A stretch of DNA of 64,000 bases from Eretmocerus hayati (lineage: Eukaryota > Arthropoda > Insecta > Hymenoptera > Aphelinidae). The notes under the pieces are model-generated. The model was not told the DNA's origin and searched no databases. It worked only from the letters and a program-made list of their open reading frames with translations. The translations under genes and the position numbers were made by a program. Positions 1 through 64,000 of the stretch are shown here, piece after piece; within the stretch, counting starts at the first letter, position 1, and every line of letters begins with the position of its first letter. The stretch is taken from contig CM056742.1 of the NCBI GenBank assembly GCA_029851415.1, forward strand, positions 135,210,715 to 135,274,714, written 5' to 3'.

Positions 1-1521
1 CACGATATTTTCTGTGCTCTAATTCCCGTTTGAAGATTGAAACAGCGAGATAATTGACTCATGAAATAGTCATTGACTGTTGAGGTTATTTCAGACCTCC
101 GTTTTTGGAGCTCTTTGTAGCTCTCGGGAGTCGACATCAGTGAGGTTCGATTACAACCTATCAGTACACAAATTGCACGTTCAAATTATACGTTTTGTAT
201 ACGGGCTTGGACTTTTTAAAATAAATACATCCTTGAAAGGAGATCAAGTGATCCTGAATGGAGGTGAGGAAAGTCTAAAGATCTTATTTCTAATAAGTCA
301 TGATCAGAAATAGACGAGGAATTCATTCCAGTTCATGTTTTGCATGTGGGTGGGTTCCTCAATCCGGTCAATCGAGGAACAGGAAATATTCTTGTTGATT
401 GGAAAATCTTGACCATACTCATTTATTCACACTAATCATCAAATGGTTTGGGAGATTGTTTAGAAAGATTCATGAAAAATAATCATCGAAGTCTAAATAA
501 AGAAGAAGAAATCTACTCAATAGTTAAGATTCCTATTTTTGACCTTGATTGAGTATTTTCGAGTTCCTGAGTTAAGCCGTAATCAGATGAGAAATACGGA
601 CTTCCTCATTAACCTTTGAGTAAGACCAACTGCTATCGAGATCTAATAATTGTGAGCTACATGAATTCCAAGAAATCGAGGAATTGTTCGAGATCTAATA
701 GAGCAGTCAAAGGAATCGCGGAGTCATTTGCAAACTAAGTTGAAAACAAGCAGGAGACTTGACGCAAGAAGAAGAGTGGAACAAGGAAAATGCAAGGGAC
801 TAAGGCTTCTTAATACTTTCAGTAAATTGAGCACACTTTATTCAGTAAAACTTTCTCAAGTCGCATTGTTGAGCGAGCGCATGGAAGCCCGGAAGCAACG
901 GCGACAAGTGACTGCGTATTCAAACAGTAAGTCTCGACCACTCGACATAACGGTCCTGACCACGTGCTACTTCATTTTTCCTTGTCAGCATGCTCATGAC
1001 TCTTCTCTGCTTCTTATGGTACCAGAGGAAACGAATTTCATCAAACCGCATTCACTTGTGAATTTGCTGTGTTGTGTTGATTTGTTGAGCTTGAGTTGTA
1101 ATTACTTTTCTTTTATGGTTAGTGAAAAATTCAGGAATACTCAAAATGCCATTTTGGTTAGGGTTCCACGAGATTCGAGATTTCTTCAAGATGGAACGAG
1201 GGATCTCGATCGAGATCAAGACAAGATCACAAACTTCTCTCGAACTCAAGATTCCTGACGAGATGAGATTCTTGAGTCGGCAATCTCGAAAGTCTTGAAA
1301 ATCTTGAATTCTTTAACTCATTTGACTGGATTTCGATGATTGCAGGTTTTGACTAGTCAATATAAGTCGAGTAAACTGTATAACTGTAAGCTTTATCTAC
1401 TCAAGAAACAACAGATTGACTTCAATACGATAAAATTATCTACACAATTGAAATATGTTGGATACATCCATTGATCTCTTCATACACGTTCATCTTCAAT
1501 CCAAATTCTGTACATGTTAAT
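1..1521. other. Left flank, no confident gene
   Basis: Mostly AT-rich non-coding sequence. The only long open frame is on the plus strand (728-1258, 176 codons, opening with TTG rather than ATG). Its middle carries an ATG at 881 followed by a basic stretch that runs into a GTAAGT at 927, so a small first exon is conceivable. The last 40 codons come from low-complexity GAGAT/TCTCGA repeats, which argues against the whole frame being real. I do not recognise the product. Confidence 0.3.
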
Positions 1522-1768
1522 ATACATTTTCGGCACACTGGCATCGAAAGCCTATGGTTTCCGCCCCGATCCCGGGGCAGAAAATGCCGCAATGCCGCCC
1601 AGGCTAGAAAACGAGTGAGCATGCGCAGTAGCCCTCGGGCTGCGCCCTCGGGCCACTACATTGCATGCTCCGACGTTTTCTAACCTGTACGGCGGAGCGG
1701 CATTTTGCCCCGACATCGCGTCGGAAAGCATAGAATTTCGATACAAGTGTCACCGAAAAATAGTGTAC
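1522..1768. repeat. GC-rich 250-bp foldback element
   Basis: The two halves are imperfect inverted copies of about 115 bp each. The left arm runs through GGGGCAGAAAATGCCGC and the right arm through GCGGCATTTTGCCCC. The arms meet at a centre containing CCCTCGGGCTGCGCCCTCGGG-type sequence near 1632-1654. Matching extends outwards past TTTTCGG at 1528 and CCGAAAA at 1752. It is much more GC-rich than its surroundings. This is the structure of a foldback or MITE insertion, and a transcript would form a long hairpin. No transposase gene is present. Confidence 0.8.
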
Positions 1769-1791
1769 GCACCTCGGGCCAAAAATAACCC

Positions 1792-1859
1792 ATCGCGGTC
1801 GCGGGTATGCCGCCCTCGCCTGCCGGCTCGTGCGGCAACCTACCCGGGCCGCGATGGAT
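1792..1859. repeat. 68-bp imperfect palindrome
   Basis: Starts CCATCGCGGTCGCGGGTA and ends TACCCGGGCCGCGATGG, so it reads nearly the same on both strands. The centre lies near GCCGGC at 1824-1829. It sits 24 bp beyond the preceding foldback and shares its high GC content, so the two may be parts of one inserted element. Confidence 0.75.
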
Positions 1860-2396
1860 CACTTTCGGCCCTTGTCGCGTAATGTACTATAAATGAAAAC
1901 TGTAATGTATTGCAAATGTAAAATGCGTTCTCGACAGATGCTTGAGTGAAATATGATAAAGTGTATGAAAGCTTGCAGAATAGGAAACTGCATTTCCTCT
2001 TACAATGATAAAAGATGATCATCGATCAGCGCCTCTATTCTGTGTGCCTACGCATAGTCATATTAAATAAGACATAAGCGATAGTATATAAGACATGCTT
2101 CCAATGGTGGAACTTAGTGCTTACTGAGCCGCCGCTTGTAACATCATATTGAATGAACTACTTATAGAGAAATATTCACAAGTCTACATACATTACAAAA
2201 ACCATTTCACAAACATTTTTGGAACAAATATCAACACTGCCGTATAGACATGAACTTGATGATAACATTAGACCACGAACTTGATGATAACATTAATACT
2301 TCAATAACAATATATAAACACGAACTTTTACATTGATAGTCAACATTCAAGTTCAAATCTCAAATGTCCACCTGACATATTAACTCCTTCAAATTT
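1860..2396. other. Intergenic, short tandem duplication
   Basis: No gene seen. A phrase containing GAACTTGATGATAACATTA occurs twice in tandem (about 2250-2302). The stretch separates the GC-rich foldbacks from the 3' end of the hAT relic and may include that transposon's 3' untranslated sequence. I could not identify a convincing terminal inverted repeat. Confidence 0.5.
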
Positions 2397-4506
2397 GAAT
2401 GCATTCATCCATTAATACATAGTAAATCTCGGATTGACCTGTCTTTCAGACGACAGCGATTCTCAAACAGAAGTAATGCCATCTCCGAAAAAACCCGCTC
2501 CGATGGTACCGATGTGGGCATGATTGCTAAAATATCCCTAGCCACATGGATAAAGTCGGAAATTTGGTTGAATTTGCTTTCCACCGTTGTGATATATCAA
2601 CATTAGAAGCTTCCCTTGGTGCACGAAGATATATTTCGATCTCAGAATCCCACGTAGGATGCTGAACTTGGGGACTTAGTAGATAATCAAGGTCTAGGTC
2701 ATCGTTATCAACATTCATCTCATTTTCGTCTTCACTGGTGTGAACATCTTCATGATGGATGCCATAATATTTGAGTTTGTACACGTCTTTAAATTTTGCA
2801 ATAGTATTTTCTTTCAGATCACGGTCCCATTGAGTCAGATCAAACGTTTTCACCTTATGCCTTGGATCTAAAATGAGAGACACGCAATATAACCAATTAC
2901 ATTTCGTATAATGCCTCACAAGCTTATCTCTGGCAGCTGTGTAAACTAAGAGGAGATGCTGATCAGTACTGGACTTAGCTCTTTTCCCACCAAATTTGAT
3001 ATATTGATTTCCAATTAATCGAGGAACATGTTGAATAATATCATAGCTGTGGGCCGAACAGCTTCATTTTCACTCGATATAAATTTTTGAAGCCCGGTTG
3101 AAATGTTTCAGAGTTTGCAGAATTATTGCAACCAAGTCCCACTGCGTTTCATTCATTTTAAACTTTGCTAAATCCTTCTGGCTCTCACACAGCATATTGA
3201 GTGGCACTCTTAAATCATAACATGTCTTCAACATTTCATATGTGCTGTTCCATCTGGTCCTGACATCGAGTATTGGTTTAATATAATGATTATTTGCCAT
3301 CTCGCAACAGCTCTCGAATTTCTTAGCTGTTGGCTCAGATTTTCGGATCTTCTTGACTAGGCGCCGCACGTTTGCGATTGTTCGGGGTGAAGCTGACTTG
3401 TTGCCATCATCAAGATTGACTTCGTCGCAATCATCATCATTTTCGTCAGAATCGCTCTCACTATCAACTGAGCCAAGTGACAACCTTCGATGCAATCTAT
3501 CATCGATTCTGGAACCAAATTCTTTCAATGCGTCCTGGACTGCTAAGTTTAGAATATGCGCAAAGCATCTGAAGTGCTGATCTTCAGCATCAAATTTTTG
3601 TCCATTAGTTGCCATAAGTTTCTCCAATTCTTGCATAAGAGTTGTATTTGCTGAAATGTTGACCGAAGTTATACCCTGAACTTTATGAGCAACGTTGTAG
3701 TCAATCAAAACATCGTATATCAAATTAGCAACATCTTTTCCTCTGTGTCTCCCTTTTGAGGGGATGAAATCGAGAACAATAGATCTCAGAACCCAATCTG
3801 AATCTATTGAATGGGTAGTGATGGTATAATACGAAGACCCATTCTTTCCGGTCAACGAATCCACTGTGAATGAGACTTTTGAATCATTTGCACCTAATAA
3901 TTACTCCAAATTCTCACGCATAAATTTTGCTTGAGCCAAAACGTTGTCGTGCATCACATTCCTCCGAGAAAATTTATCTGAGCAGCGCCGTGCGAAGTAA
4001 TTTTGAATCGTACGATCGTCGAAAAAACTCAGAGGTAGATTTTTATACGCAATCCAAGCAACAGTCTCTCGTTCAAAATTGACAGGTATCTTCTTATCCT
4101 CCTGAAACGGATAGTAGAATCGTAAACACCGAGTTGTGGCGTGAGCATGTAAACAAACACATATGTGTACTTGAATTATACCCGAAGCACCATACTCACA
4201 AAAGTTTGATGGAGCGTTACACGCGAGTAAGTAAAAATAGTTGAATTGTATTCAGCTTCAATTACTAAAGAAGTTATTGATACTCACATTCCAGCACTCG
4301 TTTACTGTCTTCTGCTTTGAATTTGTTGACTGGTCCAACTGAGGTCCAAATAAATCAGAATACAACTGCTTCTGATGTACTTTAATGTGCCTCTTGAGCT
4401 CCGTCGTATTACTGTTCTTCATTTTCACAGTTTTCTTTTTTGCGTCTCGACACATAGTACACACACCAACTTTACCATCTTGTCTATTCTGCACTTCTTT
4501 CTGCAC
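2397..4506 (-). pseudogene. hAT-family transposase relic (BED zinc finger type)
   Basis: A cut-and-paste transposase of the hAT superfamily, read in pieces on the minus strand. The N-terminal piece (4506-4258) holds a BED zinc finger: the cysteine pair in VCTMC, then TELKRH and VHQ supplying the histidines. The middle piece (about 4130-3070) has the usual RNase-H-fold signposts: FTVDSLTG with the first catalytic Asp, CFAHILNLAVQD, and RTRWNSTYEML. The C-terminal piece (2960-2400) has ILDPRHK, SQRWKANSTKFPTLS and, in a shifted frame, PSERVFSEMA, the conserved hAT dimerisation region. It is broken by an in-frame TAA at 3903-3901, a frameshift near 3068 and another near 2535. The position expected for the second catalytic Asp (TTDNAS in relatives) reads TSVNIS, so that residue is lost. 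Inactive. Confidence 0.93.
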
Positions 4507-6117
4507 TTCTTCGGCAAAATTTTTGGTGCCAGAATGAGAATCCGTGAAACCTAAATCTTGCGAATATAATTCTTGCCGAGAATCGAGAAGATCAGAAACA
4601 CAGCTTCATTTGGAGATTATCTTTAGTCTGCTCTTGTATCTTACTGTCTCACATCTATCCACTCTAAATGTCTTCATGAAAACGAGGAAGTAATTTGAAA
4701 ATTTCTTTCCATCTTCTGGGCGGAGGATGACTTCTCCGTACGGATTTTTTGATTTTGTTCCCCACACAGAAGATGGAGAAATACTATTCGACACTCGGAC
4801 GGTGTGATTTCTGCATTCTCGTGATAATTCCGACCCTCGCTTCTGGCTCGGGCCGGTAAATATCACTCGTTGTGCGGAAACCTACATTCCCACCTTCGTA
4901 TCGAAATATAATATTACTCAACTGAGACATAAAATTGGGAATGGAAATCTGAAACTGCCCTTGATTATTACTCTGTCACGAAGCAAAATGCATCCTTTGG
5001 GAGTTTTACATACAAGTTTCGACTCTTAGTTGACTCATAGAGTACAAGTGATTTCCTGTAAATCAGACATTTCCATTTCATTATGGTGCTGTCTTGCACA
5101 ATAACGTCAACTGAGCTTCGAAGCCTTAGAATTCTCTAAATTAATTTCGAAAACTCAACTTCATTGATAAACGGAGTTAGAGAAAGAATCAAGGTGAGCC
5201 TCAAATTCTGAATTAATAATGATGAAGGAGGGAAAGCTTCAGGAAAATGAAAGAACTCAACGAATCCTCCGTGGAAATTTTCAATCAACTAACGCTCTCG
5301 TTACCGTACCATAGCTTTGTGGCAAGCGCAGTGCCGATAATGAGTAGAAGGACTGTCTGTCAGTACGTTCCAAGCCAAATTGACACAACGATTCGTGGGC
5401 GTTGCTCACTTCAAGGGGTCAACGTCAAAGAGCCTACTCTTGAACCCCATTCTACCTTGACTGATCTGGTACAAGCTGTGGTGCCACTTGCAGAGCCTCA
5501 GTGAATTGCGTGTTCAAAGCAAGACGGTCATTCGGCTTGTGAAGTACTAGTAAATAAATGGGTAATGCCGAGGAGAGACCGTTCGATGGATCGTCTCCTT
5601 AAGAGAACGCGCTCTCGTATATCCCCTTCAATCTTACCGTTCATCGGAAACCCCGAATTCATGTTTTTAGGTGGTGTAATGAGGTCATTTGCTACTGCTA
5701 AGTGGTTCCGGAATCTTTTGGAGGAAGAGAATGAACGGAGCTCCAATAAGATGATGTGAAGTGCTGTTCGTGCATTTCTTCGTTTATATGGATACGGTAT
5801 AGGGTAAATTCATTCAACAAAGACAACACGATCTAATGAATCTTGTTGACGCTATAGATATAGGGATAGATAGTGGGTTGCAAGGACTCTGAGCGTATAC
5901 AATTTTGTTGAGCAGTCCATGAATTAAAGTAGGGTGGGGTGGGGGTGAAAAATGACTGGATGTCACTGCAATAAGGTAGTACACCTTAATTTGAGATCCT
6001 GATAACTTTTTCGGGAAAGATCGAAGATATGCGGAGGAATTATAATAATTAAGGAGCCAGGCAAAATTTGTCCGTCCACATACTGCGTATCGGGTCGCCT
6101 ATGCGGAAGGGGTGAAG
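4507..6117. other. Intergenic with weak small ORFs
   Basis: Three small frames exist: minus 4866-4606, plus 5247-5504 (85 codons from an ATG) and plus 5565-5759 (64 codons from an ATG, in a locally GC-richer patch). None shows a domain, signal peptide or supporting splice sites that I recognise. Part of the left portion may be the 5' untranslated region of the hAT element. Confidence 0.4.
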
Positions 6118-6262
6118 TGTGATGGGTGGGTGGATGGGTCATGGTTGGATCATGGGTGGGTGGTTTGGTGGGTGAGTGAGGGTTAATGGTCAGGTGGGTG
6201 GGTTGGTGGGTGAGTGAGGGTTAATGGTCAGGTGGGTGGGTTGGTGGATGGATGGAGTGGAA
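6118..6262. repeat. GGGTGGGT minisatellite
   Basis: Imperfect tandem units of the type GGTGGGTTGGTGGGTGAGTG with larger duplicated blocks (GAGGGTTAATGGTCAGGTGG occurs twice). It has runs of three Gs at short spacing. No gene. Confidence 0.85.
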
Positions 6263-6298
6263 ATCATTAAAGTTGAAGTGATACGTTCCACTAAGTTC

Positions 6299-6545
6299 CA
6301 GTGAAAATTTCACTAAAAAAATCAGTGAAAATTTCACTAGAAAATCAGTAAAAATTTCACTAAAAAAACAGTGAAAATTTCACTAAAAAATCAGTGATTA
6401 TTCACTAAAAAATCAGTGAAAATTTCACTAAAGAATCAGTGAAAATTTCACTAAAGAATTAGTGGAAATTTCACTAAAAAATTAGTGAAAATTTCACTAA
6501 AAAATCTGTGAAAATTTCACTGAAGAATCAGTGAAAATTTCACTA
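6299..6545. repeat. Satellite of near-palindromic AGTGAAAATTTCACT units
   Basis: About eleven imperfect copies of a roughly 23-bp unit consisting of AGTGAAAATTTCACT plus an A-rich linker. The 15-bp core is almost self-complementary, so the array is a row of potential small hairpins or dyad protein sites. Related degenerate units continue to about 6670 (CCAGTGGAACTTTCATTG). No gene. Confidence 0.9.
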
Positions 6546-6979
6546 CAATTTTACTAGAATTTCAGTGAAAATCACCTCATCTTCAGAAAAATTTCCACTA
6601 GATTGTAAAAATCGCTAGAGTTCCAGTGGAACTTTCATTGAAATTCCAGTGAAAATTGCTCAAGGTTCCACTGTCTATTAGATTCGAATAGTTGTTTATT
6701 TCAGTAGAATTGCATCATTGGATGTAAATAACTATTTCGAAATTAGTGTATTGACTGAGTCAAACGAGATGGGCAATAAGGGTATACATGTTATTCATTG
6801 CCGGAGAGAGAAATATCCTTCGTGATTAGTTTTCTATCTAGGTATAAATCATAAGTGGGATAAGAGTCATAAGGCAAATAATCGTAGATTTCGCAACATC
6901 CTTCCAACAAATTAAATTAATTAAGCGTCTGTCCGATTTTATCCATCCGGATGCCTCGTATCGTGTTGACATCGTTGGT
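6546..6979. other. Intergenic, nothing recognised
   Basis: AT-rich sequence with degenerate AGTGAAA-type units at its left end and no supportable gene. Confidence 0.4.
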
Positions 6980-7034
6980 GCTGTTTGTGGATTAGTGGGT
7001 CCGGTGGGTCGGCGGGTCGGTGGGTCCGTGTTGG
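6980..7034. repeat. GGGTCGGTGGGTC short tandem repeat
   Basis: A short run of GGGTCGGCGGGTCGGTGGGT units. It resembles the minisatellite at 6118 but has a different core. Confidence 0.7.
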
Positions 7035-7135
7035 TGATGCTGGTGATGACTTTTGACTTATCCGTACGGATTGGGCAGTTGATTTGATGGTCCGATCAGT
7101 TGTTCTAAGATCCAATCAGTCAAAACATTCCTTTT

Positions 7136-7620
7136 GGATCGATGGGCTGTGGCTGGGGTCGAGGCTGGTGCAGGGACTGGGGCTGTGACTAAGGCAGTAG
7201 CTTAGGTTTTTGCTGGGGCCGAGGCTGAGGATAAGGCTGGGCCTGTGGCTAGGGATGAGGCAAGGCCTGTGGCTTGGGGTGAGGCTGGGCTAAGGCTGGG
7301 GCTGGGGTTACGGGTGGAGCTGAGGATGGACTGAGGCTAAGGTTGTGACTGGGACTGAGGCTGGAGCTGTGGCTGGAACTGGGGCTGGGGCTGTGGATAG
7401 GGCGTGGCTGAAGCTGTGGCTCGGGCTGGAGCTGGGGCTGAGGCTGAGGCTGAGGCTGGGGCTGAGGCCGAAGCTAAGGCTTAGGCTGAGGCTGGAGCTA
7501 AGGCTGAGCTGGGGCTGGAGCTGGGTCTTGGTCTGAGGTTGGTGCTGAGGCTGAGACTGGGGCTGTGGCTGAGGCTGGGTCTGGGACTGGGGTTAGGGCC
7601 GTGGATGGGGCGTGAAATTA
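7136..7620. repeat. GGCTGG/GGCTGA hexamer minisatellite
   Basis: Nearly 500 bp of imperfect GGCTGGGGCTGAGGCT hexamer repeats. The plus-strand open frame inside it (7345-7536) is only a translation of the hexamers (leucine, arginine, glycine) and should not be called a gene. The plus strand is strongly G-rich. Confidence 0.95.
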
Positions 7621-8753
7621 TTTTTCCAGAATCCACTGTATTATGAAATCTCAACGTTACATTGTTGAACTACAGAAGCATTTCAGGGGTCCATACCATA
7701 TCAGAGACACTTCCAAGCCGGACGAGCGTTAGCGAGGTAGGCAGAAACGCTAGTCTAAGGAATTATGCGTACATTTCCTAACAATACTAAACCTTCTACT
7801 GTAGAGATCGATATACGAGGGGATGAACACTAGTCGAATATTCTTGACTCCGTACATTTGATGTTTTTCACCATACTTACAACAGTATTAAAAATTCCAA
7901 GCTATAGAATGTCATTCTGGAAGGCAGAGGTTGGTGCTCCGCTAGGCGGGCCAAGCATTTTTTATTGGTTTTCTAAATTCATCGAATCGGATCGTTAATG
8001 AAGATGGTTTTAAGTCATTATCCGTGGATGATGAATGACAGCTGGCGTGAACCAATCTCTAACCAGACATCCCCCACTATATTAGGCTCAAATCTAGATT
8101 TTCATAGTGTATACGCACTCGTGCTTGTTCTTAATGAAATGAATAATGTGTCTGCTACACGAGTCATTGCTGTAATTCTTTTAGACAAATACATGGCATC
8201 AGTGACTCATCTAGCAGCCACATAACTCATTTCATCATTTAGATCTATCTTGGATCATTCCCTTTGGTCAATCATACTTCATGGAAGATAATAATACAGG
8301 TCCACACAAGAAGGAAAAAATCTGATCAAGGAGAGGTCAAAATCCTTTCGAAAGTATTTTGAGCTGTTGAATACCAATCCGAACTCAGAACAGCACTTTT
8401 CTTCTCCATTTTCGAGTTATGGCTATGTTTGTGGGTTACAAAAATACGTAGGAATCACTTCCTGCGTTTCAAAGGGGAATATGACCAGCCGCGGTGGCAA
8501 GAAATTGGATGCAACGTCGACTTCGTCGAATGCGCTATATTTATCGCTCGCGACTCCCGGTCGATTGTCTGCTATACAGACGTTAACTCATCTTTTTTCT
8601 TAAGTGGTTGTGAGTCGAGATACGCTGCGACGTACTTCAGAGGAGCTACCCCTCTGCCTCTCCGGGTTGATGAGGTCTCGGTCAATACGCCTTGTACGTG
8701 GCGCCCCCAACCATGCCAGGCTGGAATCGGCATCGATGCGGCCATCCTTTAGG
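7621..8753. other. Intergenic, no confident gene
   Basis: Holds small plus-strand frames at 7998-8225 and 8429-8752. The second (107 codons) runs into the foldback at 8754 and ends inside a GC-rich stretch shared with antisense frames. No domain is recognisable and I do not regard it as a supported gene. Confidence 0.4.
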
Positions 8754-8955
8754 GCCTCGACAGAAAGTGCGCGATGTTCTTTTCTCCATTTTTTCCCTCG
8801 TGTAATATAAGAATAGGCGCTGTAGTTGCAGTGGCCACCACGGGCGCGCAATGGCGCTACTTCCACGGAGAAAAAACGGGGAAAAAAGCGAGCGCCTATG
8901 ATTATACACAGGGCAAAAATTGGAGAAAAGAAAATTGCGCACTTTCTGTCGAGGC
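8754..8955. repeat. Foldback hairpin, about 66-bp arms
   Basis: The left arm (8754-8821) begins GCCTCGACAGAAAGTGCGC. The right arm (8891-8955) ends with its reverse complement, GCGCACTTTCTGTCGAGGC. Both arms also contain TTTTCTCCA and AGGCGCT motifs in inverted order. The central spacer has a third, shorter copy of the TCTCC-poly(T)-CC motif in inverted orientation. A transcript from either strand would form a long hairpin. Confidence 0.85.
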
Positions 8956-10115
8956 ACTTATCGGCTAAAATTTTCTCCCCCTTCTTCAATGGCATCGGCC
9001 ATTGGATAAGGGAGCGATCCACCAAACTTACCAATCCGGCCCCGGGACCGTGTCAGCATTACTTCAGGACCGGCGGCGTCTCGCGCTCTAGATCGAACGG
9101 TTCTCTCTTCGGGACTCGCAAGTCTTGTTCCTCCTCCTTCGATCTTTTTAAACGCTTTTATTCTACTTCGCCTTGGCCATAGTTCTGATCATGGTATTTT
9201 TTCTCCATTTCTGGAACAAGATTTTGGCTTCCTGTTTCTCGTTCGCTTAGGGACCCCATGATTGACGACTTCAATCAATTGAGTAGGGAGGGTAGACAAT
9301 TGAGCGTCAGCGGTCGTACGCGGTGGGGGCGGGGGGGGGAGGTCGTCCTTGACTACAGTATTATCTGTTGCACGTAATGATGAGTGTGTGACTCGCCACA
9401 GATTGGCGCCACATTCTTATATGAGACACCCATAGGGCTTATATATATAGGCTGCCCACTGTACTTATAGTTTCTCGTGTACCGTGCAACCCCTTTGTGC
9501 GCGATTTTTTTTATCGGTCTCTCAAATTCTATTTCTAATACACTCCGCCAAGCTTCACCACGCCGTTTGGATCAGTGAATAAAAGCGTTTTTTAAAAATT
9601 TTTTTTAACCTTTACTTATTCCTGCTCTTCTTCCTTCTTTCTTCACTCTTCTTTCTTCTTCCTCCCCTCTTCAATCCATCACGTTCCTCCTGAAATAATT
9701 TGGACCTCTTTTGTTGATACGTTAATTCATCTCTCCCTCTCCCTCTCTCCCACTCATCACTCTAGGTCTCTTCTCCTCGGACGCTTGTGCAAGAGTGAAA
9801 GTTATGATTTGTAACATGATTGTGATGAACTAGAGGAGGGAAACAATGGTAAACTATTCTCCCAACCGTGACAGATGTTTTCGGGATATATCATCATCAT
9901 AACTCCCGGTAAAGCTACGAAAAAGTCGAATTCCAATAAAAATCACTCGAATTTTTCATCTCCGTGTCCATTTCCTCGAAATTTTCAGCCGATTTGACAG
10001 AGTAGGTTAATCTTCATTGAAGAATTTGACCTCCCAAGAAGAATTAGGGCAGAATATCAAAGTTAACCAAAACAATTTTCGCACGTATTAAATTTTCGAT
10101 TCGAGAAAGGATCAG
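8956..10115. other. Intergenic with pyrimidine-rich tract
   Basis: No gene recognised. A run GGGGGCGGGGGGGG-type tract lies near 9325-9342. A long C/T-rich tract on the plus strand at 9597-9690 (CTTCTTCCTTCTTTCTTC) could form triplex DNA. CTCTCCCTCTCC repeats follow at 9730-9750. Confidence 0.5.
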
Positions 10116-10561
10116 TCACCCCAGAGCCCGCGATTTTGAAGGGTAGTGCCCGAGCTGAGAGCTGAGCTGAGACCATGGCATGCTCTGAGACTGATTTGAA
10201 TTCTTTGGCTCATTTGCCACGTGCAGAACGAGGCCTTGTCCCACGAGATTCGTTTTGCTCTTTTGCCTGCACCTCTCTAAATTCACGAACGCTCGCATCC
10301 TCTCTCATTTCATTCGCGCTCATTTTATTCTTACAGTCATACACTGATTGCAAATCCTGCACCGGCTCTGTCAATTTTTCGACGCTTCGCGTGCCTTGTT
10401 TCACAGAATAACGCCCTTTTCCGAAACAATGCGGTGTATGGATCCTTATGCTTGAGAGGCAAATGAATTTGCTCAAAATTCAATTGCATTCCAAACTTGA
10501 ATAGCTGCTGAGTGGAAACTTTTCCGGTACTCCCTTCGCGTATGCATCTTGTGCAATCCAT
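10116..10561 (-). CDS. Ambiguous small ORFs, unrecognised
   Basis: Open frames exist on both strands here. The minus-strand frame ending at 10210 has a charged C-terminal part (EMREDASVREFREVQAKEQN) that looks more protein-like than its plus-strand shadow. A second minus frame (10561-10337) overlaps it in another register. No start with good context, no splice sites that I trust and no recognisable domain. It may be an exon or a chance frame. Confidence 0.15.
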
Positions 10562-12962
10562 TAATTTTTGATCCTATAGATCAGATCGATAAAACCAACG
10601 GCAGTTCATAACATTGATTCAAATAAACTGTGCATGAATTGCGCATTCAATAAAATGCCTTTTTGAACAAATTCATTCAATATTTGATAACTGTGATAAT
10701 CACATGTGGTCTATAATCTCTGAGGAACGATATTTTATTTAGAATCAATGGAGAGATATCTTAGGAAGAGCGTCGACATTTTGGATATTCTGGACTCTGA
10801 AAATCTTGAAGTGAGCCAGGAACTTGATATTCAGAGGCCAATGTAATACAAAATGAACTCATTGTTTTTTGCTTCTGGTATAGGTAGACAACGACTTGAT
10901 GCTATGTTATAATTTGAGAAACAATCTAAATCCAAAGTACTCTTGATTGAGAGAGCATAAATTCGCGTTTGCTAAGCTTAACGAGCGAGCATGATTGCAG
11001 TCTACTTGCCATGAAGAATATGCTTCAGAATTGCAAAAAAATATTATCACGGAAACGGAAGTATGAACGGTCACGCCAGTTGCACCGAGGGGGCTAAGCT
11101 CGAGTTCTCAAAGAAGCGCCGACTGTTATACAACATCAAAGACCAGAGGGGAAACTTTCCGTTTCCTCCAATACTTTTTCTGTAATCTTGATTCGTTTTA
11201 CCTTCTTTTTCCTTATCCTCCCCGGATTCCTCATTTTTTCTCTCTCTCTCTCTCTTTCTCCCTCTTGCACGTACTCTCTCTTCTTTTCATTTACGTTCTC
11301 ACTTTTTCTCGTCCTGTACAATCTATAAGTACGAGATCTTGCTCCTGTGGGAGGAAAAAATAAATATTCGTTGAGATGAAGTAGTAGTTGCTAAGCGTTG
11401 AGAAGTAGCTTGGCCTGCCCGAGAGACCAGGAATTAAATTATTCTGTACACTCCTTCGTAGTTGGTTTTCCCGATGGAAAGATGCCGACAGAGCGATGCA
11501 CAAATATTTATCCCAATGCAAAATTTTTTTTCTTGCTTCTGATGTTTGCAGAACATCAGATATGAAACCTCTTTTTATCACCTTTAATTTCTTACATTTG
11601 ATATTACGAACTGATAGTCTTCAAAATTGATCTCAAGAGGATTTTTCAAATCATTCCATTCGCAATATCATACTGTTGATCTAAGAACTCTCCAGATCTG
11701 ACGAAGATTCAACTTTCTAAAGTTGAAGAATTTTTAATCCTTACCAGTGGATATTTTCGACCAATTGTGGAATTAAATACCAAGAATGAATAGATTAGAC
11801 TCTGGCATGAATGCTCAATACTCAACTATCCATAAATCCTTTTTTGTATTCGCACCTCTCCACCAGTACTCGTGCGTTATCCTGTTTGGAAACCAAACTC
11901 AACTTGGGAAAAATTGAAAAGCTGAAAAGTAAATAGCAGCTCATTTTTCTATGAAAAAATGAGTCGAAGTTGGTGTAGGTACCTCATAATCCTTCATTCC
12001 TCCGAGAAATCGGAGCTTCGGTTCGTGAAAATCATAATCAGAACTGATTCTATGAAATTTTCGTTGTTGGAAACTTGGTTACATTTTCCCTTCAGAGGAC
12101 GATGACTCAATTACATTGAATCTTGATGAGCCCATGGGTTCTGCAGGACCCACACGCATATTTTTAACGATATTTCACATCCTTCATGAATCAATCATCT
12201 TCTCCCAAGTCGGGCCTAGCTATTTGATATTTCACTGGAGGTTCATTAACGGTCGGTGAGTTCTTAGATGACTTCCAGAACATTATTTCACAGGACTTTC
12301 GGATGCCATACACAGTACGAATTCTATCTTATATTTGATGAGGTACGAGTTATGATCAAGTCTATGAATATCTTTTAATGATAATGGGATTGAGACTCTT
12401 TTGACTACGATTACACTTTTAGAACATCCATGGATATCCAGAATTGTGGAAAATCTCAGCATAACGCTCCAAACGGCCGGTCAAGAATGTTTATGAATAG
12501 TTGAATGTTTTGCAAGATTCTACGGTATTTTGACTCATTGATATCTCCACAGAAGTGAGCAATTCCAGGAGGAAAAAACCTTGTTGTTCCTAAATGATCT
12601 GGGTTTTGAATGGCTCAACGGTACGCGATCTTACAAATTTTCCTAGAGGAGTTTCAGGTATGCAAGAGCTACTTGTGAGTCTTTCATTGCTAACCCATTC
12701 ATCTACACTTCTAGCTAAAATATAATCAGAATTTTTCAAAGCCCAAATGATAACAGTAACATTATCGTCTGATTTCTCCCATAGAAATGTAATGGTTTAG
12801 ATGAGTCTACTTTCAAGTCAGGTTGAATTTCGTGCACCCAACTTCTGAGAGCAAAAATTATTTATCCATCACTCAAACATACTTAATACGAGGTTGGATC
12901 TCATACAAGTTGATCATAAATTTAATTCTAGTTCGAAAGCTCATGGTACTCCAAGAGTTTGT
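10562..12962. other. Gene-poor intergenic or intronic DNA
   Basis: No supportable gene. A CT dinucleotide microsatellite lies at 11237-11258, and the minus-strand ORF spanning it is an artefact of that repeat. Confidence 0.5.
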
Positions 12963-13311
12963 TTAGGATCCAAACTCTCTAATATACAGGTTTCCTCGAA
13001 AGACGAAGCCACGCGAGGCCAAGAAATGCATGAGCAAAACTAAAGATATGTATAATAACGGTATGGTAAAAGGCAATCGCTCGTTGAAGTCTCCGTGCAC
13101 GAGCGCACGCGTCAACTCATTCTCGTCGAGCTTGCGAGGCTTAGGCAAATTAGATGCATGTCTGCATGCAAACCGTTCACAAGGTGCCCTTCTCACGCAT
13201 ACCCGCAATAAATATGACCGGCTTCGTGTACGGCTGAATACAGATCACTGGTCACGGTACCATCAATCATCGTCGTGCCAGCATGGCTCTATACTGGTGA
13301 GGAATAACTAG
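12963..13311. other. GC-rich patch with opposing ORFs
   Basis: A locally GC-richer stretch open on both strands: plus 13030-13311 (93 codons, ATG) and minus 13208-12963 (81 codons). The minus frame contains a hydrophobic run (IPLLYISLVLLMHFLA) preceded by a charged segment, so a membrane-anchored fragment is imaginable. Neither frame has a recognised domain or splice support. I cannot choose between them. Confidence 0.2.
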
Positions 13312-14661
13312 GCCTAGTTTCTCGACGCCTTCCCTCAACTTTTCTTCCTTGTCTTAGGCTACTGTTTTGGCATGGGTGAGCTGTTCACGTAGAATGCAGC
13401 ATCATGACTGAAACATTACCACATAGATTCCCCTCTTCCAGTGCTCATGCATACTTAGCTGATGCAAAAATTCTGTCTCAGTGAGATGCTGAACTCATGA
13501 GCTAACTTTTGATGGAAATTTTGATATATTCCGTTTTTATGTCAAAGAATGAAATGGTTGAGTTGCGCTGCTAGTTAAGAAAAAAAGGAGTATTACATTT
13601 CTTTCAACACTTTGCGAGATCAGAGATCACGGATGTCACGACATAAATTCTTCAACCCGTTCACATTATCGATGGTATTGGGTACTGTCTAGCAATCATT
13701 TTAGTATGACGAAATTCTGGGGATGGATGAGTGATTTTTCATTAATGAGTGAGTCCATTATGAATGAAAATGAGACAGATTAGTCTATGAGTCGTGACGT
13801 GATGGTTTAGTGAATGCTAATCGAGATTACACCTAAACACAATATAACGGCATGAAAGGTTGACATTGAATTCAATAGCTCCACCACCGGCCATTAACCA
13901 AATAATCCCAAAATATCGATCATTGACATTTTCTAGTGTGAATTAGAGCACTATGATACTCGGCAATAGTAACTTCAAATTATCCAAAAAAACGTATATT
14001 CCAGGTAGCTGGTAGTCGATAAATATGTTTCGAGAGGATCCGACATGTAGGTAATGTGTTTGTTGTGAAGAACTTGAACCGAATTAGCAGGGGCACAAGA
14101 AGATTCAGAAACCGGGTAGGATATTGATTTTCAATTAAGTATAACACGCGCGCGCATAGCCCATTCGTGACTTTGAACAATCTCTCAAGCTTTTTGCACC
14201 ACTCCAGCTCTGATTTCAACCTAATTTAAGCTGTACACGATACACCACATCGGCACAAGTTGAACTCATAGAGGGTTCGTACAAGGTTGCTCGTTTTCCA
14301 ATACACAGTTATTAGCAATTAATTTTCAGTCACCATTCTGGTGAATTGAAGATTCGTAGTTGAGTGATATTCAATGATAATTGCATGAGTCTGGATTACA
14401 CTTTATCACGAGATGGAATATTCAGTTTTCGTTTTTTTTTTCATATTCTATGTGCATGGTACACGTACAAAGATTAGACATTGAGATCGGCTTGCCTTCA
14501 CACAAGAGGTTTTTTCTTCGGAAACTAGATTTAGCATTGGGTGGATGGATCAAGGGTTTACAATAACAAATTCCTAGCTTTTGGATGTTCATCCAATGCA
14601 AGAGTTAACAGAGCAGGTTTACCCATAAGTGTTTCGTGTCAGACTGACAAGGGGGCCCCAC
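13312..14661. other. Intergenic, nothing recognised
   Basis: AT-rich DNA with short chance frames only (minus 14219-13980, plus 14381-14566). The plus frame 14541-14810 is formed by the foldback that follows. Confidence 0.45.
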
Positions 14662-15001
14662 TAACAAGGGGAGTCCGGAGTCTCCGGGTCTTGAAATCTC
14701 ACCAAAATTTTTTCACAGTTTCGTACCACCTAGAATATGAAAAATCCAGAGTAACTCCGTCAAATGGGCCATCTGTTCTGAGCTACAGCCAGAAACGTCA
14801 ACATTGCTAGTATATCTATATATATATATCACTTTTTAACATGGGCGTATATAGGCAATGCTAATGTTATGGGCTGTAACTTTGAACAGGAGGCCTATTT
14901 GACGGAGTTGCTTTGGATTCTTCATATTCTAGGTGGTACGAAACTGTGAAAAAATTTTGGTGAGATTTCAGGACCCGGAGACTCCGGACTCCCCTTGTAA
15001 G
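14662..15001. repeat. Foldback element I, about 165-bp arms
   Basis: A nearly complete inverted repeat. The left arm (14662-14827) carries AAGGGGAGTCCGGAGTCTCC and GTACCACCTAGAATATGAA. The right arm (about 14838-15001) carries their reverse complements in reverse order. The unpaired centre is only about 10-20 bp and is AT dinucleotide-rich. It is directly abutted by foldback II, which is a diverged copy of it. Confidence 0.9.
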
Positions 15002-15299
15002 TGCGGGTCACCAAATATCACCAAACATTTTCCACAGTCTGGTATCACCTAGAATATGAAGAATCCAGAGTAACTCCGTCAAATGGGCCCCCTGTTCAGA
15101 GCTACAAGCAAAAAGTTAGCATTGCCAGTATATCTATATACATCACTTCTTAACATGAGCCTATATTGTCAATACTAGTGTCATAAGCTGTAACTCCTTC
15201 TGTAAACAGAAGGCCCATTTGACGGAGTTACTCTGGATTCTTAATATTCCAGGTAGTGCGAGACTGTGAAAAATTCTGATGAGCTTTGATGACCCGCAC
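15001..15299. repeat. Foldback element II, diverged copy of element I
   Basis: Begins GTGCGGGTCA and ends TGACCCGCAC. The arms contain CACCTAGAATATGAAGAATC and its inverted partner around 15230-15260, with ACTCCGTCAAATGGGCC on one side and GGCCCATTTGACGGAGT on the other. With element I this makes four copies of one roughly 165-bp unit in alternating orientation. The outer flanks AAGGGGGCCCCACT (14650) and GTGGGTCCCCCTT (15303) also pair, bracketing the composite. Confidence 0.88.
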
Positions 15300-18221
15300 T
15301 TCGTGGGTCCCCCTTTTGTGAGTGGACAAAGCCTTTAATAATGCAAAAGCTCTGATTCTATCAATGCTAATTTTAGTTTTAATGGTGCCAGTTTCACGCC
15401 TGTATGAAGACACCCCGATAACCTTGTCCAATCCCCATGACTCAGAGTTGATCGTGTTCGCCTCAAAGATATTTTGGAAACTTTCGAATATCTTGGTAGA
15501 ACCCTGGATCATTTGATTGGGTGAGGGGTGAAATCATTTGTTCACAAATCAAGGCTGGTTCTCCCCATCAATCATATCGTAGTTCTCACCATAGTGTTTC
15601 CAAGACATTCTTCAAACGGTTCAAAATGTTTCACTCATCAGTAGGCGTAGACCATACAGTAATGTACCATTTATTGGCCTGAGTAAAGCATCCGCGATGT
15701 CGAATGGGCTGTGCTTACAAGTCAAGTTCTAAGGTTTGAATTGTGATCCGTTTGTTTTAAATCACGTAACTTATCATCAGAAATGATGTCAAATTCATGT
15801 TATGGGCTATTTTGCGTTTTGCTAGGGAGTAAAAGAATCTTCAGTAGGATCTAGTTCCTCGGACAATGAAGTTACATTATCTCTAGATCAAACCAGCGAA
15901 AAAGATTGAATTTGAAGAATGTGGACCACCATAATGTCATGTAGTCCAGAGAGCGCTTCAACTTGACATCGCTTCTGATATTTTTCAGCTGAATCAAAGG
16001 CAACTGTTAAGATCACCGTCACAACCACGAATATTCTTCAAAGAATGATGGTGCGACTCTTTACAGGAAAAGAGATTCTGTGGGTGGCACTCGTACAGAA
16101 TGGGGTGACCGAATACATCAGCAACATAGTAGTGGCTGACGAAGGCAAGGGAGAAAGCAGAGAACGAATTTCGAGTCTGCCATAGCTCGCTCAGAGATTC
16201 AAGCTTCCAAAGGTAAATGCATGTAGCAAAGTTGGCCTTTCACAGAGGCCTCCTCTCCACCCTTCTTCCTCTTTTGACTACTGTAGTATAGCACGCAACT
16301 CCATCCCTCTGGGGCCTACAAATCAGGTGTAACCTGGGAAAAGCCGTGCCGTGTTTTTTGAGCGGCCTCAATCGTAATACTTCGCGCCAAATTAGAACGA
16401 ATGCTGCTCGGAGGTTCGGTGAGATGGGTTAAGGCCTCGGAGGCCTGCGTGTACCCGCACATCTTTGTCATCGTTTTTCAGTTCATAATATGTATGCCAC
16501 CGCCACTGTGGTCATTTGTTTATCTTCCCTGGTGACTCGCAACACTGCTACTGTCTCTGCATACGTTAACAATAATACGGAGTTCTGTAAATTTCGTGAA
16601 TCAATTATAGCCTTCACATTTTAGTGAATTTTTTGATGATGGTGAGCTCTTTCGGAGTTTTTGGAACCAAGTGATTGGATAGTGGAATGCCTTGATGAGT
16701 AACTATCCTGAAGGTTAGAGATTGATCTTTGAGCTTCCATCTGCCAAATCTAAGATCGACCAACAATTGCACTTTTTTCTGTGGTTCTTTCATTACCTGA
16801 CTCATTAATGGGGTTAGATATCATTTGATTCCATGTATTATTTGAAATTCCATCGTGAAAATGATGGAGCAAGTCCCTTCAAGTTGATTGAGATCTGAGT
16901 AGCTAACGCTGAAGTCAACTAGATTCAACACGTACCCTATAGTGAGGATCCAAGATGTAGTAACGCTAATTTCTGGGGTAATATCTCAGAGTGCTTTCCT
17001 AAATTCTTAGAAAGAGTCAAATTGATCAACCACCAGTGAAATACCAGATCGTATAGAATTATGAAATTTGAAGAAAAGTGAGGTTATCGGGTGACTTCTC
17101 TCTTGCTCACTCTTCTAATCTTCCAAAATGTATTCAAAAGGAGTTAACTCAATGGTACGAGAAGATTGTCCCACGAAGTTCCATAAGACATTCTCATATA
17201 GGAACAAACTAAGCGTAAGAAACCTCGATCGATCACTGCATCAACAAGGCTACAGCCATCACCACCACTCTACTCTCTACTCGGAAATGCAATCCATTTT
17301 ACCACGAAAGCTGTTAGCGTATCCTTGGAAGGGTCTTGGAGAGCTTTACTCGAGCTCTGCTGTACGGCAACATGTTGCAAGGATCTTATTACATCAGCGG
17401 TGAGATGATCCTCAAGTTTACAGGATGCTACTGCTACTGTACCGCTGCCATGGCTGATCAATCGTTGATCCTGATTAAATCAGAGCTGCCTCGACGATCA
17501 AGAAGCACTTGAATGTTGCATAGCGCTTATTTGCTTCCATCGTTTCCAAGTGTTGCGGGGAGCTTTAGAACAATTTCAGAGATCAGGTTATCTTACAGAG
17601 TTATCGCTAGTATATTACTAATAGGATTATCTTTTTCTTAATACTAGAGAGATGTTTGGAAAATCACATTCGTGATGTTGATCTTGGATTATCTGATTCT
17701 TATCGGATAATGAGGTGACGCAGATCCGTTCATTATCCTACAAATGTTAAAATTGACCCATGACTCCAGCAAAAGCCAAAATTTGGAATGATTATGAGGA
17801 CATTATATGATGGGAGGAACGGCCGAATTGCAAGGCCTTCCTTATCGAAGCAGGATTTTTTGACAGAGCTTCCGTCACTCTGATCGTCTGGGGAACATAC
17901 ATCCCCCATAGAATCACAGAGCCTTCGGGAAGACATCAAGAACCCAACTTCGATATCATTATGAGTCTCAAATGCAGATCTGATGATAGTTTTCATCCTT
18001 GTCTCTAAATCGTAATGAATTATTTAAACTGTGATTAGAGAAACATTTTTCCAGGGAATTCATCAATCCTCATAGAAGTTGGGGTATCGTCCCATGGATG
18101 AGACCATTCATAGTCTCTTAAAGGTGAAGTGGATGATAAGACTATTGCACACTATCCACTTGGAATATTTTTGAGATTCATCAAGGAACCTGATTCAAAT
18201 CAACTATTTGAGAAGGACTAC
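15300..18221. other. Gene-poor DNA
   Basis: Nearly 3 kb without a supportable gene. Open frames at minus 15512-15228, minus 16805-16614, plus 17128-17403 and minus 17996-17733 lack domains and splice support. The 17128 frame has a short HHHH run and an ATG start but no other merit. Confidence 0.45.
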
Positions 18222-18522
18222 TTACCAGGAGAGGCCATCTCATCCGGATCACGGATTCGGCTAAAACTTTGGAAATAGTCTCCTTTCAGGGCCAAAAGAT
18301 GAAACCCAAAATTATAGACCCTAACGCTCGAGCTTCTCCTAGCTACAGCCAAGGACTTTAGCATGGCTCATGCGGACAATGTTATTACTTGAAGATGAAA
18401 CTCGGAAACGCTTGAGCGTTAGGGTCTATGATTTTGGATATTGTCTTCTTGAGCTGAAAGAAGACTGTTCCTGGAGTTTCAGCCAAATCCGTGATCCGGA
18501 TGTGATGAACTCTCCTGGTTAG
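18222..18522. repeat. Foldback hairpin with about 115-bp arms
   Basis: The left arm (18222-18336) contains CCGGATCACGGATTCGGCT and ATAGACCCTAACGCTC. The right arm (about 18410-18522) contains GAGCGTTAGGGTCTAT and AGCCAAATCCGTGATCCGG in inverted order. The loop is about 75-85 bp. Arm identity is estimated by eye at around 80%. This fits a foldback or MITE-type insertion. Confidence 0.88.
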
Positions 18523-21500
18523 ATGAACCAGATATATTTTGGTCTGATTCTGACCATTAATTCCTAGAAGCGATTCTATGGGGTGTCTCAGACCACCTTG
18601 GTTGATAGAATTTGTATGGTCCAATCCCTCTGGATCAACGGCTTTAGTGAAAATTTGAGCTCATTGTCTTCCATTCGGGCGTATTTACGGTTCTGTTCGT
18701 GATCCTGAGTCTGAAATCGGATTCTTCGGAAAACATTTGGGTAGTTTTTTTGTTTGTGTTAGCATAATTTCCTCTCAAGAACCTTAGAACGAACCAAACT
18801 TGTTTAGAGATATGCATATTAAGTCTTTCCGACCAAAATGATGAAATTCTTAGTTGAATTTGAGATACCTTTGTTCCAGAAACGCATGTGGAAGAATCAA
18901 GTCCCCGATAAGAATGATTCACTGGCCCACAATCCATCTGGTTGGTTCAACTCTTCTCAGACAGCATAGATCAATGTGTCTGTGACATTCATAGGAAAAT
19001 TAATGTGGAGGTTTGCAAAATATTCTAAGTGAGAAGAGGCGTAATTGTGAGTTCCATGACCACACCTAAGTGGTGATTTTCACTCCGTCTTCTTGAAATC
19101 ATGAAAATCTCAATTAATTCAACCTTTTTATATCAGTGATAGTGCTTCAATTTCAGTTGGTTTCTCAGTTCGAGTCCTCATAATCCGATATTGGATTACT
19201 TCGGCAGTTTGATGTAATGTCAAATATCTATAGATGTGTCTGAACTTGTTGTTTATACATAAATCTATTTATTTGTGTGCATAGTGCAAGTCAGTGTATC
19301 GAAAACGCGCGTGCGAATGCATCCATTCTCCTTCGGGGCTAAACTCAGGTAATGAATGCAAACTAGGTGCATACACGCAAAACTGTCGAAACATATCGTT
19401 GACTTGCACGGTATATACTTGTTGGCTCATATATATATATATATATATGTGCAGCTCTAAAACAAAGTTTTGCACTCTACGAGAACATAGTCAGAGGTCA
19501 GGGGGCTAAGAGTTTGCTTTGTTGGGCCGATATTATTATTGCGTTCGTGTTTTGAGAAATTGAACCGTCCATCTTGGTAAGACTAAACAGGTTTGATAAC
19601 TTCTCAAAGTTTACCCGAATTTCACCAGAGATTTCTGAAACTATTTCGATGGTAATTTTCAGATCACGCTATTCCTGATTACCCATCATATTTATGTTTT
19701 ATATCTATCTGATGTATCACTCAAAACTTTATCCTGAAATATTGTATGAACACATACAAAATTGGAGCTGTGATCATAATACCCTCATTACTTTCTAAAT
19801 CCGTACGAATGACAGGGAGTTATTTATGCTCCTTATTCTTTGAAGACTATTCAAAATAACTCGAGAATAAATGTTGCATGCTTAGTTACCAACGTACGTT
19901 CATGAATTTGATCAATAATTCGAATGATACCCTACATTTCTAAGTAATATTTCAGAATTGATGCGCATTTCTACAAGTCAAGGATAGTGCTAGCTCTTTG
20001 GCCATAATCTTTGAGTATCGAATAACTTTTTTACAGTCAGCCGCATCACTTTGACTGAAAGGATGGGGAACTATGGGATTATACCTTGACCCGAACAAAT
20101 CTAGATAAGATACAAAACAGTACATCGCTCATATGTCCTCCTAGAGATGGGCTTAGAAATATCATGAACAACCAGGCCTCAATGAAAGACCCCCCCCCTT
20201 CCTCTCCATCTCGGACTCCCACCCTCTTTTTCATCATTCTTCCTCTCGCGCATAACCACATTTGCGCATGACCTGGTTTCAAGTTTTCCTTTATTAGTTT
20301 TTATTTTTCAAGTGGAATTATTATTAGTAAGCCGGTTTGCAGTGCGCATATAGTGCGGTTGGATGCGTCCACTCGCACTAGCTGTGCTCGTCAGGAAATG
20401 CTCTATGAGAAATTTCCGACTGAGGAGAGAAGACCTCGGAGCTCCCCTTTTTATCCGCGGGTGCTTTTGTAATTTATTGTTCCGTTAGCAGCGCCAACCG
20501 AGCCGTGTGACAATTAATTATTCAGCCACCCGCTCTCTCACGTTATGCAGCAATTTATTTTGGTCACTTTTCCACTCCTCAACCCTGTACCATTCACTTT
20601 CAACCCTGCTTTATTCCTTTATAACATTTCAAAGACTTTCCCGAGTTTCTGCGCGCGCTAGAATAGTATATCGCAGCATTTAGTTATCAATTATTGAAAT
20701 TCGTACCGTACCCTCCTCCACTCTCCTCCCACTGTTTCTCCACTTTCCTATCTTTGTGTGATATTTCGTCTTATATTGAGTTGCATAGAAAACATTATGA
20801 ACTCATAGTGCTTTTTTTGGATTAGCTGTATCTGTGTACTATCTGGTGGAAGAACAGATCGCAGACTGTGCCGAGAAAATTTTGCGAGTCATTGCGCGAT
20901 CATTTGATGCGAAATCTGTCTCGAGCATCCCAGAGAGGGTTCAGAAATCTGAGTTCTAGAATTGAATTACGAAGAAGGGCTTATCACGTTCAACGCGGAG
21001 CCAGAATCGGTGGTCAAACTTGCAATGGAATTGGGTTATTGTCATGAGTTTAACAACAATGTTGCAGAGCGAGTGAACGTTTTTGGAGTAGTTTTGTGAG
21101 ATTTTCCGGTCTCACTTTCTTCCGATTCAAGATTTCGAACAACAGCAAGACCTTCCATGCACCCAAATGAGTCTGTATCGTTGTACCCTATCCAACAGCG
21201 AATTGACTCCGCTTTTGTATTTTTGAGATCCTGATCACACTTTAGACGTAGAATTTGACTACCAGAATAATGGCATATGAATCGCACATCGGTTTTAGAT
21301 ATCGAATCATACTAATAAAGAGTGACGAGGGTCGCAAAGTCCAGGAAATGGGATCAGTTTGCGATCAAATCGTGCACAATGATGCACACCTTGGGAACAA
21401 AATAGGTTTTCAGTTCCTAATAGCTGTGGAGAATGAGTTGGGAGATAAATAATAAGACATAACATTTCCCTAAGGTCACCGCAAATTTTGAGAACAGTTA

Positions 21501-22399
21501 TCATTCTGAAAGATGATGATAATGAAAGTATCACAAAAGAGTGCTTTGGAAGTTTTTGGTGGTTCCACGCTTTCTACTCTACAAACTCGAATAATTTGAT
21601 TTTGTTCCCAAGGAAGTTATTGCGTATCAGAATTGCGTTTCTTAGTGTAATGAAGAAGATTCAACAGTTCCACGTTCAAAAGTTCATACCTTTCTCTCGG
21701 GTCTGTAGTTCCTGTTCAAATTTTTGGCTGTTTGCAAAGATGTCTCAAGAGGACGGGTACATTTTTATCGCGCAAGCAGTTTCATCACAGAGCAGGACTA
21801 CCATTTACAATTTGCTAATTTCGATCTCAAAAAACTCCTTCACGATCTATTTAAAAAACAGAGCTTCTATCCAAACTGAATGTTGCTTAACGTGGAGAAT
21901 GTAGACAAAGATTTATCGTCTCTTCTGAGAACGGAAAATCTTAGTATTGTTGCCCGCTACGATGCACCTTGTCCGCAACTCTTCACGCAAAGAAAGCAAA
22001 TAAATCTTGTTGTACGTTCAATCTAACAGGATTATTACTCATTTGTCTGAATGTTCCATGCTGAACTGAAATGAGCGTCGGTCTGACTTCTCATGCTTTC
22101 CAAATTTTGACACGGCTACTTCGAATCCATCTGAAAAAAGATCCAGACTCAGATTCATAGGATCATTTTAATATCCCCGACTCGGCGTTGGTACATATTC
22201 GCGCCAAGTGTTAAATGTTCAGAGGTCAAAACATGAGTTTAGGGCATTGGAATATTCATGCCAATTCGTTATCGAGGGTTTGTTCTGGTAGAGTCCCCAA
22301 TTCGGATATAGAATACACTATGGAGAGATTAGATTTTTTGTATCAATTCTACACACTCGACGAAAGGATACATATTTTGATATCGGTCTCTTGAGATAA
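18523..22399. other. Gene-poor DNA with AT microsatellite
   Basis: No confident gene. An (AT)n run lies at 19428-19449. The longest frame is plus 21488-21904 (138 codons, opening with a non-ATG codon), with hydrophobic and cysteine patches but no recognised domain. Minus 18937-18644 and minus 21287-21042 are similar in quality. A C-run at 20192-20199 and a pyrimidine-rich patch follow. Confidence 0.45.
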
Positions 22400-23165
22400 G
22401 ATAAGTGTACCTACCTTGACCCCATTAAGTCATTTTCTCAACAACTTTGGTTTACACCAAAATTTTCCAACGTTCTTCAACTCATTCTAAAACTTGTTCC
22501 AAACCTTAGGAAATGAGTTGGAAAAGGTTTAATTACTCAAAGAAAATAATTTTTGAGAGTTCACCCGTTCAGAGGGTGTACCCCACTTGCCACATCATCT
22601 TAAACAACATAGATCGTTGATGAATTACATGAGATTGTTTTTATCCTCTTTTATGGCCGTGCAAGCACGTTTAGAGCTTTTCGCCGGTACAAAATACTAT
22701 TCCTGATCCATTTTGATGTAAATAATGTTTGATCGTTGAAAAACAAGTCGAACTACACACTCCTTCGAGAAAACCATGGTCGGGTGTGTTGGGTACACTC
22801 CGATGGAGGACTTTTTTTTGTACAAGTAATCCCTATGTTTATATGAAGTTGCTCCAGATCAGCGTTTTGCATCTCCAACGGGCACATTCTGAAGGTTTTA
22901 GGACAAGAAATCAAATTCGCTGGAGTACGTTGAGATTGGCGGGACTAAAAAAATCGGCACTGATCTGACTGAAGGCAATTTCCTCGGCGATATCTCAGCT
23001 GTGCAAACACGGAAAAATGGGAAAATCAATTCAAATTCTCTGAAGAACGCAGGAATGATTCGGGGTTGATCCAAACTTCTTATTTCCTCGTGAAAATTTT
23101 GCGCTAGAGTCAAAAATCACCCATTTCTGAGATTAGCATGTGAGAGCTAGTTGGGTACACTTACC
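22400..23165 (+). mobile_element. MITE family A, copy 1
   Basis: Bounded by ATAAGTGTACCTACCTTGACC on the left and AGTTGGGTACACTTACC on the right, which are imperfect terminal inverted repeats. The interior shares long diverged blocks with 27960-28403 and, inverted, with 57980-58811, for example the block around GTTGGGTACACTCCGATG followed by TTGCTCCAGATCAGCGTTT. It has no transposase. The ORF at 22729-22968 is a by-product of the element. Confidence 0.75.
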
Positions 23166-24606
23166 ACAGATGATGATTCTTTCCATAAATCCGTAAAAAA
23201 TTTTCGTGTGGTCAGATTTCTAGAAAAACGAAGAAAATTCCACAGACAATGGCCACTGATCAGTCTTAATATCTGTGAGGCTGTATCGTACGAGGAACAA
23301 AGAGATACAAGATAATCTCAGAGCTCAGTCTGATTAATTTATCGCTATCCGACTTTGGTAGCCAACTCATCAAAATCAGATAACCACATACGATCAAATC
23401 GGATTGAATTTGGAAAGGCAATCGCTCGTCATATATGGCTCTAAGCGCGGTATTACTCTGCCAGTTCGATCATCATTTCCGCCAAGTGCACGCATAACTC
23501 TGATCCGATACACCGAGGAAGTAGATATATTCAGGATATAACATCAAAATCTAGTGGCCGTTATCTTTCTTATCAATCTATGCGAAGGGCCTAAATCATG
23601 ACGCCTCGAGGGCGCAATCAGGATCATTACGCTGCTCACGGTGAGAGCGGACAAGGGGTGGAATAAAAAAAAATCTGAAAAAGGCCTGTACTTAGCGTCT
23701 CAAGATGTATGGGCGGAGCGCGGGCGTGTACACGACGATAAATCAAACATGCGTCTCTGAAAGAGAAGCGAGGTGTAATGCAGTCATAACAGGCTTGGAC
23801 AACCCCTACCAAGCTTGAAGGGGTGCGAATGTACACATAGAGGTAAATACAGGGGGTGGCTAGGTACAGTATATACGGACAACGGCTTCATTAATTACAG
23901 AAAAGCTACGGCATAGTAGCAACGACCCGCTCTGTGGATGAAAAAAAAGCATAGCTTCAGTCGCTCGACATGCATGACCCGTGTAATACGGCACTCTCGG
24001 AATGCAAAAATACTGAAACTACTACTGAGGCATGAGACAAAGAGGACAATCCTATCCTGAAACTTGTGTTGTAATTTTTTCCTCAGAGATTCTTACTCCT
24101 CTGAGAATCCGATGAGAACCACTGAAGTCCTTCATTCCGACCCTTTTCTCACCCTAGTCACTCTGACCGTGTCTGATGCTGTCTGCACTTGAGCATTTTG
24201 CTTTGAGTCCGAGTGCAATGTCTTCTTACTTGTAGCCTGTTGTTTCCGTGAGCTTCTCTAGTGTAGGGTTTGGAGTCTGCCCGAGAGTCTGCCTTTTGCG
24301 AAATTATAGTTAGATGTCACTCGGACGATGCTAAGCCGGCTGACTCTTGAGTACTACTGGCTCATTATTTCAGGAGATCCGAGCTCGTGTGACTGAGAGC
24401 AAATGTACATTTAGAAGAGCTTGAAGTATTTCAGCCTTTTTGCGCTCTTGGATTATAATTTCCCACTGTGCGAGTAGTAGATGCGATGGCATTGCGAGGC
24501 TGAAAAGCAGATGAAAACTGAGAGCTGACTGAGGCGAATTCAATAGTCTAATTCTGATGCGTGCGAATGATTAATTAATATATTCTGTTCATCGCATTTC
24601 AACTCA
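23166..24606. other. Intergenic, nothing recognised
   Basis: No gene, repeat or RNA recognised. The small minus frame 23836-23636 has no support. Confidence 0.4.
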
Positions 24607-24874
24607 GGTGGTAGAAATTGTGAGTTACACCGAGTTTCGAATCAAGTCATTCCTAGCTTTCCAGACTGAGAATGAGCGTGATGCGAATTTACAAGCTCAT
24701 ACAGTAAAACGACAAGTCATCGTCGGACAAAAGACTTTGGAAAATATACTAAAAACTGGGGACCTTCAAGGGAATTCATCGAAAACGTGGAAGTCAATCT
24801 TATGTGAGAATTTGAGTCAATTCATCCCACAGATACCCACGGGGAATCACCGAATCCATGGTGTTCTCAGATGA
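24607..24874 (+). CDS. Possible terminal exon, unrecognised
   Basis: An 89-codon open frame follows directly after a decent acceptor: pyrimidine-rich TTCTGTTCATCGCATTTC, then AACTCAG. It starts in frame with GTGGTAGAA and ends at a TGA at 24872. The peptide is hydrophilic, with a lysine-rich central part (KTLENILKTGDLQGN). I do not recognise it, and no matching upstream exon was found in the window. It may be a chance frame. Confidence 0.18.
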
Positions 24875-26370
24875 CTTAAAAAATGCATTTGCTTAAGTTG
24901 CCTCAGAGTCGATTTTTTCAAACATTTTTCATGAAATTAGTAGTGGCCGAGAATCTCGTCCCCAATAACTAAAGTAAATTTCCGTTGAGACGGAAGTTAC
25001 TCAAGTCTATTCTAGAAGTTTCCAATTGAGTTTCGGAATAAGACCAGGAAATCCATTGGAAAATATCCTGATGAGCCAGAACAAAGACCGCAATAGTCTG
25101 GGACTTGTTTCGGATAAGATGTCCACGATTACGAAGACTCATCTTTTTCACGAGAAAACTGGATAGTTGGACTTGTACTTCATCAAATTGGTGTAATCTA
25201 GTTCATCACAGAGGTATGTGAATAAACTCAGAACTAATCAGAGCTCCATCGAAAATACTAGGGCACATCGGAATTGAAGGCGTCACGAGTCGATTTGGTG
25301 AAAAAATCTAACGGAATGAAAATTTTTATCAACCAGAAAAATAATTCAATCGAGTAAGCCAAAGCAGAGCCCCATGGCCACAAACACATTATGTGACTTG
25401 GAACCCATCCAATCGAGATTGGCTCGAGAGAGAAAGGCGATCACAATTTGGTGTGGGATTGGCATGGTCGAAAATTGCAACACTTAGTAGTTACTCTTCA
25501 CAGTTATTGAGCGAGTCTTTACTGCGGCTCCTATCCGTTTCAGTTCGCGGAGCGCTTAATTAACTCGGCGGGTGACCGCATTACAATGAGCTAAGAAGAC
25601 AAATAGATGAGCGTGAAACCGGAATGGCATCTGACCGCTAGATTTATTCAGGTAACTTAATTAGGACTATCTGAGTGAAAAGGTTTGGATCTATCGTTTG
25701 CGTGCGTATAATAGTGAGTCACGAAATGACTTCATCCGACCGTACTTGCAGGAGAGTCTTAGCAAAGACAGTCCAAAAATGAGCCTCCCCATGCATTTTG
25801 TAATTTGAATACAGGAATGTTAATATCTCAATCCCTCGTTGCTGATATGAGCCTCTTAATGTCTATTCTCATAATGAATTTGGCATGAAAAACTTGCAAA
25901 CGTGTGACAGCTCTATATTTGACGTTCCTCAACCCACATGATAGCGTATTTCAAAAACTTTGGAGGGATCATGGATACGTTCGAGATTGCTCAGCTAGAG
26001 ACTTTATGGTTCAATTTATGAATAAATGATCGAAAAACCGAGTAAAAGAAAAAAAAATGTATGGGAAATGAATGGCATTGTTCTGAATGATTAATGTGTA
26101 GTAATAACATCTTTTACGCAGATGTATCTGCAATGAATCCAAAAGAATACTTACATCTAACCATACCCACAAAAAATTGGGAATGGACATGTATGGTCAG
26201 TAGCCTACCCGAAACAAATAAGGTGAAAGTACACAACTTGACCCTCCTCCCCGCCCCTCTTTCTGGTAGGCCATTTTTTCAATAGCTCTGATCTACCTCA
26301 ACATTTTTCAACTTACTTTAACCGATTTTCAAGCTTGTTTCAGGATTCTAAAAATGAGCTGGAGCACATC
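24875..26370. other. Intergenic, nothing recognised
   Basis: AT-rich sequence. The plus frame 26094-26285 has an ATG but no recognisable feature. Confidence 0.4.
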
Positions 26371-26502
26371 CAATTTTGAGCAATGGGAGACGAGCTGTCG
26401 TAATATTCCCAGAATAATAATTCTCGCGAGTTTTTTTGTGAATCCTCAAGAATTATTTCCTGGGGAAATTACGACAGCTTGTCTCCAATTGGTCAAAATT
26501 GC
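26371..26502. repeat. Foldback hairpin, about 60-bp arms
   Basis: The left arm CAATTTTGAGCAATGGGAGA, continuing to CGAGCTGTCGTAAT, pairs with ATTACGACAGCTTGTCTCC, continuing to GGTCAAAATTG, on the right. The AATAATAATTCTCGCGAG centre forms the turn. Confidence 0.8.
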
Positions 26503-26877
26503 ACTCTAAATTCCTTGGAGTGGATTTCAATCTTGAGCAGCTGAAATTTCCACCCGAAGAGTTATTGGAAATAGCCCATCGAGTTTGACTGGAAATTTCA
26601 GCCCAAGTAGGACTGAAACAGTCACCAAAAATGAACAATAAACTTGGCATGAATCTTCAGAAGACTAATTTGTAATTCATAAAATTTTTCGTTGTGAATT
26701 AAAGGTGCTATTGAATTCTCAACTGAAAATTGTAGTTATACAAACTTTAGAAGAACTCAAGAAACCTGATGTTTACGTGACCTTCAGCAACAATGTGAAA
26801 TACTTACAAAAAAGAGTTTCAAATCGCATTATGATCAGCTCAAATAACATTTTCCTGCCACTGTATCATTTCTTGTT
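26503..26877. other. Intergenic, nothing recognised
   Basis: Contains a phrase (GGAAATTTCAGCCCAAG) loosely related to sequence near 27500, and no supportable gene. Confidence 0.35.
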
Positions 26878-27347
26878 GGGCGCCATCCATAAATGATATC
26901 ATGCTCTCGGGGGTGGGCGGGGGGTCAGCCAAAAATGACAAAGTGTGACAAGGGGGGCGGGGGGGGGGGTATGCTCAAACGTGACATCATGTTTGATAAA
27001 GTGCAGTTTGCAAGAATTTTCAAAAATTTCGTGCATCTCAAGGCATTAATATCAAATATTACTCCAAATGAGAGTTATACCTCGAAGTTCAATTAAGAAA
27101 TGTAATCAAATGTATGTATTGAAATTGAGTAATAAAGTTAAGATTCAGCGTCGTAATATGTGATTTTTCCTCGGATAGTGGGAATTTCCACCCACCAATA
27201 GTCAGGGGAGTGGGTGGGGGGAGGGCTCACCTTATTTGTGACATCATGGCAGGGGGGTCTTCAAATTTGTGACAAAGTGTGACATGGGGGGCGGGGGGGG
27301 GGTAAAAAATGGTCAACTTTAGAATGATATCATTTATGGATGGCCCC
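26878..27347. mobile_element. 470-bp MITE with GGGCCATCCATAAATG-type ends
   Basis: The left end is GGGCGCCATCCATAAATGAT and the right end is its near reverse complement, ending CATTTATGGATGGCCCC. Both flanks read TTG, a possible 3-bp target duplication. Subterminal blocks repeat in inverted order: GACAAAGTGTGACA followed by a long G run occurs near 26936-26967 and again near 27269-27301. This is a typical non-autonomous DNA transposon layout. The superfamily is not assigned. Confidence 0.88.
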
Positions 27348-27657
27348 TTGCGCCGGAAAAACTTCATAAGCCTCAAATAGAAATCAGTTGATGAAAATCT
27401 CTGATAATCAATCGCATCGATGCAAAAGGTTAGCAAACACGGTTAATAATAACATGCTTTTCCATCCCAGCTTGGGCTGAAAAACGTCTCGAGTACAGCG
27501 CTTGGACTGAGATTTCAGTACATTGAGATAGAAATCCATCCCAAGACGGCTCGAATGAAGGTTTCAGTAGCTTTTTTGACAGGGAATTCCACCCCAAGGA
27601 ATTAAGAGTGTGGATGTACGATGCACACACACACAAATGTGTACCCAATTCGCCCTT
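27348..27657. other. Spacer between two MITEs
   Basis: Non-coding, with a CACACACA microsatellite at 27625-27633. Confidence 0.4.
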
Positions 27658-27823
27658 TCAACACATTCGCTACGGAGGCTGAAATCGGTAATCTTCCCCC
27701 AGGTCCGGCGGGGACCACTGGCGGGCCCCGCTCAATGTTGTTTCCCATAAGACCAGAATTCGAATCACTGGGGTCAGGACACGCGGGGCCGACCGGTGGG
27801 CCCCGCAGTAGCGAACGTATTAA
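27658..27823. mobile_element. 166-bp miniature piggyBac-like element
   Basis: The right end reads GTAGCGAACGTA followed by TTAA. The left end is TCAA (a mutated TTAA) followed by CACATTCGCTAC, so the termini match at 10 of 12 positions and sit at a TTAA-type target. Subterminal GC palindromes (GGCGGGCCCCGC and GACCGGTGGGCCCCGC) resemble those in the larger element at 52728. It has no coding capacity. Confidence 0.75.
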
Positions 27824-27959
27824 TTCAAAACCATGTAAATCAGGAATAAAGTGCATAGGATCGTTTTTATCTGTCTGCAACAACATTTGGAGCTTTTCAC
27901 TGGTCATGAACATTATATCCTACCCATAAGAGAGTGATAATCACATTTTGAATGGTAGA
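27824..27959. other. Short intergenic spacer
   Basis: Nothing recognised between the miniature piggyBac-like element and the next MITE. Confidence 0.35.
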
Positions 27960-28403
27960 AAAGTTGTTCTGCATGCCATTTCGAGATAACCTTGGATGGG
28001 GGCATGTTGGTTACACTCTAATGTTGACTTTCTTGTTTCACGAACCATCTCTATATTTTGCGTATAGAATTAGCTCCATATCAGAGCTTTGTAACTCCGG
28101 AAGGCAGATTCTGAAGGTCTTAGGGCAAGAAATCGAAAGCGTTGAAGTACGTTTAGATTGGTCAAACTCGAAAAATTTGGCAACAGTCTTACTGAAAGCA
28201 ATTTCCTCGATTTCCTAGCTGTGCAAACGCGAAAAATGGGAAAATCACTCAACATTTTATGGGAAACGCAGAAATGTTTCGGGATCGATCCAAAAAACTC
28301 GTTTTCTCATATTCTAATATAACAAACGTGGAGAATTTTAAAGGAAGGTCTACGATTGTCCATTCCTAGGTCCAGCATGCAGCGGCAAGTTGGGTACTTT
28401 TAC
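27960..28403 (+). mobile_element. MITE family A, copy 2 (truncated left)
   Basis: Shares the block GGGGGCATGTTGGTTACACT, a following segment with CTCCATATCAGAGCTTTGTA, and the right terminus GCAAGTTGGGTAC with the copies at 22400 and 57980. The left terminal inverted repeat is missing. Confidence 0.75.
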
Positions 28404-29340
28404 CTTATGTATTGGTCGATTCCATTCACATTGTCGGACCTAATTGTAATGGGAAAAAGTCCTCTCCAAACAGAATTTACAGTTCACCTATTTGATTCAC
28501 TTTCTCATTCAACGAATTTTTGCATTTACGCCTTTATATACAGGCATACACAAGGGAAAGTGTTGCAACGGTGATGGCGTGAAGGCGAGGAGCATTTGGC
28601 TGAAGGATAGGAGCTAGGTGGCTTGAGAGTGGTAAAAAGTTATGAAACTAGGACCGAGGCGGAATAAAAACGTGTGGTTGGATGAATTGAGCCTGGTACG
28701 TGCTCGCTCCCAGCAGAGCCCAAAGTAACTTGTCAGATAAATCTGAAAGAGTTTTTACCACTACTCACTCGCTAGCTTTTGTCATTAGGGTAGGTGTGAA
28801 TATCCGTGGTAGGAAGTTTTCAAGAGAGATCCAAACGCTGCATTAACATGGCATTTTGATAATTTCACGTATGCAAAGTACTCATGTACGCATTATCACA
28901 ACTTCTTTTTCAACGTCGAGATTAATCTTCTGAAGCTTCAATAGTTGGATTCAATTCAATGGCAAGTTGAAGTACTGATTCTTGTGGGATAGAAAATGGT
29001 GAGATATCCAACAGTTTCGGCAGAAGATGTCTTATCTTGTAACACTACCATGATTCCATGTAATTATTGACCTCGAAACAGTTCACCGTGAAGAGTGGAA
29101 TCATCGTTGTCAGAAGTATTTTTGTAGCATGAATTGATGGTAAATTCCATTCTTGGTATCAATTTCGGACAATTTTAGACAAATCGAGCACTGTGAGCAT
29201 GTTCAATTGCTACTTTAACTGTATTTAACGAGACTCACTATGATGAGATTACGTAGAAGAATGTACATCGAAACAAACCCTAATTCAGCGGAGTTTATTA
29301 AGTTACAGACCAAGTGTTGACATCCTGAGAAAAAGTCTGA
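28404..29340. other. Intergenic, nothing recognised
   Basis: Gene-free as far as I can tell. The small frame 28356-28574 overlaps the MITE end and has no support. Confidence 0.4.
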
Positions 29341-29671
29341 TTAAGGCCATCCGGTAGCCGGGCAAGCTAAATTTTGTTTAAATTTCCCTCAAATTCTCTT
29401 GCAACTTGGGCTAAACGGCGAGTTATCTCTTCGTCTAGCTCAAATCGCGAAAGAAGTCGAGAATACTTGGAACAAAAATGTGTATATTATAGGTTAGGAT
29501 GTACCAGAAGCCCAGTGGTTCCCACTTTTCTGTAATAATTTAATGATTTGGGCTGAACATTGAGTTGTCGAGAAATAAGTCGGACAATAACAATTACTAG
29601 ACAACTCATCTCGAACTTTGTACCATTAAAATTTTTCACGGCCATGCTGCACGGCTAGCGCATGCCCTTAA
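29341..29671. mobile_element. 331-bp MITE family B with TTAA target duplication
   Basis: Flanked by TTAA on both sides. Terminal inverted repeats are imperfect: GGCCATCCGGTAGCCGGGC on the left, and GCACGGCTAGCGCATGCCC on the right, whose complement is GGGCATGCGCTAGCCGTGC. A second copy lies inverted at 56165. TTAA flanks are typical of piggyBac-mobilised elements, but the tip sequence differs from the elements at 27658 and 52728. Confidence 0.85.
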
Positions 29672-31371
29672 TTGCATACAGAGGTTAGGCTGCCTACACC
29701 GTCCACAGTGGAATCAATGTGAGTCAACTATCTGAATTTTACACGAACCATTAGTACTAGAATAAAAGGAAACACGCCGAAAAATCGGTTCTTTCAAATT
29801 GGTTCTAAATTTCAAACAGAGAAGAACGGATGTGCTTGTTACACACACAGATAAAAGATGAAAGACTATAGTAGGGTTCAAGCAGCAATCGACCAACTGA
29901 TCGAAAAAAAGTAAGGCAAGAACCAAAAGCCACAGGTTATTGCTCCACTGGAGTTTACTTTACTACCTGTTCACGTACTTGGCGACGCGTTTCCAAAAGA
30001 TTAATCCTCCACCAAGGAGAGTCCAACGTTAACCGCTCGTGAACTGAATTGCGGCTTTCGTACGTCGGTCGTACCACGCAAGACCAAAAGCGAGTTAGAT
30101 GTTCAAGAAATTGCTGCCCAGAGACTCCCAATATAGATGCGCGGTGATCGAAGAAAAATTGAGCATTACGTGCGCAGGGAGCAATATCTCAGCTGAGGTG
30201 AACTTGATTCAACTTGAACTGAGATCGCTTTGACTTTTAGCTACCGTAATAAATAAGACCTATTCTGACTTAACTGCCTGATGAACTATTTGGTTCAAGC
30301 AGTATCGTTTTTCAATCATTATCGAATAGTTGAAGGAGGAATGCGAGTACATTAGAACAATAAAATCAGACCAATATCCATCCAGGATATGTAAAAATAA
30401 AATGACTCACAATACCAGAGGAATCTGTTATAGAGATTATAAATTATTCATATCATCAGATTGGTTTACATAGAAAATCTAAAATTTCAGTGTACATTTG
30501 GGACTCTCGTATTTTCTAAGAATTTACGTATCGAAAGTTTGTTGATAATCCAAATTTACAAACACTCATATCAATTGACACCAGCGATTGACACTCAAGT
30601 TATACCGAATGAAATGTTCCAGCAGATATTTCATGAGACATTCATCTTCCAATTCTGGATCAAACTAGCCCGTTTGAATTGCTGCCTTTATGAGAAAGTG
30701 TGGAGGACTGTGAAAAAAAAGAAGCTCAAAGGAGTATCCATCAGACAAAGCAATGAAGTACGGAAGACGCTGCTAGCTTTCTAGAAAGAATCGCACCGTG
30801 GATAATGCTGACAGCATCTCACCCCAGAGAGATGCCTTCTAGCTTTTCCCAACCACAATGCCGATAATAAGAGCGTTATCATCACCTCTCTTGTGAGCCA
30901 TTTCTTTGTTCCTTATCGTCTTGTTGAGAGAAGCAGGCGCTTGAGAAAAGAAAAGTAGCTAGAACTTCATCTCCTCGCTACCTCTTGAGCCTAATCAAAT
31001 TTTTTAAATTATCAGTGACAGTGAACAAACTCGATGATCATCAATGAGATCGGAATTCAACATTTCCGTTATATTCGTTGAATTCTTCGTAGTTTTACTG
31101 GTACTTTTGTACCAAAGTGATCGGAATCTTGAAATTTTTCAAGTTAGGGCAGTTTTTTCACTTGAATGAGGTACAACATGAAGTTCTTGACCAGCGATTT
31201 TGTATGAGAATATTGAACTTGAATTCTCATGACAAATCCACTAATTGGAAATCAATAGATCGATCTATTTCAAGCTAATGCTGGATTTTGCGATTAGTGA
31301 GCTCGGAGATAAAATTGCATTCTCTGTAAAAAATGACCGAAGAAGTGACTTTTCTAAGATTTCGACTGAAT
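29672..31371. other. Intergenic with one weak ORF
   Basis: A 107-codon plus-strand frame (30461-30784) opens with a non-ATG codon. It encodes a tryptophan- and lysine-containing peptide (FQFWIKLARLNCCLYEKVW), is protein-like in composition and is not recognised. No other feature is supportable. Confidence 0.35.
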
Positions 31372-31430
31372 GAAGCTTAGTAAGTCGTCGCACTCTAGGC
31401 TAGATCACCGATTCAAGTCCCTACGGCATT
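31372..31430 (+). repeat. tRNA-like (SINE head) relic
   Basis: GCTTAGTAAGTCG resembles a pol III A box. GATTCAAGTCCC, about 40 bp further on, resembles a B box. The rest does not fold as a cloverleaf by eye, so this is at best a decayed tRNA-derived SINE head. Confidence 0.3.
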
Positions 31431-31941
31431 CACGTTACAGAAGATAAGTCTGTAGTCATTTTTATGATCATCTAAATGCCTCTTTGGGAATAATCAAAGA
31501 CCTCAAGCGCTTCGGGGACATTGTAATTTTAGTAAGAGTGATATAGGTGCGATATTTCTTGCGCAGTACTCCAGACATACTTTTCTGATGCGAACTCACT
31601 CTCTCACACAACAAAACTCAAATTTCACTCAGGAATCAAAAGATGTCCATTGGAGATTCGTGAATTATGTAACCAGATCACCGTATAGGATTCTGATACA
31701 ATTCCGAAAAGGAACTTGGATTTTTTGACCAGTGCAAGCCACAATTTATCTTTGGTTCACTAATAAATTTTGGAGACCGGAGGCGAGGATAATGATTGTC
31801 CGTCTCAGTTACAACAAAGGACTTTGTGTACATAAAAAATTAATGTGACGTGGGTATACCCCCGCATTTATTTTTCTTTTGATCGTCGCGAATATGTAAT
31901 TTTCCCACATGATTCTAACTCGTTAATGCAGCACGCATTCC
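31431..31941. other. Left flank of the dyad array
   Basis: No gene. The boundary of the element carrying the dyad array must lie somewhere here (perhaps near 31850), but I could not see a terminus. Confidence 0.35.
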
Positions 31942-32467
31942 GTACGCCGCCGGAACGTACACTCGACATATGAATTTGTTCAATCATTTTTGTACGCCTC
32001 CCAAGCGTACACGCTAACACCGTTCCAGGCTATAAATCAAGTAACGAACCCTATGTACGCCGCTCGGGCGTACATTCGGGTATATTTCAAATCTTTAAGG
32101 CAAATTCCGTACGCTCCTCCAGCGTACAAACTCCGCGTTATGCCGGCCATAAATCTCTCAGTATACTTTCGTACGCTCCCCGAGCGTACAACCCAATGAG
32201 TCATAAATCATTAGATCCATTCTGTACGCTTCTTGGGCGTACACCTTCCGCGTAGGTTTGATACCAGTGTACGTCTCCGCGACGTACACTTTGCATTACT
32301 AATCCGACATCGAAAGAATTGTACGCTTCCGCAGCGTACACTCGGCATGTGTTACAGAATATTGTACGTCTCCGAGACGTACAAGAAGGTGCTCGCATAT
32401 GTGGATGTACGCTCAAACGACGTACACATCTTATGGAGCATAAGGATTGTACGCTTCCGGAGCGTAC
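31942..32467. promoter_or_regulatory. Array of eleven GTACG-N9-CGTAC dyads
   Basis: Eleven 19-bp dyads start at 31942, 31992, 32055, 32109, 32171, 32224, 32269, 32321, 32364, 32407 and 32449. Every one begins GTACG and ends CGTAC. Nine have arms of 6-9 bp, and arm variants change on both sides together: GTACGCT/AGCGTAC, GTACGCC/GGCGTAC, GTACGTC/GACGTAC. Eight are also flanked by T and A, extending the dyad to 21 bp. Spacers are unrelated except that three contain ATAAATC. They shorten from 31-44 bp on the left to 23-24 bp next to the promoter. The last dyad ends 20 bp before the TATA box. I infer an upstream activating or silencing array for a homodimeric DNA-binding protein. Hairpin function in RNA is a less likely alternative, because the array lies upstream of the initiator. 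Confidence 0.9.
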
Positions 32468-32487
32468 AAACATAGGCAGACCACGGG

Positions 32488-32526
32488 TATATAAGACCGC
32501 GCTCGCGAAGCCCATCATCGTCAGTC
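32488..32526 (+). promoter_or_regulatory. TATA box and TCAGTC initiator
   Basis: TATATAAG at 32488-32495 is followed by TCAGTC at 32521-32526, a match to the arthropod initiator. The predicted start A is at 32523, about 33-35 bp after the TATA box, slightly longer than the usual 30. The dyad array lies immediately upstream and a GC-rich leader follows. Confidence 0.7.
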
Positions 32527-32637
32527 TCCTCCAGCTCGCCGTCGCGACGCTGTCTCCACGACACTCGGCCCAGCCGTGGCCTCGACGAACCCGACTCAAC
32601 GTGCCCCGCCGCGACCGTACCAAGTTGCCCCGGTGGC

Positions 32638-32760
32638 ATGAGTGACCAAGTGTGCATAGTGTTTGTGTTTCGCACCTCGAGTACCGAGTCGCAATTGTAT
32701 CTTGAAACTGTGAGAGTTATTCGAGTGCCTAACCCCGTCCCTAATCCAACGACGTCGTGA
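32638..32760 (+). CDS. Small ORF 1 downstream of the dyad-array promoter
   Basis: A 40-codon frame from an ATG in good context (GTGGCATGA), about 115 nt after the predicted transcription start, ending TGA at 32758-32760. It begins MSDQVCIVFVFR and ends with a proline-rich NPVPNPTTS tail. It precedes ORF 2 by 27 nt in the same transcript. It could be a short protein, a regulatory upstream ORF, or chance. I do not recognise it. Confidence 0.3.
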   Translation: MSDQVCIVFVFRTSSTESQLYLETVRVIRVPNPVPNPTTS

Positions 32761-32787
32761 GGACGCCCACGCACCTTGACCGGACGG

Positions 32788-32991
32788 ATGGACCGTCCCA
32801 GTCAACGACAGAGACGTTCCAAAACCTACGTACCCCGCTCCGAAGAGGAGCACCGACGAGACCTCTACGGACTTCAACAGGCCAAACGCTTGGCGCTGCT
32901 CGGAGCGTTGAAAGCCGAGGCCTCCACTCAACAAAACAAGACTGCTCAACCCTCAACTATCTCGTCTCCGCCCAGCGAGACGCGGGAGTGA
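32788..32991 (+). CDS. Small ORF 2 (basic, 67 aa), element-encoded
   Basis: Starts at an ATG in strong context (GGACGGATGG). The peptide is very basic at the N terminus (RPSQRQRRSKTYVPR), has a predicted amphipathic helical middle (EEEHRRDLYGLQQAKRLALL) and ends in a Ser/Pro/Thr-rich tail. The basic head could bind nucleic acid. The end of the frame and the following 60 bp recur at 57541-57655, where the frame is not preserved, so this is probably part of a repeated mobile element and not a host gene. A gag-like N-terminal fragment is one possibility. No domain is recognised with confidence. Confidence 0.35.
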   Translation: MDRPSQRQRRSKTYVPRSEEEHRRDLYGLQQAKRLALLGALKAEASTQQNKTAQPSTISSPPSETRE

Positions 32992-33008
32992 ATTTATTTT
33001 CATTCTCA

Positions 33009-33049
33009 TTGACGAGGTTTCCCGCAAGCGGAATTCCGAGCCCCGTCAA
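33009..33049. repeat. Terminal hairpin of the dyad-array unit
   Basis: TTGACGAGG pairs with CCCCGTCAA, with inner CCGC/GCGG pairing. The same hairpin is present in the fragment at 57541-57655, where sequence similarity stops just beyond it. It therefore probably marks the 3' end of the repeated element. Confidence 0.6.
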
Positions 33050-33165
33050 ATGCAAGATATTTGGTTTGTTGCCTCATTCTGGCTAACTAGACCACTCTGT
33101 ATTATGTGAATGAAGTAACTCTGGACCTCTAGTTGCTCAAATAGACGATCTTACACTGAATCTGC

Positions 33166-33624
33166 TCATGGATGATAATATCTTGAGAGTATTTGACACG
33201 AAGATCTATTGATGAAGAGCCGAGCAATTACATTCTGCACAATGACTTGGCAACATAGATTACATTGACAAAACAATTTCTCTGAGACTAATTTTCCCTT
33301 TCTGTGCGAATTCAGGTCTAGAGTAGAGACTGAAACCCTTTGAATGATAAGATGCACCATTTGGTTAAAATCCAATTCTACAGAGCAGAATTTGCTGAGT
33401 GGATTACTTCTAATTTGCAACGCATGGGTGAGTGCTGAGTACAGAATGTCTTTGTAATGTCTTTTCTTCCCCAGAGATCTGCACACAGTGATAACGCAGT
33501 TCATTATTACGACCTCTCTTCTCCTTTCTTGTACTGTTTCTTGGAATTTCTTGACTTGCTCAGTTTTGCTGGCCCTCCGAGTATGCAGTTTCTTAGTATA
33601 CTTTTTTAGAGCCCAGTGTTGCAT
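33166..33624 (-). CDS. 152-codon ORF, unrecognised
   Basis: Minus-strand open frame with an ATG at the 5' end. It has a lysine/arginine-rich N-terminal third (KKYTKKLHTRRASKTEQVKK) and a cysteine pair pattern (FCQCNLCCQ) late in the protein. It has no recognised domain, no splice evidence and no detectable relation to neighbours. Its length is above what chance commonly gives, so it is listed, but a pseudogene or chance frame is quite possible. Confidence 0.2.
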   Translation of the reverse strand: MQHWALKKYTKKLHTRRASKTEQVKKFQETVQERRREVVIMNCVITVCRSLGKKRHYKDILYSALTHALQIRSNPLSKFCSVELDFNQMVHLIIQRVSVSTLDLNSHRKGKLVSEKLFCQCNLCCQVIVQNVIARLFINRSSCQILSRYYHP

Positions 33625-35509
33625 AATAGTTCATGGTATTAATTATTACACGATTTGGTGCTAGTATTCTACTCTAAAATATTCGGCAGGACTCTAAACA
33701 AAATGTCTCAGCATCTATGAATGAAATTTTGGCGTAAAATTCCACTTACATGGAGTTTGAGTTCTCTACTTGGTCTGTTAGTCAGCAAGCTATGTCTTAA
33801 ACACCTTCATTTCAATTTTTCCCTCCATTTTGAGAGGCCGTTTGCTTTTTAGACAGCAAAAGAGAACTATCTTTGCATGGTGACTTCTGACTTCAAAAAC
33901 TTGAATACAGCTACCACCACGTAATATTTTATTTTTTTCTCAAATAAGTGAGAAGTAACAAAAGAGATCGGATCAAGCTCGGGATCGGGTCATACTGGCG
34001 AACGATTTCGTATTGATGACGAAGAATTTGAATCGTGATCGTGCGACCATGACAATTTTTCCGTTCCGGTAAATCGGTATACTAGAGGAGCGGGACGAAC
34101 CATACGTGGTGACTATTTCGTCATCCGCATTTCATTCGAGCATACGACTCTATCTTTATAACCGTTGCAACAGCCGATAGCACATCCTGCATCTCTATAT
34201 ATTATTGAGTGAAAGTGATGAGAAATGTGCCCGTATGATTCCTATCTGTCAATTCGATCGGTCTTTTTGACGTGTTTCACTCAAGGGGATTATTTCGATA
34301 CAGATATCGTATATGAATTGAGTGGAGGTATCTATCGATTGGAAAAATCGCAGCTCTCGCGAGTTGTTACGCTCCGGAAGCATACGATTCCCGAGTGACA
34401 GCCTAGCCATTGGTTTGACCGTCCGGTCGAATTGATTTCTCTTGCGTCGGCAAGTTTGCCTTTGAGTATCGACAATCTCTCAATAATGGAGGATTTGATC
34501 AGGAAAGAGTTGCTGAATGAATTTCATTGAACGATGATGGAATTCAACTGTCAAAATTGTGAATTTTTCTGACAGATGCCATGCCCAATCAAGAATAGCT
34601 TAATTTGGTGTAATCGCAATGAATGTGCAAAATCTCAAGTATTATGAGGTCAAATGCAGGAATTCGAGGAGTAAAAATTTTGGAGTAGAAAACCAAAAAC
34701 CATGCAACTGGAATGGTATGTGAGGCATTCATGTGGAATTGTGCTCGGAGGCAGTTTGCTCGACGAGGGAAGCGATTGAAAGAGTCATCGTGATCATCAA
34801 CAGTTTTCAGATTCTAAAAATAAGTACGTAATCTCTGTATGGAATGTCTAGAAACTTGGTTCATCGGTATCGAGCCGTTTTTTGGAATGATACAGATTTT
34901 GTTTAGACCGTAAGTGCAGATCGGAAGGGGGTGGTTGTATTTGCAAATGTGAAACACTAAGCACTATCAGTAATTTGGTTCTGGACACTATAACATAAGT
35001 GAGAACTATGTTGATATTGCGTAAATTCAAGAGTCAGAAATATGTACAGAAAACGACTTGAGAATTACAATTTCACTTACAGAGCATCGAGTCTGAGCTG
35101 TAGACTCGTCCAATGGATAAGCTTCATTTAAGATTAATCGACTCAAGATGAGGGGCATCTCTCATCTCTCCACTTACAATCAATTAATCTTATCAAGAGT
35201 CGTCCAAGTGATACTTGGGGTTCTAATTGATCGCTCTTTATTGATGAAGGGATAACGAGCTCCACTTTACGTCGTTTCAAAATTCATCAATCCAATCTCA
35301 GGCTCCATCTAGCCATTTTACTCCATCAAAAACTGCATGCATAATTAAAGGTATGCTGTAGAGTTCAATTTTTTTTGCATAACTCGGATATCGTTACAAT
35401 TGATTAAATTCAGTAGTATGACGGAGAGTACGCACAAGCAACTTGAATTTCAGCTCTTGAATGTTTATCAGCCAAACTAATGGCCTGGGTATATTCATAG
35501 CTACCTAGC
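33625..35509. other. Intergenic, nothing recognised
   Basis: About 1.9 kb without a supportable gene. Sequence near 33960-34450 is somewhat GC-richer and non-repetitive, without an open frame worth naming. Confidence 0.4.
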
Positions 35510-35526
35510 TCGTTCGTATTTTAATT

Positions 35527-36260
35527 TGAGCGCTACCGTTGCATATTTACACATTCTACAAATCCACGGATTTGGGTCAAGTGCCGAGCGTTGGTCTAAA
35601 AAGCTCTCGAAAACTCAGTGAATATTATCAACACCCCCTGCCCTTAGTCCACACATTTATTGCAAGCGCAAATGAAAAAGTTCAAATGGCATTTCTGCTT
35701 GTTTGTGAATATGCCATCGACTGAGAATTTCAATTCGTGATGATTGAGAGTTGGAGACCTTCAATATATTGAGTCCAATTATTTCCAGTTTCCAATCGAT
35801 CATTATTAACCATAATTTATGCTCTGAGTTTGATGATTTTTTATCTTATCCTATACTATCGGTTATCCTAGAGACTATGTTTGATGTCAGAGTTGATGAG
35901 ACCACAGCTCTTCAAAAGATTCTGATAGATATGATATGTAGTGGAAGAAACTCGTGTGAGACTGAGTTGATTATCCAAACGGTTCATCATTCCTTACGAT
36001 ATTCTCTACTTACATTTATTGGAATGTTGCCCGAAATTCAATACCAATATACTCATAGAAAATATCGCAGACCGATCCTACACACAGAATTGGAATTCTA
36101 TTCCAGGATTTCTAGTATAGCAGCTCAGGGACAAAAAGCTTTCTCAGACATGGCGGGCAAGAAGAGACGGAATGTTGACAAAAATCTCATACAAAATCGT
36201 GCACGTGGTCTTTTTTTGTCTTTTTTTCCTCTTATCAACGCATTTTCAATCTTTTTTCAA
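35527..36260 (+). pseudogene. Unrecognised gene relic, about 250 codons, one frameshift
   Basis: Two plus-strand frames join end to end. The first (35527-35724) ends in MAFLLVCEYAID. The second (35748 onwards) runs about 170 codons before entering the hairpin at 36261 and stopping at 36338. Neither uses an ATG at its first codon. The second is rich in predicted helical, hydrophobic segments (ALQKILIDMICSG, LRYSLLTFIGMLPEI) and then a basic stretch (KKRRNVDKN). Moving between frames needs a single shift near 35725-35750. The composition looks like a real protein and not noise. I recognise no family, signal peptide or catalytic motif. A decayed host, viral or transposon gene are all possible. 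Confidence 0.4.
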
Positions 36261-36298
36261 GGTTCGGAACCTATACAGTCTAAGGTAGGTTCCGAACC
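36261..36298. repeat. Perfect short hairpin GGTTCGGAACCTA/TAGGTTCCGAACC
   Basis: 13-bp arms around a 12-bp centre. The arms themselves contain the palindrome GGTTCGGAACC. It abuts the tRNA-like relic and interrupts the end of the preceding reading frame. Confidence 0.75.
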
Positions 36299-36337
36299 AC
36301 CGAAGCCACAGAGAAGCACTTATGATAATTCACATTA

Positions 36338-36406
36338 GTGCCGGACGAGATTCGAACCCCAGCTTCTACGTTGAAGGTGAGGACCTTATCCAAGAGGCCG
36401 TGGTGC
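36338..36406 (-). repeat. tRNA-like (SINE head) relic
   Basis: On the minus strand, TGGCCTCTTGGATAAGG-like sequence resembles a pol III A box and GGGGTTCGAATCTC matches the B box closely. The spacing is tRNA-like and the arm CTTC/GAAG could be an anticodon stem, but the acceptor stem does not pair properly. Best read as a tRNA-derived SINE head or tRNA pseudogene. Confidence 0.5.
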
Positions 36407-39289
36407 TTTCCTTCCTTTCTTGGTAACCAAATCACGAATCTTTGTTGAGCAAAATCGCAGTTGGTCCTACATTCAAATATTAGTAAGGAATGTGAAAATC
36501 CCGTTTGATTACATATATTTTTGATGGGATTGATGCTCACTTGACGAGCAAAAATAGCACAGTGGCTGATTCAACGTTTTTCGGGCAGATTTGAGAGGAG
36601 TGAACATGCAATTTATAGAGATTTTTGCCATAGAATAAGCTGGTGAAACCCACTCGAAATTCGTTTCATCATCTGCCCGTCAAGTTTTAGTTTAGATTGC
36701 GAAAAGATACTGTGATCTCCTAAAAGCCACCAATATTCGATATTTTGCGTAGTTTCCCAATCAATTGATCAGTGATCAGGTATTGTTTCTTTGCAGTCAG
36801 ATGGGACACCTTTCCGCATTTCTCGTCCACTGTTTCTTAGCTTGCTGAATATGATCATGACGGTGCCATGATCCGAAAACACACCTGGAACTTACCTCAA
36901 GCCTATTATGTGGGTTTCTGTTTTGTAAAATTCAGTGGTTTCTGAAGAACCACTAATGTCTCTCGCAATTGAAATAAAAATCTGGCTAGTGAGGACAAAA
37001 CTGAGCTCGAACTTGGACTCTACGTGGAATTTAACCGAAGCGTTATCCTGATCCCCGTATCCTGTTGTTTAATTCAATCTAAAACAGAACACGTTGCTGC
37101 CAGATAGGGGTCTGCTGAGGGTTCTCGCGCTATTCCTTCCGCACTTTGAAAACGATGCTAGATATCAAAAATTGGAGTTGACCACCTAATTCTATGAGAA
37201 ATTTCCTATGAAAATGTATAATTCCTCCCAGTCACCCCCTCCCCCCCTGGGGGCGTTGAATCAGCCACAGTGCTTTTCTCGGCCATCGGGTGATTATCAA
37301 TTCTAACCAAAATACACGTAATTGAATGGGATTTTTACATTCCTCACTCGCATTTCAATGTAGAATCAGCTACGATTTTGCTGGAAGAAGATTCATGATC
37401 TGGGTAACAAAACGAACAGGACCACGAGCGCATTTTCTATAATATTTTTAGTCAACCTCCCGGTTCGTCCTTCCCACCGTACAGACTTATTGAATACTTA
37501 CGATCGGTAAATGTATACAGCCCGTCACGGTAATTTTCGACCCGAGTTGTAGGACTCGATAAGGTGAGCGCAGAATCCTCATTGAAACCATTCGGTGACA
37601 GATCAAAATATCTCCATTTGGAATTCTTTTATGGGTTTAATTGACTCTAAAATAGTGCATTTCGATGCAAGAGTGGAAAAATTTTTGTTCGCGTTCATTT
37701 GACGGGTTTCCGGCCTGAGCCGTAGGCGAAGGTCAGAATCAACGGGAAAATGCGAAAAATGAGTTTTGCACTCGTGTATCGAACTCTGTTTGTCGATAAA
37801 TTGTGCGAGAAAGTGGAAAACCAATGTGGAAAAGACACATTTCTGCACAGCGTGTCGAAAAATATCATAACACAATCCATACTTATCGAGACGGCAGATA
37901 TGTACAGGGTAGAATCAAATAATCTTTGCGAATAAATCGCGATGTTGAACATCTTTGACTGCAACTGAACAGACATGACTGTATTTTTCAAAATGATTGT
38001 AGAAACACTTCACCGTAACAAATTTCCAATCTTTACACAATCAAATGAATGTGCTTGGATAGATTTGTGGCTTAACTCCTATGCAATTCTCTAAAATACC
38101 AGATTGCAACATTTTTCTACAACTCTAGGACGCATATTTATTGTCAAGATGTGGAACGATTCACCAAGTCTCGACGAATATTTCCTCTTGAATGAAGCAA
38201 TGAGGGCTCAATTTCGACAAATATCCGAAGAAGAAAAAATAGATATATATATATACATATATATATTTTATACTTCGAATGATGTAGCTAAGCTTGCTTA
38301 TTTTGTTCGTTCAACTCAACGCTACGATGCATTTCTATAACGACATATCTACATCTTGTCTCGCGCTAGTTTTGCAAGATCATAAGGATACACTTAGCGT
38401 GTGCTATACAAGAGTTGTCTGGGGGTCCCGCATGTTTCTTCCTCCGAGTCCTTCTTAAGCTTGCTCAACAAGCCATACACCCTTGCTTTTCATATAATAT
38501 GCGTACTAGCGTCATTGCCTCGCGCTGCTCGGCTTGTAAATGGTTCAGATAGGCGTATTGGCTCCTGGAAATGCTTGCAAATCGAATAAAATTAGTTTTC
38601 TAGAAGTAACACACTAATGCAATCACAGAACGTGTACCGAGTTAACTACAAAAAAAAAAATTCGAACGAACGTAAACGCAACTACGCCCTCAGAATTCCT
38701 CCGATCACCTTATAAAGATATGGAAGAATAGCTCAACCCACCATGTCTAAATTCTGAAGAAGCGTGAGTCTGATTGATTCAATTTAGAAGACCGTAATTT
38801 TTCAAAGAAAGGCGTAAGTTAAACGAGATTCAGAAGAGAAGCGTAATTACCGATGAAAAATTCTTCAAAAAATCCCCCTCGCCACAGAAATTTATTTTCA
38901 TGGGTTCCAACTATCAGAACATGTTCTTCTGTTTCCAAAATAAGTTCCTAAATATTAGTTACTCGATCCAGTTTAGATGGGGCAGCCAAAAAGGTCGATA
39001 CGATGGATCTTCCCTGATCTGAAATTGATGATTCTAGGGTCAAAATAACGAGATACGTATTAGTTTGTTTTGTCTAAAACTTATCTATACAAAAGATATG
39101 CGATTTTTCAGTTCATGAGCCGAACTTCGATTTTTGTTCCTTTCGGGTCAGTAAAACTTAATGAATCAGTGGAGTCTTAGAATTTCCTCGGAAACTCACT
39201 TTCATATGGTCATGTTGTATAAGATAAACAAGGAAGGATTGTTATAGGGCTAATATAAAATGACAATTTGTTGGAAATGAATTTGTTGG
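36407..39289. other. Gene-poor DNA
   Basis: No supportable gene. Contains a C-rich tract at 37232-37249 and a TA-rich microsatellite at 38226-38262, the source of the isoleucine/tyrosine run in the frame 38104-38340. Opposing frames at 37603-37991 are of chance quality. Confidence 0.45.
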
Positions 39290-39329
39290 AATGCCTGCCG
39301 TAGTCGTGCATACACTCGACCCGCGAACA

Positions 39330-39419
39330 CACGTGTGCCAGGAGGAGCAAGTTACACATGCAAAGGGGAGCGGAGGGGGAAAGTGCCTTCGACACACGTT
39401 TGCTCTCGCGCCGTCAGTT
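39330..39419 (+). promoter_or_regulatory. Promoter copy 1: CACGTG box and TCAGTT initiator
   Basis: E-box CACGTG at 39330-39335 and initiator TCAGTT at 39414-39419, 84 bp apart. The upstream part of the unit is shorter than in the other copies. Confidence 0.6.
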
Positions 39420-39610
39420 CCTCGCGTGCTCTCCTAGCGAGCACATCGATGCCCAGGCACTCGCACGGAATATAACAGCAGAGCAGCGGCAGTGGAGTGG
39501 AGAGCTGCGGGTGCTATACAAGGTTCAAGCAGCACCAATCTCTACCCATCCATTTAATCGAACACATCATAGTGAAATCAGAAGATGGCAGCCGAGGAAT
39601 TATGGCAAAA
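39414..39610 (+). pseudogene. First exon copy 1, start codon lost
   Basis: Aligns with the other three first exons and keeps the GTAAGT donor at 39611. The initiating ATG is ATA here, so the usual frame would begin IVKSEDGS. A downstream ATG (39584) would give only a few codons in another frame. The copy could still act as a non-coding first exon, with translation starting in a later exon. Confidence 0.6.
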
Positions 39611-40237
39611 GTAAGTACACCCAATAGTGCGCGTTGAGAATACTAATCATTCGAGTAGAAGCATTTTTGAAATCCGAAATAGTGATTAAGTCGTAATCTT
39701 TGAAGATATGAATGATACACAATTCAATCAGTCCGTGAAGTCTATGAACGGAAATTAGATCAGTACAATTACAGATATTCATATCATTCTAGAAGTACCA
39801 AGCTAGGAAAAATAGAAATTCAACTCATGCGTGATTTTGGGGAGATGAAAAGGAATAAGATGAATTTATCACGAAAATTTCTAAAGATCGAAAATTAAAT
39901 TTTTGCGCAATTTCGAGAGGATGGAAATAAAAAAATTGATTCTCCATCAAGAATTTGCCGAAAAAATTATATTTTTTGCGCGACTTTGGGAAGATCAAGA
40001 TGAAGAAATGGATTTTTCTTCAAAAATTTACAGAAAAAAAAAATTATATATCTTGCGCGATTTTAGGAAGATGAAAATATTAAAAATGATTTTTCCATCG
40101 AATTTTTCCTGAAAATTTTTTTGTAACTCTCAACTTGCGGCATATGTAGTCACGCTACCGGAGGAGAGAGAGTAGAGTCTATCGGTTCGCGCGTGCCCTT
40201 GCCTGCCGCAGTCGTGCATACACTCCGCGCGCGAACA

Positions 40238-40328
40238 CACGTGTGCCAGGAGAAGCAAGTTACACCTGCGAAGAGGAGCGGAGGGGGAAACGCGCCTCTG
40301 ACGCACGTTTGCTCTCGCGCCGTCAGTT
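40238..40328 (+). promoter_or_regulatory. Promoter copy 2: CACGTG box and TCAGTT initiator
   Basis: E-box at 40238-40243 and initiator TCAGTT at 40323-40328, 85 bp apart. No TATA box is seen. The region is GC- and CpG-rich compared with its surroundings. Confidence 0.65.
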
Positions 40329-40477
40329 CTTCGCGTGCTCTCTTAGCGAGCACATCGAAGCCCAGGCACTCGAACGGGATACAACAGCGGAGCAGCGTCA
40401 GTGGAGTGGGGAGCTGCGGGTGGTGTACAAGACTCAAGCAGCACCAATCTCTACGCATCCCTTCAATCACACACATC

Positions 40478-40519
40478 ATGGTGAAATCAGAAGATGGCAG
40501 TCAAGCAGTTCTAGCAAAA
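40478..40519 (+). CDS. First coding exon copy 2 (MVKSEDGSQAVLAK)
   Basis: Fourteen codons from an ATG preceded by CACACATC, about 155 nt after the initiator. The exon ends exactly at a codon boundary, followed by the strong donor GTAAGTAC. The identical peptide is encoded by copy 3 with a synonymous CTA/TTA difference, and a close variant by copy 4, which supports coding. It would supply the N terminus of a larger protein whose later exons I cannot place. Minus-strand frames over this region are shadows. Confidence 0.6.
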
Positions 40520-41219
40520 GTAAGTACACCCAATAGTGCGCGTTGAGAATACTAATCATTCGAGTAGAAGCATTTTTGAAATCCGAAATAGTGATTAAGT
40601 CGTAATCTTTGAAGATCTGAATGATACACTATTCAATCAGTCCGTGAAGTCCATGAACGGAAATTAGATCAGTACAATTACAGATTTTTATATCATCCTA
40701 GAAGTACCAAGCTAGGAAAAATAAAAATTCGACTCATGCGTGATTTTGGGGAGATGAGAAGGAATAAGATGAATTTATCACGAAAATTTCTAGAGATCGA
40801 AAATTAAATTTTTGCGCAATTTCAAGTGGATGAGAATAAAAACAATGGATCTTCTATCGAAGATTGAAAAAAAAACTCTCTTGCGCGCGCGATTTCGAGA
40901 GGATGGAAATGAAAAAATAGATTCTCCATCAAGAATTTGCCGAAAAAAATTATATTTTTTGCGCGACTTTGGGAAGATGAAGATAAAAAAATGGATTTTT
41001 CTTCAAAAATTTACAGAAAAAAAAATTATATTTCTTGCGCGATTTTAGGAGGATGAAAATATAAAAAATGATTTTTCCATCGAATTTTTCCTGAAAGTTT
41101 TTTTGTAACTCTCAACTTGCGGCATATGTAGTCACGCTAGCGAAGGAGAGAGAGGAGAGTCTATCGGTTCGCGCGTGCCCTTGCCTGCCGCAGTCGTGCA
41201 TACATTCCGCGCGCGAACA

Positions 41220-41310
41220 CACGTGTGCCAGGAGAAGCAAGTTACACATGCAAAGAGGAGCGGAGGGAGAAAGGCGCCTCTGATGCACGTTTGCTCTCGC
41301 GCCGTCAGTT
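41220..41310 (+). promoter_or_regulatory. Promoter copy 3: CACGTG box and TCAGTT initiator
   Basis: E-box at 41220-41225 and initiator at 41305-41310, again 85 bp apart. Confidence 0.65.
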
Positions 41311-41459
41311 CCTCGCGTGCTCTCCTAGCGAGCACATCGAAGCCCAGGCACTCGAACGGGATACAACAGCGGAGCAGCGTCAGTGGAGTGGGGAGCTGCG
41401 GGTGGTGTACAAGACTCAAGCAGCACCAATCTCTACGCATCCCTTCAATCACACACATC

Positions 41460-41501
41460 ATGGTGAAATCAGAAGATGGCAGTCAAGCAGTTTTAGCAAA
41501 A
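41460..41501 (+). CDS. First coding exon copy 3 (MVKSEDGSQAVLAK)
   Basis: Same 14-residue peptide as copy 2, with TTA in place of CTA for leucine. Donor GTAAGT at 41502. Phase 0. Alternative use of this exon and copy 2 would give identical proteins, so the array would diversify regulation and not protein sequence. Confidence 0.6.
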
Positions 41502-42202
41502 GTAAGTACACCCAATAGTGCGCGTTGAGAATACTAATCATTCGAGTAGAAGCATTTTTGAAATCCGAAATAGTGATTAAGTCGTAATCTTTGAAGATCT
41601 GAATGATACAAAATTCAATCAGTCCGTGAAGTCCATGAACGGAAATTAGATCAGTACAATTACAGATTTTTATTTCATCCTAGAAGTACCAAGCTAGGAA
41701 AAATAAAAATTCAACTCATGCGTGATTTTGGGGAGATGAGAAGGAATAAGATGAATTTATCACGAAAATTTCTAGAGATCGAAAATTAAATTTCTGCGCA
41801 ATTCCAAGTGGATGAGAATAAAAAAAATGGATTTTCTATCGAAGATCAAAAAAAAAAACTTTCTTGCGCGCGCGATTTCGAGAGGATGGAAATAAAAAAA
41901 TTGATTCTCCATCAAGAATTTGCCGAAAAAAATTATATTTTTTGCGCGACTTTGGGAAGATGAAGATAGAAAAATGGATTTTTCTTCAAAAATTTACAGA
42001 AAAAAAAATTATATTTCTTGCGCGATTTTAGGAGGATGAAAATATAAAAAATGATTTTTCCATCGAATTTTCCCTGAAAGTTTTTTTGTAACTCTCAACT
42101 TGCGGCATATGTAGTCACGCTAGCGAAGGAGAGAGAGGAGAGTCTATCGGTTCGCGCGTGCCCTTGCCTCCCGCAGTCGTGCATACATTCCGCGCGCGAA
42201 CA

Positions 42203-42293
42203 CACGTGTGCCAGGAGAAGCAAGTTACACATGCAAAGAAGAGCGGAGGGGGAAAGGCGCCTCTGACGCACGTTTGCTCTCGCGCCGTCAGTT
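42203..42293 (+). promoter_or_regulatory. Promoter copy 4: CACGTG box and TCAGTT initiator
   Basis: E-box at 42203-42208 and initiator at 42288-42293, 85 bp apart. Confidence 0.65.
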
Positions 42294-42444
42294 CCTCGCG
42301 TGCTCTCCTAGCGAGCACATCGAAGCCCAGGCACTCGAACGGAATACAACAGCAAAGCAGCGGCAGTGGAGTGGTGAGCTGAGCGTGCTGTATAAGGCTC
42401 ACGTGGCATCAATCTACAGGCACTGCCCCATCAGGCGAATCACA

Positions 42445-42483
42445 ATGAAATCGGAAGATGGCAGCCAAGCAATTATAGCAAGG
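42445..42483 (+). CDS. First coding exon copy 4 (MKSEDGSQAIIAR)
   Basis: Thirteen codons from an ATG, one valine codon shorter than copies 2 and 3. The differences VL to II and K to R are conservative, and other codons differ synonymously (TCG for TCA, AGC for AGT). It ends in AGG followed by a GTGAGT donor, still phase 0. The leader upstream has diverged more than the peptide, which is what purifying selection on the peptide would give. It is the most downstream copy, so probably nearest to the next exon. Confidence 0.6.
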
Positions 42484-42907
42484 GTGAGTACTCCTGACAC
42501 TACAATTCCATAATTTGATCATCCTAGTTAGAGAAGCTTTGAAATTTACCATCAAATTCGAGTCATAGTTCACAATATTAGCATAGGATTAATGATTTCG
42601 AATCATACGCAGCCTAGAAAAGATATACAGATGATTCATTCTGGTTCAATAATCCCGCGCAATCCAGAATGAACAAAATCTCAGTAACAAATTTCCTCTT
42701 GGATTGTTGCGCGATTTGAGAGGTTTAAATTAAGAAAAATTCTTTCCCTCATTCATTTCCGTGGTATTTTTTTCAAATCCCCGTTTCGCACTACATATAA
42801 CGGTGCACATTTCAGTAAATAACAACAGATGAATCTGCTCATTTTTTAAATGAGCCAAACTTGATTCCTAGAAAAGTTTGAAATGGAATCTAATCTTATT
42901 CACAGAC

Positions 42908-43246
42908 CAATACCCACCAGAAAGTAGACCGTGGACAAATTGACACCAGTGCCGATTTCAAGCATTTAGAGTTATCTTGGAGAGGGACACTGGAGATCTG
43001 AAGGATAAAAACACGTATCGCGGTGGCAGAATTAAGAAGAATTTTGAAGAACAACGATGGAAAAACAGTAAAGTGGAATGCGACGAATTCACCCAATGTT
43101 CATATGTGAGTGCTACTGTATTAACAGATGATAAAACTTGGAAATTCAAGCTAAAAATATGTGAATTCTACAAATTGAATCACAATTTTTCAAACAACGT
43201 ATTCGGATTGTACTTCAGCTTTTTCTATCTTCTCGTGAAGGTATAA
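42908..43246 (+). CDS. Unrecognised ORF, possible second exon
   Basis: An open frame from a stop at 42941 to TAA at 43244, containing NFEEQRWKNSKVECDEF and ending in a short hydrophobic run (FGLYFSFFYLLVKV). An AG at 42948-42949 would join it in phase with the first exons at 40519, 41501 or 42483. However, the pyrimidine tract there is poor and the better acceptor TTATTCACAG at 42905 leads into a frame that closes after 31 codons. I cannot confirm that it belongs to the tandem first exons. Confidence 0.2.
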
Positions 43247-43384
43247 AATCATTCATATCATGCATTCACTAGATGAAACTTTCAAGGATGATTTGATAAT
43301 TTTAGGATACCCTCAAAAGCTTTTCACATGAAAAAATATCAATGTATTCCTATCATACACACACAAATGAATCTCACAACAACA

Positions 43385-43710
43385 CCAGTCCTTCCACATT
43401 CCAAAGAGCAATTCCTACATTGCCAGTTGCAACATTTTCGTACAATGCCATGGCTCATATAGAGATCGAGACTATCATCTCTGAGATCGACAGACTACGA
43501 AATCATGTTGCCAAGCTACCGCAATTGTAGGGTCTTGTCTCGGAAGAATGTTGAAAAAAACAACAAAACACTAACGCCACTCTTCAAAAGCAAGTTGCTG
43601 GATTTCCTCTCATCTGAGCATCGCTCTGGCCCGACACTGGTAAACCAGAAAGACGTTTCAGTCTCATCTGATCATGTCTCCTTCAATTTTTGCGAAGAAG
43701 AGTTACATTT
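43385..43710 (+). repeat. Segmental duplication, copy A
   Basis: A 325-bp segment, nearly identical to 44944-45255. It carries a short frame ending IDRLRNHVAKLPQL-stop and, in another register, a frame reading SKLLDFLSSEHRSGPTLVNQ through to 43777. The differences between copies are mostly non-synonymous in both registers, so I do not claim coding. Confidence 0.85.
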
Positions 43711-44181
43711 CCACAATATCAAAAAACACTATCACATTGATACTCGACATGAATTGGAAATCATGAAACAGGAATGATGAATTAGTATGTTGATATTTTC
43801 AACAATTTGTTAAACAGCAAAATATCGCCAATAGAAAAATATATTTCAATCTAATCGAAGAAGTCCTTGGAAGTTCCATCTACTCATGTAGTAATCTTTC
43901 CATTCGTTCCATCAGATGTAATCAAACTTTATCGACGGCCGAGAAAGCTTCTCTTTCCGACCCACTACAATGATTATGTTAATACAGATGTAATTCATCG
44001 ACTAAAACATAGCAGATCTCCAAATTACCAACACTTACCATAAATTTCTCGAAATGATATGAAACCCACCACTGTTCAACCATTAGATGGTTTCCGTTGT
44101 ATGTAAGGTTTTCACATTTAACTTATAACAGAACATAATGTGTTAATATTTAGATCTGAATATTTCGATAACGAAATCAGC

Positions 44182-44204
44182 TGGTTGGACATATGTCCCC
44201 AACC
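44182..44204 (+). ncRNA. Hairpin TGGTTGG...CCAACCA, copy 1
   Basis: Seven-bp stem around ACATATGTCC. First of three related hairpins within 450 bp, each followed about 10 nt later by a pyrimidine-rich phrase ending CTAAC or CTAG. Confidence 0.35.
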
Positions 44205-44467
44205 ATCTATTCGTATTTATTCACTCTCTCTAACAATAAAATGAATCTATAGTGTCTTATATCGATATATATAAGAAATCTTCAATTTCGGAAAATTGGT
44301 TGTCATTTGATTCCAAAAGGGTTGATATGTTTCCGATTATGAAGATATTTAGATGAAATCTACAATATTATCAATTCGATTCCATTCTCTGTAAATGATG
44401 TTTATCGTAACCGTAAACTCGATGTGTCAGTGTTTGAATGCCATAGAAATGAATAAAAAAAATCATA

Positions 44468-44491
44468 TGGTTGAGGGTATGTCCTCAACCA
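44468..44491 (+). ncRNA. Hairpin TGGTTGAGG...CCTCAACCA, copy 2
   Basis: Nine-bp stem. Compared with copy 3, one A-T pair replaces a G-C pair on both sides of the stem (GAGG/CCTC against GGGG/CCCC), a compensatory change. Confidence 0.4.
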
Positions 44492-44605
44492 TCCCTCGTG
44501 TCTATTTACTCCCCCTAACGAAATCATTCGAAGATAGCATATATATATTATTTGTATCAAGATGAATCAATATTAGAATCTCATTCTTTGAATAAAATAA
44601 TCACA

Positions 44606-44629
44606 TGGTTGGGGGTTTGTCCCCAACCA
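44606..44629 (+). ncRNA. Hairpin TGGTTGGGG...CCCCAACCA, copy 3
   Basis: Nine-bp stem with the G-C version of the covarying pair. It is followed by CTCCTCGTGTCCATTCA, parallel to CCCTCGTGTCTATTTACT after copy 2. Confidence 0.4.
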
Positions 44630-44943
44630 CCTCCTCGTGTCCATTCATTTCCTCTAGTATTAAGAAATTAATAGCATAAAACGAACCATGATAGATTTTT
44701 TCAACTATCTTCATTTTCGAAAGGTTTCTTCGAGTTCAATTTCAGACGGATGAAAAATTGAATAGATAATTTTTCCATCAATTTCTCTATCACTCGAGAA
44801 AGAAGTCGTATTTCCCATATTCAAATGATAATATTTCCATATTTATCTTTATTCACATGATTCAATTTAGAAGTCATTCCATGATAAGATCAATTCATCC
44901 CCTTTATACATACTCGTAAAACTCCTCAAAATCACACCACTCC

Positions 44944-45255
44944 ATCCACATTCCGAAGAGCGATTCCTACATTGCCAGTTGCAACATTTTTGTACAATGC
45001 CATGGCTCATATAAAGATCGAGACTTTCATCTCTGAGATCGACAGACTACGAAATCATGTTGCCAAGCTACCGCAATTTTAAGGTCTTGTCTCGAAAGAA
45101 TGTTGGAAAAAACAACAAAACACTAACGCCGCTCTTCAAAAGCAAGTTGCTGGATTTCCTCTGATCTGAGCATCGCTCTGGCCCGACACTGGTAAACCAG
45201 AAAGACGTTTCAGTCTCATCTGATCATGTCTCCTTCAATTTTTGTGGAGGAGAGC
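44944..45255 (+). repeat. Segmental duplication, copy B
   Basis: Near-identical to 43385-43710. The first short frame ends at the same place with a different stop codon (TAA for TAG), but the second register is closed by TGA where copy A has TCA (FLSSEH becomes FL-stop). The following 138-codon frame (45242-45658) is of chance quality. Confidence 0.85.
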
Positions 45256-46047
45256 TACAATTTCACTCAAAACAGAATACACTATCCACTTTTCACTCCA
45301 GTTTCTATTCAACGTCAGTTCAAAAACACATAATGGGGATGATAGATCAATATCTATAATCGCCTTTATAACTATTCAAATAATCTTCTACAAACAACAA
45401 TCGTATCAAAGTAGCTTCATTGAGTCAAATACTTTACATAGATACAATTTTTCGACGACCTATATCATAGTCCGAAAGCAGAAACAACTTTTGTTGTGGA
45501 TAAAACTCAATAAATGTTCTGAATATTCACGAATAATTAAGTGTCACAGAACATCATTCAAGCTCTTCCGGAACGACTTCATGTATCAAGTTATAGAGAA
45601 TTCATTCACAAGAATCATTATAACAATCTCAAACTTATTGAAAACCAATTTCAATTAACGTCGAAAATTTAAAGAACATCAGCGATGAGATAAAATTATG
45701 TTTCCATTAGCAAAATTCACCAACCCATCGCCCCTCGTAAATTCACTTCACTGATTGAGTAATGTATATTCGAGAGGGCATGACATTCGATTTCTGACGA
45801 TTTTCAAACTCCAAATACACATTCAATTCAAATTGAATAAAAATCTAGGCTGATACACTCAACATTGAGAGGAAATTTACAATCTTTAAACAATGAAAGA
45901 TGGAATGATTTATTTCAGTAAATTATTTAACAATTAGTTTTCAAAATCAAATTCCTATCCCTCGAAGTCATTCCACGCAAATTCCATGAATTAAAATGAT
46001 CCATCATCTACATCGATCATTCTATACAGAAATTCAACACATCACAC

Positions 46048-46182
46048 TAACGCCACTCTTCAGAAGTGAGTTGCTGGATTTCCTCTGATCTGAGCATCGC
46101 TCTGGCCCGACACTGGTAAACCAGAAAGACGTTTCAGTCTCATCTGATCATGTCTCCTTCAACTTATGAGATGAAGAGTTAC
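46048..46182 (+). repeat. Segmental duplication, copy C (partial)
   Basis: Only the right part of the duplicated segment is present. Its core, from GTTGCTGGATTTCCTCT to ATCATGTCTCCTTCAA, is identical to copy B and differs from copy A at one base over 93 bp. Sequence on both sides is unrelated or strongly diverged. Confidence 0.85.
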
Positions 46183-46225
46183 ATATCCACTTGAACACTG
46201 TCCAAACCACACTAAACATTCACAG

Positions 46226-46429
46226 ATGATGGATCAACATTCCTCCAATCGCAATGATTTTGAAAATTTAGTACAATTATTTGACACAAAATCTTTCTTC
46301 GGAGACCAGTTGAATTTGGAACAATTGTTCGATATCACTAAATCTTCCTTCGAAAACCACAGATATCAATTTTTTGAAAGAATGTCTGTCCCATCTCGAA
46401 TAATACAAAACAATAATAAATATGAATGA
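46226..46429 (+). CDS. 67-codon ORF, unrecognised
   Basis: Opens with ATGATG directly after CATTCACAG, a possible acceptor. The peptide is acidic and phenylalanine-rich with an internal echo (FENLVQLFDTKSFFGD, then LNLEQLFDITKSSFEN). Its 3' end runs into the tandem duplication that follows. It could be a real short exon or a remnant. No family is recognised. Confidence 0.25.
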   Translation: MMDQHSSNRNDFENLVQLFDTKSFFGDQLNLEQLFDITKSSFENHRYQFFERMSVPSRIIQNNNKYE

Positions 46430-46503
46430 TAATAATAATCGAATAAACTCGAATACAAAACAATAATAAATATGAATGATAATAATAATCGAATAAACTC
46501 GAA
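46388..46503. repeat. Perfect tandem duplication of a 54-bp AT-rich unit
   Basis: The phrase AATACAAAACAATAATAAAT, continuing to AATCGAATAAACTCG, occurs twice head to tail with essentially no difference, so the duplication is recent. Confidence 0.85.
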
Positions 46504-47346
46504 CATCCGAATTATGTCACATCTGAAAGTAAGGCGGCCGCGTTAACCTTGAAAAGTTACCCAGCTACCTTCGATGCTGACAATGACGATGTCTCGAACT
46601 CTTAAAAAAAAACATTAAAAAATGCCTTAAAATCGCTCCCTGCATGTCATAATATACGAAAATTAAACAGAATTTTTAAAATCGATTGCTCCCGACCTTC
46701 GCTAACGGATACGGAAGCTTGGGCTGTGTTCGAAAGGGCTCTGTGAGACCGATCAGCGACCATATTCACGGCAAGTGTAAGGAGCAAATCGAATATGTAA
46801 TACCAACGTTTTAATACATGCGATAAAATATTCTATAGATCGCGAAAATCTAGGGACATTTGAGCCGAGCTAGGGACTTTTCGTACACTCAAGTTGGCAA
46901 CACTGATTTTGATTTTATGTTGGCAAGCCTGATATAGGGATTCCGTGGGGGAAAATGAACCGACTTGTCTCTTAATATTATAATACCCGTGTACGCGTGC
47001 ACACAATTGCAAGTGCTGTAAACATCTCGGTGTATTTACGCGGGTGGGCTCTCTGCTACTATATACAGAAGCTAGAGCGACGTGGTATACAAATTTGCAT
47101 ATTGCAATTCAAGTAGATGTACATCATCGCATCATACGACCATATTTCTATGAACGTGAGTGGCGAAGGTGGCAGCAGCTACAGCCAACGTATACTTTGA
47201 TATTCTAAGTTGTCGAGGTAAGTTTGAGTTTGTATTCTTGGCGGTAACTTTCATACCGTCACGTATGTGCACGTTACCGATGGTGTGTATTGTATTTCTT
47301 ATAGGAGAGTCTCGGATCGAGATCTGCTAGCTCCCATTTGAGAACG
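46504..47346. other. Intergenic, nothing confident
   Basis: A 38-codon frame ending at 46605 (AALTLKSYPATFDADNDDVS) looks protein-like but is isolated. A GC-richer leader-like stretch near 46980-47230 carries a GAGGTAAGT donor at about 47219, so a non-coding first exon is possible. Confidence 0.3.
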
Positions 47347-47508
47347 TTACTCTTCAAATTTTGGTATGAATTCTAAGGTGTACGGGCGCGAAGAGCGGAT
47401 GCCTCTATATCCAGTCTTGATATTGGTTGTGTCACATGCACAATCGAATTCGTTCGCGTAAATATGAGTATTCGAGAACTTTCGAGCAGCTCGGCGCTTA
47501 AGCTTCGG
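47347..47508 (-). pseudogene. Inverted paralogous fragment of the 48049 ORF
   Basis: A 53-codon minus-strand frame ends with GYRGIRSSRPYTLEFIPKF and a TAA at 47349-47347. The plus-strand ORF at 48049-48408 ends with GCRGIRSSRPYIEFISKF. The nucleotide match is about 85% over about 68 bp and the only length difference is one whole codon, which suggests both were once coding. The rest of this frame does not resemble the larger ORF. It is a decayed C-terminal copy in opposite orientation. Confidence 0.45.
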
Positions 47509-48048
47509 TCATTTACTTAATACTCCTTCGTTCTCCTCGAAATCGGATGATCTATTTGTTCTGTGTCAATTGGTCGGTTTAAATGAACCGTTTTGTACGA
47601 GGTGATCGAGGTCCTGGGCAACGAGCTGCTCGAATCGCTCGGGCTGCGCCACTTAGCCTTCGCTAGCGGAGCTGCACGTTGTTGTAAGCAGCTTCCGCGT
47701 CTCCGAATAACATCTTGCGCCAGAGCGCGCCCCGCGACTCATTCAATCTTTCTCACTTTCCATTTTTCATTAAATATAAGGGCCGTGGGCCACCTTCGGG
47801 TATCTTTACTGTGCCATATATGTGACACATTCTATTGCAGAATATACTGCTAAGTGACTTTAAGTGGAAATAGTGACTTGTTATTTAAAACACCTCGCAC
47901 GCTTCTACATTCTAAAAAATCACGACAAAATCTTGTAGAATGGGCTCTGAGGTTCCCGCTTTGATCACCTCACCCCAATAGAATTCATTCAATTGAGCAT
48001 GCGCACCTTCGAGCCTCGTTTAAATACGAAGCATGTCGAAGGATTTTG
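47509..48048. other. GC-rich patch and spacer
   Basis: A GC-rich 150-bp patch (about 47590-47735) supports a plus-strand frame (47593-47853) with no ATG and no domain. A CTATTGCAG acceptor-like site lies at 47833. Nothing else is recognised. Confidence 0.35.
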
Positions 48049-48408
48049 ATGGGGAGTGAATATGATAGAAAATATGGCAATGATCCTGAAAAAATTGTTT
48101 CAAACGCGGTTAGCGTTTTGTCTCTCGATAGTGGCAGACTCTTCAGGGGCAGAGTACACGAACACTATCGAGCTCTGCCCGGCGCTGATGTGAGTTTCAT
48201 TGAAGCGCCTTTATATATGATACGAGAGGATTTGCAAGCGCTCGCGAGAAAGGCATTTTTAAATGGATTTGCCATATTAATCGTGTCATTTTTACACAAC
48301 TTGAGCTATATGCGTCCCATAGTGTTGAGATTCGAAACTGGATGTAGAGGCATTCGTTCTTCGCGCCCGTATATAGAATTCATATCAAAATTTGAATTTG
48401 TCGCATGA
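48049..48408 (+). CDS. Unrecognised 119-aa protein
   Basis: Starts at ATG 48049 (the frame is open upstream to 47965, so an upstream exon is possible) and ends TGA at 48408. It begins MGSEYDRKYGNDPEKIVSN, has a helical-looking middle (MIREDLQALARKAFL), a hydrophobic segment (NGFAILIVSFLHNLSY) and an arginine-rich C-terminal part. A piece of its C terminus recurs inverted at 47347-47412 with an in-frame indel, which is the main argument that it is or was a gene. A MITE is inserted 12 bp after its stop codon. I recognise no family; a short membrane-associated protein is the most I can infer. Confidence 0.4.
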   Translation: MGSEYDRKYGNDPEKIVSNAVSVLSLDSGRLFRGRVHEHYRALPGADVSFIEAPLYMIREDLQALARKAFLNGFAILIVSFLHNLSYMRPIVLRFETGCRGIRSSRPYIEFISKFEFVA

Positions 48409-48420
48409 GCATATATATAT

Positions 48421-49291
48421 TGGGGTGTCCGTTATTCCCCAAGTTCCCCCGAACACCCATGCCACCCACCACAACTTAATCGTTTGGTGAGATATTGCGA
48501 GAAAAAAAATTTCAGGGACCTAGGTGAAGTTTGAGTGCTGTCCCACCTAGAGCGTTTCTTATTATTTGAAATGTAACCTTCTAAATAAAAATTTGGGCCA
48601 ATGATCCGCATTTACCGCGCATGCATTCCCTCCTATGTCCTCAATAGTATTTTCAATCGATAGCGGGTGCAATTTCCTCCAAAATCTGAATCATTCAGTT
48701 TGATACGGTAGAACCGGAGATAGCCCACTCATTCGCGTATCATCCGCCTGGAGAACATGAAAGTAATTGAAAACGACCGTTTTTTGTTTTTTCAGTTTTT
48801 TGAGTCTAGTAAAAAATCCTGGCAATTATAGGTGAAACTGAGCACTGATTCTGTTTCTACCTTCAAAAATACATCAAAAACACATATTCACATCTTTGAA
48901 ATAGACCGACTCAAAATTCGCATTTTTTGGATTCTTCGAGGAAAACCCTGTTTCACGGATTTGGTACCTTGAATTTTCTAAGTTCCGAAAACAGCCATAA
49001 CTCTTGTTCTTCTCCATCAAATTGACTCCAGCAAGTGGTCATTTAAAAGGAAATCGTACTGGCTATCGATTGGAAAAGTTATCAAGGATGGAGAAATACG
49101 TCCATGCCCAAGAAATGCTGAATACTGAATCAAAATTTGTTTTAAGGCCTTAATTCAGACGAAAACACTTCAGGTGGGACAGCACTTGAGCATCACCTAG
49201 GTAACGAAAATTTTTTCCCCACAATATCTCACCAAATGATTAGGTGGTGGCACGGAGGATCGGAGAAACTTGGGAAATAACGGACACCCTA
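48421..49291. mobile_element. 870-bp MITE family C with about 135-bp terminal inverted repeats
   Basis: The left end GGGGTGTCCGTTATTCCCCA matches the complement of the right end TGGGAAATAACGGACACCC. Matching continues inwards through TTTGGTGAGATATTG and GTGCTGTCCCACCT on one side and AGGTGGGACAGCAC and CAATATCTCACCAAA on the other. It sits within an ATATAT tract, compatible with a TA target duplication. No transposase frame is present. Confidence 0.92.
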
Positions 49292-49436
49292 ATATATATC
49301 ATCATCATCATCATTAGTTTCGAACGTTACTCTTCGTAGCAGTTTATTCTGAAAAGGTTTTTTGCCTCATTTGCCGATTACTCCTCCGATCACATTATAA
49401 GAAAAGAGAATCCATCCAATCCATCAAAAAAATTTA

Positions 49437-49655
49437 GTGGTAGATTCTTGTAAACGATCCATAGGTACGGCAAACACCCCCTCAAATTCATCTTTGGATA
49501 GTGTCTATGACCAAAAATCGTATGATCCAGTGAGCGATTGTTATGTATATGCCGGTTACGTCGAGTACTCGAATTTGAATAATGTGTGTAATAATATATG
49601 TATCGATGCTTGTATAATACATACTCGGTCAGCTATACGTGAGCATTTTCACTGA
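49437..49655 (+). CDS. Unrecognised ORF, possible 3' exon
   Basis: Follows AAAAAATTTAG, a weak acceptor, and has no ATG. The 72-codon frame is Ser/Asn/Tyr/Cys-rich (SDCYVYAGYVEYSNLNNVCN) with five cysteines, and ends TGA at 49653-49655. An AATAAA polyadenylation signal lies 83 bp downstream. Before the MITE insertion it would have been about 160 bp from the 48049 ORF, so both could be parts of one gene. No family is recognised. Confidence 0.3.
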   Translation: MVDSCKRSIGTANTPSNSSLDSVYDQKSYDPVSDCYVYAGYVEYSNLNNVCNNICIDACIIHTRSAIREHFH

Positions 49656-49737
49656 AATTCCACTCAATTTTATTTGCATTTGAAGACCTTGTATGTTTTA
49701 TATTTGTTACATATCAAAACATGAAATTAGTCTTTCA

Positions 49738-49743
49738 AATAAA
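49738..49743 (+). terminator. AATAAA polyadenylation signal
   Basis: A canonical hexamer 83 bp after the preceding open frame and about 96 bp before a 29-base A run. Confidence 0.4.
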
Positions 49744-49834
49744 TATATCAATTTCAATATGATTACAACAAGTATTCTATCGTTACATCTCAGACATGTT
49801 TGTTGCATACTTCCATAAATTGGTACACTTTGAT

Positions 49835-49838
<4 letters not shown>

Positions 49839-49867
<29 letters not shown>
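49839..49867 (+). repeat. Poly(A) tract, 29 bases
   Basis: An uninterrupted run of A. It may be a retroposed 3' tail or a simple mononucleotide repeat. No target duplication was identified. Confidence 0.8.
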
Positions 49868-49870
<3 letters not shown>

Positions 49871-50221
49871 GTACGCAATCTTACATGCTTTCATAATTGA
49901 AAGAGCAATCAATATTCCGATGTTCATCGGCAGCTGAAAGCCTTCATTTTTCAATTTTCTTATCAATATCGTTCTTTTTTGATCGGGCACTGACAAACTA
50001 TGTGATTGAGGTTTTTCCCCCTCTCTCCACAGTCAGATTCAGGACTACTAATATATAAATCCCGTCCCAGGATTCTGCTTCATTGTAATGATCAGATCTG
50101 GCTTTATTTATCCTTACAATGAGAACGCGTGACAGTTTTTTTCGATGGAACCACGATTTAACTTTCGGCTTATGTTGATGAATTCACTTGTTCACATGTT
50201 TAAGATGATTTTGAATAATAA

Positions 50222-50430
50222 TCAGACTTTTTCTGTGCATAAATTGCCTTCTATTCTTTCACATGTATTTTTTCGACATATTTCTTGAGACCTGACGTGT
50301 TCAAGTCGGTCATCTTGAACTCCTTCTTCACATTCTTTTTTCTCGCAGCGCAAACACACTCCTACTTCCCCATCATCTCTCTTATCTGTTCTAAAATGCT
50401 TCAAATATCCACTTTCCTGTGCCGCAGATG
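50222..50430 (-). pseudogene. BED zinc-finger fragment of a hAT-type transposase
   Basis: The minus-strand frame reads EVGVCLRCEKKECEEG, giving the finger's cysteine pair. After a frameshift near 50305 the continuation reads NTSGLKKYVEKIHVKE, which supplies the histidine half (TSGLK..H...H in relatives, the first H here being Y). The relation to the BED finger of the relic at 4506-4258 is at family level only, so this is a different element. Nothing of the catalytic domain was seen nearby. The plus-strand frame 50285-50581 over the same DNA contains a C2H2-like CRRCPF pattern that I regard as coincidental. Confidence 0.55.
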
Positions 50431-51370
50431 TCCATTCCTAACAGAAAAATTCCACTTGGAATATAAACTTCATACGTTGTTCGCAAACACTGCACATCAA
50501 TTCCGCGGTACAAAGACGAATGTGAATAGAGTCCGAAGTATCAACAAGAAATCGGTTTCTGCTCCAAGATTGCATGACTGATCGGTTTCATCAACTACAG
50601 GAGTAGGTGAGACCAATTACCATAGCTCAGTCCAAAATTTTGTCGGGAAACTACCTCGGTGGAGGCTGAAGAATTTTCTCGACGACGAGATCGAAAATTT
50701 TCGTTCTCGAGTCGTGAAAAATGAGGACGAGTATGACCAGATCTTTCGGGTTTCTTTCTTGACGACAGATCTATAGTCATAAGGGGAATATGCACAGACT
50801 CAATTTTTTTAAAATCCTTTGGAGGTCAAAGATGGGAGTTCTCGGCACTCCCCGCGTTTGTGCAGAATTCACAACAATTTTTCCTCGCCTGTGCTGCGCT
50901 CAAAGAGTCTATCAGTCCTGTGCTTATCTTGCCCATCACTCATCTCATCCTGTCGTGAAGTATATTGCAGATTCGGGAATGAGGCGTTATTGATCTTCTG
51001 GCCATCATTATTCTGCGTGTATAGATAAACTATCCTGTATCTGCACACTGGAGCATTCATATGCATTATACAACGGGGGCTGCTTCGACTTTTCCTTCTC
51101 GATACACAGAGCTAACGTAACACGCATCTTGCTAGTTACCATGTATCGTGAGAGAGCTTCCTCAATGCCTATTCCTGTCGTTTTTTTCGATATTGCGGTG
51201 TGCCAACTTGTTCTCAGCTTGATCATTACCCAGGAAATATGGGAAATTTGCGTTTTGTTGCGAGAAAGGATGTCACATCGCAACCCAGATGTTTCAGATA
51301 TTCAGATCTCTCGTCTACTTTTGTGTTCTTCATCCTGAAATTTTGATACGTGGGCTAGATCTAACTCTCT
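50431..51370. other. Intergenic, nothing recognised
   Basis: Several overlapping frames on both strands (50595-51338), none with a domain or splice support. Confidence 0.4.
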
Positions 51371-51450
51371 AAAGCGTATGGCGAGAGATGGGATGCCTTT
51401 TTTACGAACCGTCGATGAGGCAGGAGGTTCGATTCTCTCATCAAGACTAG
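51371..51450 (+). repeat. tRNA-like (SINE head) relic
   Basis: ATGGCGAGAGATGGGATGCC resembles a pol III A-box region, and GGTTCGATTCT, about 45 bp further on, matches the B box at 10 of 11 positions. The intervening CC-TTTTTTACGAACCGTCGATGAGG could be the remains of an anticodon arm. The cloverleaf is not intact. Confidence 0.45.
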
Positions 51451-52530
51451 TGACTTTTATGGAACGTATATTATGCAGTACAAGAACATTTTATCAACTG
51501 GATATCTAATGGTGAACAGAGATTTAAGATTTAGCGCGGTTCGCATGTGGATTTTTTGACTCGGATGTATTTGCATAAGCTCCGGTTTCGTAAAAATATC
51601 AAGCATAGGAAATTGAATGCATGAATTTGCACTCAAAAGTCAATTCTTCACCCTTCTTTACGGAACGAATCATCGAGAGTCTTGTTGCTGTATGTGTCTC
51701 GATGATTAAAACTCGAATGTTGCATTGTGCTATTTCTTGTCAAGAATTTCCTACTTTGAATATATTTTGCAAAATTCTCGATACATATTTTCGACTGAAA
51801 TGAAAAATTCTTCGCAGATACGAGCATATGAAGCATTTCCACACAGGCACAGATTGGAATCCTTTTTATCCTTTCAGAGGCTTTACTTTTACATGTACTA
51901 ATTAAAAGTTATAATTAGAATGAGAGCTCAAAATATGTACCGATAATTCGCGTTGTCTTTTGCTTAAATTATGTGTATATGAATTTCGTCTAGTTGGCAC
52001 TGTCAGAGATGCGCACTGTAAATCTCCTGCTCGAAAAATTGATGAGGAGTGATCTTTTCCTGTGTTATATGTTTTCACAGCATTCCGAACGAAATGGGGA
52101 GAACTAAGTGTTCCCTACGCGAAAAGAGATCCATTCTGCGATTCTCACGATATTCAAATTTCAACAGGATGAACTTCACCTCATTGTAGGAAAGTCATGG
52201 ATGAGTCATGAGTTGTGGGCTCATCACACGAAAATTCCGGACTTTCAGCGTCAAAGATCATCACTCAATTAGCGTTCCAGTGGCCAAGAAATAATTATAT
52301 CATTATTTGAAATTCCCGGGCTCAAGAAGGTGGTAGCGATCGTTCATATCGATCGACTACCATATTAATTCTGATACCCATCGGTTGTCGGCTTACAAAC
52401 GACCGAGATGAGGGCCTTACCCGCAATCGTTCGAATATCACTACGATTCATATATAAGGAAGATCGAAATTTCGGTTACCAAGCCACTTAAACTAGGTGT
52501 CGTCGGGGAGTAACCTGAAAGATCCCATCA
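51451..52530. other. Intergenic with one duplicated phrase
   Basis: No gene. A 47-bp phrase at 52266-52312 beginning CAATTAGCGTTCCAGTG recurs at 53749-53796 just beyond the piggyBac-like element, in the same orientation. Confidence 0.4.
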
Positions 52531-52575
52531 GTCCCCCTGAAGAGCCGGATCTGTCGGGGAAAGGCGAAACGCACC
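52531..52575 (+). repeat. Possible non-LTR retroelement 3' tail motif
   Basis: GTCCCCCTGAAGAGCCGGAT followed by TCGGGGAAAGGCGAAACG forms a CCCC/GGGG stem ending in GCGAAACG. A hairpin followed by GAAACG is common near the 3' ends of several non-LTR retrotransposons. No reverse transcriptase sequence was found, so the call is tentative. Confidence 0.25.
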
Positions 52576-52727
52576 AACATCAAGCGTAGATTCAAATTTC
52601 TTCGAATGTTCTCATCTGAATTCTTCAATCATTTCCATCAAAATCCTTCAAAATGCAATTTTGAGATCTTGAAGAGCTTAGAAGATACAGAGGTTGAATT
52701 GGATTATTCCAACATCAATCTGCGTCA

Positions 52728-53729
52728 TTAACACGTTCACTGCGATGGGCCCCACGGGTGGGGCCCCCGCATCCTTCCCTGTGTGCGATGGGCCCCACCC
52801 GTGGGGTCCACTTTTCATTGAGTTTCAGCTCACGTCTAACAGCGGAGACGTATCCAATGGCTTATGTCGTGGTGGTTTCTCGTTGTTTATGTTATAATGA
52901 ACATGTCTGCACAGCAGTTTCGCCATTGGACTTGATTCCGATGAGTTCTGCACGATTTTTGTTTTTTACACAATTTATTCATTGATTACATAAAATCAAG
53001 CGATTATAAGCAGACTACTTACTTTGGATTCGATCATTCCCTACGTATCTTAGCTCATTTGAAAGCTTATTTCAAGATCTACAAACAAAAGCGAAACACG
53101 TTGGAAATTATCGAACCCCACTTGAGTAATCTTCCATTCACGCGCGAAAAAAAGGTTCTGTTAAATCAAAAAACATGGGTTCTTTCAAGCACAGCCTTTG
53201 CTCTGTCGTATATGTGTATTGTCATGCACTGTAAAACGTTTGGCGTTGAAGATATAGAAAAAAATGATCGGGTTGAATCTATCACTTCTCATGCTTGAAA
53301 CGACTTGAAGAGCGTCAATGAACCGCAGTCTAAGATCAGACTCAGCAATGGTGAAGCAGGCTAAAACCATGATCAAATATTATTCTCTGGGTGGAACAGA
53401 CATTAAAGTGCAAGTTCTCTTGGAGGCTCATAACATTGAATTTGATGATTTTATCGATACTACTGATCATCCTCGTGAATATTCTTCATATCAGAGGAAA
53501 ACTTTTGGGCCCCACCGGTGGGACCTGCCTCACAGAAAGATGGTTGCCAACTCTGTGTGCGATGGGCCTCACCGGTGGGGCCCACAAAAATTCATAGAAA
53601 TACTGTGATTAGATGCCAAACTAATGATTTTCTAGAAGGTTTAGCTTCCGAAAGTGCTAAAACGCACATTTGTACTCTCTCGCAATCTAGACTCGAATCG
53701 CAATTTCGCCTTCGCAGTGAACGCGTTGA
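52728..53729. mobile_element. 1-kb non-autonomous piggyBac-like element
   Basis: The left side is TTAA followed by CACGTTCACTGCGA. The right side is TCGCAGTGAACGCG followed by TTGA (a mutated TTAA), so the tips match at 13 of 14 positions and lie at a TTAA target. Paired subterminal GC palindromes occur on both sides: GGGCCCCACGGGTGGGGCCC at 52745 and GGGCCCCACCCGTGGGG near 52790, then GGGCCCCACCGGTGGGAC near 53508 and TGGGCCTCACCGGTGGGG near 53562, each pair sharing TGTGTGCGATGGGCC. This matches the usual architecture of piggyBac-type elements. Internal frames (53059-53298, 53318-53608) encode nothing I recognise as transposase. Confidence 0.85.
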
Positions 53730-53867
53730 ATACATCACACTTTCTGTTCAATTAGCGTTCCAGTGTCCGAGAAAGAATAATATCATTATTTAAAAGATCA
53801 TCCAGTCGGCGAATCGCTCTCCAAGTCCGCAACAAGAATGTTACTTATGCAAGCTCTTAATAAATAG

Positions 53868-54263
53868 TATTTCCAGAAAATTGGCAAAGCCATAGATCAG
53901 ATTTTGGGAATCAAGCAAGGAGATATTCGTCCTAATCCAACATATGATAACTCTCATTATTTTCATATTCTGAAAATAGATTCTCGTTATTCAAACAACT
54001 TCCGTCTCGTGGAATCACCTGCTTCCCGATGTACATACCTCTTCAATTCTCATCAAAGATTCCTCTGAATTTCTTCTTTCTCCAGTTCAAGCCAAGCAGA
54101 TACTTACCAAAATCGTTATGGTGCACAAACCACAGGGAAAAAGTCGGGTAATAATGCAGATAAAGAGATAAAAATAGTAGTAGATGTCATTAAAGCATCG
54201 ATTTTATTGAGTCAAAAGAATTCTGGTGGCGTCGTTGCTCCGCTTACTCTGAATACAAGATAA
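53868..54263 (+). pseudogene. Unrecognised gene relic, 130 codons with one stop
   Basis: A single plus-strand frame runs from 53868 to TAA at 54261, interrupted only by TGA at 54066-54068. It has no ATG at the front; a TTCCAG acceptor-like site lies at its start. The first half includes AIDQILGIKQGDIRPNPTYD and the second QADTYQNRYGAQTTGKKSG, then DVIKASILLSQKNSGGVVAP. Both halves have convincing protein composition. A second frame overlaps the middle (ending VMVHKPQGKSRVIMQ) and looks less likely. I recognise no family. It starts 140 bp after the piggyBac-like element. Confidence 0.4.
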
Positions 54264-54448
54264 CAAAATCAATAATTTCGTTTATCGATCAGACTATAGC
54301 GAAAATAGAAAAACCGAATAGGAGAGTACACCGTATGAATATTTTAGCTCACAGTAGGAGACTAATTGTACGTTAGCTCCGGAAATTCTTATCTTCTTGT
54401 TAATCGAATTTTTCGGTAGATAATTATCATCGACATCAGTCTTTTTCG

Positions 54449-54739
54449 ATGCCTCGTTATGACTTGACGAATTGTGCTATTCATAATACGTATGGTGTCG
54501 CTCTTCTACTCATTGAGCCGCACGTACTACGATACAGCTATATGGATTTCCTGTGTATGTACAATAGCCTTCTTGAATGTAAGATGAATATATGTGATAA
54601 TGAATTCGAGGCCCTAAATCTTATTTACAGAGTCTAAGACGAATTGAAGGAAAGCAAAAATTACTATCTCTGATCCAGCATTCTCTTCATTCACATGTCT
54701 CCAACCATCCTCGCTTTTTGTGAGTCTAGAGATGAGGGA
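54449..54739 (+). pseudogene. Unrecognised small ORF pair
   Basis: A 62-codon frame from ATG 54449 (DLTNCAIHNTYGVALLLIE) stops at 54635. In the next register, after TTTACAG, a frame continues SLRRIEGKQKLLSLIQHSLH and stops near 54719. The two overlap so that one frameshift would join them. The frame could be part of the same decayed gene as 53868-54263 or an independent fragment. No domain is recognised. Confidence 0.25.
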
Positions 54740-55040
54740 TAATCATTTTTGTCGTTGACTATTCCTTGTGACCTGCCGTATTGATTCTATTGCCATTGAA
54801 TTTCACTTCCGAAATCACTCATGCTATGGATCTCAGATGAGATTTCTTCTTCACAAATTATTCGTCAAAAAGATTGAACCAATATTTATCTCTATGAGAA
54901 TCGATCAGTTTTAATCAATGGGAATTCCAGTCACTTGAGTTGGTCAAGTATTCTAATGAGGCTGACAAATCTCTCATATTGATGAACTAATTTTGAAATT
55001 TACTGTACACTACTCATTCAAATACTAGTATATTCACTCG

Positions 55041-55319
55041 ATGAAGTTCAGCATATATCATACTAAAGTTCAAACTCACCGACAGACAAAGACTAGTAAA
55101 AAATTCGACCATTTTCAAACACTTTCAATTTCCCTAAGCTCAATTATTTTCGAAGATGAAATCTGTTTCTTGCATGAATTGCACGAATCAGAATGTTCGT
55201 ATTGCATCACTCGAATGATTGAAGATATCTCATTATTCATGCAAGAAAAAGAATACAATAACACTTGGGTACGAAAATTGATGAAAATGATTCATTTGAC
55301 ATTAGAAAAATGGATGTAG
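55041..55319 (+). CDS. Unrecognised 92-codon ORF
   Basis: Starts at ATG 55041 and ends TAG at 55319. It has a lysine/threonine-rich N terminus, then an acidic helical-looking half with several cysteines (FLHELHESECSYCITRMIED). There is no signal peptide and no recognised domain. The composition resembles the neighbouring relics at 48049 and 53868 in being plausible as protein but unassigned. Confidence 0.25.
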   Translation: MKFSIYHTKVQTHRQTKTSKKFDHFQTLSISLSSIIFEDEICFLHELHESECSYCITRMIEDISLFMQEKEYNNTWVRKLMKMIHLTLEKWM

Positions 55320-56164
55320 ATTATTCTGGAAAAGATTCCCTTCAAAGCATACTTTACATACAACTCTTGCATCATGAGAGAATTACTCACAATAAGTAAT
55401 CTCCTTCCACGCGGTTACGCGACGATCAGATACAGATGGCTAAATATTGATTCGAATTAAGTGCACTTCTAGCGTGCTTTCTTTCGATATCATTCTCAAT
55501 CGTCCAGAGGAGATATTTTCGGTTTTGGTTATGCTATCATCTTACTTATTACCACGCGCAGTCACATCGATGGTCTGATCACAATCCAATGAAATTGTAA
55601 TCCCAATTTTTTTTCACTCAACCGTCCCACCCTCGATGAATCTTATCGAATGGATATGATTTTTGGTTCCCGATTTGGAGCACGAAGTGAAATCTAAAGA
55701 ATCTACGGGATAGAAATTTCCAAATGCCTCTGTACAATGTTTCATCCACACACACCAAGTGAATTCAGGTAAAAAACTGGTTCATCAGACGTACCGTTGG
55801 AATTTCTAATGTCAGTATTTTCATGGCAGTAATTGAGAAGTGATCGTCTTACTCTACAGAAGCGTGATTACTTGTTTGTCCCGTTTGTTCTTATACATAT
55901 ACTCTTCTTTTGATCAGTCTGTACTTTGCGTTGATTCAATCCTAATGAACCAGTAGTAGGAAGGAAATCAACAGCGACCAGATCAACGGCTTCGACGAAC
56001 TGGCATAACTTTGAACTGTAACAGATGAGAAAATGATCATTATTCCAAAATTATTCCGGAATTCGACTCATTTTTTCCACTAAATTCCACCAACTGATTG
56101 ACTTCTAACCTAATTTGCAATCAGTGGCTTGAATCTTTCCATAAAAATTCTATAGTTTTGGGTG
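55320..56164. other. Intergenic, nothing recognised
   Basis: No gene, repeat or RNA recognised. Confidence 0.4.
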
Positions 56165-56525
56165 TTAAGGGCATACGGTAGCTGTGCAACATGGCCGTAG
56201 AGTTTTACTCGCATCTTACGTGAAAAACTGATGATACAGAGCTTGAGATGAGTTTTCGAGTTATTGTTATTGCCTAACTCATACTCTCCAACTCACAATT
56301 TATCCCAAATAATGAGAACATTGCACAAAAATGGTAACAACTCCACCACTGGTACCTCCTAACCTATCATGTAGGCACAATGTCATTCGCACTTTACTCG
56401 AAATTTATCCAAATTTGAGCTAAACCACGAGCTGTTGCATACAAGTTAGGCGATAAGAAGTATGTGACAAGTCATCGTTCAGCCAAAATTAAAAGAGGAT
56501 TTGAGTGAAGTGTGAACAAAACGTG
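56165..56525 (-). mobile_element. MITE family B, copy 2 (one end lost)
   Basis: Begins TTAA followed by GGGCATACGGTAGCTGTGCA, which matches the right end of the 29341 element in inverted orientation. Shared internal phrases include ACTGGTACCTCCTAACCTAT, against CTGGTACATCCTAACCTAT in the complement of copy 1. The distal terminal repeat is not recognisable. Confidence 0.8.
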
Positions 56526-57540
56526 AAAGAATCACTTGATAGTTTTTTTGAAGTGGTGTCGATGTATGTTCTTTCGGATGAGACTTTTATATTTGCAATG
56601 ATACATGAGTTTCATGGACAGTCTTCGTGTCTGACAATTTGATGCTCAGTACCCCTGCACTTTGAATAACTTTAGGATACATGTCGATGTGTATCAATTG
56701 AGGAAGATCATTTTGATCTGGGAGGAGACTATTCACGTTCCAAATTTGAGCAGGCTCTAGAAAATCGGACCCGAATTGGAAGAATTTTCATAGTTAGGAA
56801 TACACCTTCCTTTCACAGATGTCTTCCGTCACAAAAAATCATCCTTAACCCCTTTATGATCACTAATTTGAGACCCTTACCGTGTGTGTCGAGCGGGTGA
56901 CTTCTGCTCAGAATATCATATGACTAAGGCAGATTAACCGATTGGAACCAAACAAAATTCCTCGATAACGACTAACGAACATAATTCTCTGACGATTCTA
57001 TTCAAGGCCCGTAATATTATCTATGTACTCTCGTCTCGAACGATAATCGCCTTACGCTGTAGTCGTATCAAGCCGCTCGAAATCTCGAGATCTCTTCGCT
57101 TCTCGGAGCTTGCAGAGCTTGCAACGAGATTTGCGGCAGATATCACTACAAGAGGACGCTCAATCTGCAATCCCGTCAAAGTGGCTTTGGTCCAGTCTGT
57201 TTGTGGTGAGCAAAAGCTGACTGGGCCATCGATTTCGAATCAAGCCCTTGATCTCTCTACGCGTCGTGGTCGAGTTATGTACGCTTAGCCCTTTGAGAAA
57301 TGGAACCCGCAAAAGAATTCTGTCGAGTCTGACAGTACATTCTCGAGACAACAACTGGTACAATTCTTGACACGTACATTTTATTATTGGTACGAACTAG
57401 CTCAATCTAATCTAGTGCATTGTTTTGATTTTCAAAAATAGTCAATCAGAGGCGGTCAACAATCACAAAGTATATACCAAAACTCTGAGCTATTCTGGAG
57501 AGGTTTTGACGCGAACTTCTTCTTGTGAAGTTTTAACTCC
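56526..57540. other. Intergenic, nothing recognised
   Basis: The minus frame 57363-57160 lies in a slightly GC-richer stretch and has no domain. No other feature. Confidence 0.4.
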
Positions 57541-57655
57541 ACAAAACAAGACTGCTCAACCATCTAGGGACTCGTCTCTGCCCAGCGAGATGCGGGAGTA
57601 AACTTTCACTCTCATTGACGAGGTTCCCATCACGCGGAATTTCGAGCCCCGTCAG
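57541..57655 (+). repeat. Fragment of the 31.9-33.05 kb dyad-array element
   Basis: About 115 bp aligned with 32935-33050, starting ACAAAACAAGACTGCTCAAC and ending in the TTGACGAGG...CCCCGTCA hairpin. Identity is about 80-85% by eye. The dyads, TATA box and the front of ORF 2 are absent, so only the 3' tail is present. Confidence 0.85.
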
Positions 57656-57979
57656 ATTGACCAATCAATCGAAATTTCTTGAGCGTAAACCTAACCACGA
57701 TATTCGAGGATTTCAACCGCAAACTTTTCAAAGTAGACGGTTTTTCCCAGTCAAAACTTCTGCAGATAGTCTTTAATTATCCCAATAATCAGATTCAGGT
57801 CAAAAACAAGCCGAATTTTTTCCCATGCAAGTTCCTTAGTATCATGAACGTGACCAGCCAGTTTCCTAAGTTCAAGAATGACCCAGGGAATAATGAGGGC
57901 TTTTGTTTCTTGATTATTGCAAGGAAAACAGAAATTAGGGCGAGGAGAGGAAAAAAAGGGTTAGGGAAAAATAGATAAG
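57656..57979. other. Short spacer
   Basis: A plus frame (57679-57978) ends at the MITE border. It has no recognised domain. Confidence 0.35.
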
Positions 57980-58811
57980 GTAAGTGTACCCAACTTGCCT
58001 CTGTACCCAACTTGCCCCCATATGCCGATCTCAGGAGTGGGCGCTCGTTGACCTTCCCGCAACTTTTTTTTTCGTTTGTTATGTTAAAATATGATAAAAT
58101 ACGTAGTTTTCATCGACCCCGGATCATTTCTGCGTTCTCCAGAAAATATAAAGTGAGTTTTCCATTTTTCGTGTTTGCACGGCTAAGAAATCACCGAGGA
58201 AATCACGTTCACTAAAACCGGTGCCAATTTATTTTTATTCGACCAATCTTGACGTACCTTAGCGCATTCGATTCCTTGTCTCAAGACCTTCAAAATCCGC
58301 TCTTTAGGGTTGCAGAACTCTGATTTGGAGCGATTTTATGTACAAAACACGGAGATAATTTGCAAAACAAGAAGTCCGACATCGGAGTGTACCCAACATG
58401 CCCCCACATGGTTATCTCGGAAAGGCGTGCAGTATGGCTTTTTTCACCACTCAGAACGTGTTCACCGCATCAAAATAGGTCGGAAATGATGTCTTGGGCC
58501 AGCTAAAAGCTACAAATGTCGCTGCACGGTGATCAAAACGGATCAAAGCAATTCTATTCACTTCATCGCCGATTTACATTGTTTTAAATGATGGGGGCAA
58601 GTTGGGTACACACTTTTGTAAACTCTCAAGAATCACCTTTTGAGAGAATTCAAATAGCTCGGCTCCACTTCATCCAAATCGGACGTATCTTAGCTCATTT
58701 TTAAGGTCTTGAGACAAGCTTCAAAATGAGCTAAAGTACGTTGGAAAATATGGAGATGGGATAAAATATTGAGAAAATGGCTTAATGGAGGCAAGTTGGG
58801 TACACTTACTT
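57980..58811 (-). mobile_element. MITE family A, copy 3 (most complete)
   Basis: Both ends are intact: GTAAGTGTACCCAACTTGCC on the left and GGCAAGTTGGGTACACTTAC on the right, a perfect 20-bp inverted repeat. The CCCAACTTGCC phrase is immediately duplicated at the left tip, and AACATGCCCCC and GGGGGCAAGTTGGGTACAC recur inside at 58389-58405 and 58590-58610. The interior matches the copies at 22400 and 27960 in reverse. No transposase. Confidence 0.9.
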
Positions 58812-61784
58812 TAGTTCCCATGAATTGGAAAATCATTCGGTATCCACATTAATTTGCTGTGAGGTTAACGTGTTAAGGTGGTCAATACATTTTTAAGGAT
58901 GTCATATTTTCAGGACGAAAATTCAAAAAATTCCACAAGTCAATCTAGTTTGGCGTTGACTTAACGCGATAATTCCGTGAGTAATATGAAACGAGAAGTT
59001 CAAGGCCATTATTCTATTCCTATATGTATTGGTTGGTGATGTCAGGGAAATAACGAGTGCGTGGCGAGCGCCAAAGGCTCAGGTAAAAAGTTACGACTTC
59101 AGACCAGACGGTAAATGCAAGAGGCGTTCCACGAACGATTTAGCCAAACGAGAAAATCGAAGGTCGTTAGGGGTAATTTCTCCGAGTCGCTCGCTCTCTT
59201 TTCCAGTTCTCTTTCGAATTCACCTCCCACCCTAAAGTAATTCTTTGCTTTGTCGGTATTTGCGGCACATCGCGCAGTATCACCTTTGAATTTTCCGTGT
59301 AGGTATCTCTACGATCCTTTTCCTTGTGTACTTTACAGTTGACTTTACATCGATGCCTCTCTTTTCTGTTCTTTTCTTTTTTTACACCAGATGGCTTTCT
59401 GTCCCATTTTTAAGTCGAACATTCTCTTTGTTTTCTTCCATGTCCGATAGCAAAAAAAGAAAAAAAAAAGAAGGAAGATCGAAGGTTTGCAATTTTGCTA
59501 TAGCTTCGGGGCCACAGTTCTTCTGTCTTATACTACTTTCATACAGTTTGGGATTCTCTAAGGGATGCCGAATCAGAAGCAATCGACTGCTAACTCTTTC
59601 TTCTTCTCCTTCCCATCCTTTTCTTTCCCTCTTTCTACATTGCCTTCCTCTCCACTAAGAGTTGATCGGCAGATATAGATAAGCTAAAGTCGCTGTGATA
59701 CTTTTAAGAAGATTTTCTCTGAATGTGCTCTATAAAGTCGGCGCACAGGGGTTCGATAACATGATTTGCTGGAACTCATGAATTTACTAAGCGAGGAAAA
59801 TTTGTGATCTCGCCATGGGAACCTCCTTTTATTTGAGACCTGGAAAGTCATTCTCGAAGACTGTATCCGTTTATTCTAGATTTTGACTTCTGTTTCATGT
59901 CATTGTTCAACACTCAAATTTCACTGAAATTCTAGCTATTTATATTCCCAGAGTGAGAGGAATGAAGACAGTAAACATGAAAAATTAAATGAAATTCGAT
60001 ATCTAGATACTCTTTGTCAGGGTTTCTATACTACATAATACAAAACTACTTTGTTTGTGAAAATCACTGATGATGACTGCTGAAAACCACTAATTGGCTA
60101 GAAATCTCCACATACCAACAGACGTCTGCTTGGTTTCTCAATCTCAAACTTTCTTCCTCAAGGCCATAACCTTCGATGGATGAAGGATGAGTAGCTGAAC
60201 TCAAATTTACGTGAAACATTTGGAAAAACTATTCACAGTGTGCAGTCGAGGAACAAGATGTTGGTTCCTGCATAGCCCATTTGGGAAGAAATAATTCTGT
60301 TAGCCATTTTTCGACGTAGAAACTGAATGCGCAGCCAAATTTGTCCTACCAAATCTGGAATCACTCCATCTACGAATATACTCCAACCGTCTTGGGTAAC
60401 TCGTCAACATGAGTGAATGTGAATGAGCCCCAACCTGCTCTAACGACGCATATTCAGACAACAGTAGGTATTTAGCCTCCCTTATCATAAGCCAGAATCA
60501 GACACGGATATGACTTGGATTTTAGCTTCTTGAGCAACTGGTAGCTCTAATTTTCCTTCTTTCCGTCTATTATTCTTCCCACTCTTTAATGCTACCATTT
60601 CGACCGAAAACACATTATCTGGTCAAACTGATCAATCACGATGACTCATTCAAATCGGAATGACGTCCACCGTCAAAACAGACCATGATTGCTACTAGTG
60701 AGTAAAGGACTACAGCCAAATCAGGACAAGAATCTACGATGATAACTTGCGTGATAATTCACAATCGAAACGATTGAACTGTAATATCAAAGCCATAGTG
60801 AGTCATCACCATCTTGTGTACATATATAACAGATAGAGAAGGGAGTACATAGAGTTCGAACGCAGATCAACGCTTTACTGTGACATTCCCCAGAGGTTAT
60901 GTGTACCGCATGTGGCACTTTGCATGGTTAATAGGCGACCAATCATTGTCCTCGCTTCGTACATTCTAGGCGTACCAAGTTCGTCAACCGGACGCTCCAT
61001 CAATAGGTAGCAAATGACTCGTGCAAAATTATTCAGCATGCCATAAATCCAATTCATCCTCTGCACAGTGGGCTATACTATAAACTTCACATTGCTGTTG
61101 CAAAGCTTGCTTTTAATGTTCGACAGAGTTGCACACGTATGGGTATTAATATCGTATGCTTAAAATATTAACATACGATCAAGAGGCCAGTACGTCCATT
61201 AATTTGTGTACATTTTGGCTTTTATGCTCTGAATTCATTTCCGATGAAAGTAGGTAATTAGAGCAGCCAATGTATTCGACACTCATTACGTTCCAAATGC
61301 AAAAATGATCATATTGAATATCTTTGGAAATTTCTGTTAATTAATAGCCTATGCGAATGTTTATCATTATTTTCGTGTATCATGGAACAATAATTCGTCA
61401 TTATTTCTGAGTGCAATCAGTATTGAAATAGCGATCCGCATTTACTCTGCGCTGATTTTTCAAAGTATAATAATTATAGATCTATTAATTGACTATACAT
61501 CAGAGACCATGGACTACTGATTAAAAAGCTACTATGTTCCTTTTAGAATGAACCCAGGATGCTTTTTGGGATTTTCATGACAATGAAGGCTGCCGTTCAT
61601 CAAATTTAAATACAGTTGAGCAACGAGCGAGGCCTTGACTCACTTACTTTCAAAATTTGGATTTTTTGATCCTTCATTTGCTCTGGTTCCATTGTATGAA
61701 GAGGAAAATAGATGCAAAATTCAATACGGTTCGTAGATATTGTCAAAATGGTGATGCAAATGTGAAACAACTCCAAGAACTAGT
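58812..61784. other. Gene-poor DNA
   Basis: About 3 kb without a supportable gene. The longest frame, 59326-59658 (110 codons), is hydrophobic and low-complexity with a lysine tract and is probably chance, as are 60488-60300 and 61066-60875. Confidence 0.45.
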
Positions 61785-62074
61785 TTTTTTGCAACTGTGT
61801 GCGCGAAGTTGTAAAAAAATGAGACTTCTCTTCATTATTTACAGTGCGAGAAGTAATGCGTGAATGACTTCTCGCACAGTTTTACATTTACGCACTGGTG
61901 AAGTGTGCGTAAATGTAACTTTTCACTCTAATGCATTTTCATTCACGCACAGTTCCAAAATATGATGTCACGTCATCCCTCTGAATTTGGCCTTTCCTGA
62001 AAACTTTGTTCTCAAGATGATCTTGCTCGGACAGTGGTGCATTTAATTACAACTTCGCGCACAGTTGCAAAAAA
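61785..62074. mobile_element. Palindromic MITE D, 290 bp
   Basis: The ends TTTTTTGCAACTGTGTGCGC and GCGCACAGTTGCAAAAAA are inverted copies flanking GAAGTTGTAA/TTACAACTTC. Nested inside is a near-perfect hairpin with ACATTTACGCAC and GTGTGCGTAAATGT arms (61886-61920), and inverted CGTGAATG/CATTCACG motifs. Confidence 0.8.
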
Positions 62075-62083
62075 TAGTATACG

Positions 62084-62269
62084 CAACACGTGCGAGAAGT
62101 TTCCGCACACGTTGCCAACTCGCGCGAGAAGTAACATTTACATGCTCGCGAAGCGAGCGTGCGTAAATATGTACTTCTAGGTGTGCGAGAAGTTTCGAAG
62201 TGTGCGTAAATGTTACTTCTCGCACTCGTTTGGCAACTTGTGCGGAAATTGACCTTCTCGCACTTGTTA
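62084..62269. mobile_element. Palindromic MITE D-related copy, 186 bp
   Basis: Reads inwards from both ends as CAACACGTGCGAGAAG and, complemented, TAACAAGTGCGAGAAGG, with shared TTTCCGCACA-GTTGCCAA blocks and GTGCGTAAAT motifs around the centre GCTCGCGAAGCGAGC. It is built from the same GTGCGAGAAGT and GTGCGTAAATGT words as the adjacent 61785 element. Confidence 0.8.
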
Positions 62270-62413
62270 CGTAATATACTATTTTTTACTCGATGTTATA
62301 GATAAAATGCAAAGCAGTGTCGGCTCATGTTCAAATACAAGCTTTGGCATAAATGTTGTTCATCAGTCACGAAAGTATTTACGATTTACTATGCTACTCA
62401 TTGCAAATCGTAC

Positions 62414-62558
62414 CTGATTTGATTCTAGAGCTCATAGCAATCAACAGGAGCAGAATAATACACGACGAAATCGACCATGGTTCGACTTTTGCATTCCTCA
62501 GAATGTGATTGGGTCCACTATGTGTCATCTTCTGACTCGTACACCCCTTTTCTCCAAT
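62414..62558 (-). CDS. Possible exon with hydrophobic C-terminal segment
   Basis: On the minus strand, TCTTCTTCTGGCCTCGGCTCATAG is an acceptable acceptor. The frame then reads IGEKGCTSQKMTHSGPNHIL, followed by a juxtamembrane stretch and PWSISSCIILLLLIAMSS, a membrane-length hydrophobic run. It either splices at CAG|GTACG (62413) or reads on a few codons to a TAG. The entry phase (0) does not match the exit phase of the 63190 exon (1), so at least one further exon would lie between if both belong to one gene. The hydrophobic end could be a transmembrane anchor or a lipid-anchor signal. Confidence 0.3.
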
Positions 62559-63189
62559 CTATGAGCCGAGGCCAGAAGAAGACCAACGCACTTTCCATCA
62601 TCATTCTTCATGCGAGTTCCCTCAATTATTTGGAATGAAAATTAGTATTCTATGCAAAACTCACAATTCATGAGAATATTTGGATCGTTCCTTTCGGAGT
62701 TTCCAGTTAAAGACGTTGCCCCTTATGATTTCACACTCAATACATGGTGTATCTATGTATCTTTGACATCGGAATGAATGTAATTCACAAACGTTTGGCC
62801 GAAACTATAATATTTATGACTGTCACTGTTTTCCGCAATTCATATTTAGAAGCCTAACGAGTCGACTAATTTGAGTCGCAATTAGACCTCGCATAACGTC
62901 ACAAGAGAAATGAGATCTTAGTGGTTGGCCGCAGACACGAGGAGTTATAATTATAATTATCATTTTTTTCTCAGAGTTATAAAACGAGCGTGCCTTGCGA
63001 TGAGATCGACAAAGTACGGCAACATATATTTTGAAATAAGAGTGTTACGGTTTTCTGAATTCTGCTTGGTTCTTTCATACGATATCGAACACTTGATGTT
63101 GTGAGTTTGAATAATAATGATGGACAAAACATTACCATTCAGAAGAAACATAGTCGGGAGAGGATGAAGTGAGCTATTGGAATACTTAC
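62559..63189. other. Probable intron between minus-strand exons
   Basis: Lies between the GTAAGT donor of the 63190 exon and the possible exon at 62558. The minus-strand frame 63205-62960 is read-through of the intron and not a gene. Confidence 0.4.
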
Positions 63190-63263
63190 CGTGAATTTCA
63201 GTCATCCTAATGTCTCTGAATGGTTGCTTTACTAACGACGAAGTTTGTACCGTTGATGTGCAC
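63190..63263 (-). CDS. Internal exon of a minus-strand host gene
   Basis: Preceded by CAATTTTTGCAG and followed by GGTAAGTATT, both strong splice signals. Of its three registers only one is open: a leading G completes the codon begun by the previous exon, then CTSTVQTSSLVKQPFRDI and RMTEIH, and a final G leaves phase 1. The upstream exon at 63826 ends in phase 2 with AA, so the junction codon would be AAG (Lys). The agreement of phase with openness in both exons is good evidence for a real gene. The peptide is hydrophilic and looks like a cytoplasmic or linker segment. The family is not recognised. Confidence 0.6.
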
Positions 63264-63825
63264 CTGCAAAAATTGAGAACAGTCGGTCTTACTTTTGCTG
63301 TTTGTACTATTGATAAATCTAGTGGCGATAGACGGAGACGCTGCTTGTGAATGAATTGTGATTAGGAAATGAGAGACAAATTGAATAGCAGAAACTTCAG
63401 TCCGTGTATTTTTGTTGAAGGTAGCAGCAGATTGTAACTGGATACATACGAAGACAGTCTTATTCAATCAAGTTTGTTCATGATTTTCAAATAAAACTTT
63501 GTTCCATTGAACAACAGTCTGCAAAATTTTCTCAGCGAATATGATTAAAATAATGGATCAAAAGCATGACCAACAAAATAATTCCGAAAGTCAGGAGTGA
63601 GAGAACTTTGAGTAGTTTATGTGCTCTGTGAGAAAAAATTCATAAAATCAGATTCATCGTCTGAAAGTTGACATCACAAGGTTAGAGGGTTTTTTGTGAT
63701 TCGAAACGATTTTTCTCTGTCTTTAGAAATATCTTCTTACAGTGTAGCGATATGGACTCGGAGATCAATGAAACAGTGATTGAGTATAGCATAAACCGAT
63801 TTTAGGAATAACGAGAGAGTCTTAC
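63264..63825. other. Probable intron
   Basis: Bounded by GTAAGA (complement of 63820-63825) and TTTTTGCAG (complement of 63264-63272) on the minus strand. The small frame 63467-63207 is an artefact of reading from the intron into the exon. Confidence 0.45.
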
Positions 63826-63938
63826 TTGATTCTTATACTGCTCTGAGTCATGTGAGCTGGACTCAGTTGTAACTTTAAGCTAGAACGACTGCTGTAGAGG
63901 TTACGAGATTTCATGGTCTCTTCTGAGTCCGGTTCAAT
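63826..63938 (-). CDS. Internal exon of a minus-strand host gene
   Basis: Acceptor TTTCTTCTACTTGCAG, then 113 nt, then CAA|GTAAGA. Only one register is open across the exon, reading IEPDSEETMKSRNLYSSRSS followed by LKLQLSPAHMTQSSIRI. The other two hit TGA within nine codons. It is Ser/Arg-rich and polar, with no domain that I can name. It ends in phase 2, matching the entry phase of the exon at 63263. Upstream exons would lie beyond the right edge of the window. Confidence 0.62.
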
Positions 63939-64000
63939 CTGCAAGTAGAAGAAACGAAACCGTGGTTGTAAAGTATTCAGCAGAGCCAATGAGTTCTCCT

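Follow-up and report, generated by a model that had tools for sequence, protein, structure and literature searches.

Which genetic unit carries the array of palindromes near the middle of a 64,000-nucleotide stretch of the Eretmocerus hayati genome (the window), and what may the array do there? An exact search located eleven GTACG-N9-CGTAC dyads of 19 bp each between positions 31942 and 32467, the only exact ones in the window (Table 1). When up to two mismatches were allowed, the window contained 22 sites compared with 7.8 ± 2.7 in 100 shuffles, of which none (0/100) reached 22. The spacings of successive dyads (50, 63, 54, 62, 53, 45, 52, 43, 43 and 42 bp) become shorter towards the predicted TATA box TATATAAG, from 50-63 bp in the first five to 43, 43 and 42 bp in the last three. 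The number and exact length of the dyads, the tightening of their spacing and the gap of 20 bp between dyad 11 and TATATAAG all agree with the preliminary description of this DNA. Its statement that the spacers are unrelated did not hold, since weak similarity is present (mean pairwise local score 10.2, compared with 9.3 for shuffled spacers; reached by 2 of 200 shuffles). An A lies directly 3' of the dyad in 11/11 cases and a T directly 5' in 8/11, so that the symmetric unit is often 21 bp long. The CpG observed/expected ratio is higher in the array (1.66) and in R-U5 (1.28) than in the flanks (0.85 and 0.98).

Table 1. Features of the window, with one row for related elements elsewhere in the genome (positions are those of the window unless a record is named).
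Feature	Position	Strand	Basis or remark
5' target-site duplication AATG	31842..31845		same 4 bp on the other side of the LTR
Solo LTR, 1203 bp, TGACG...CGTCA, Ty3/gypsy	31846..33048	+	identity to L021 LTRs, ends, length
LTR part before the TATA box (most of U3), with the dyad array	31846..32487	+	U3/R border inferred from TATA position
Dyad 1	31942..31960		exact dyad search
Dyad 2	31992..32010		exact dyad search
Dyad 3	32055..32073		exact dyad search
Dyad 4	32109..32127		exact dyad search
Dyad 5	32171..32189		exact dyad search
Dyad 6	32224..32242		exact dyad search
Dyad 7	32269..32287		exact dyad search
Dyad 8	32321..32339		exact dyad search
Dyad 9	32364..32382		9/9 pairs complementary
Dyad 10	32407..32425		exact dyad search
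Dyad 11	32449..32467		its end 20 bp 5' of TATATAAG
TATATAAG, predicted TATA box of the LTR promoter	32488..32495	+	same word located in other U3s
TCAGTC, Inr-like word	32521..32526	+	also in 5 other LTR copies aligned
67-aa ORF in the LTR, 3' of TATA	32788..32991	+	open in 6/6 LTR copies compared
3' target-site duplication AATG	33049..33052		same 4 bp on the other side of the LTR
ORF-bearing LTR elements	L072 1-2124; L073 3-1994; also L087-L093	- (L072, L073)	open frames of 717-873 aa

The unit is a solo LTR of a Ty3/gypsy retrotransposon, with the array in U3 upstream of the LTR promoter. It matches the LTR pair of L021 (contig C1) at 98.9% and 99.3% identity; L021 is an internally deleted element in which two identical 1203-bp LTRs, with the target-site duplication (TSD) ACAT, surround 2644 bp that contain a gag and remnants of pol. 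A sister U3 belongs to an element of about 7.2 kb (L026/L027) with two 1100-bp LTRs that show 1 difference and with the TSD GTTT. Pfam profiles above cut-off were Retrotrans_gag in L021 and RVP, RVT_1, RT_RNaseH, Integrase_H2C2 and rve in L026/L027, which also has a gag-like frame, almost the same as in L021, and where the integrase follows reverse transcriptase and RNase H, the Ty3/gypsy order; a SH3_Tf2-1 match remained below cut-off in the scans of both elements. Pol was not found as a single open frame in the stretches of L026/L027 that were read, and the L021 gag reached E 0.001 with 0 of 7996 scored candidates from a large protein set. TGGCGCC, a possible tRNA-Lys primer binding site, starts 3 nt past the LTR in L021 and L026, and the 30 bases of L027 inspected for a polypurine tract before the 3' LTR contained no clear purine run. 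Scans of the window with Rfam and ARAGORN gave no match and no tRNA, respectively. A free-standing gene or a non-LTR unit is ruled out by the LTR ends and the TSDs; the small mobile transcription unit of the preliminary description is thus indeed mobile, yet it is the U3-R-U5 of a solo LTR rather than free-standing.

The word TCAGTC downstream of the TATA box presumably resembles an Inr motif. The 67-aa ORF varies at 4 amino acid positions among six LTR copies and gave no match in a Pfam scan; a 40-aa ORF upstream of it is open in 6/6 LTR copies as well. Two further observations concern other parts of the window. Positions 2527-4605 hold, on the minus strand, a hAT-type transposase fragment (Pfam hAT-like_RNase-H, E 1.8e-5, below the curated cut-off), and 39891-42513 consists of three alike units about 982 bp apart with alike ORFs, each preceded by AT-rich repeats of 73-74 bp. 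A dyad-like site with two mismatches at 34367-34385 lies beyond the LTR, and chance alone predicts about 8 sites of this kind across the window.

The elements L021 and L026/L027 are 97.6-99.1% identical where L021 retains internal sequence. Moreover, the R-U5 of L023, L024 and L026 is 91.1-93.5% identical to that of the window, yet the U3 arrays are unlike, so that two U3s stand on nearly one body. By sequence comparison, U3s appear to have been exchanged between L021-type and L026/L027-type elements.

The preliminary description had proposed a genome-wide search for dyad clusters and had named decayed arms in other copies as evidence against a function. Genome-wide, the 19-bp dyad was found 3541 times (reversed-pattern control, 970), the 18-bp form 637 times (control, 516) and the 20-bp form 238 times (control, 812); the control is a rough and noisy yardstick, as it exceeds the actual count for the 20-bp form, and among these three lengths only 19 bp stands out. 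A dyad 5-35 bp before TATATAAG occurred at 394 places compared with 1 in the control, and among the approximately 100 of these matches listed, all on C1, there were several distinct dyad-to-TATA sequences. A query with R-U5 yielded 942 candidates; the 40 that were scored were all 99-100% identical, and 30 were fetched, the window copy among them. All 30 keep arrays, with 10-15 exact dyads per copy (11 in 20 copies, 10 in four, 13 in four, 14 in one and 15 in one). The extra dyads of the U3s with 13-15 dyads (L047, L043, L033-L036) sit upstream, mostly 61-63 bp apart, and the ones in L047 are similar to the F3/F4/F10 dyads.

For a wider sample, ten U3s chosen to differ were fetched and nine stretches upstream of ORF-bearing elements were also read, two of which (L078 and L079) joined the dyad set. 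The resulting 16 U3s contain 118 exact dyads and fall into seven groups: A (F1, F9), B (L047 extension, F3, F4, F10, F10b), C (F2, F8, F8b), D (F5, F6, F7), E (L025), G (L078) and H (L079), the L047 record including the F1 array as well. The arrays thus recur in U3 types with poor or no mutual alignment, and since the same arrangement is found in other, largely different LTR promoters, the array looks like a real control switch. The excess of 19-bp dyads amounts to roughly 2600-3300, depending on the background, and about 394 dyad-TATA places with about 7 exact dyads per U3 would, by this rough count, supply roughly all of it, so that no large host regulon with the dyad is visible. Two clusters of an 18-bp GTACG-N8-CGTAC palindrome in the same genome (G000 C1:26349122-26351392 and C1:26702561-26705217) are tandem-repeat-like, and a 20-bp sequence, GTACGCGAACCTTCGCGTAC, is dispersed in it. 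The IMG/VR viral collection contained 16 stretches with two dyads 20-50 bp apart.

The geometry of the arrays is similar among U3s. From the last dyad to the TATA box, the gap is 20 bp in 7 of the 16 U3s, 19 bp in 2, 22 bp in 2 and 8-9 bp in 4, a figure partly built in because the search for the 394 places itself required a dyad 5-35 bp from TATA; the U3s of groups G and H, selected by ORF similarity, both have a gap of 22 bp. The remaining U3, L025, has a gap of 93 bp by exact dyads and a one-mismatch dyad at 21 bp. The two classes of 19-22 bp (11/16) and 8-9 bp (4/16) differ by about one helical turn. Dyad spacings, too, follow the helix: 65 spacings of 30-110 bp from nine U3s, counted between dyads of at most one mismatch, concentrate near multiples of 10.5 bp (R 0.62, mean phase -0.1 bp), although the pooled P is not a probability because many spacing values are related by descent. 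With each distinct spacing counted once, R was 0.47 (P about 8e-4). The optimum is broad (10.3-11 bp), and phasing was significant alone in 5 of the nine U3s, not in F5, F7, F8 and F11.

The outer arms of the dyads are conserved above the spacers in three of four subfamily pairs; together with the arrays kept in 30/30 LTR copies, this decides the refutation test of the preliminary description in favour of its functional reading. With dyads required to be exact in the reference U3 alone, identical sites in outer arms and spacers numbered 105/110 and 270/347 from F1 to F9 (P 6e-6), 80/80 and 329/371 from F4 to F10 (P 4e-4), and 88/90 and 246/293 from F10 to F10b (P 2e-4). The excess was weaker from F10 to F4 (97/100 and 297/333, P 0.016) and was not significant for F8/F8b (40/40 and 427/444, P 0.38). 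Positions 6, 7, 13 and 14 were hardly above the spacers in the same comparisons (39/44 vs 270/347, 29/32 vs 329/371 and 31/36 vs 246/293), and the dyad centre was likewise hardly better conserved than the spacers between related U3s. Within the family of the window LTR, 2 of 154 arm sites (positions 1-7 and 13-19) and 21 of 433 spacer sites are variable (P 0.054), a weak difference, as counted in 23 of the 30 copies including that of the window (12 haplotypes), seven copies with a different U3 length or type being omitted; this supersedes an earlier count on 17 copies with a 10-dyad reference, in which 0 of 140 arm sites varied.

Compensatory change in the arms, which the preliminary description had read from the window, depends on the set of dyads considered. 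The eleven dyads of the window have 24 of 44 inner pairs complementary compared with 19.8 expected (P 0.11; 0.31 without dyad 9). Among 73 distinct dyads, complementarity was found at 6-14 in 55 (43.9 expected, P 0.0002) and at 7-13 in 50 (35.8 expected, P 0.0003), and covariation was absent at 8-12, at 9-11 and in four off-register controls. After near-identical dyads (fewer than 4 changes apart) had been removed, 20 of the 73 were left and significance was gone (P 0.16 for 6-14, 0.12 for 7-13). The claim thus fails in the window alone, stands for the distinct dyads and falls again after strict de-duplication. Within groups A-D, a joint test of pairs 6 and 7 that ignores descent gave 102/138 complementary compared with 78.4 ± 5.0 (0/20000 shuffles). 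The flanking pair 0-20 was complementary in 64 of 87 distinct 23-mers compared with 41.5 expected (0/20000 shuffles), its switch mainly separating the groups from one another (T-A in A and G; C-G in B, C and D; H mixed), and pair -1/21 was weak (39 vs 29.6, P 0.012). Two aligned dyads have two-sided changes, C-G to T-A at 6-14 (F10 to F10b) and G-C to A-T at 5-15 (F1 to F9); most other changes in aligned dyads are one-sided.

How are these properties best explained? Judging from sequence and geometry, the array is probably a phased set of predicted dimer-binding sites that drives LTR transcription from U3. Each dyad of 19-21 bp would bind one sequence-specific dimer, which would recognise a GTACG in either half and be influenced by the adjoining bases; at sites near whole helical turns apart, bound dimers would stack along one face of the DNA and lead into the TATA/Inr start, and together the sites would most likely activate LTR transcription strongly, perhaps cooperatively. 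TATA association, phasing and fixed site length are what point to a DNA-binding dimer at the LTR promoter, and activation is the likeliest sign in view of the retention and multiplication of the sites by the elements. We infer dimer binding, an activating and not a repressing effect, and a single factor behind it. The homodimeric regulator put forward in the preliminary description would fit the 19-bp length, the phasing and the TATA gap; an additive homodimer alone, on the other hand, predicts no covariation at positions 6 and 7, so that an extra ingredient (paralogous dimers, hairpins or arm-to-arm copying) would be needed. Because these two positions are hardly better conserved than the spacers, we hold the dimer-site reading slightly less firmly.

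If the dyads instead recruited a host repressor or insulator protein for LTR silencing or as a boundary, a factor directed at transposable elements would fit the finding that LTRs supply roughly all excess dyads and that no large host regulon is apparent, and the accessible part of one report offers a precedent in the 12 Su(Hw) sites within 460 bp of Drosophila gypsy (PMC9576066). We consider such recruitment unlikely: an element would gain nothing by keeping and multiplying silencer sites, copies with 13-15 dyads exist, and TATA association would be more usual for activation. The symmetry could also arise without any function, from old tandem duplication and arm-to-arm copying. Quasipalindrome correction during reverse transcription is a mechanism of arm-to-arm copying; the weak similarity retained by the spacers, the variable number of upstream 61-63 bp repeats between copies and the loss of covariation upon de-duplication all suit this origin. 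Left unexplained by it are the same GTACG arms with a similar TATA gap in U3s that do not align, and the outer arms that outlast the spacers, and we regard it as quite improbable.

Equally improbable in our judgement is a role of the dyads as hairpins in RNA, with a stem of 7 bp and a loop of 5 nt; these would form in the U3 copy near the RNA's 3' end and serve packaging, 3'-end formation or stability. Pairing is supported for the 7-bp arms and not for the central 5 bases, single dyads fold, and pyrimidines prevail in the centre on the sense strand of the LTR, position 10 being T or C in 52 of 59 distinct dyads; the centre of L025 (2 exact dyads), however, looks reversed. Sense-strand cells of the G-U type exceed those of the A-C type at pair 8-12 (13 to 4), the one hint of an effect on the RNA strand, but not at pairs 6 and 7 (15 and 16, respectively), and helical phasing and the TATA gap are properties at the DNA level.

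As a special case of the dimer-site reading, the regulator might be encoded by LTR elements themselves, the candidate being an ORF of about 720-870 aa. F5 and F6, with LTR parts that are 99.4-100% identical, a PBS-like TTGGCGCCC and 6 and 8 exact dyads, respectively, have a single ORF of about 750-800 aa that takes up the internal region; neither gag nor pol was seen in elements of this type. Between F5 and F6 the ORF has dN 0.39 and dS 1.26 over 612 codons (NG86; dS undefined or saturated in parts). The genome holds at least 81 matches to it (of 133 candidates, 63 were scored); many are free of stops, and open frames reach 998 aa. Two carriers at 43-44% identity contain exact dyads, 8 in L078 and 10 in L079. 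Nevertheless, 7 of the nine upstream stretches (carriers at 33-38% identity) are without an exact dyad, although some U3s may lie outside them, and none of the 81 matches falls in the gag-pol copies L021 and L026/L027.

Eight aligned members of the ORF family have in common RWLAGAPGGWWP and an arginine-rich RRxRxERAxRxAxW block, which in our view recalls the lambda N peptide. The ORF of F5/F6 has no Pfam match at cut-offs in the 708 aa of L072 and the 664 aa of L073 that were scanned, and thus lacks a known DNA-binding domain of that collection, and its structural model is mostly disordered (mean pLDDT 41.5), with helices at 406-419 and 484-550 and disorder in the rest; both points speak against a binder. 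Against PDB profiles the ORF alignment scored best with an H5R late gene transcription factor chain (E 0.0015), a match that covers a charged helical stretch and was rejected as compositional. We accordingly doubt that the LTR elements encode their own dyad binder. Likewise doubtful is a regulon of their own, in which LTR elements devoid of gag and pol would encode a new disordered, arginine-rich dyad binder and gag-pol Ty3/gypsy elements would share the operator; if true, one element-encoded factor would control an entire group of U3 promoters that are otherwise unlike.

The Tax-responsive 21-bp repeats of HTLV-1 and the baculovirus hr palindromes bound by IE1 are repeated dyads at which a dimer enhances transcription from a TATA promoter; these are viral, and their motifs and spacing differ from those of the window array. 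The Su(Hw) cluster of gypsy is located in the 5' untranslated region and not in U3, and its motif is non-palindromic, while Tnt1 is a Ty1/copia type element with few BII boxes. In gypsy, about a dozen binding sites for one host factor act as an insulator (PMC9576066). The likeness to the window LTR lies in the cluster of sites within an LTR retrotransposon. For the plant element Tnt1, the available text places the BII boxes in the LTR promoter, as are the dyads here, and says that they bind defence-induced DNA-binding factors (PMC3316501).

The closest likeness is to the repeated motifs (RMs) of plant Sireviruses, Ty1/copia elements whose LTRs, as far as the accessible text of the source goes, carry clusters of short dyad-symmetric palindromes (3-14 per 3' LTR) upstream of TATA and at CpG islands, with function unproven (PMC2829016). 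The same part of that source reports similar palindromes in elements with little other homology, CGG-CCG cores in 12 of 13 Sireviruses with units of 10-20 bp, and further RM copies outside the LTR in Sireviruses with an ENV gene (PMC2829016). Palindrome arrays upstream of an LTR TATA box are thus already described, in that text, for plants, and the window LTR shares with them the cluster, its place upstream of TATA and its recurrence in poorly aligning elements. The differences lie in the superfamily, Ty3/gypsy by pol order and not Ty1/copia, in the motif, with GTACG/CGTAC arms at 19 bp, and in the near-helical spacing. Our searches of an open-access literature collection found no arthropod precedent for the dyad array.

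LTR promoters with poor or no alignment thus keep the geometry of predicted dimer sites, namely the 19-bp site, spacing near multiples of 10.5 bp and usually 20 bp to TATA, while the intervening sequence is replaced. A common trans-acting factor for different retrotransposons thereby becomes a testable question.
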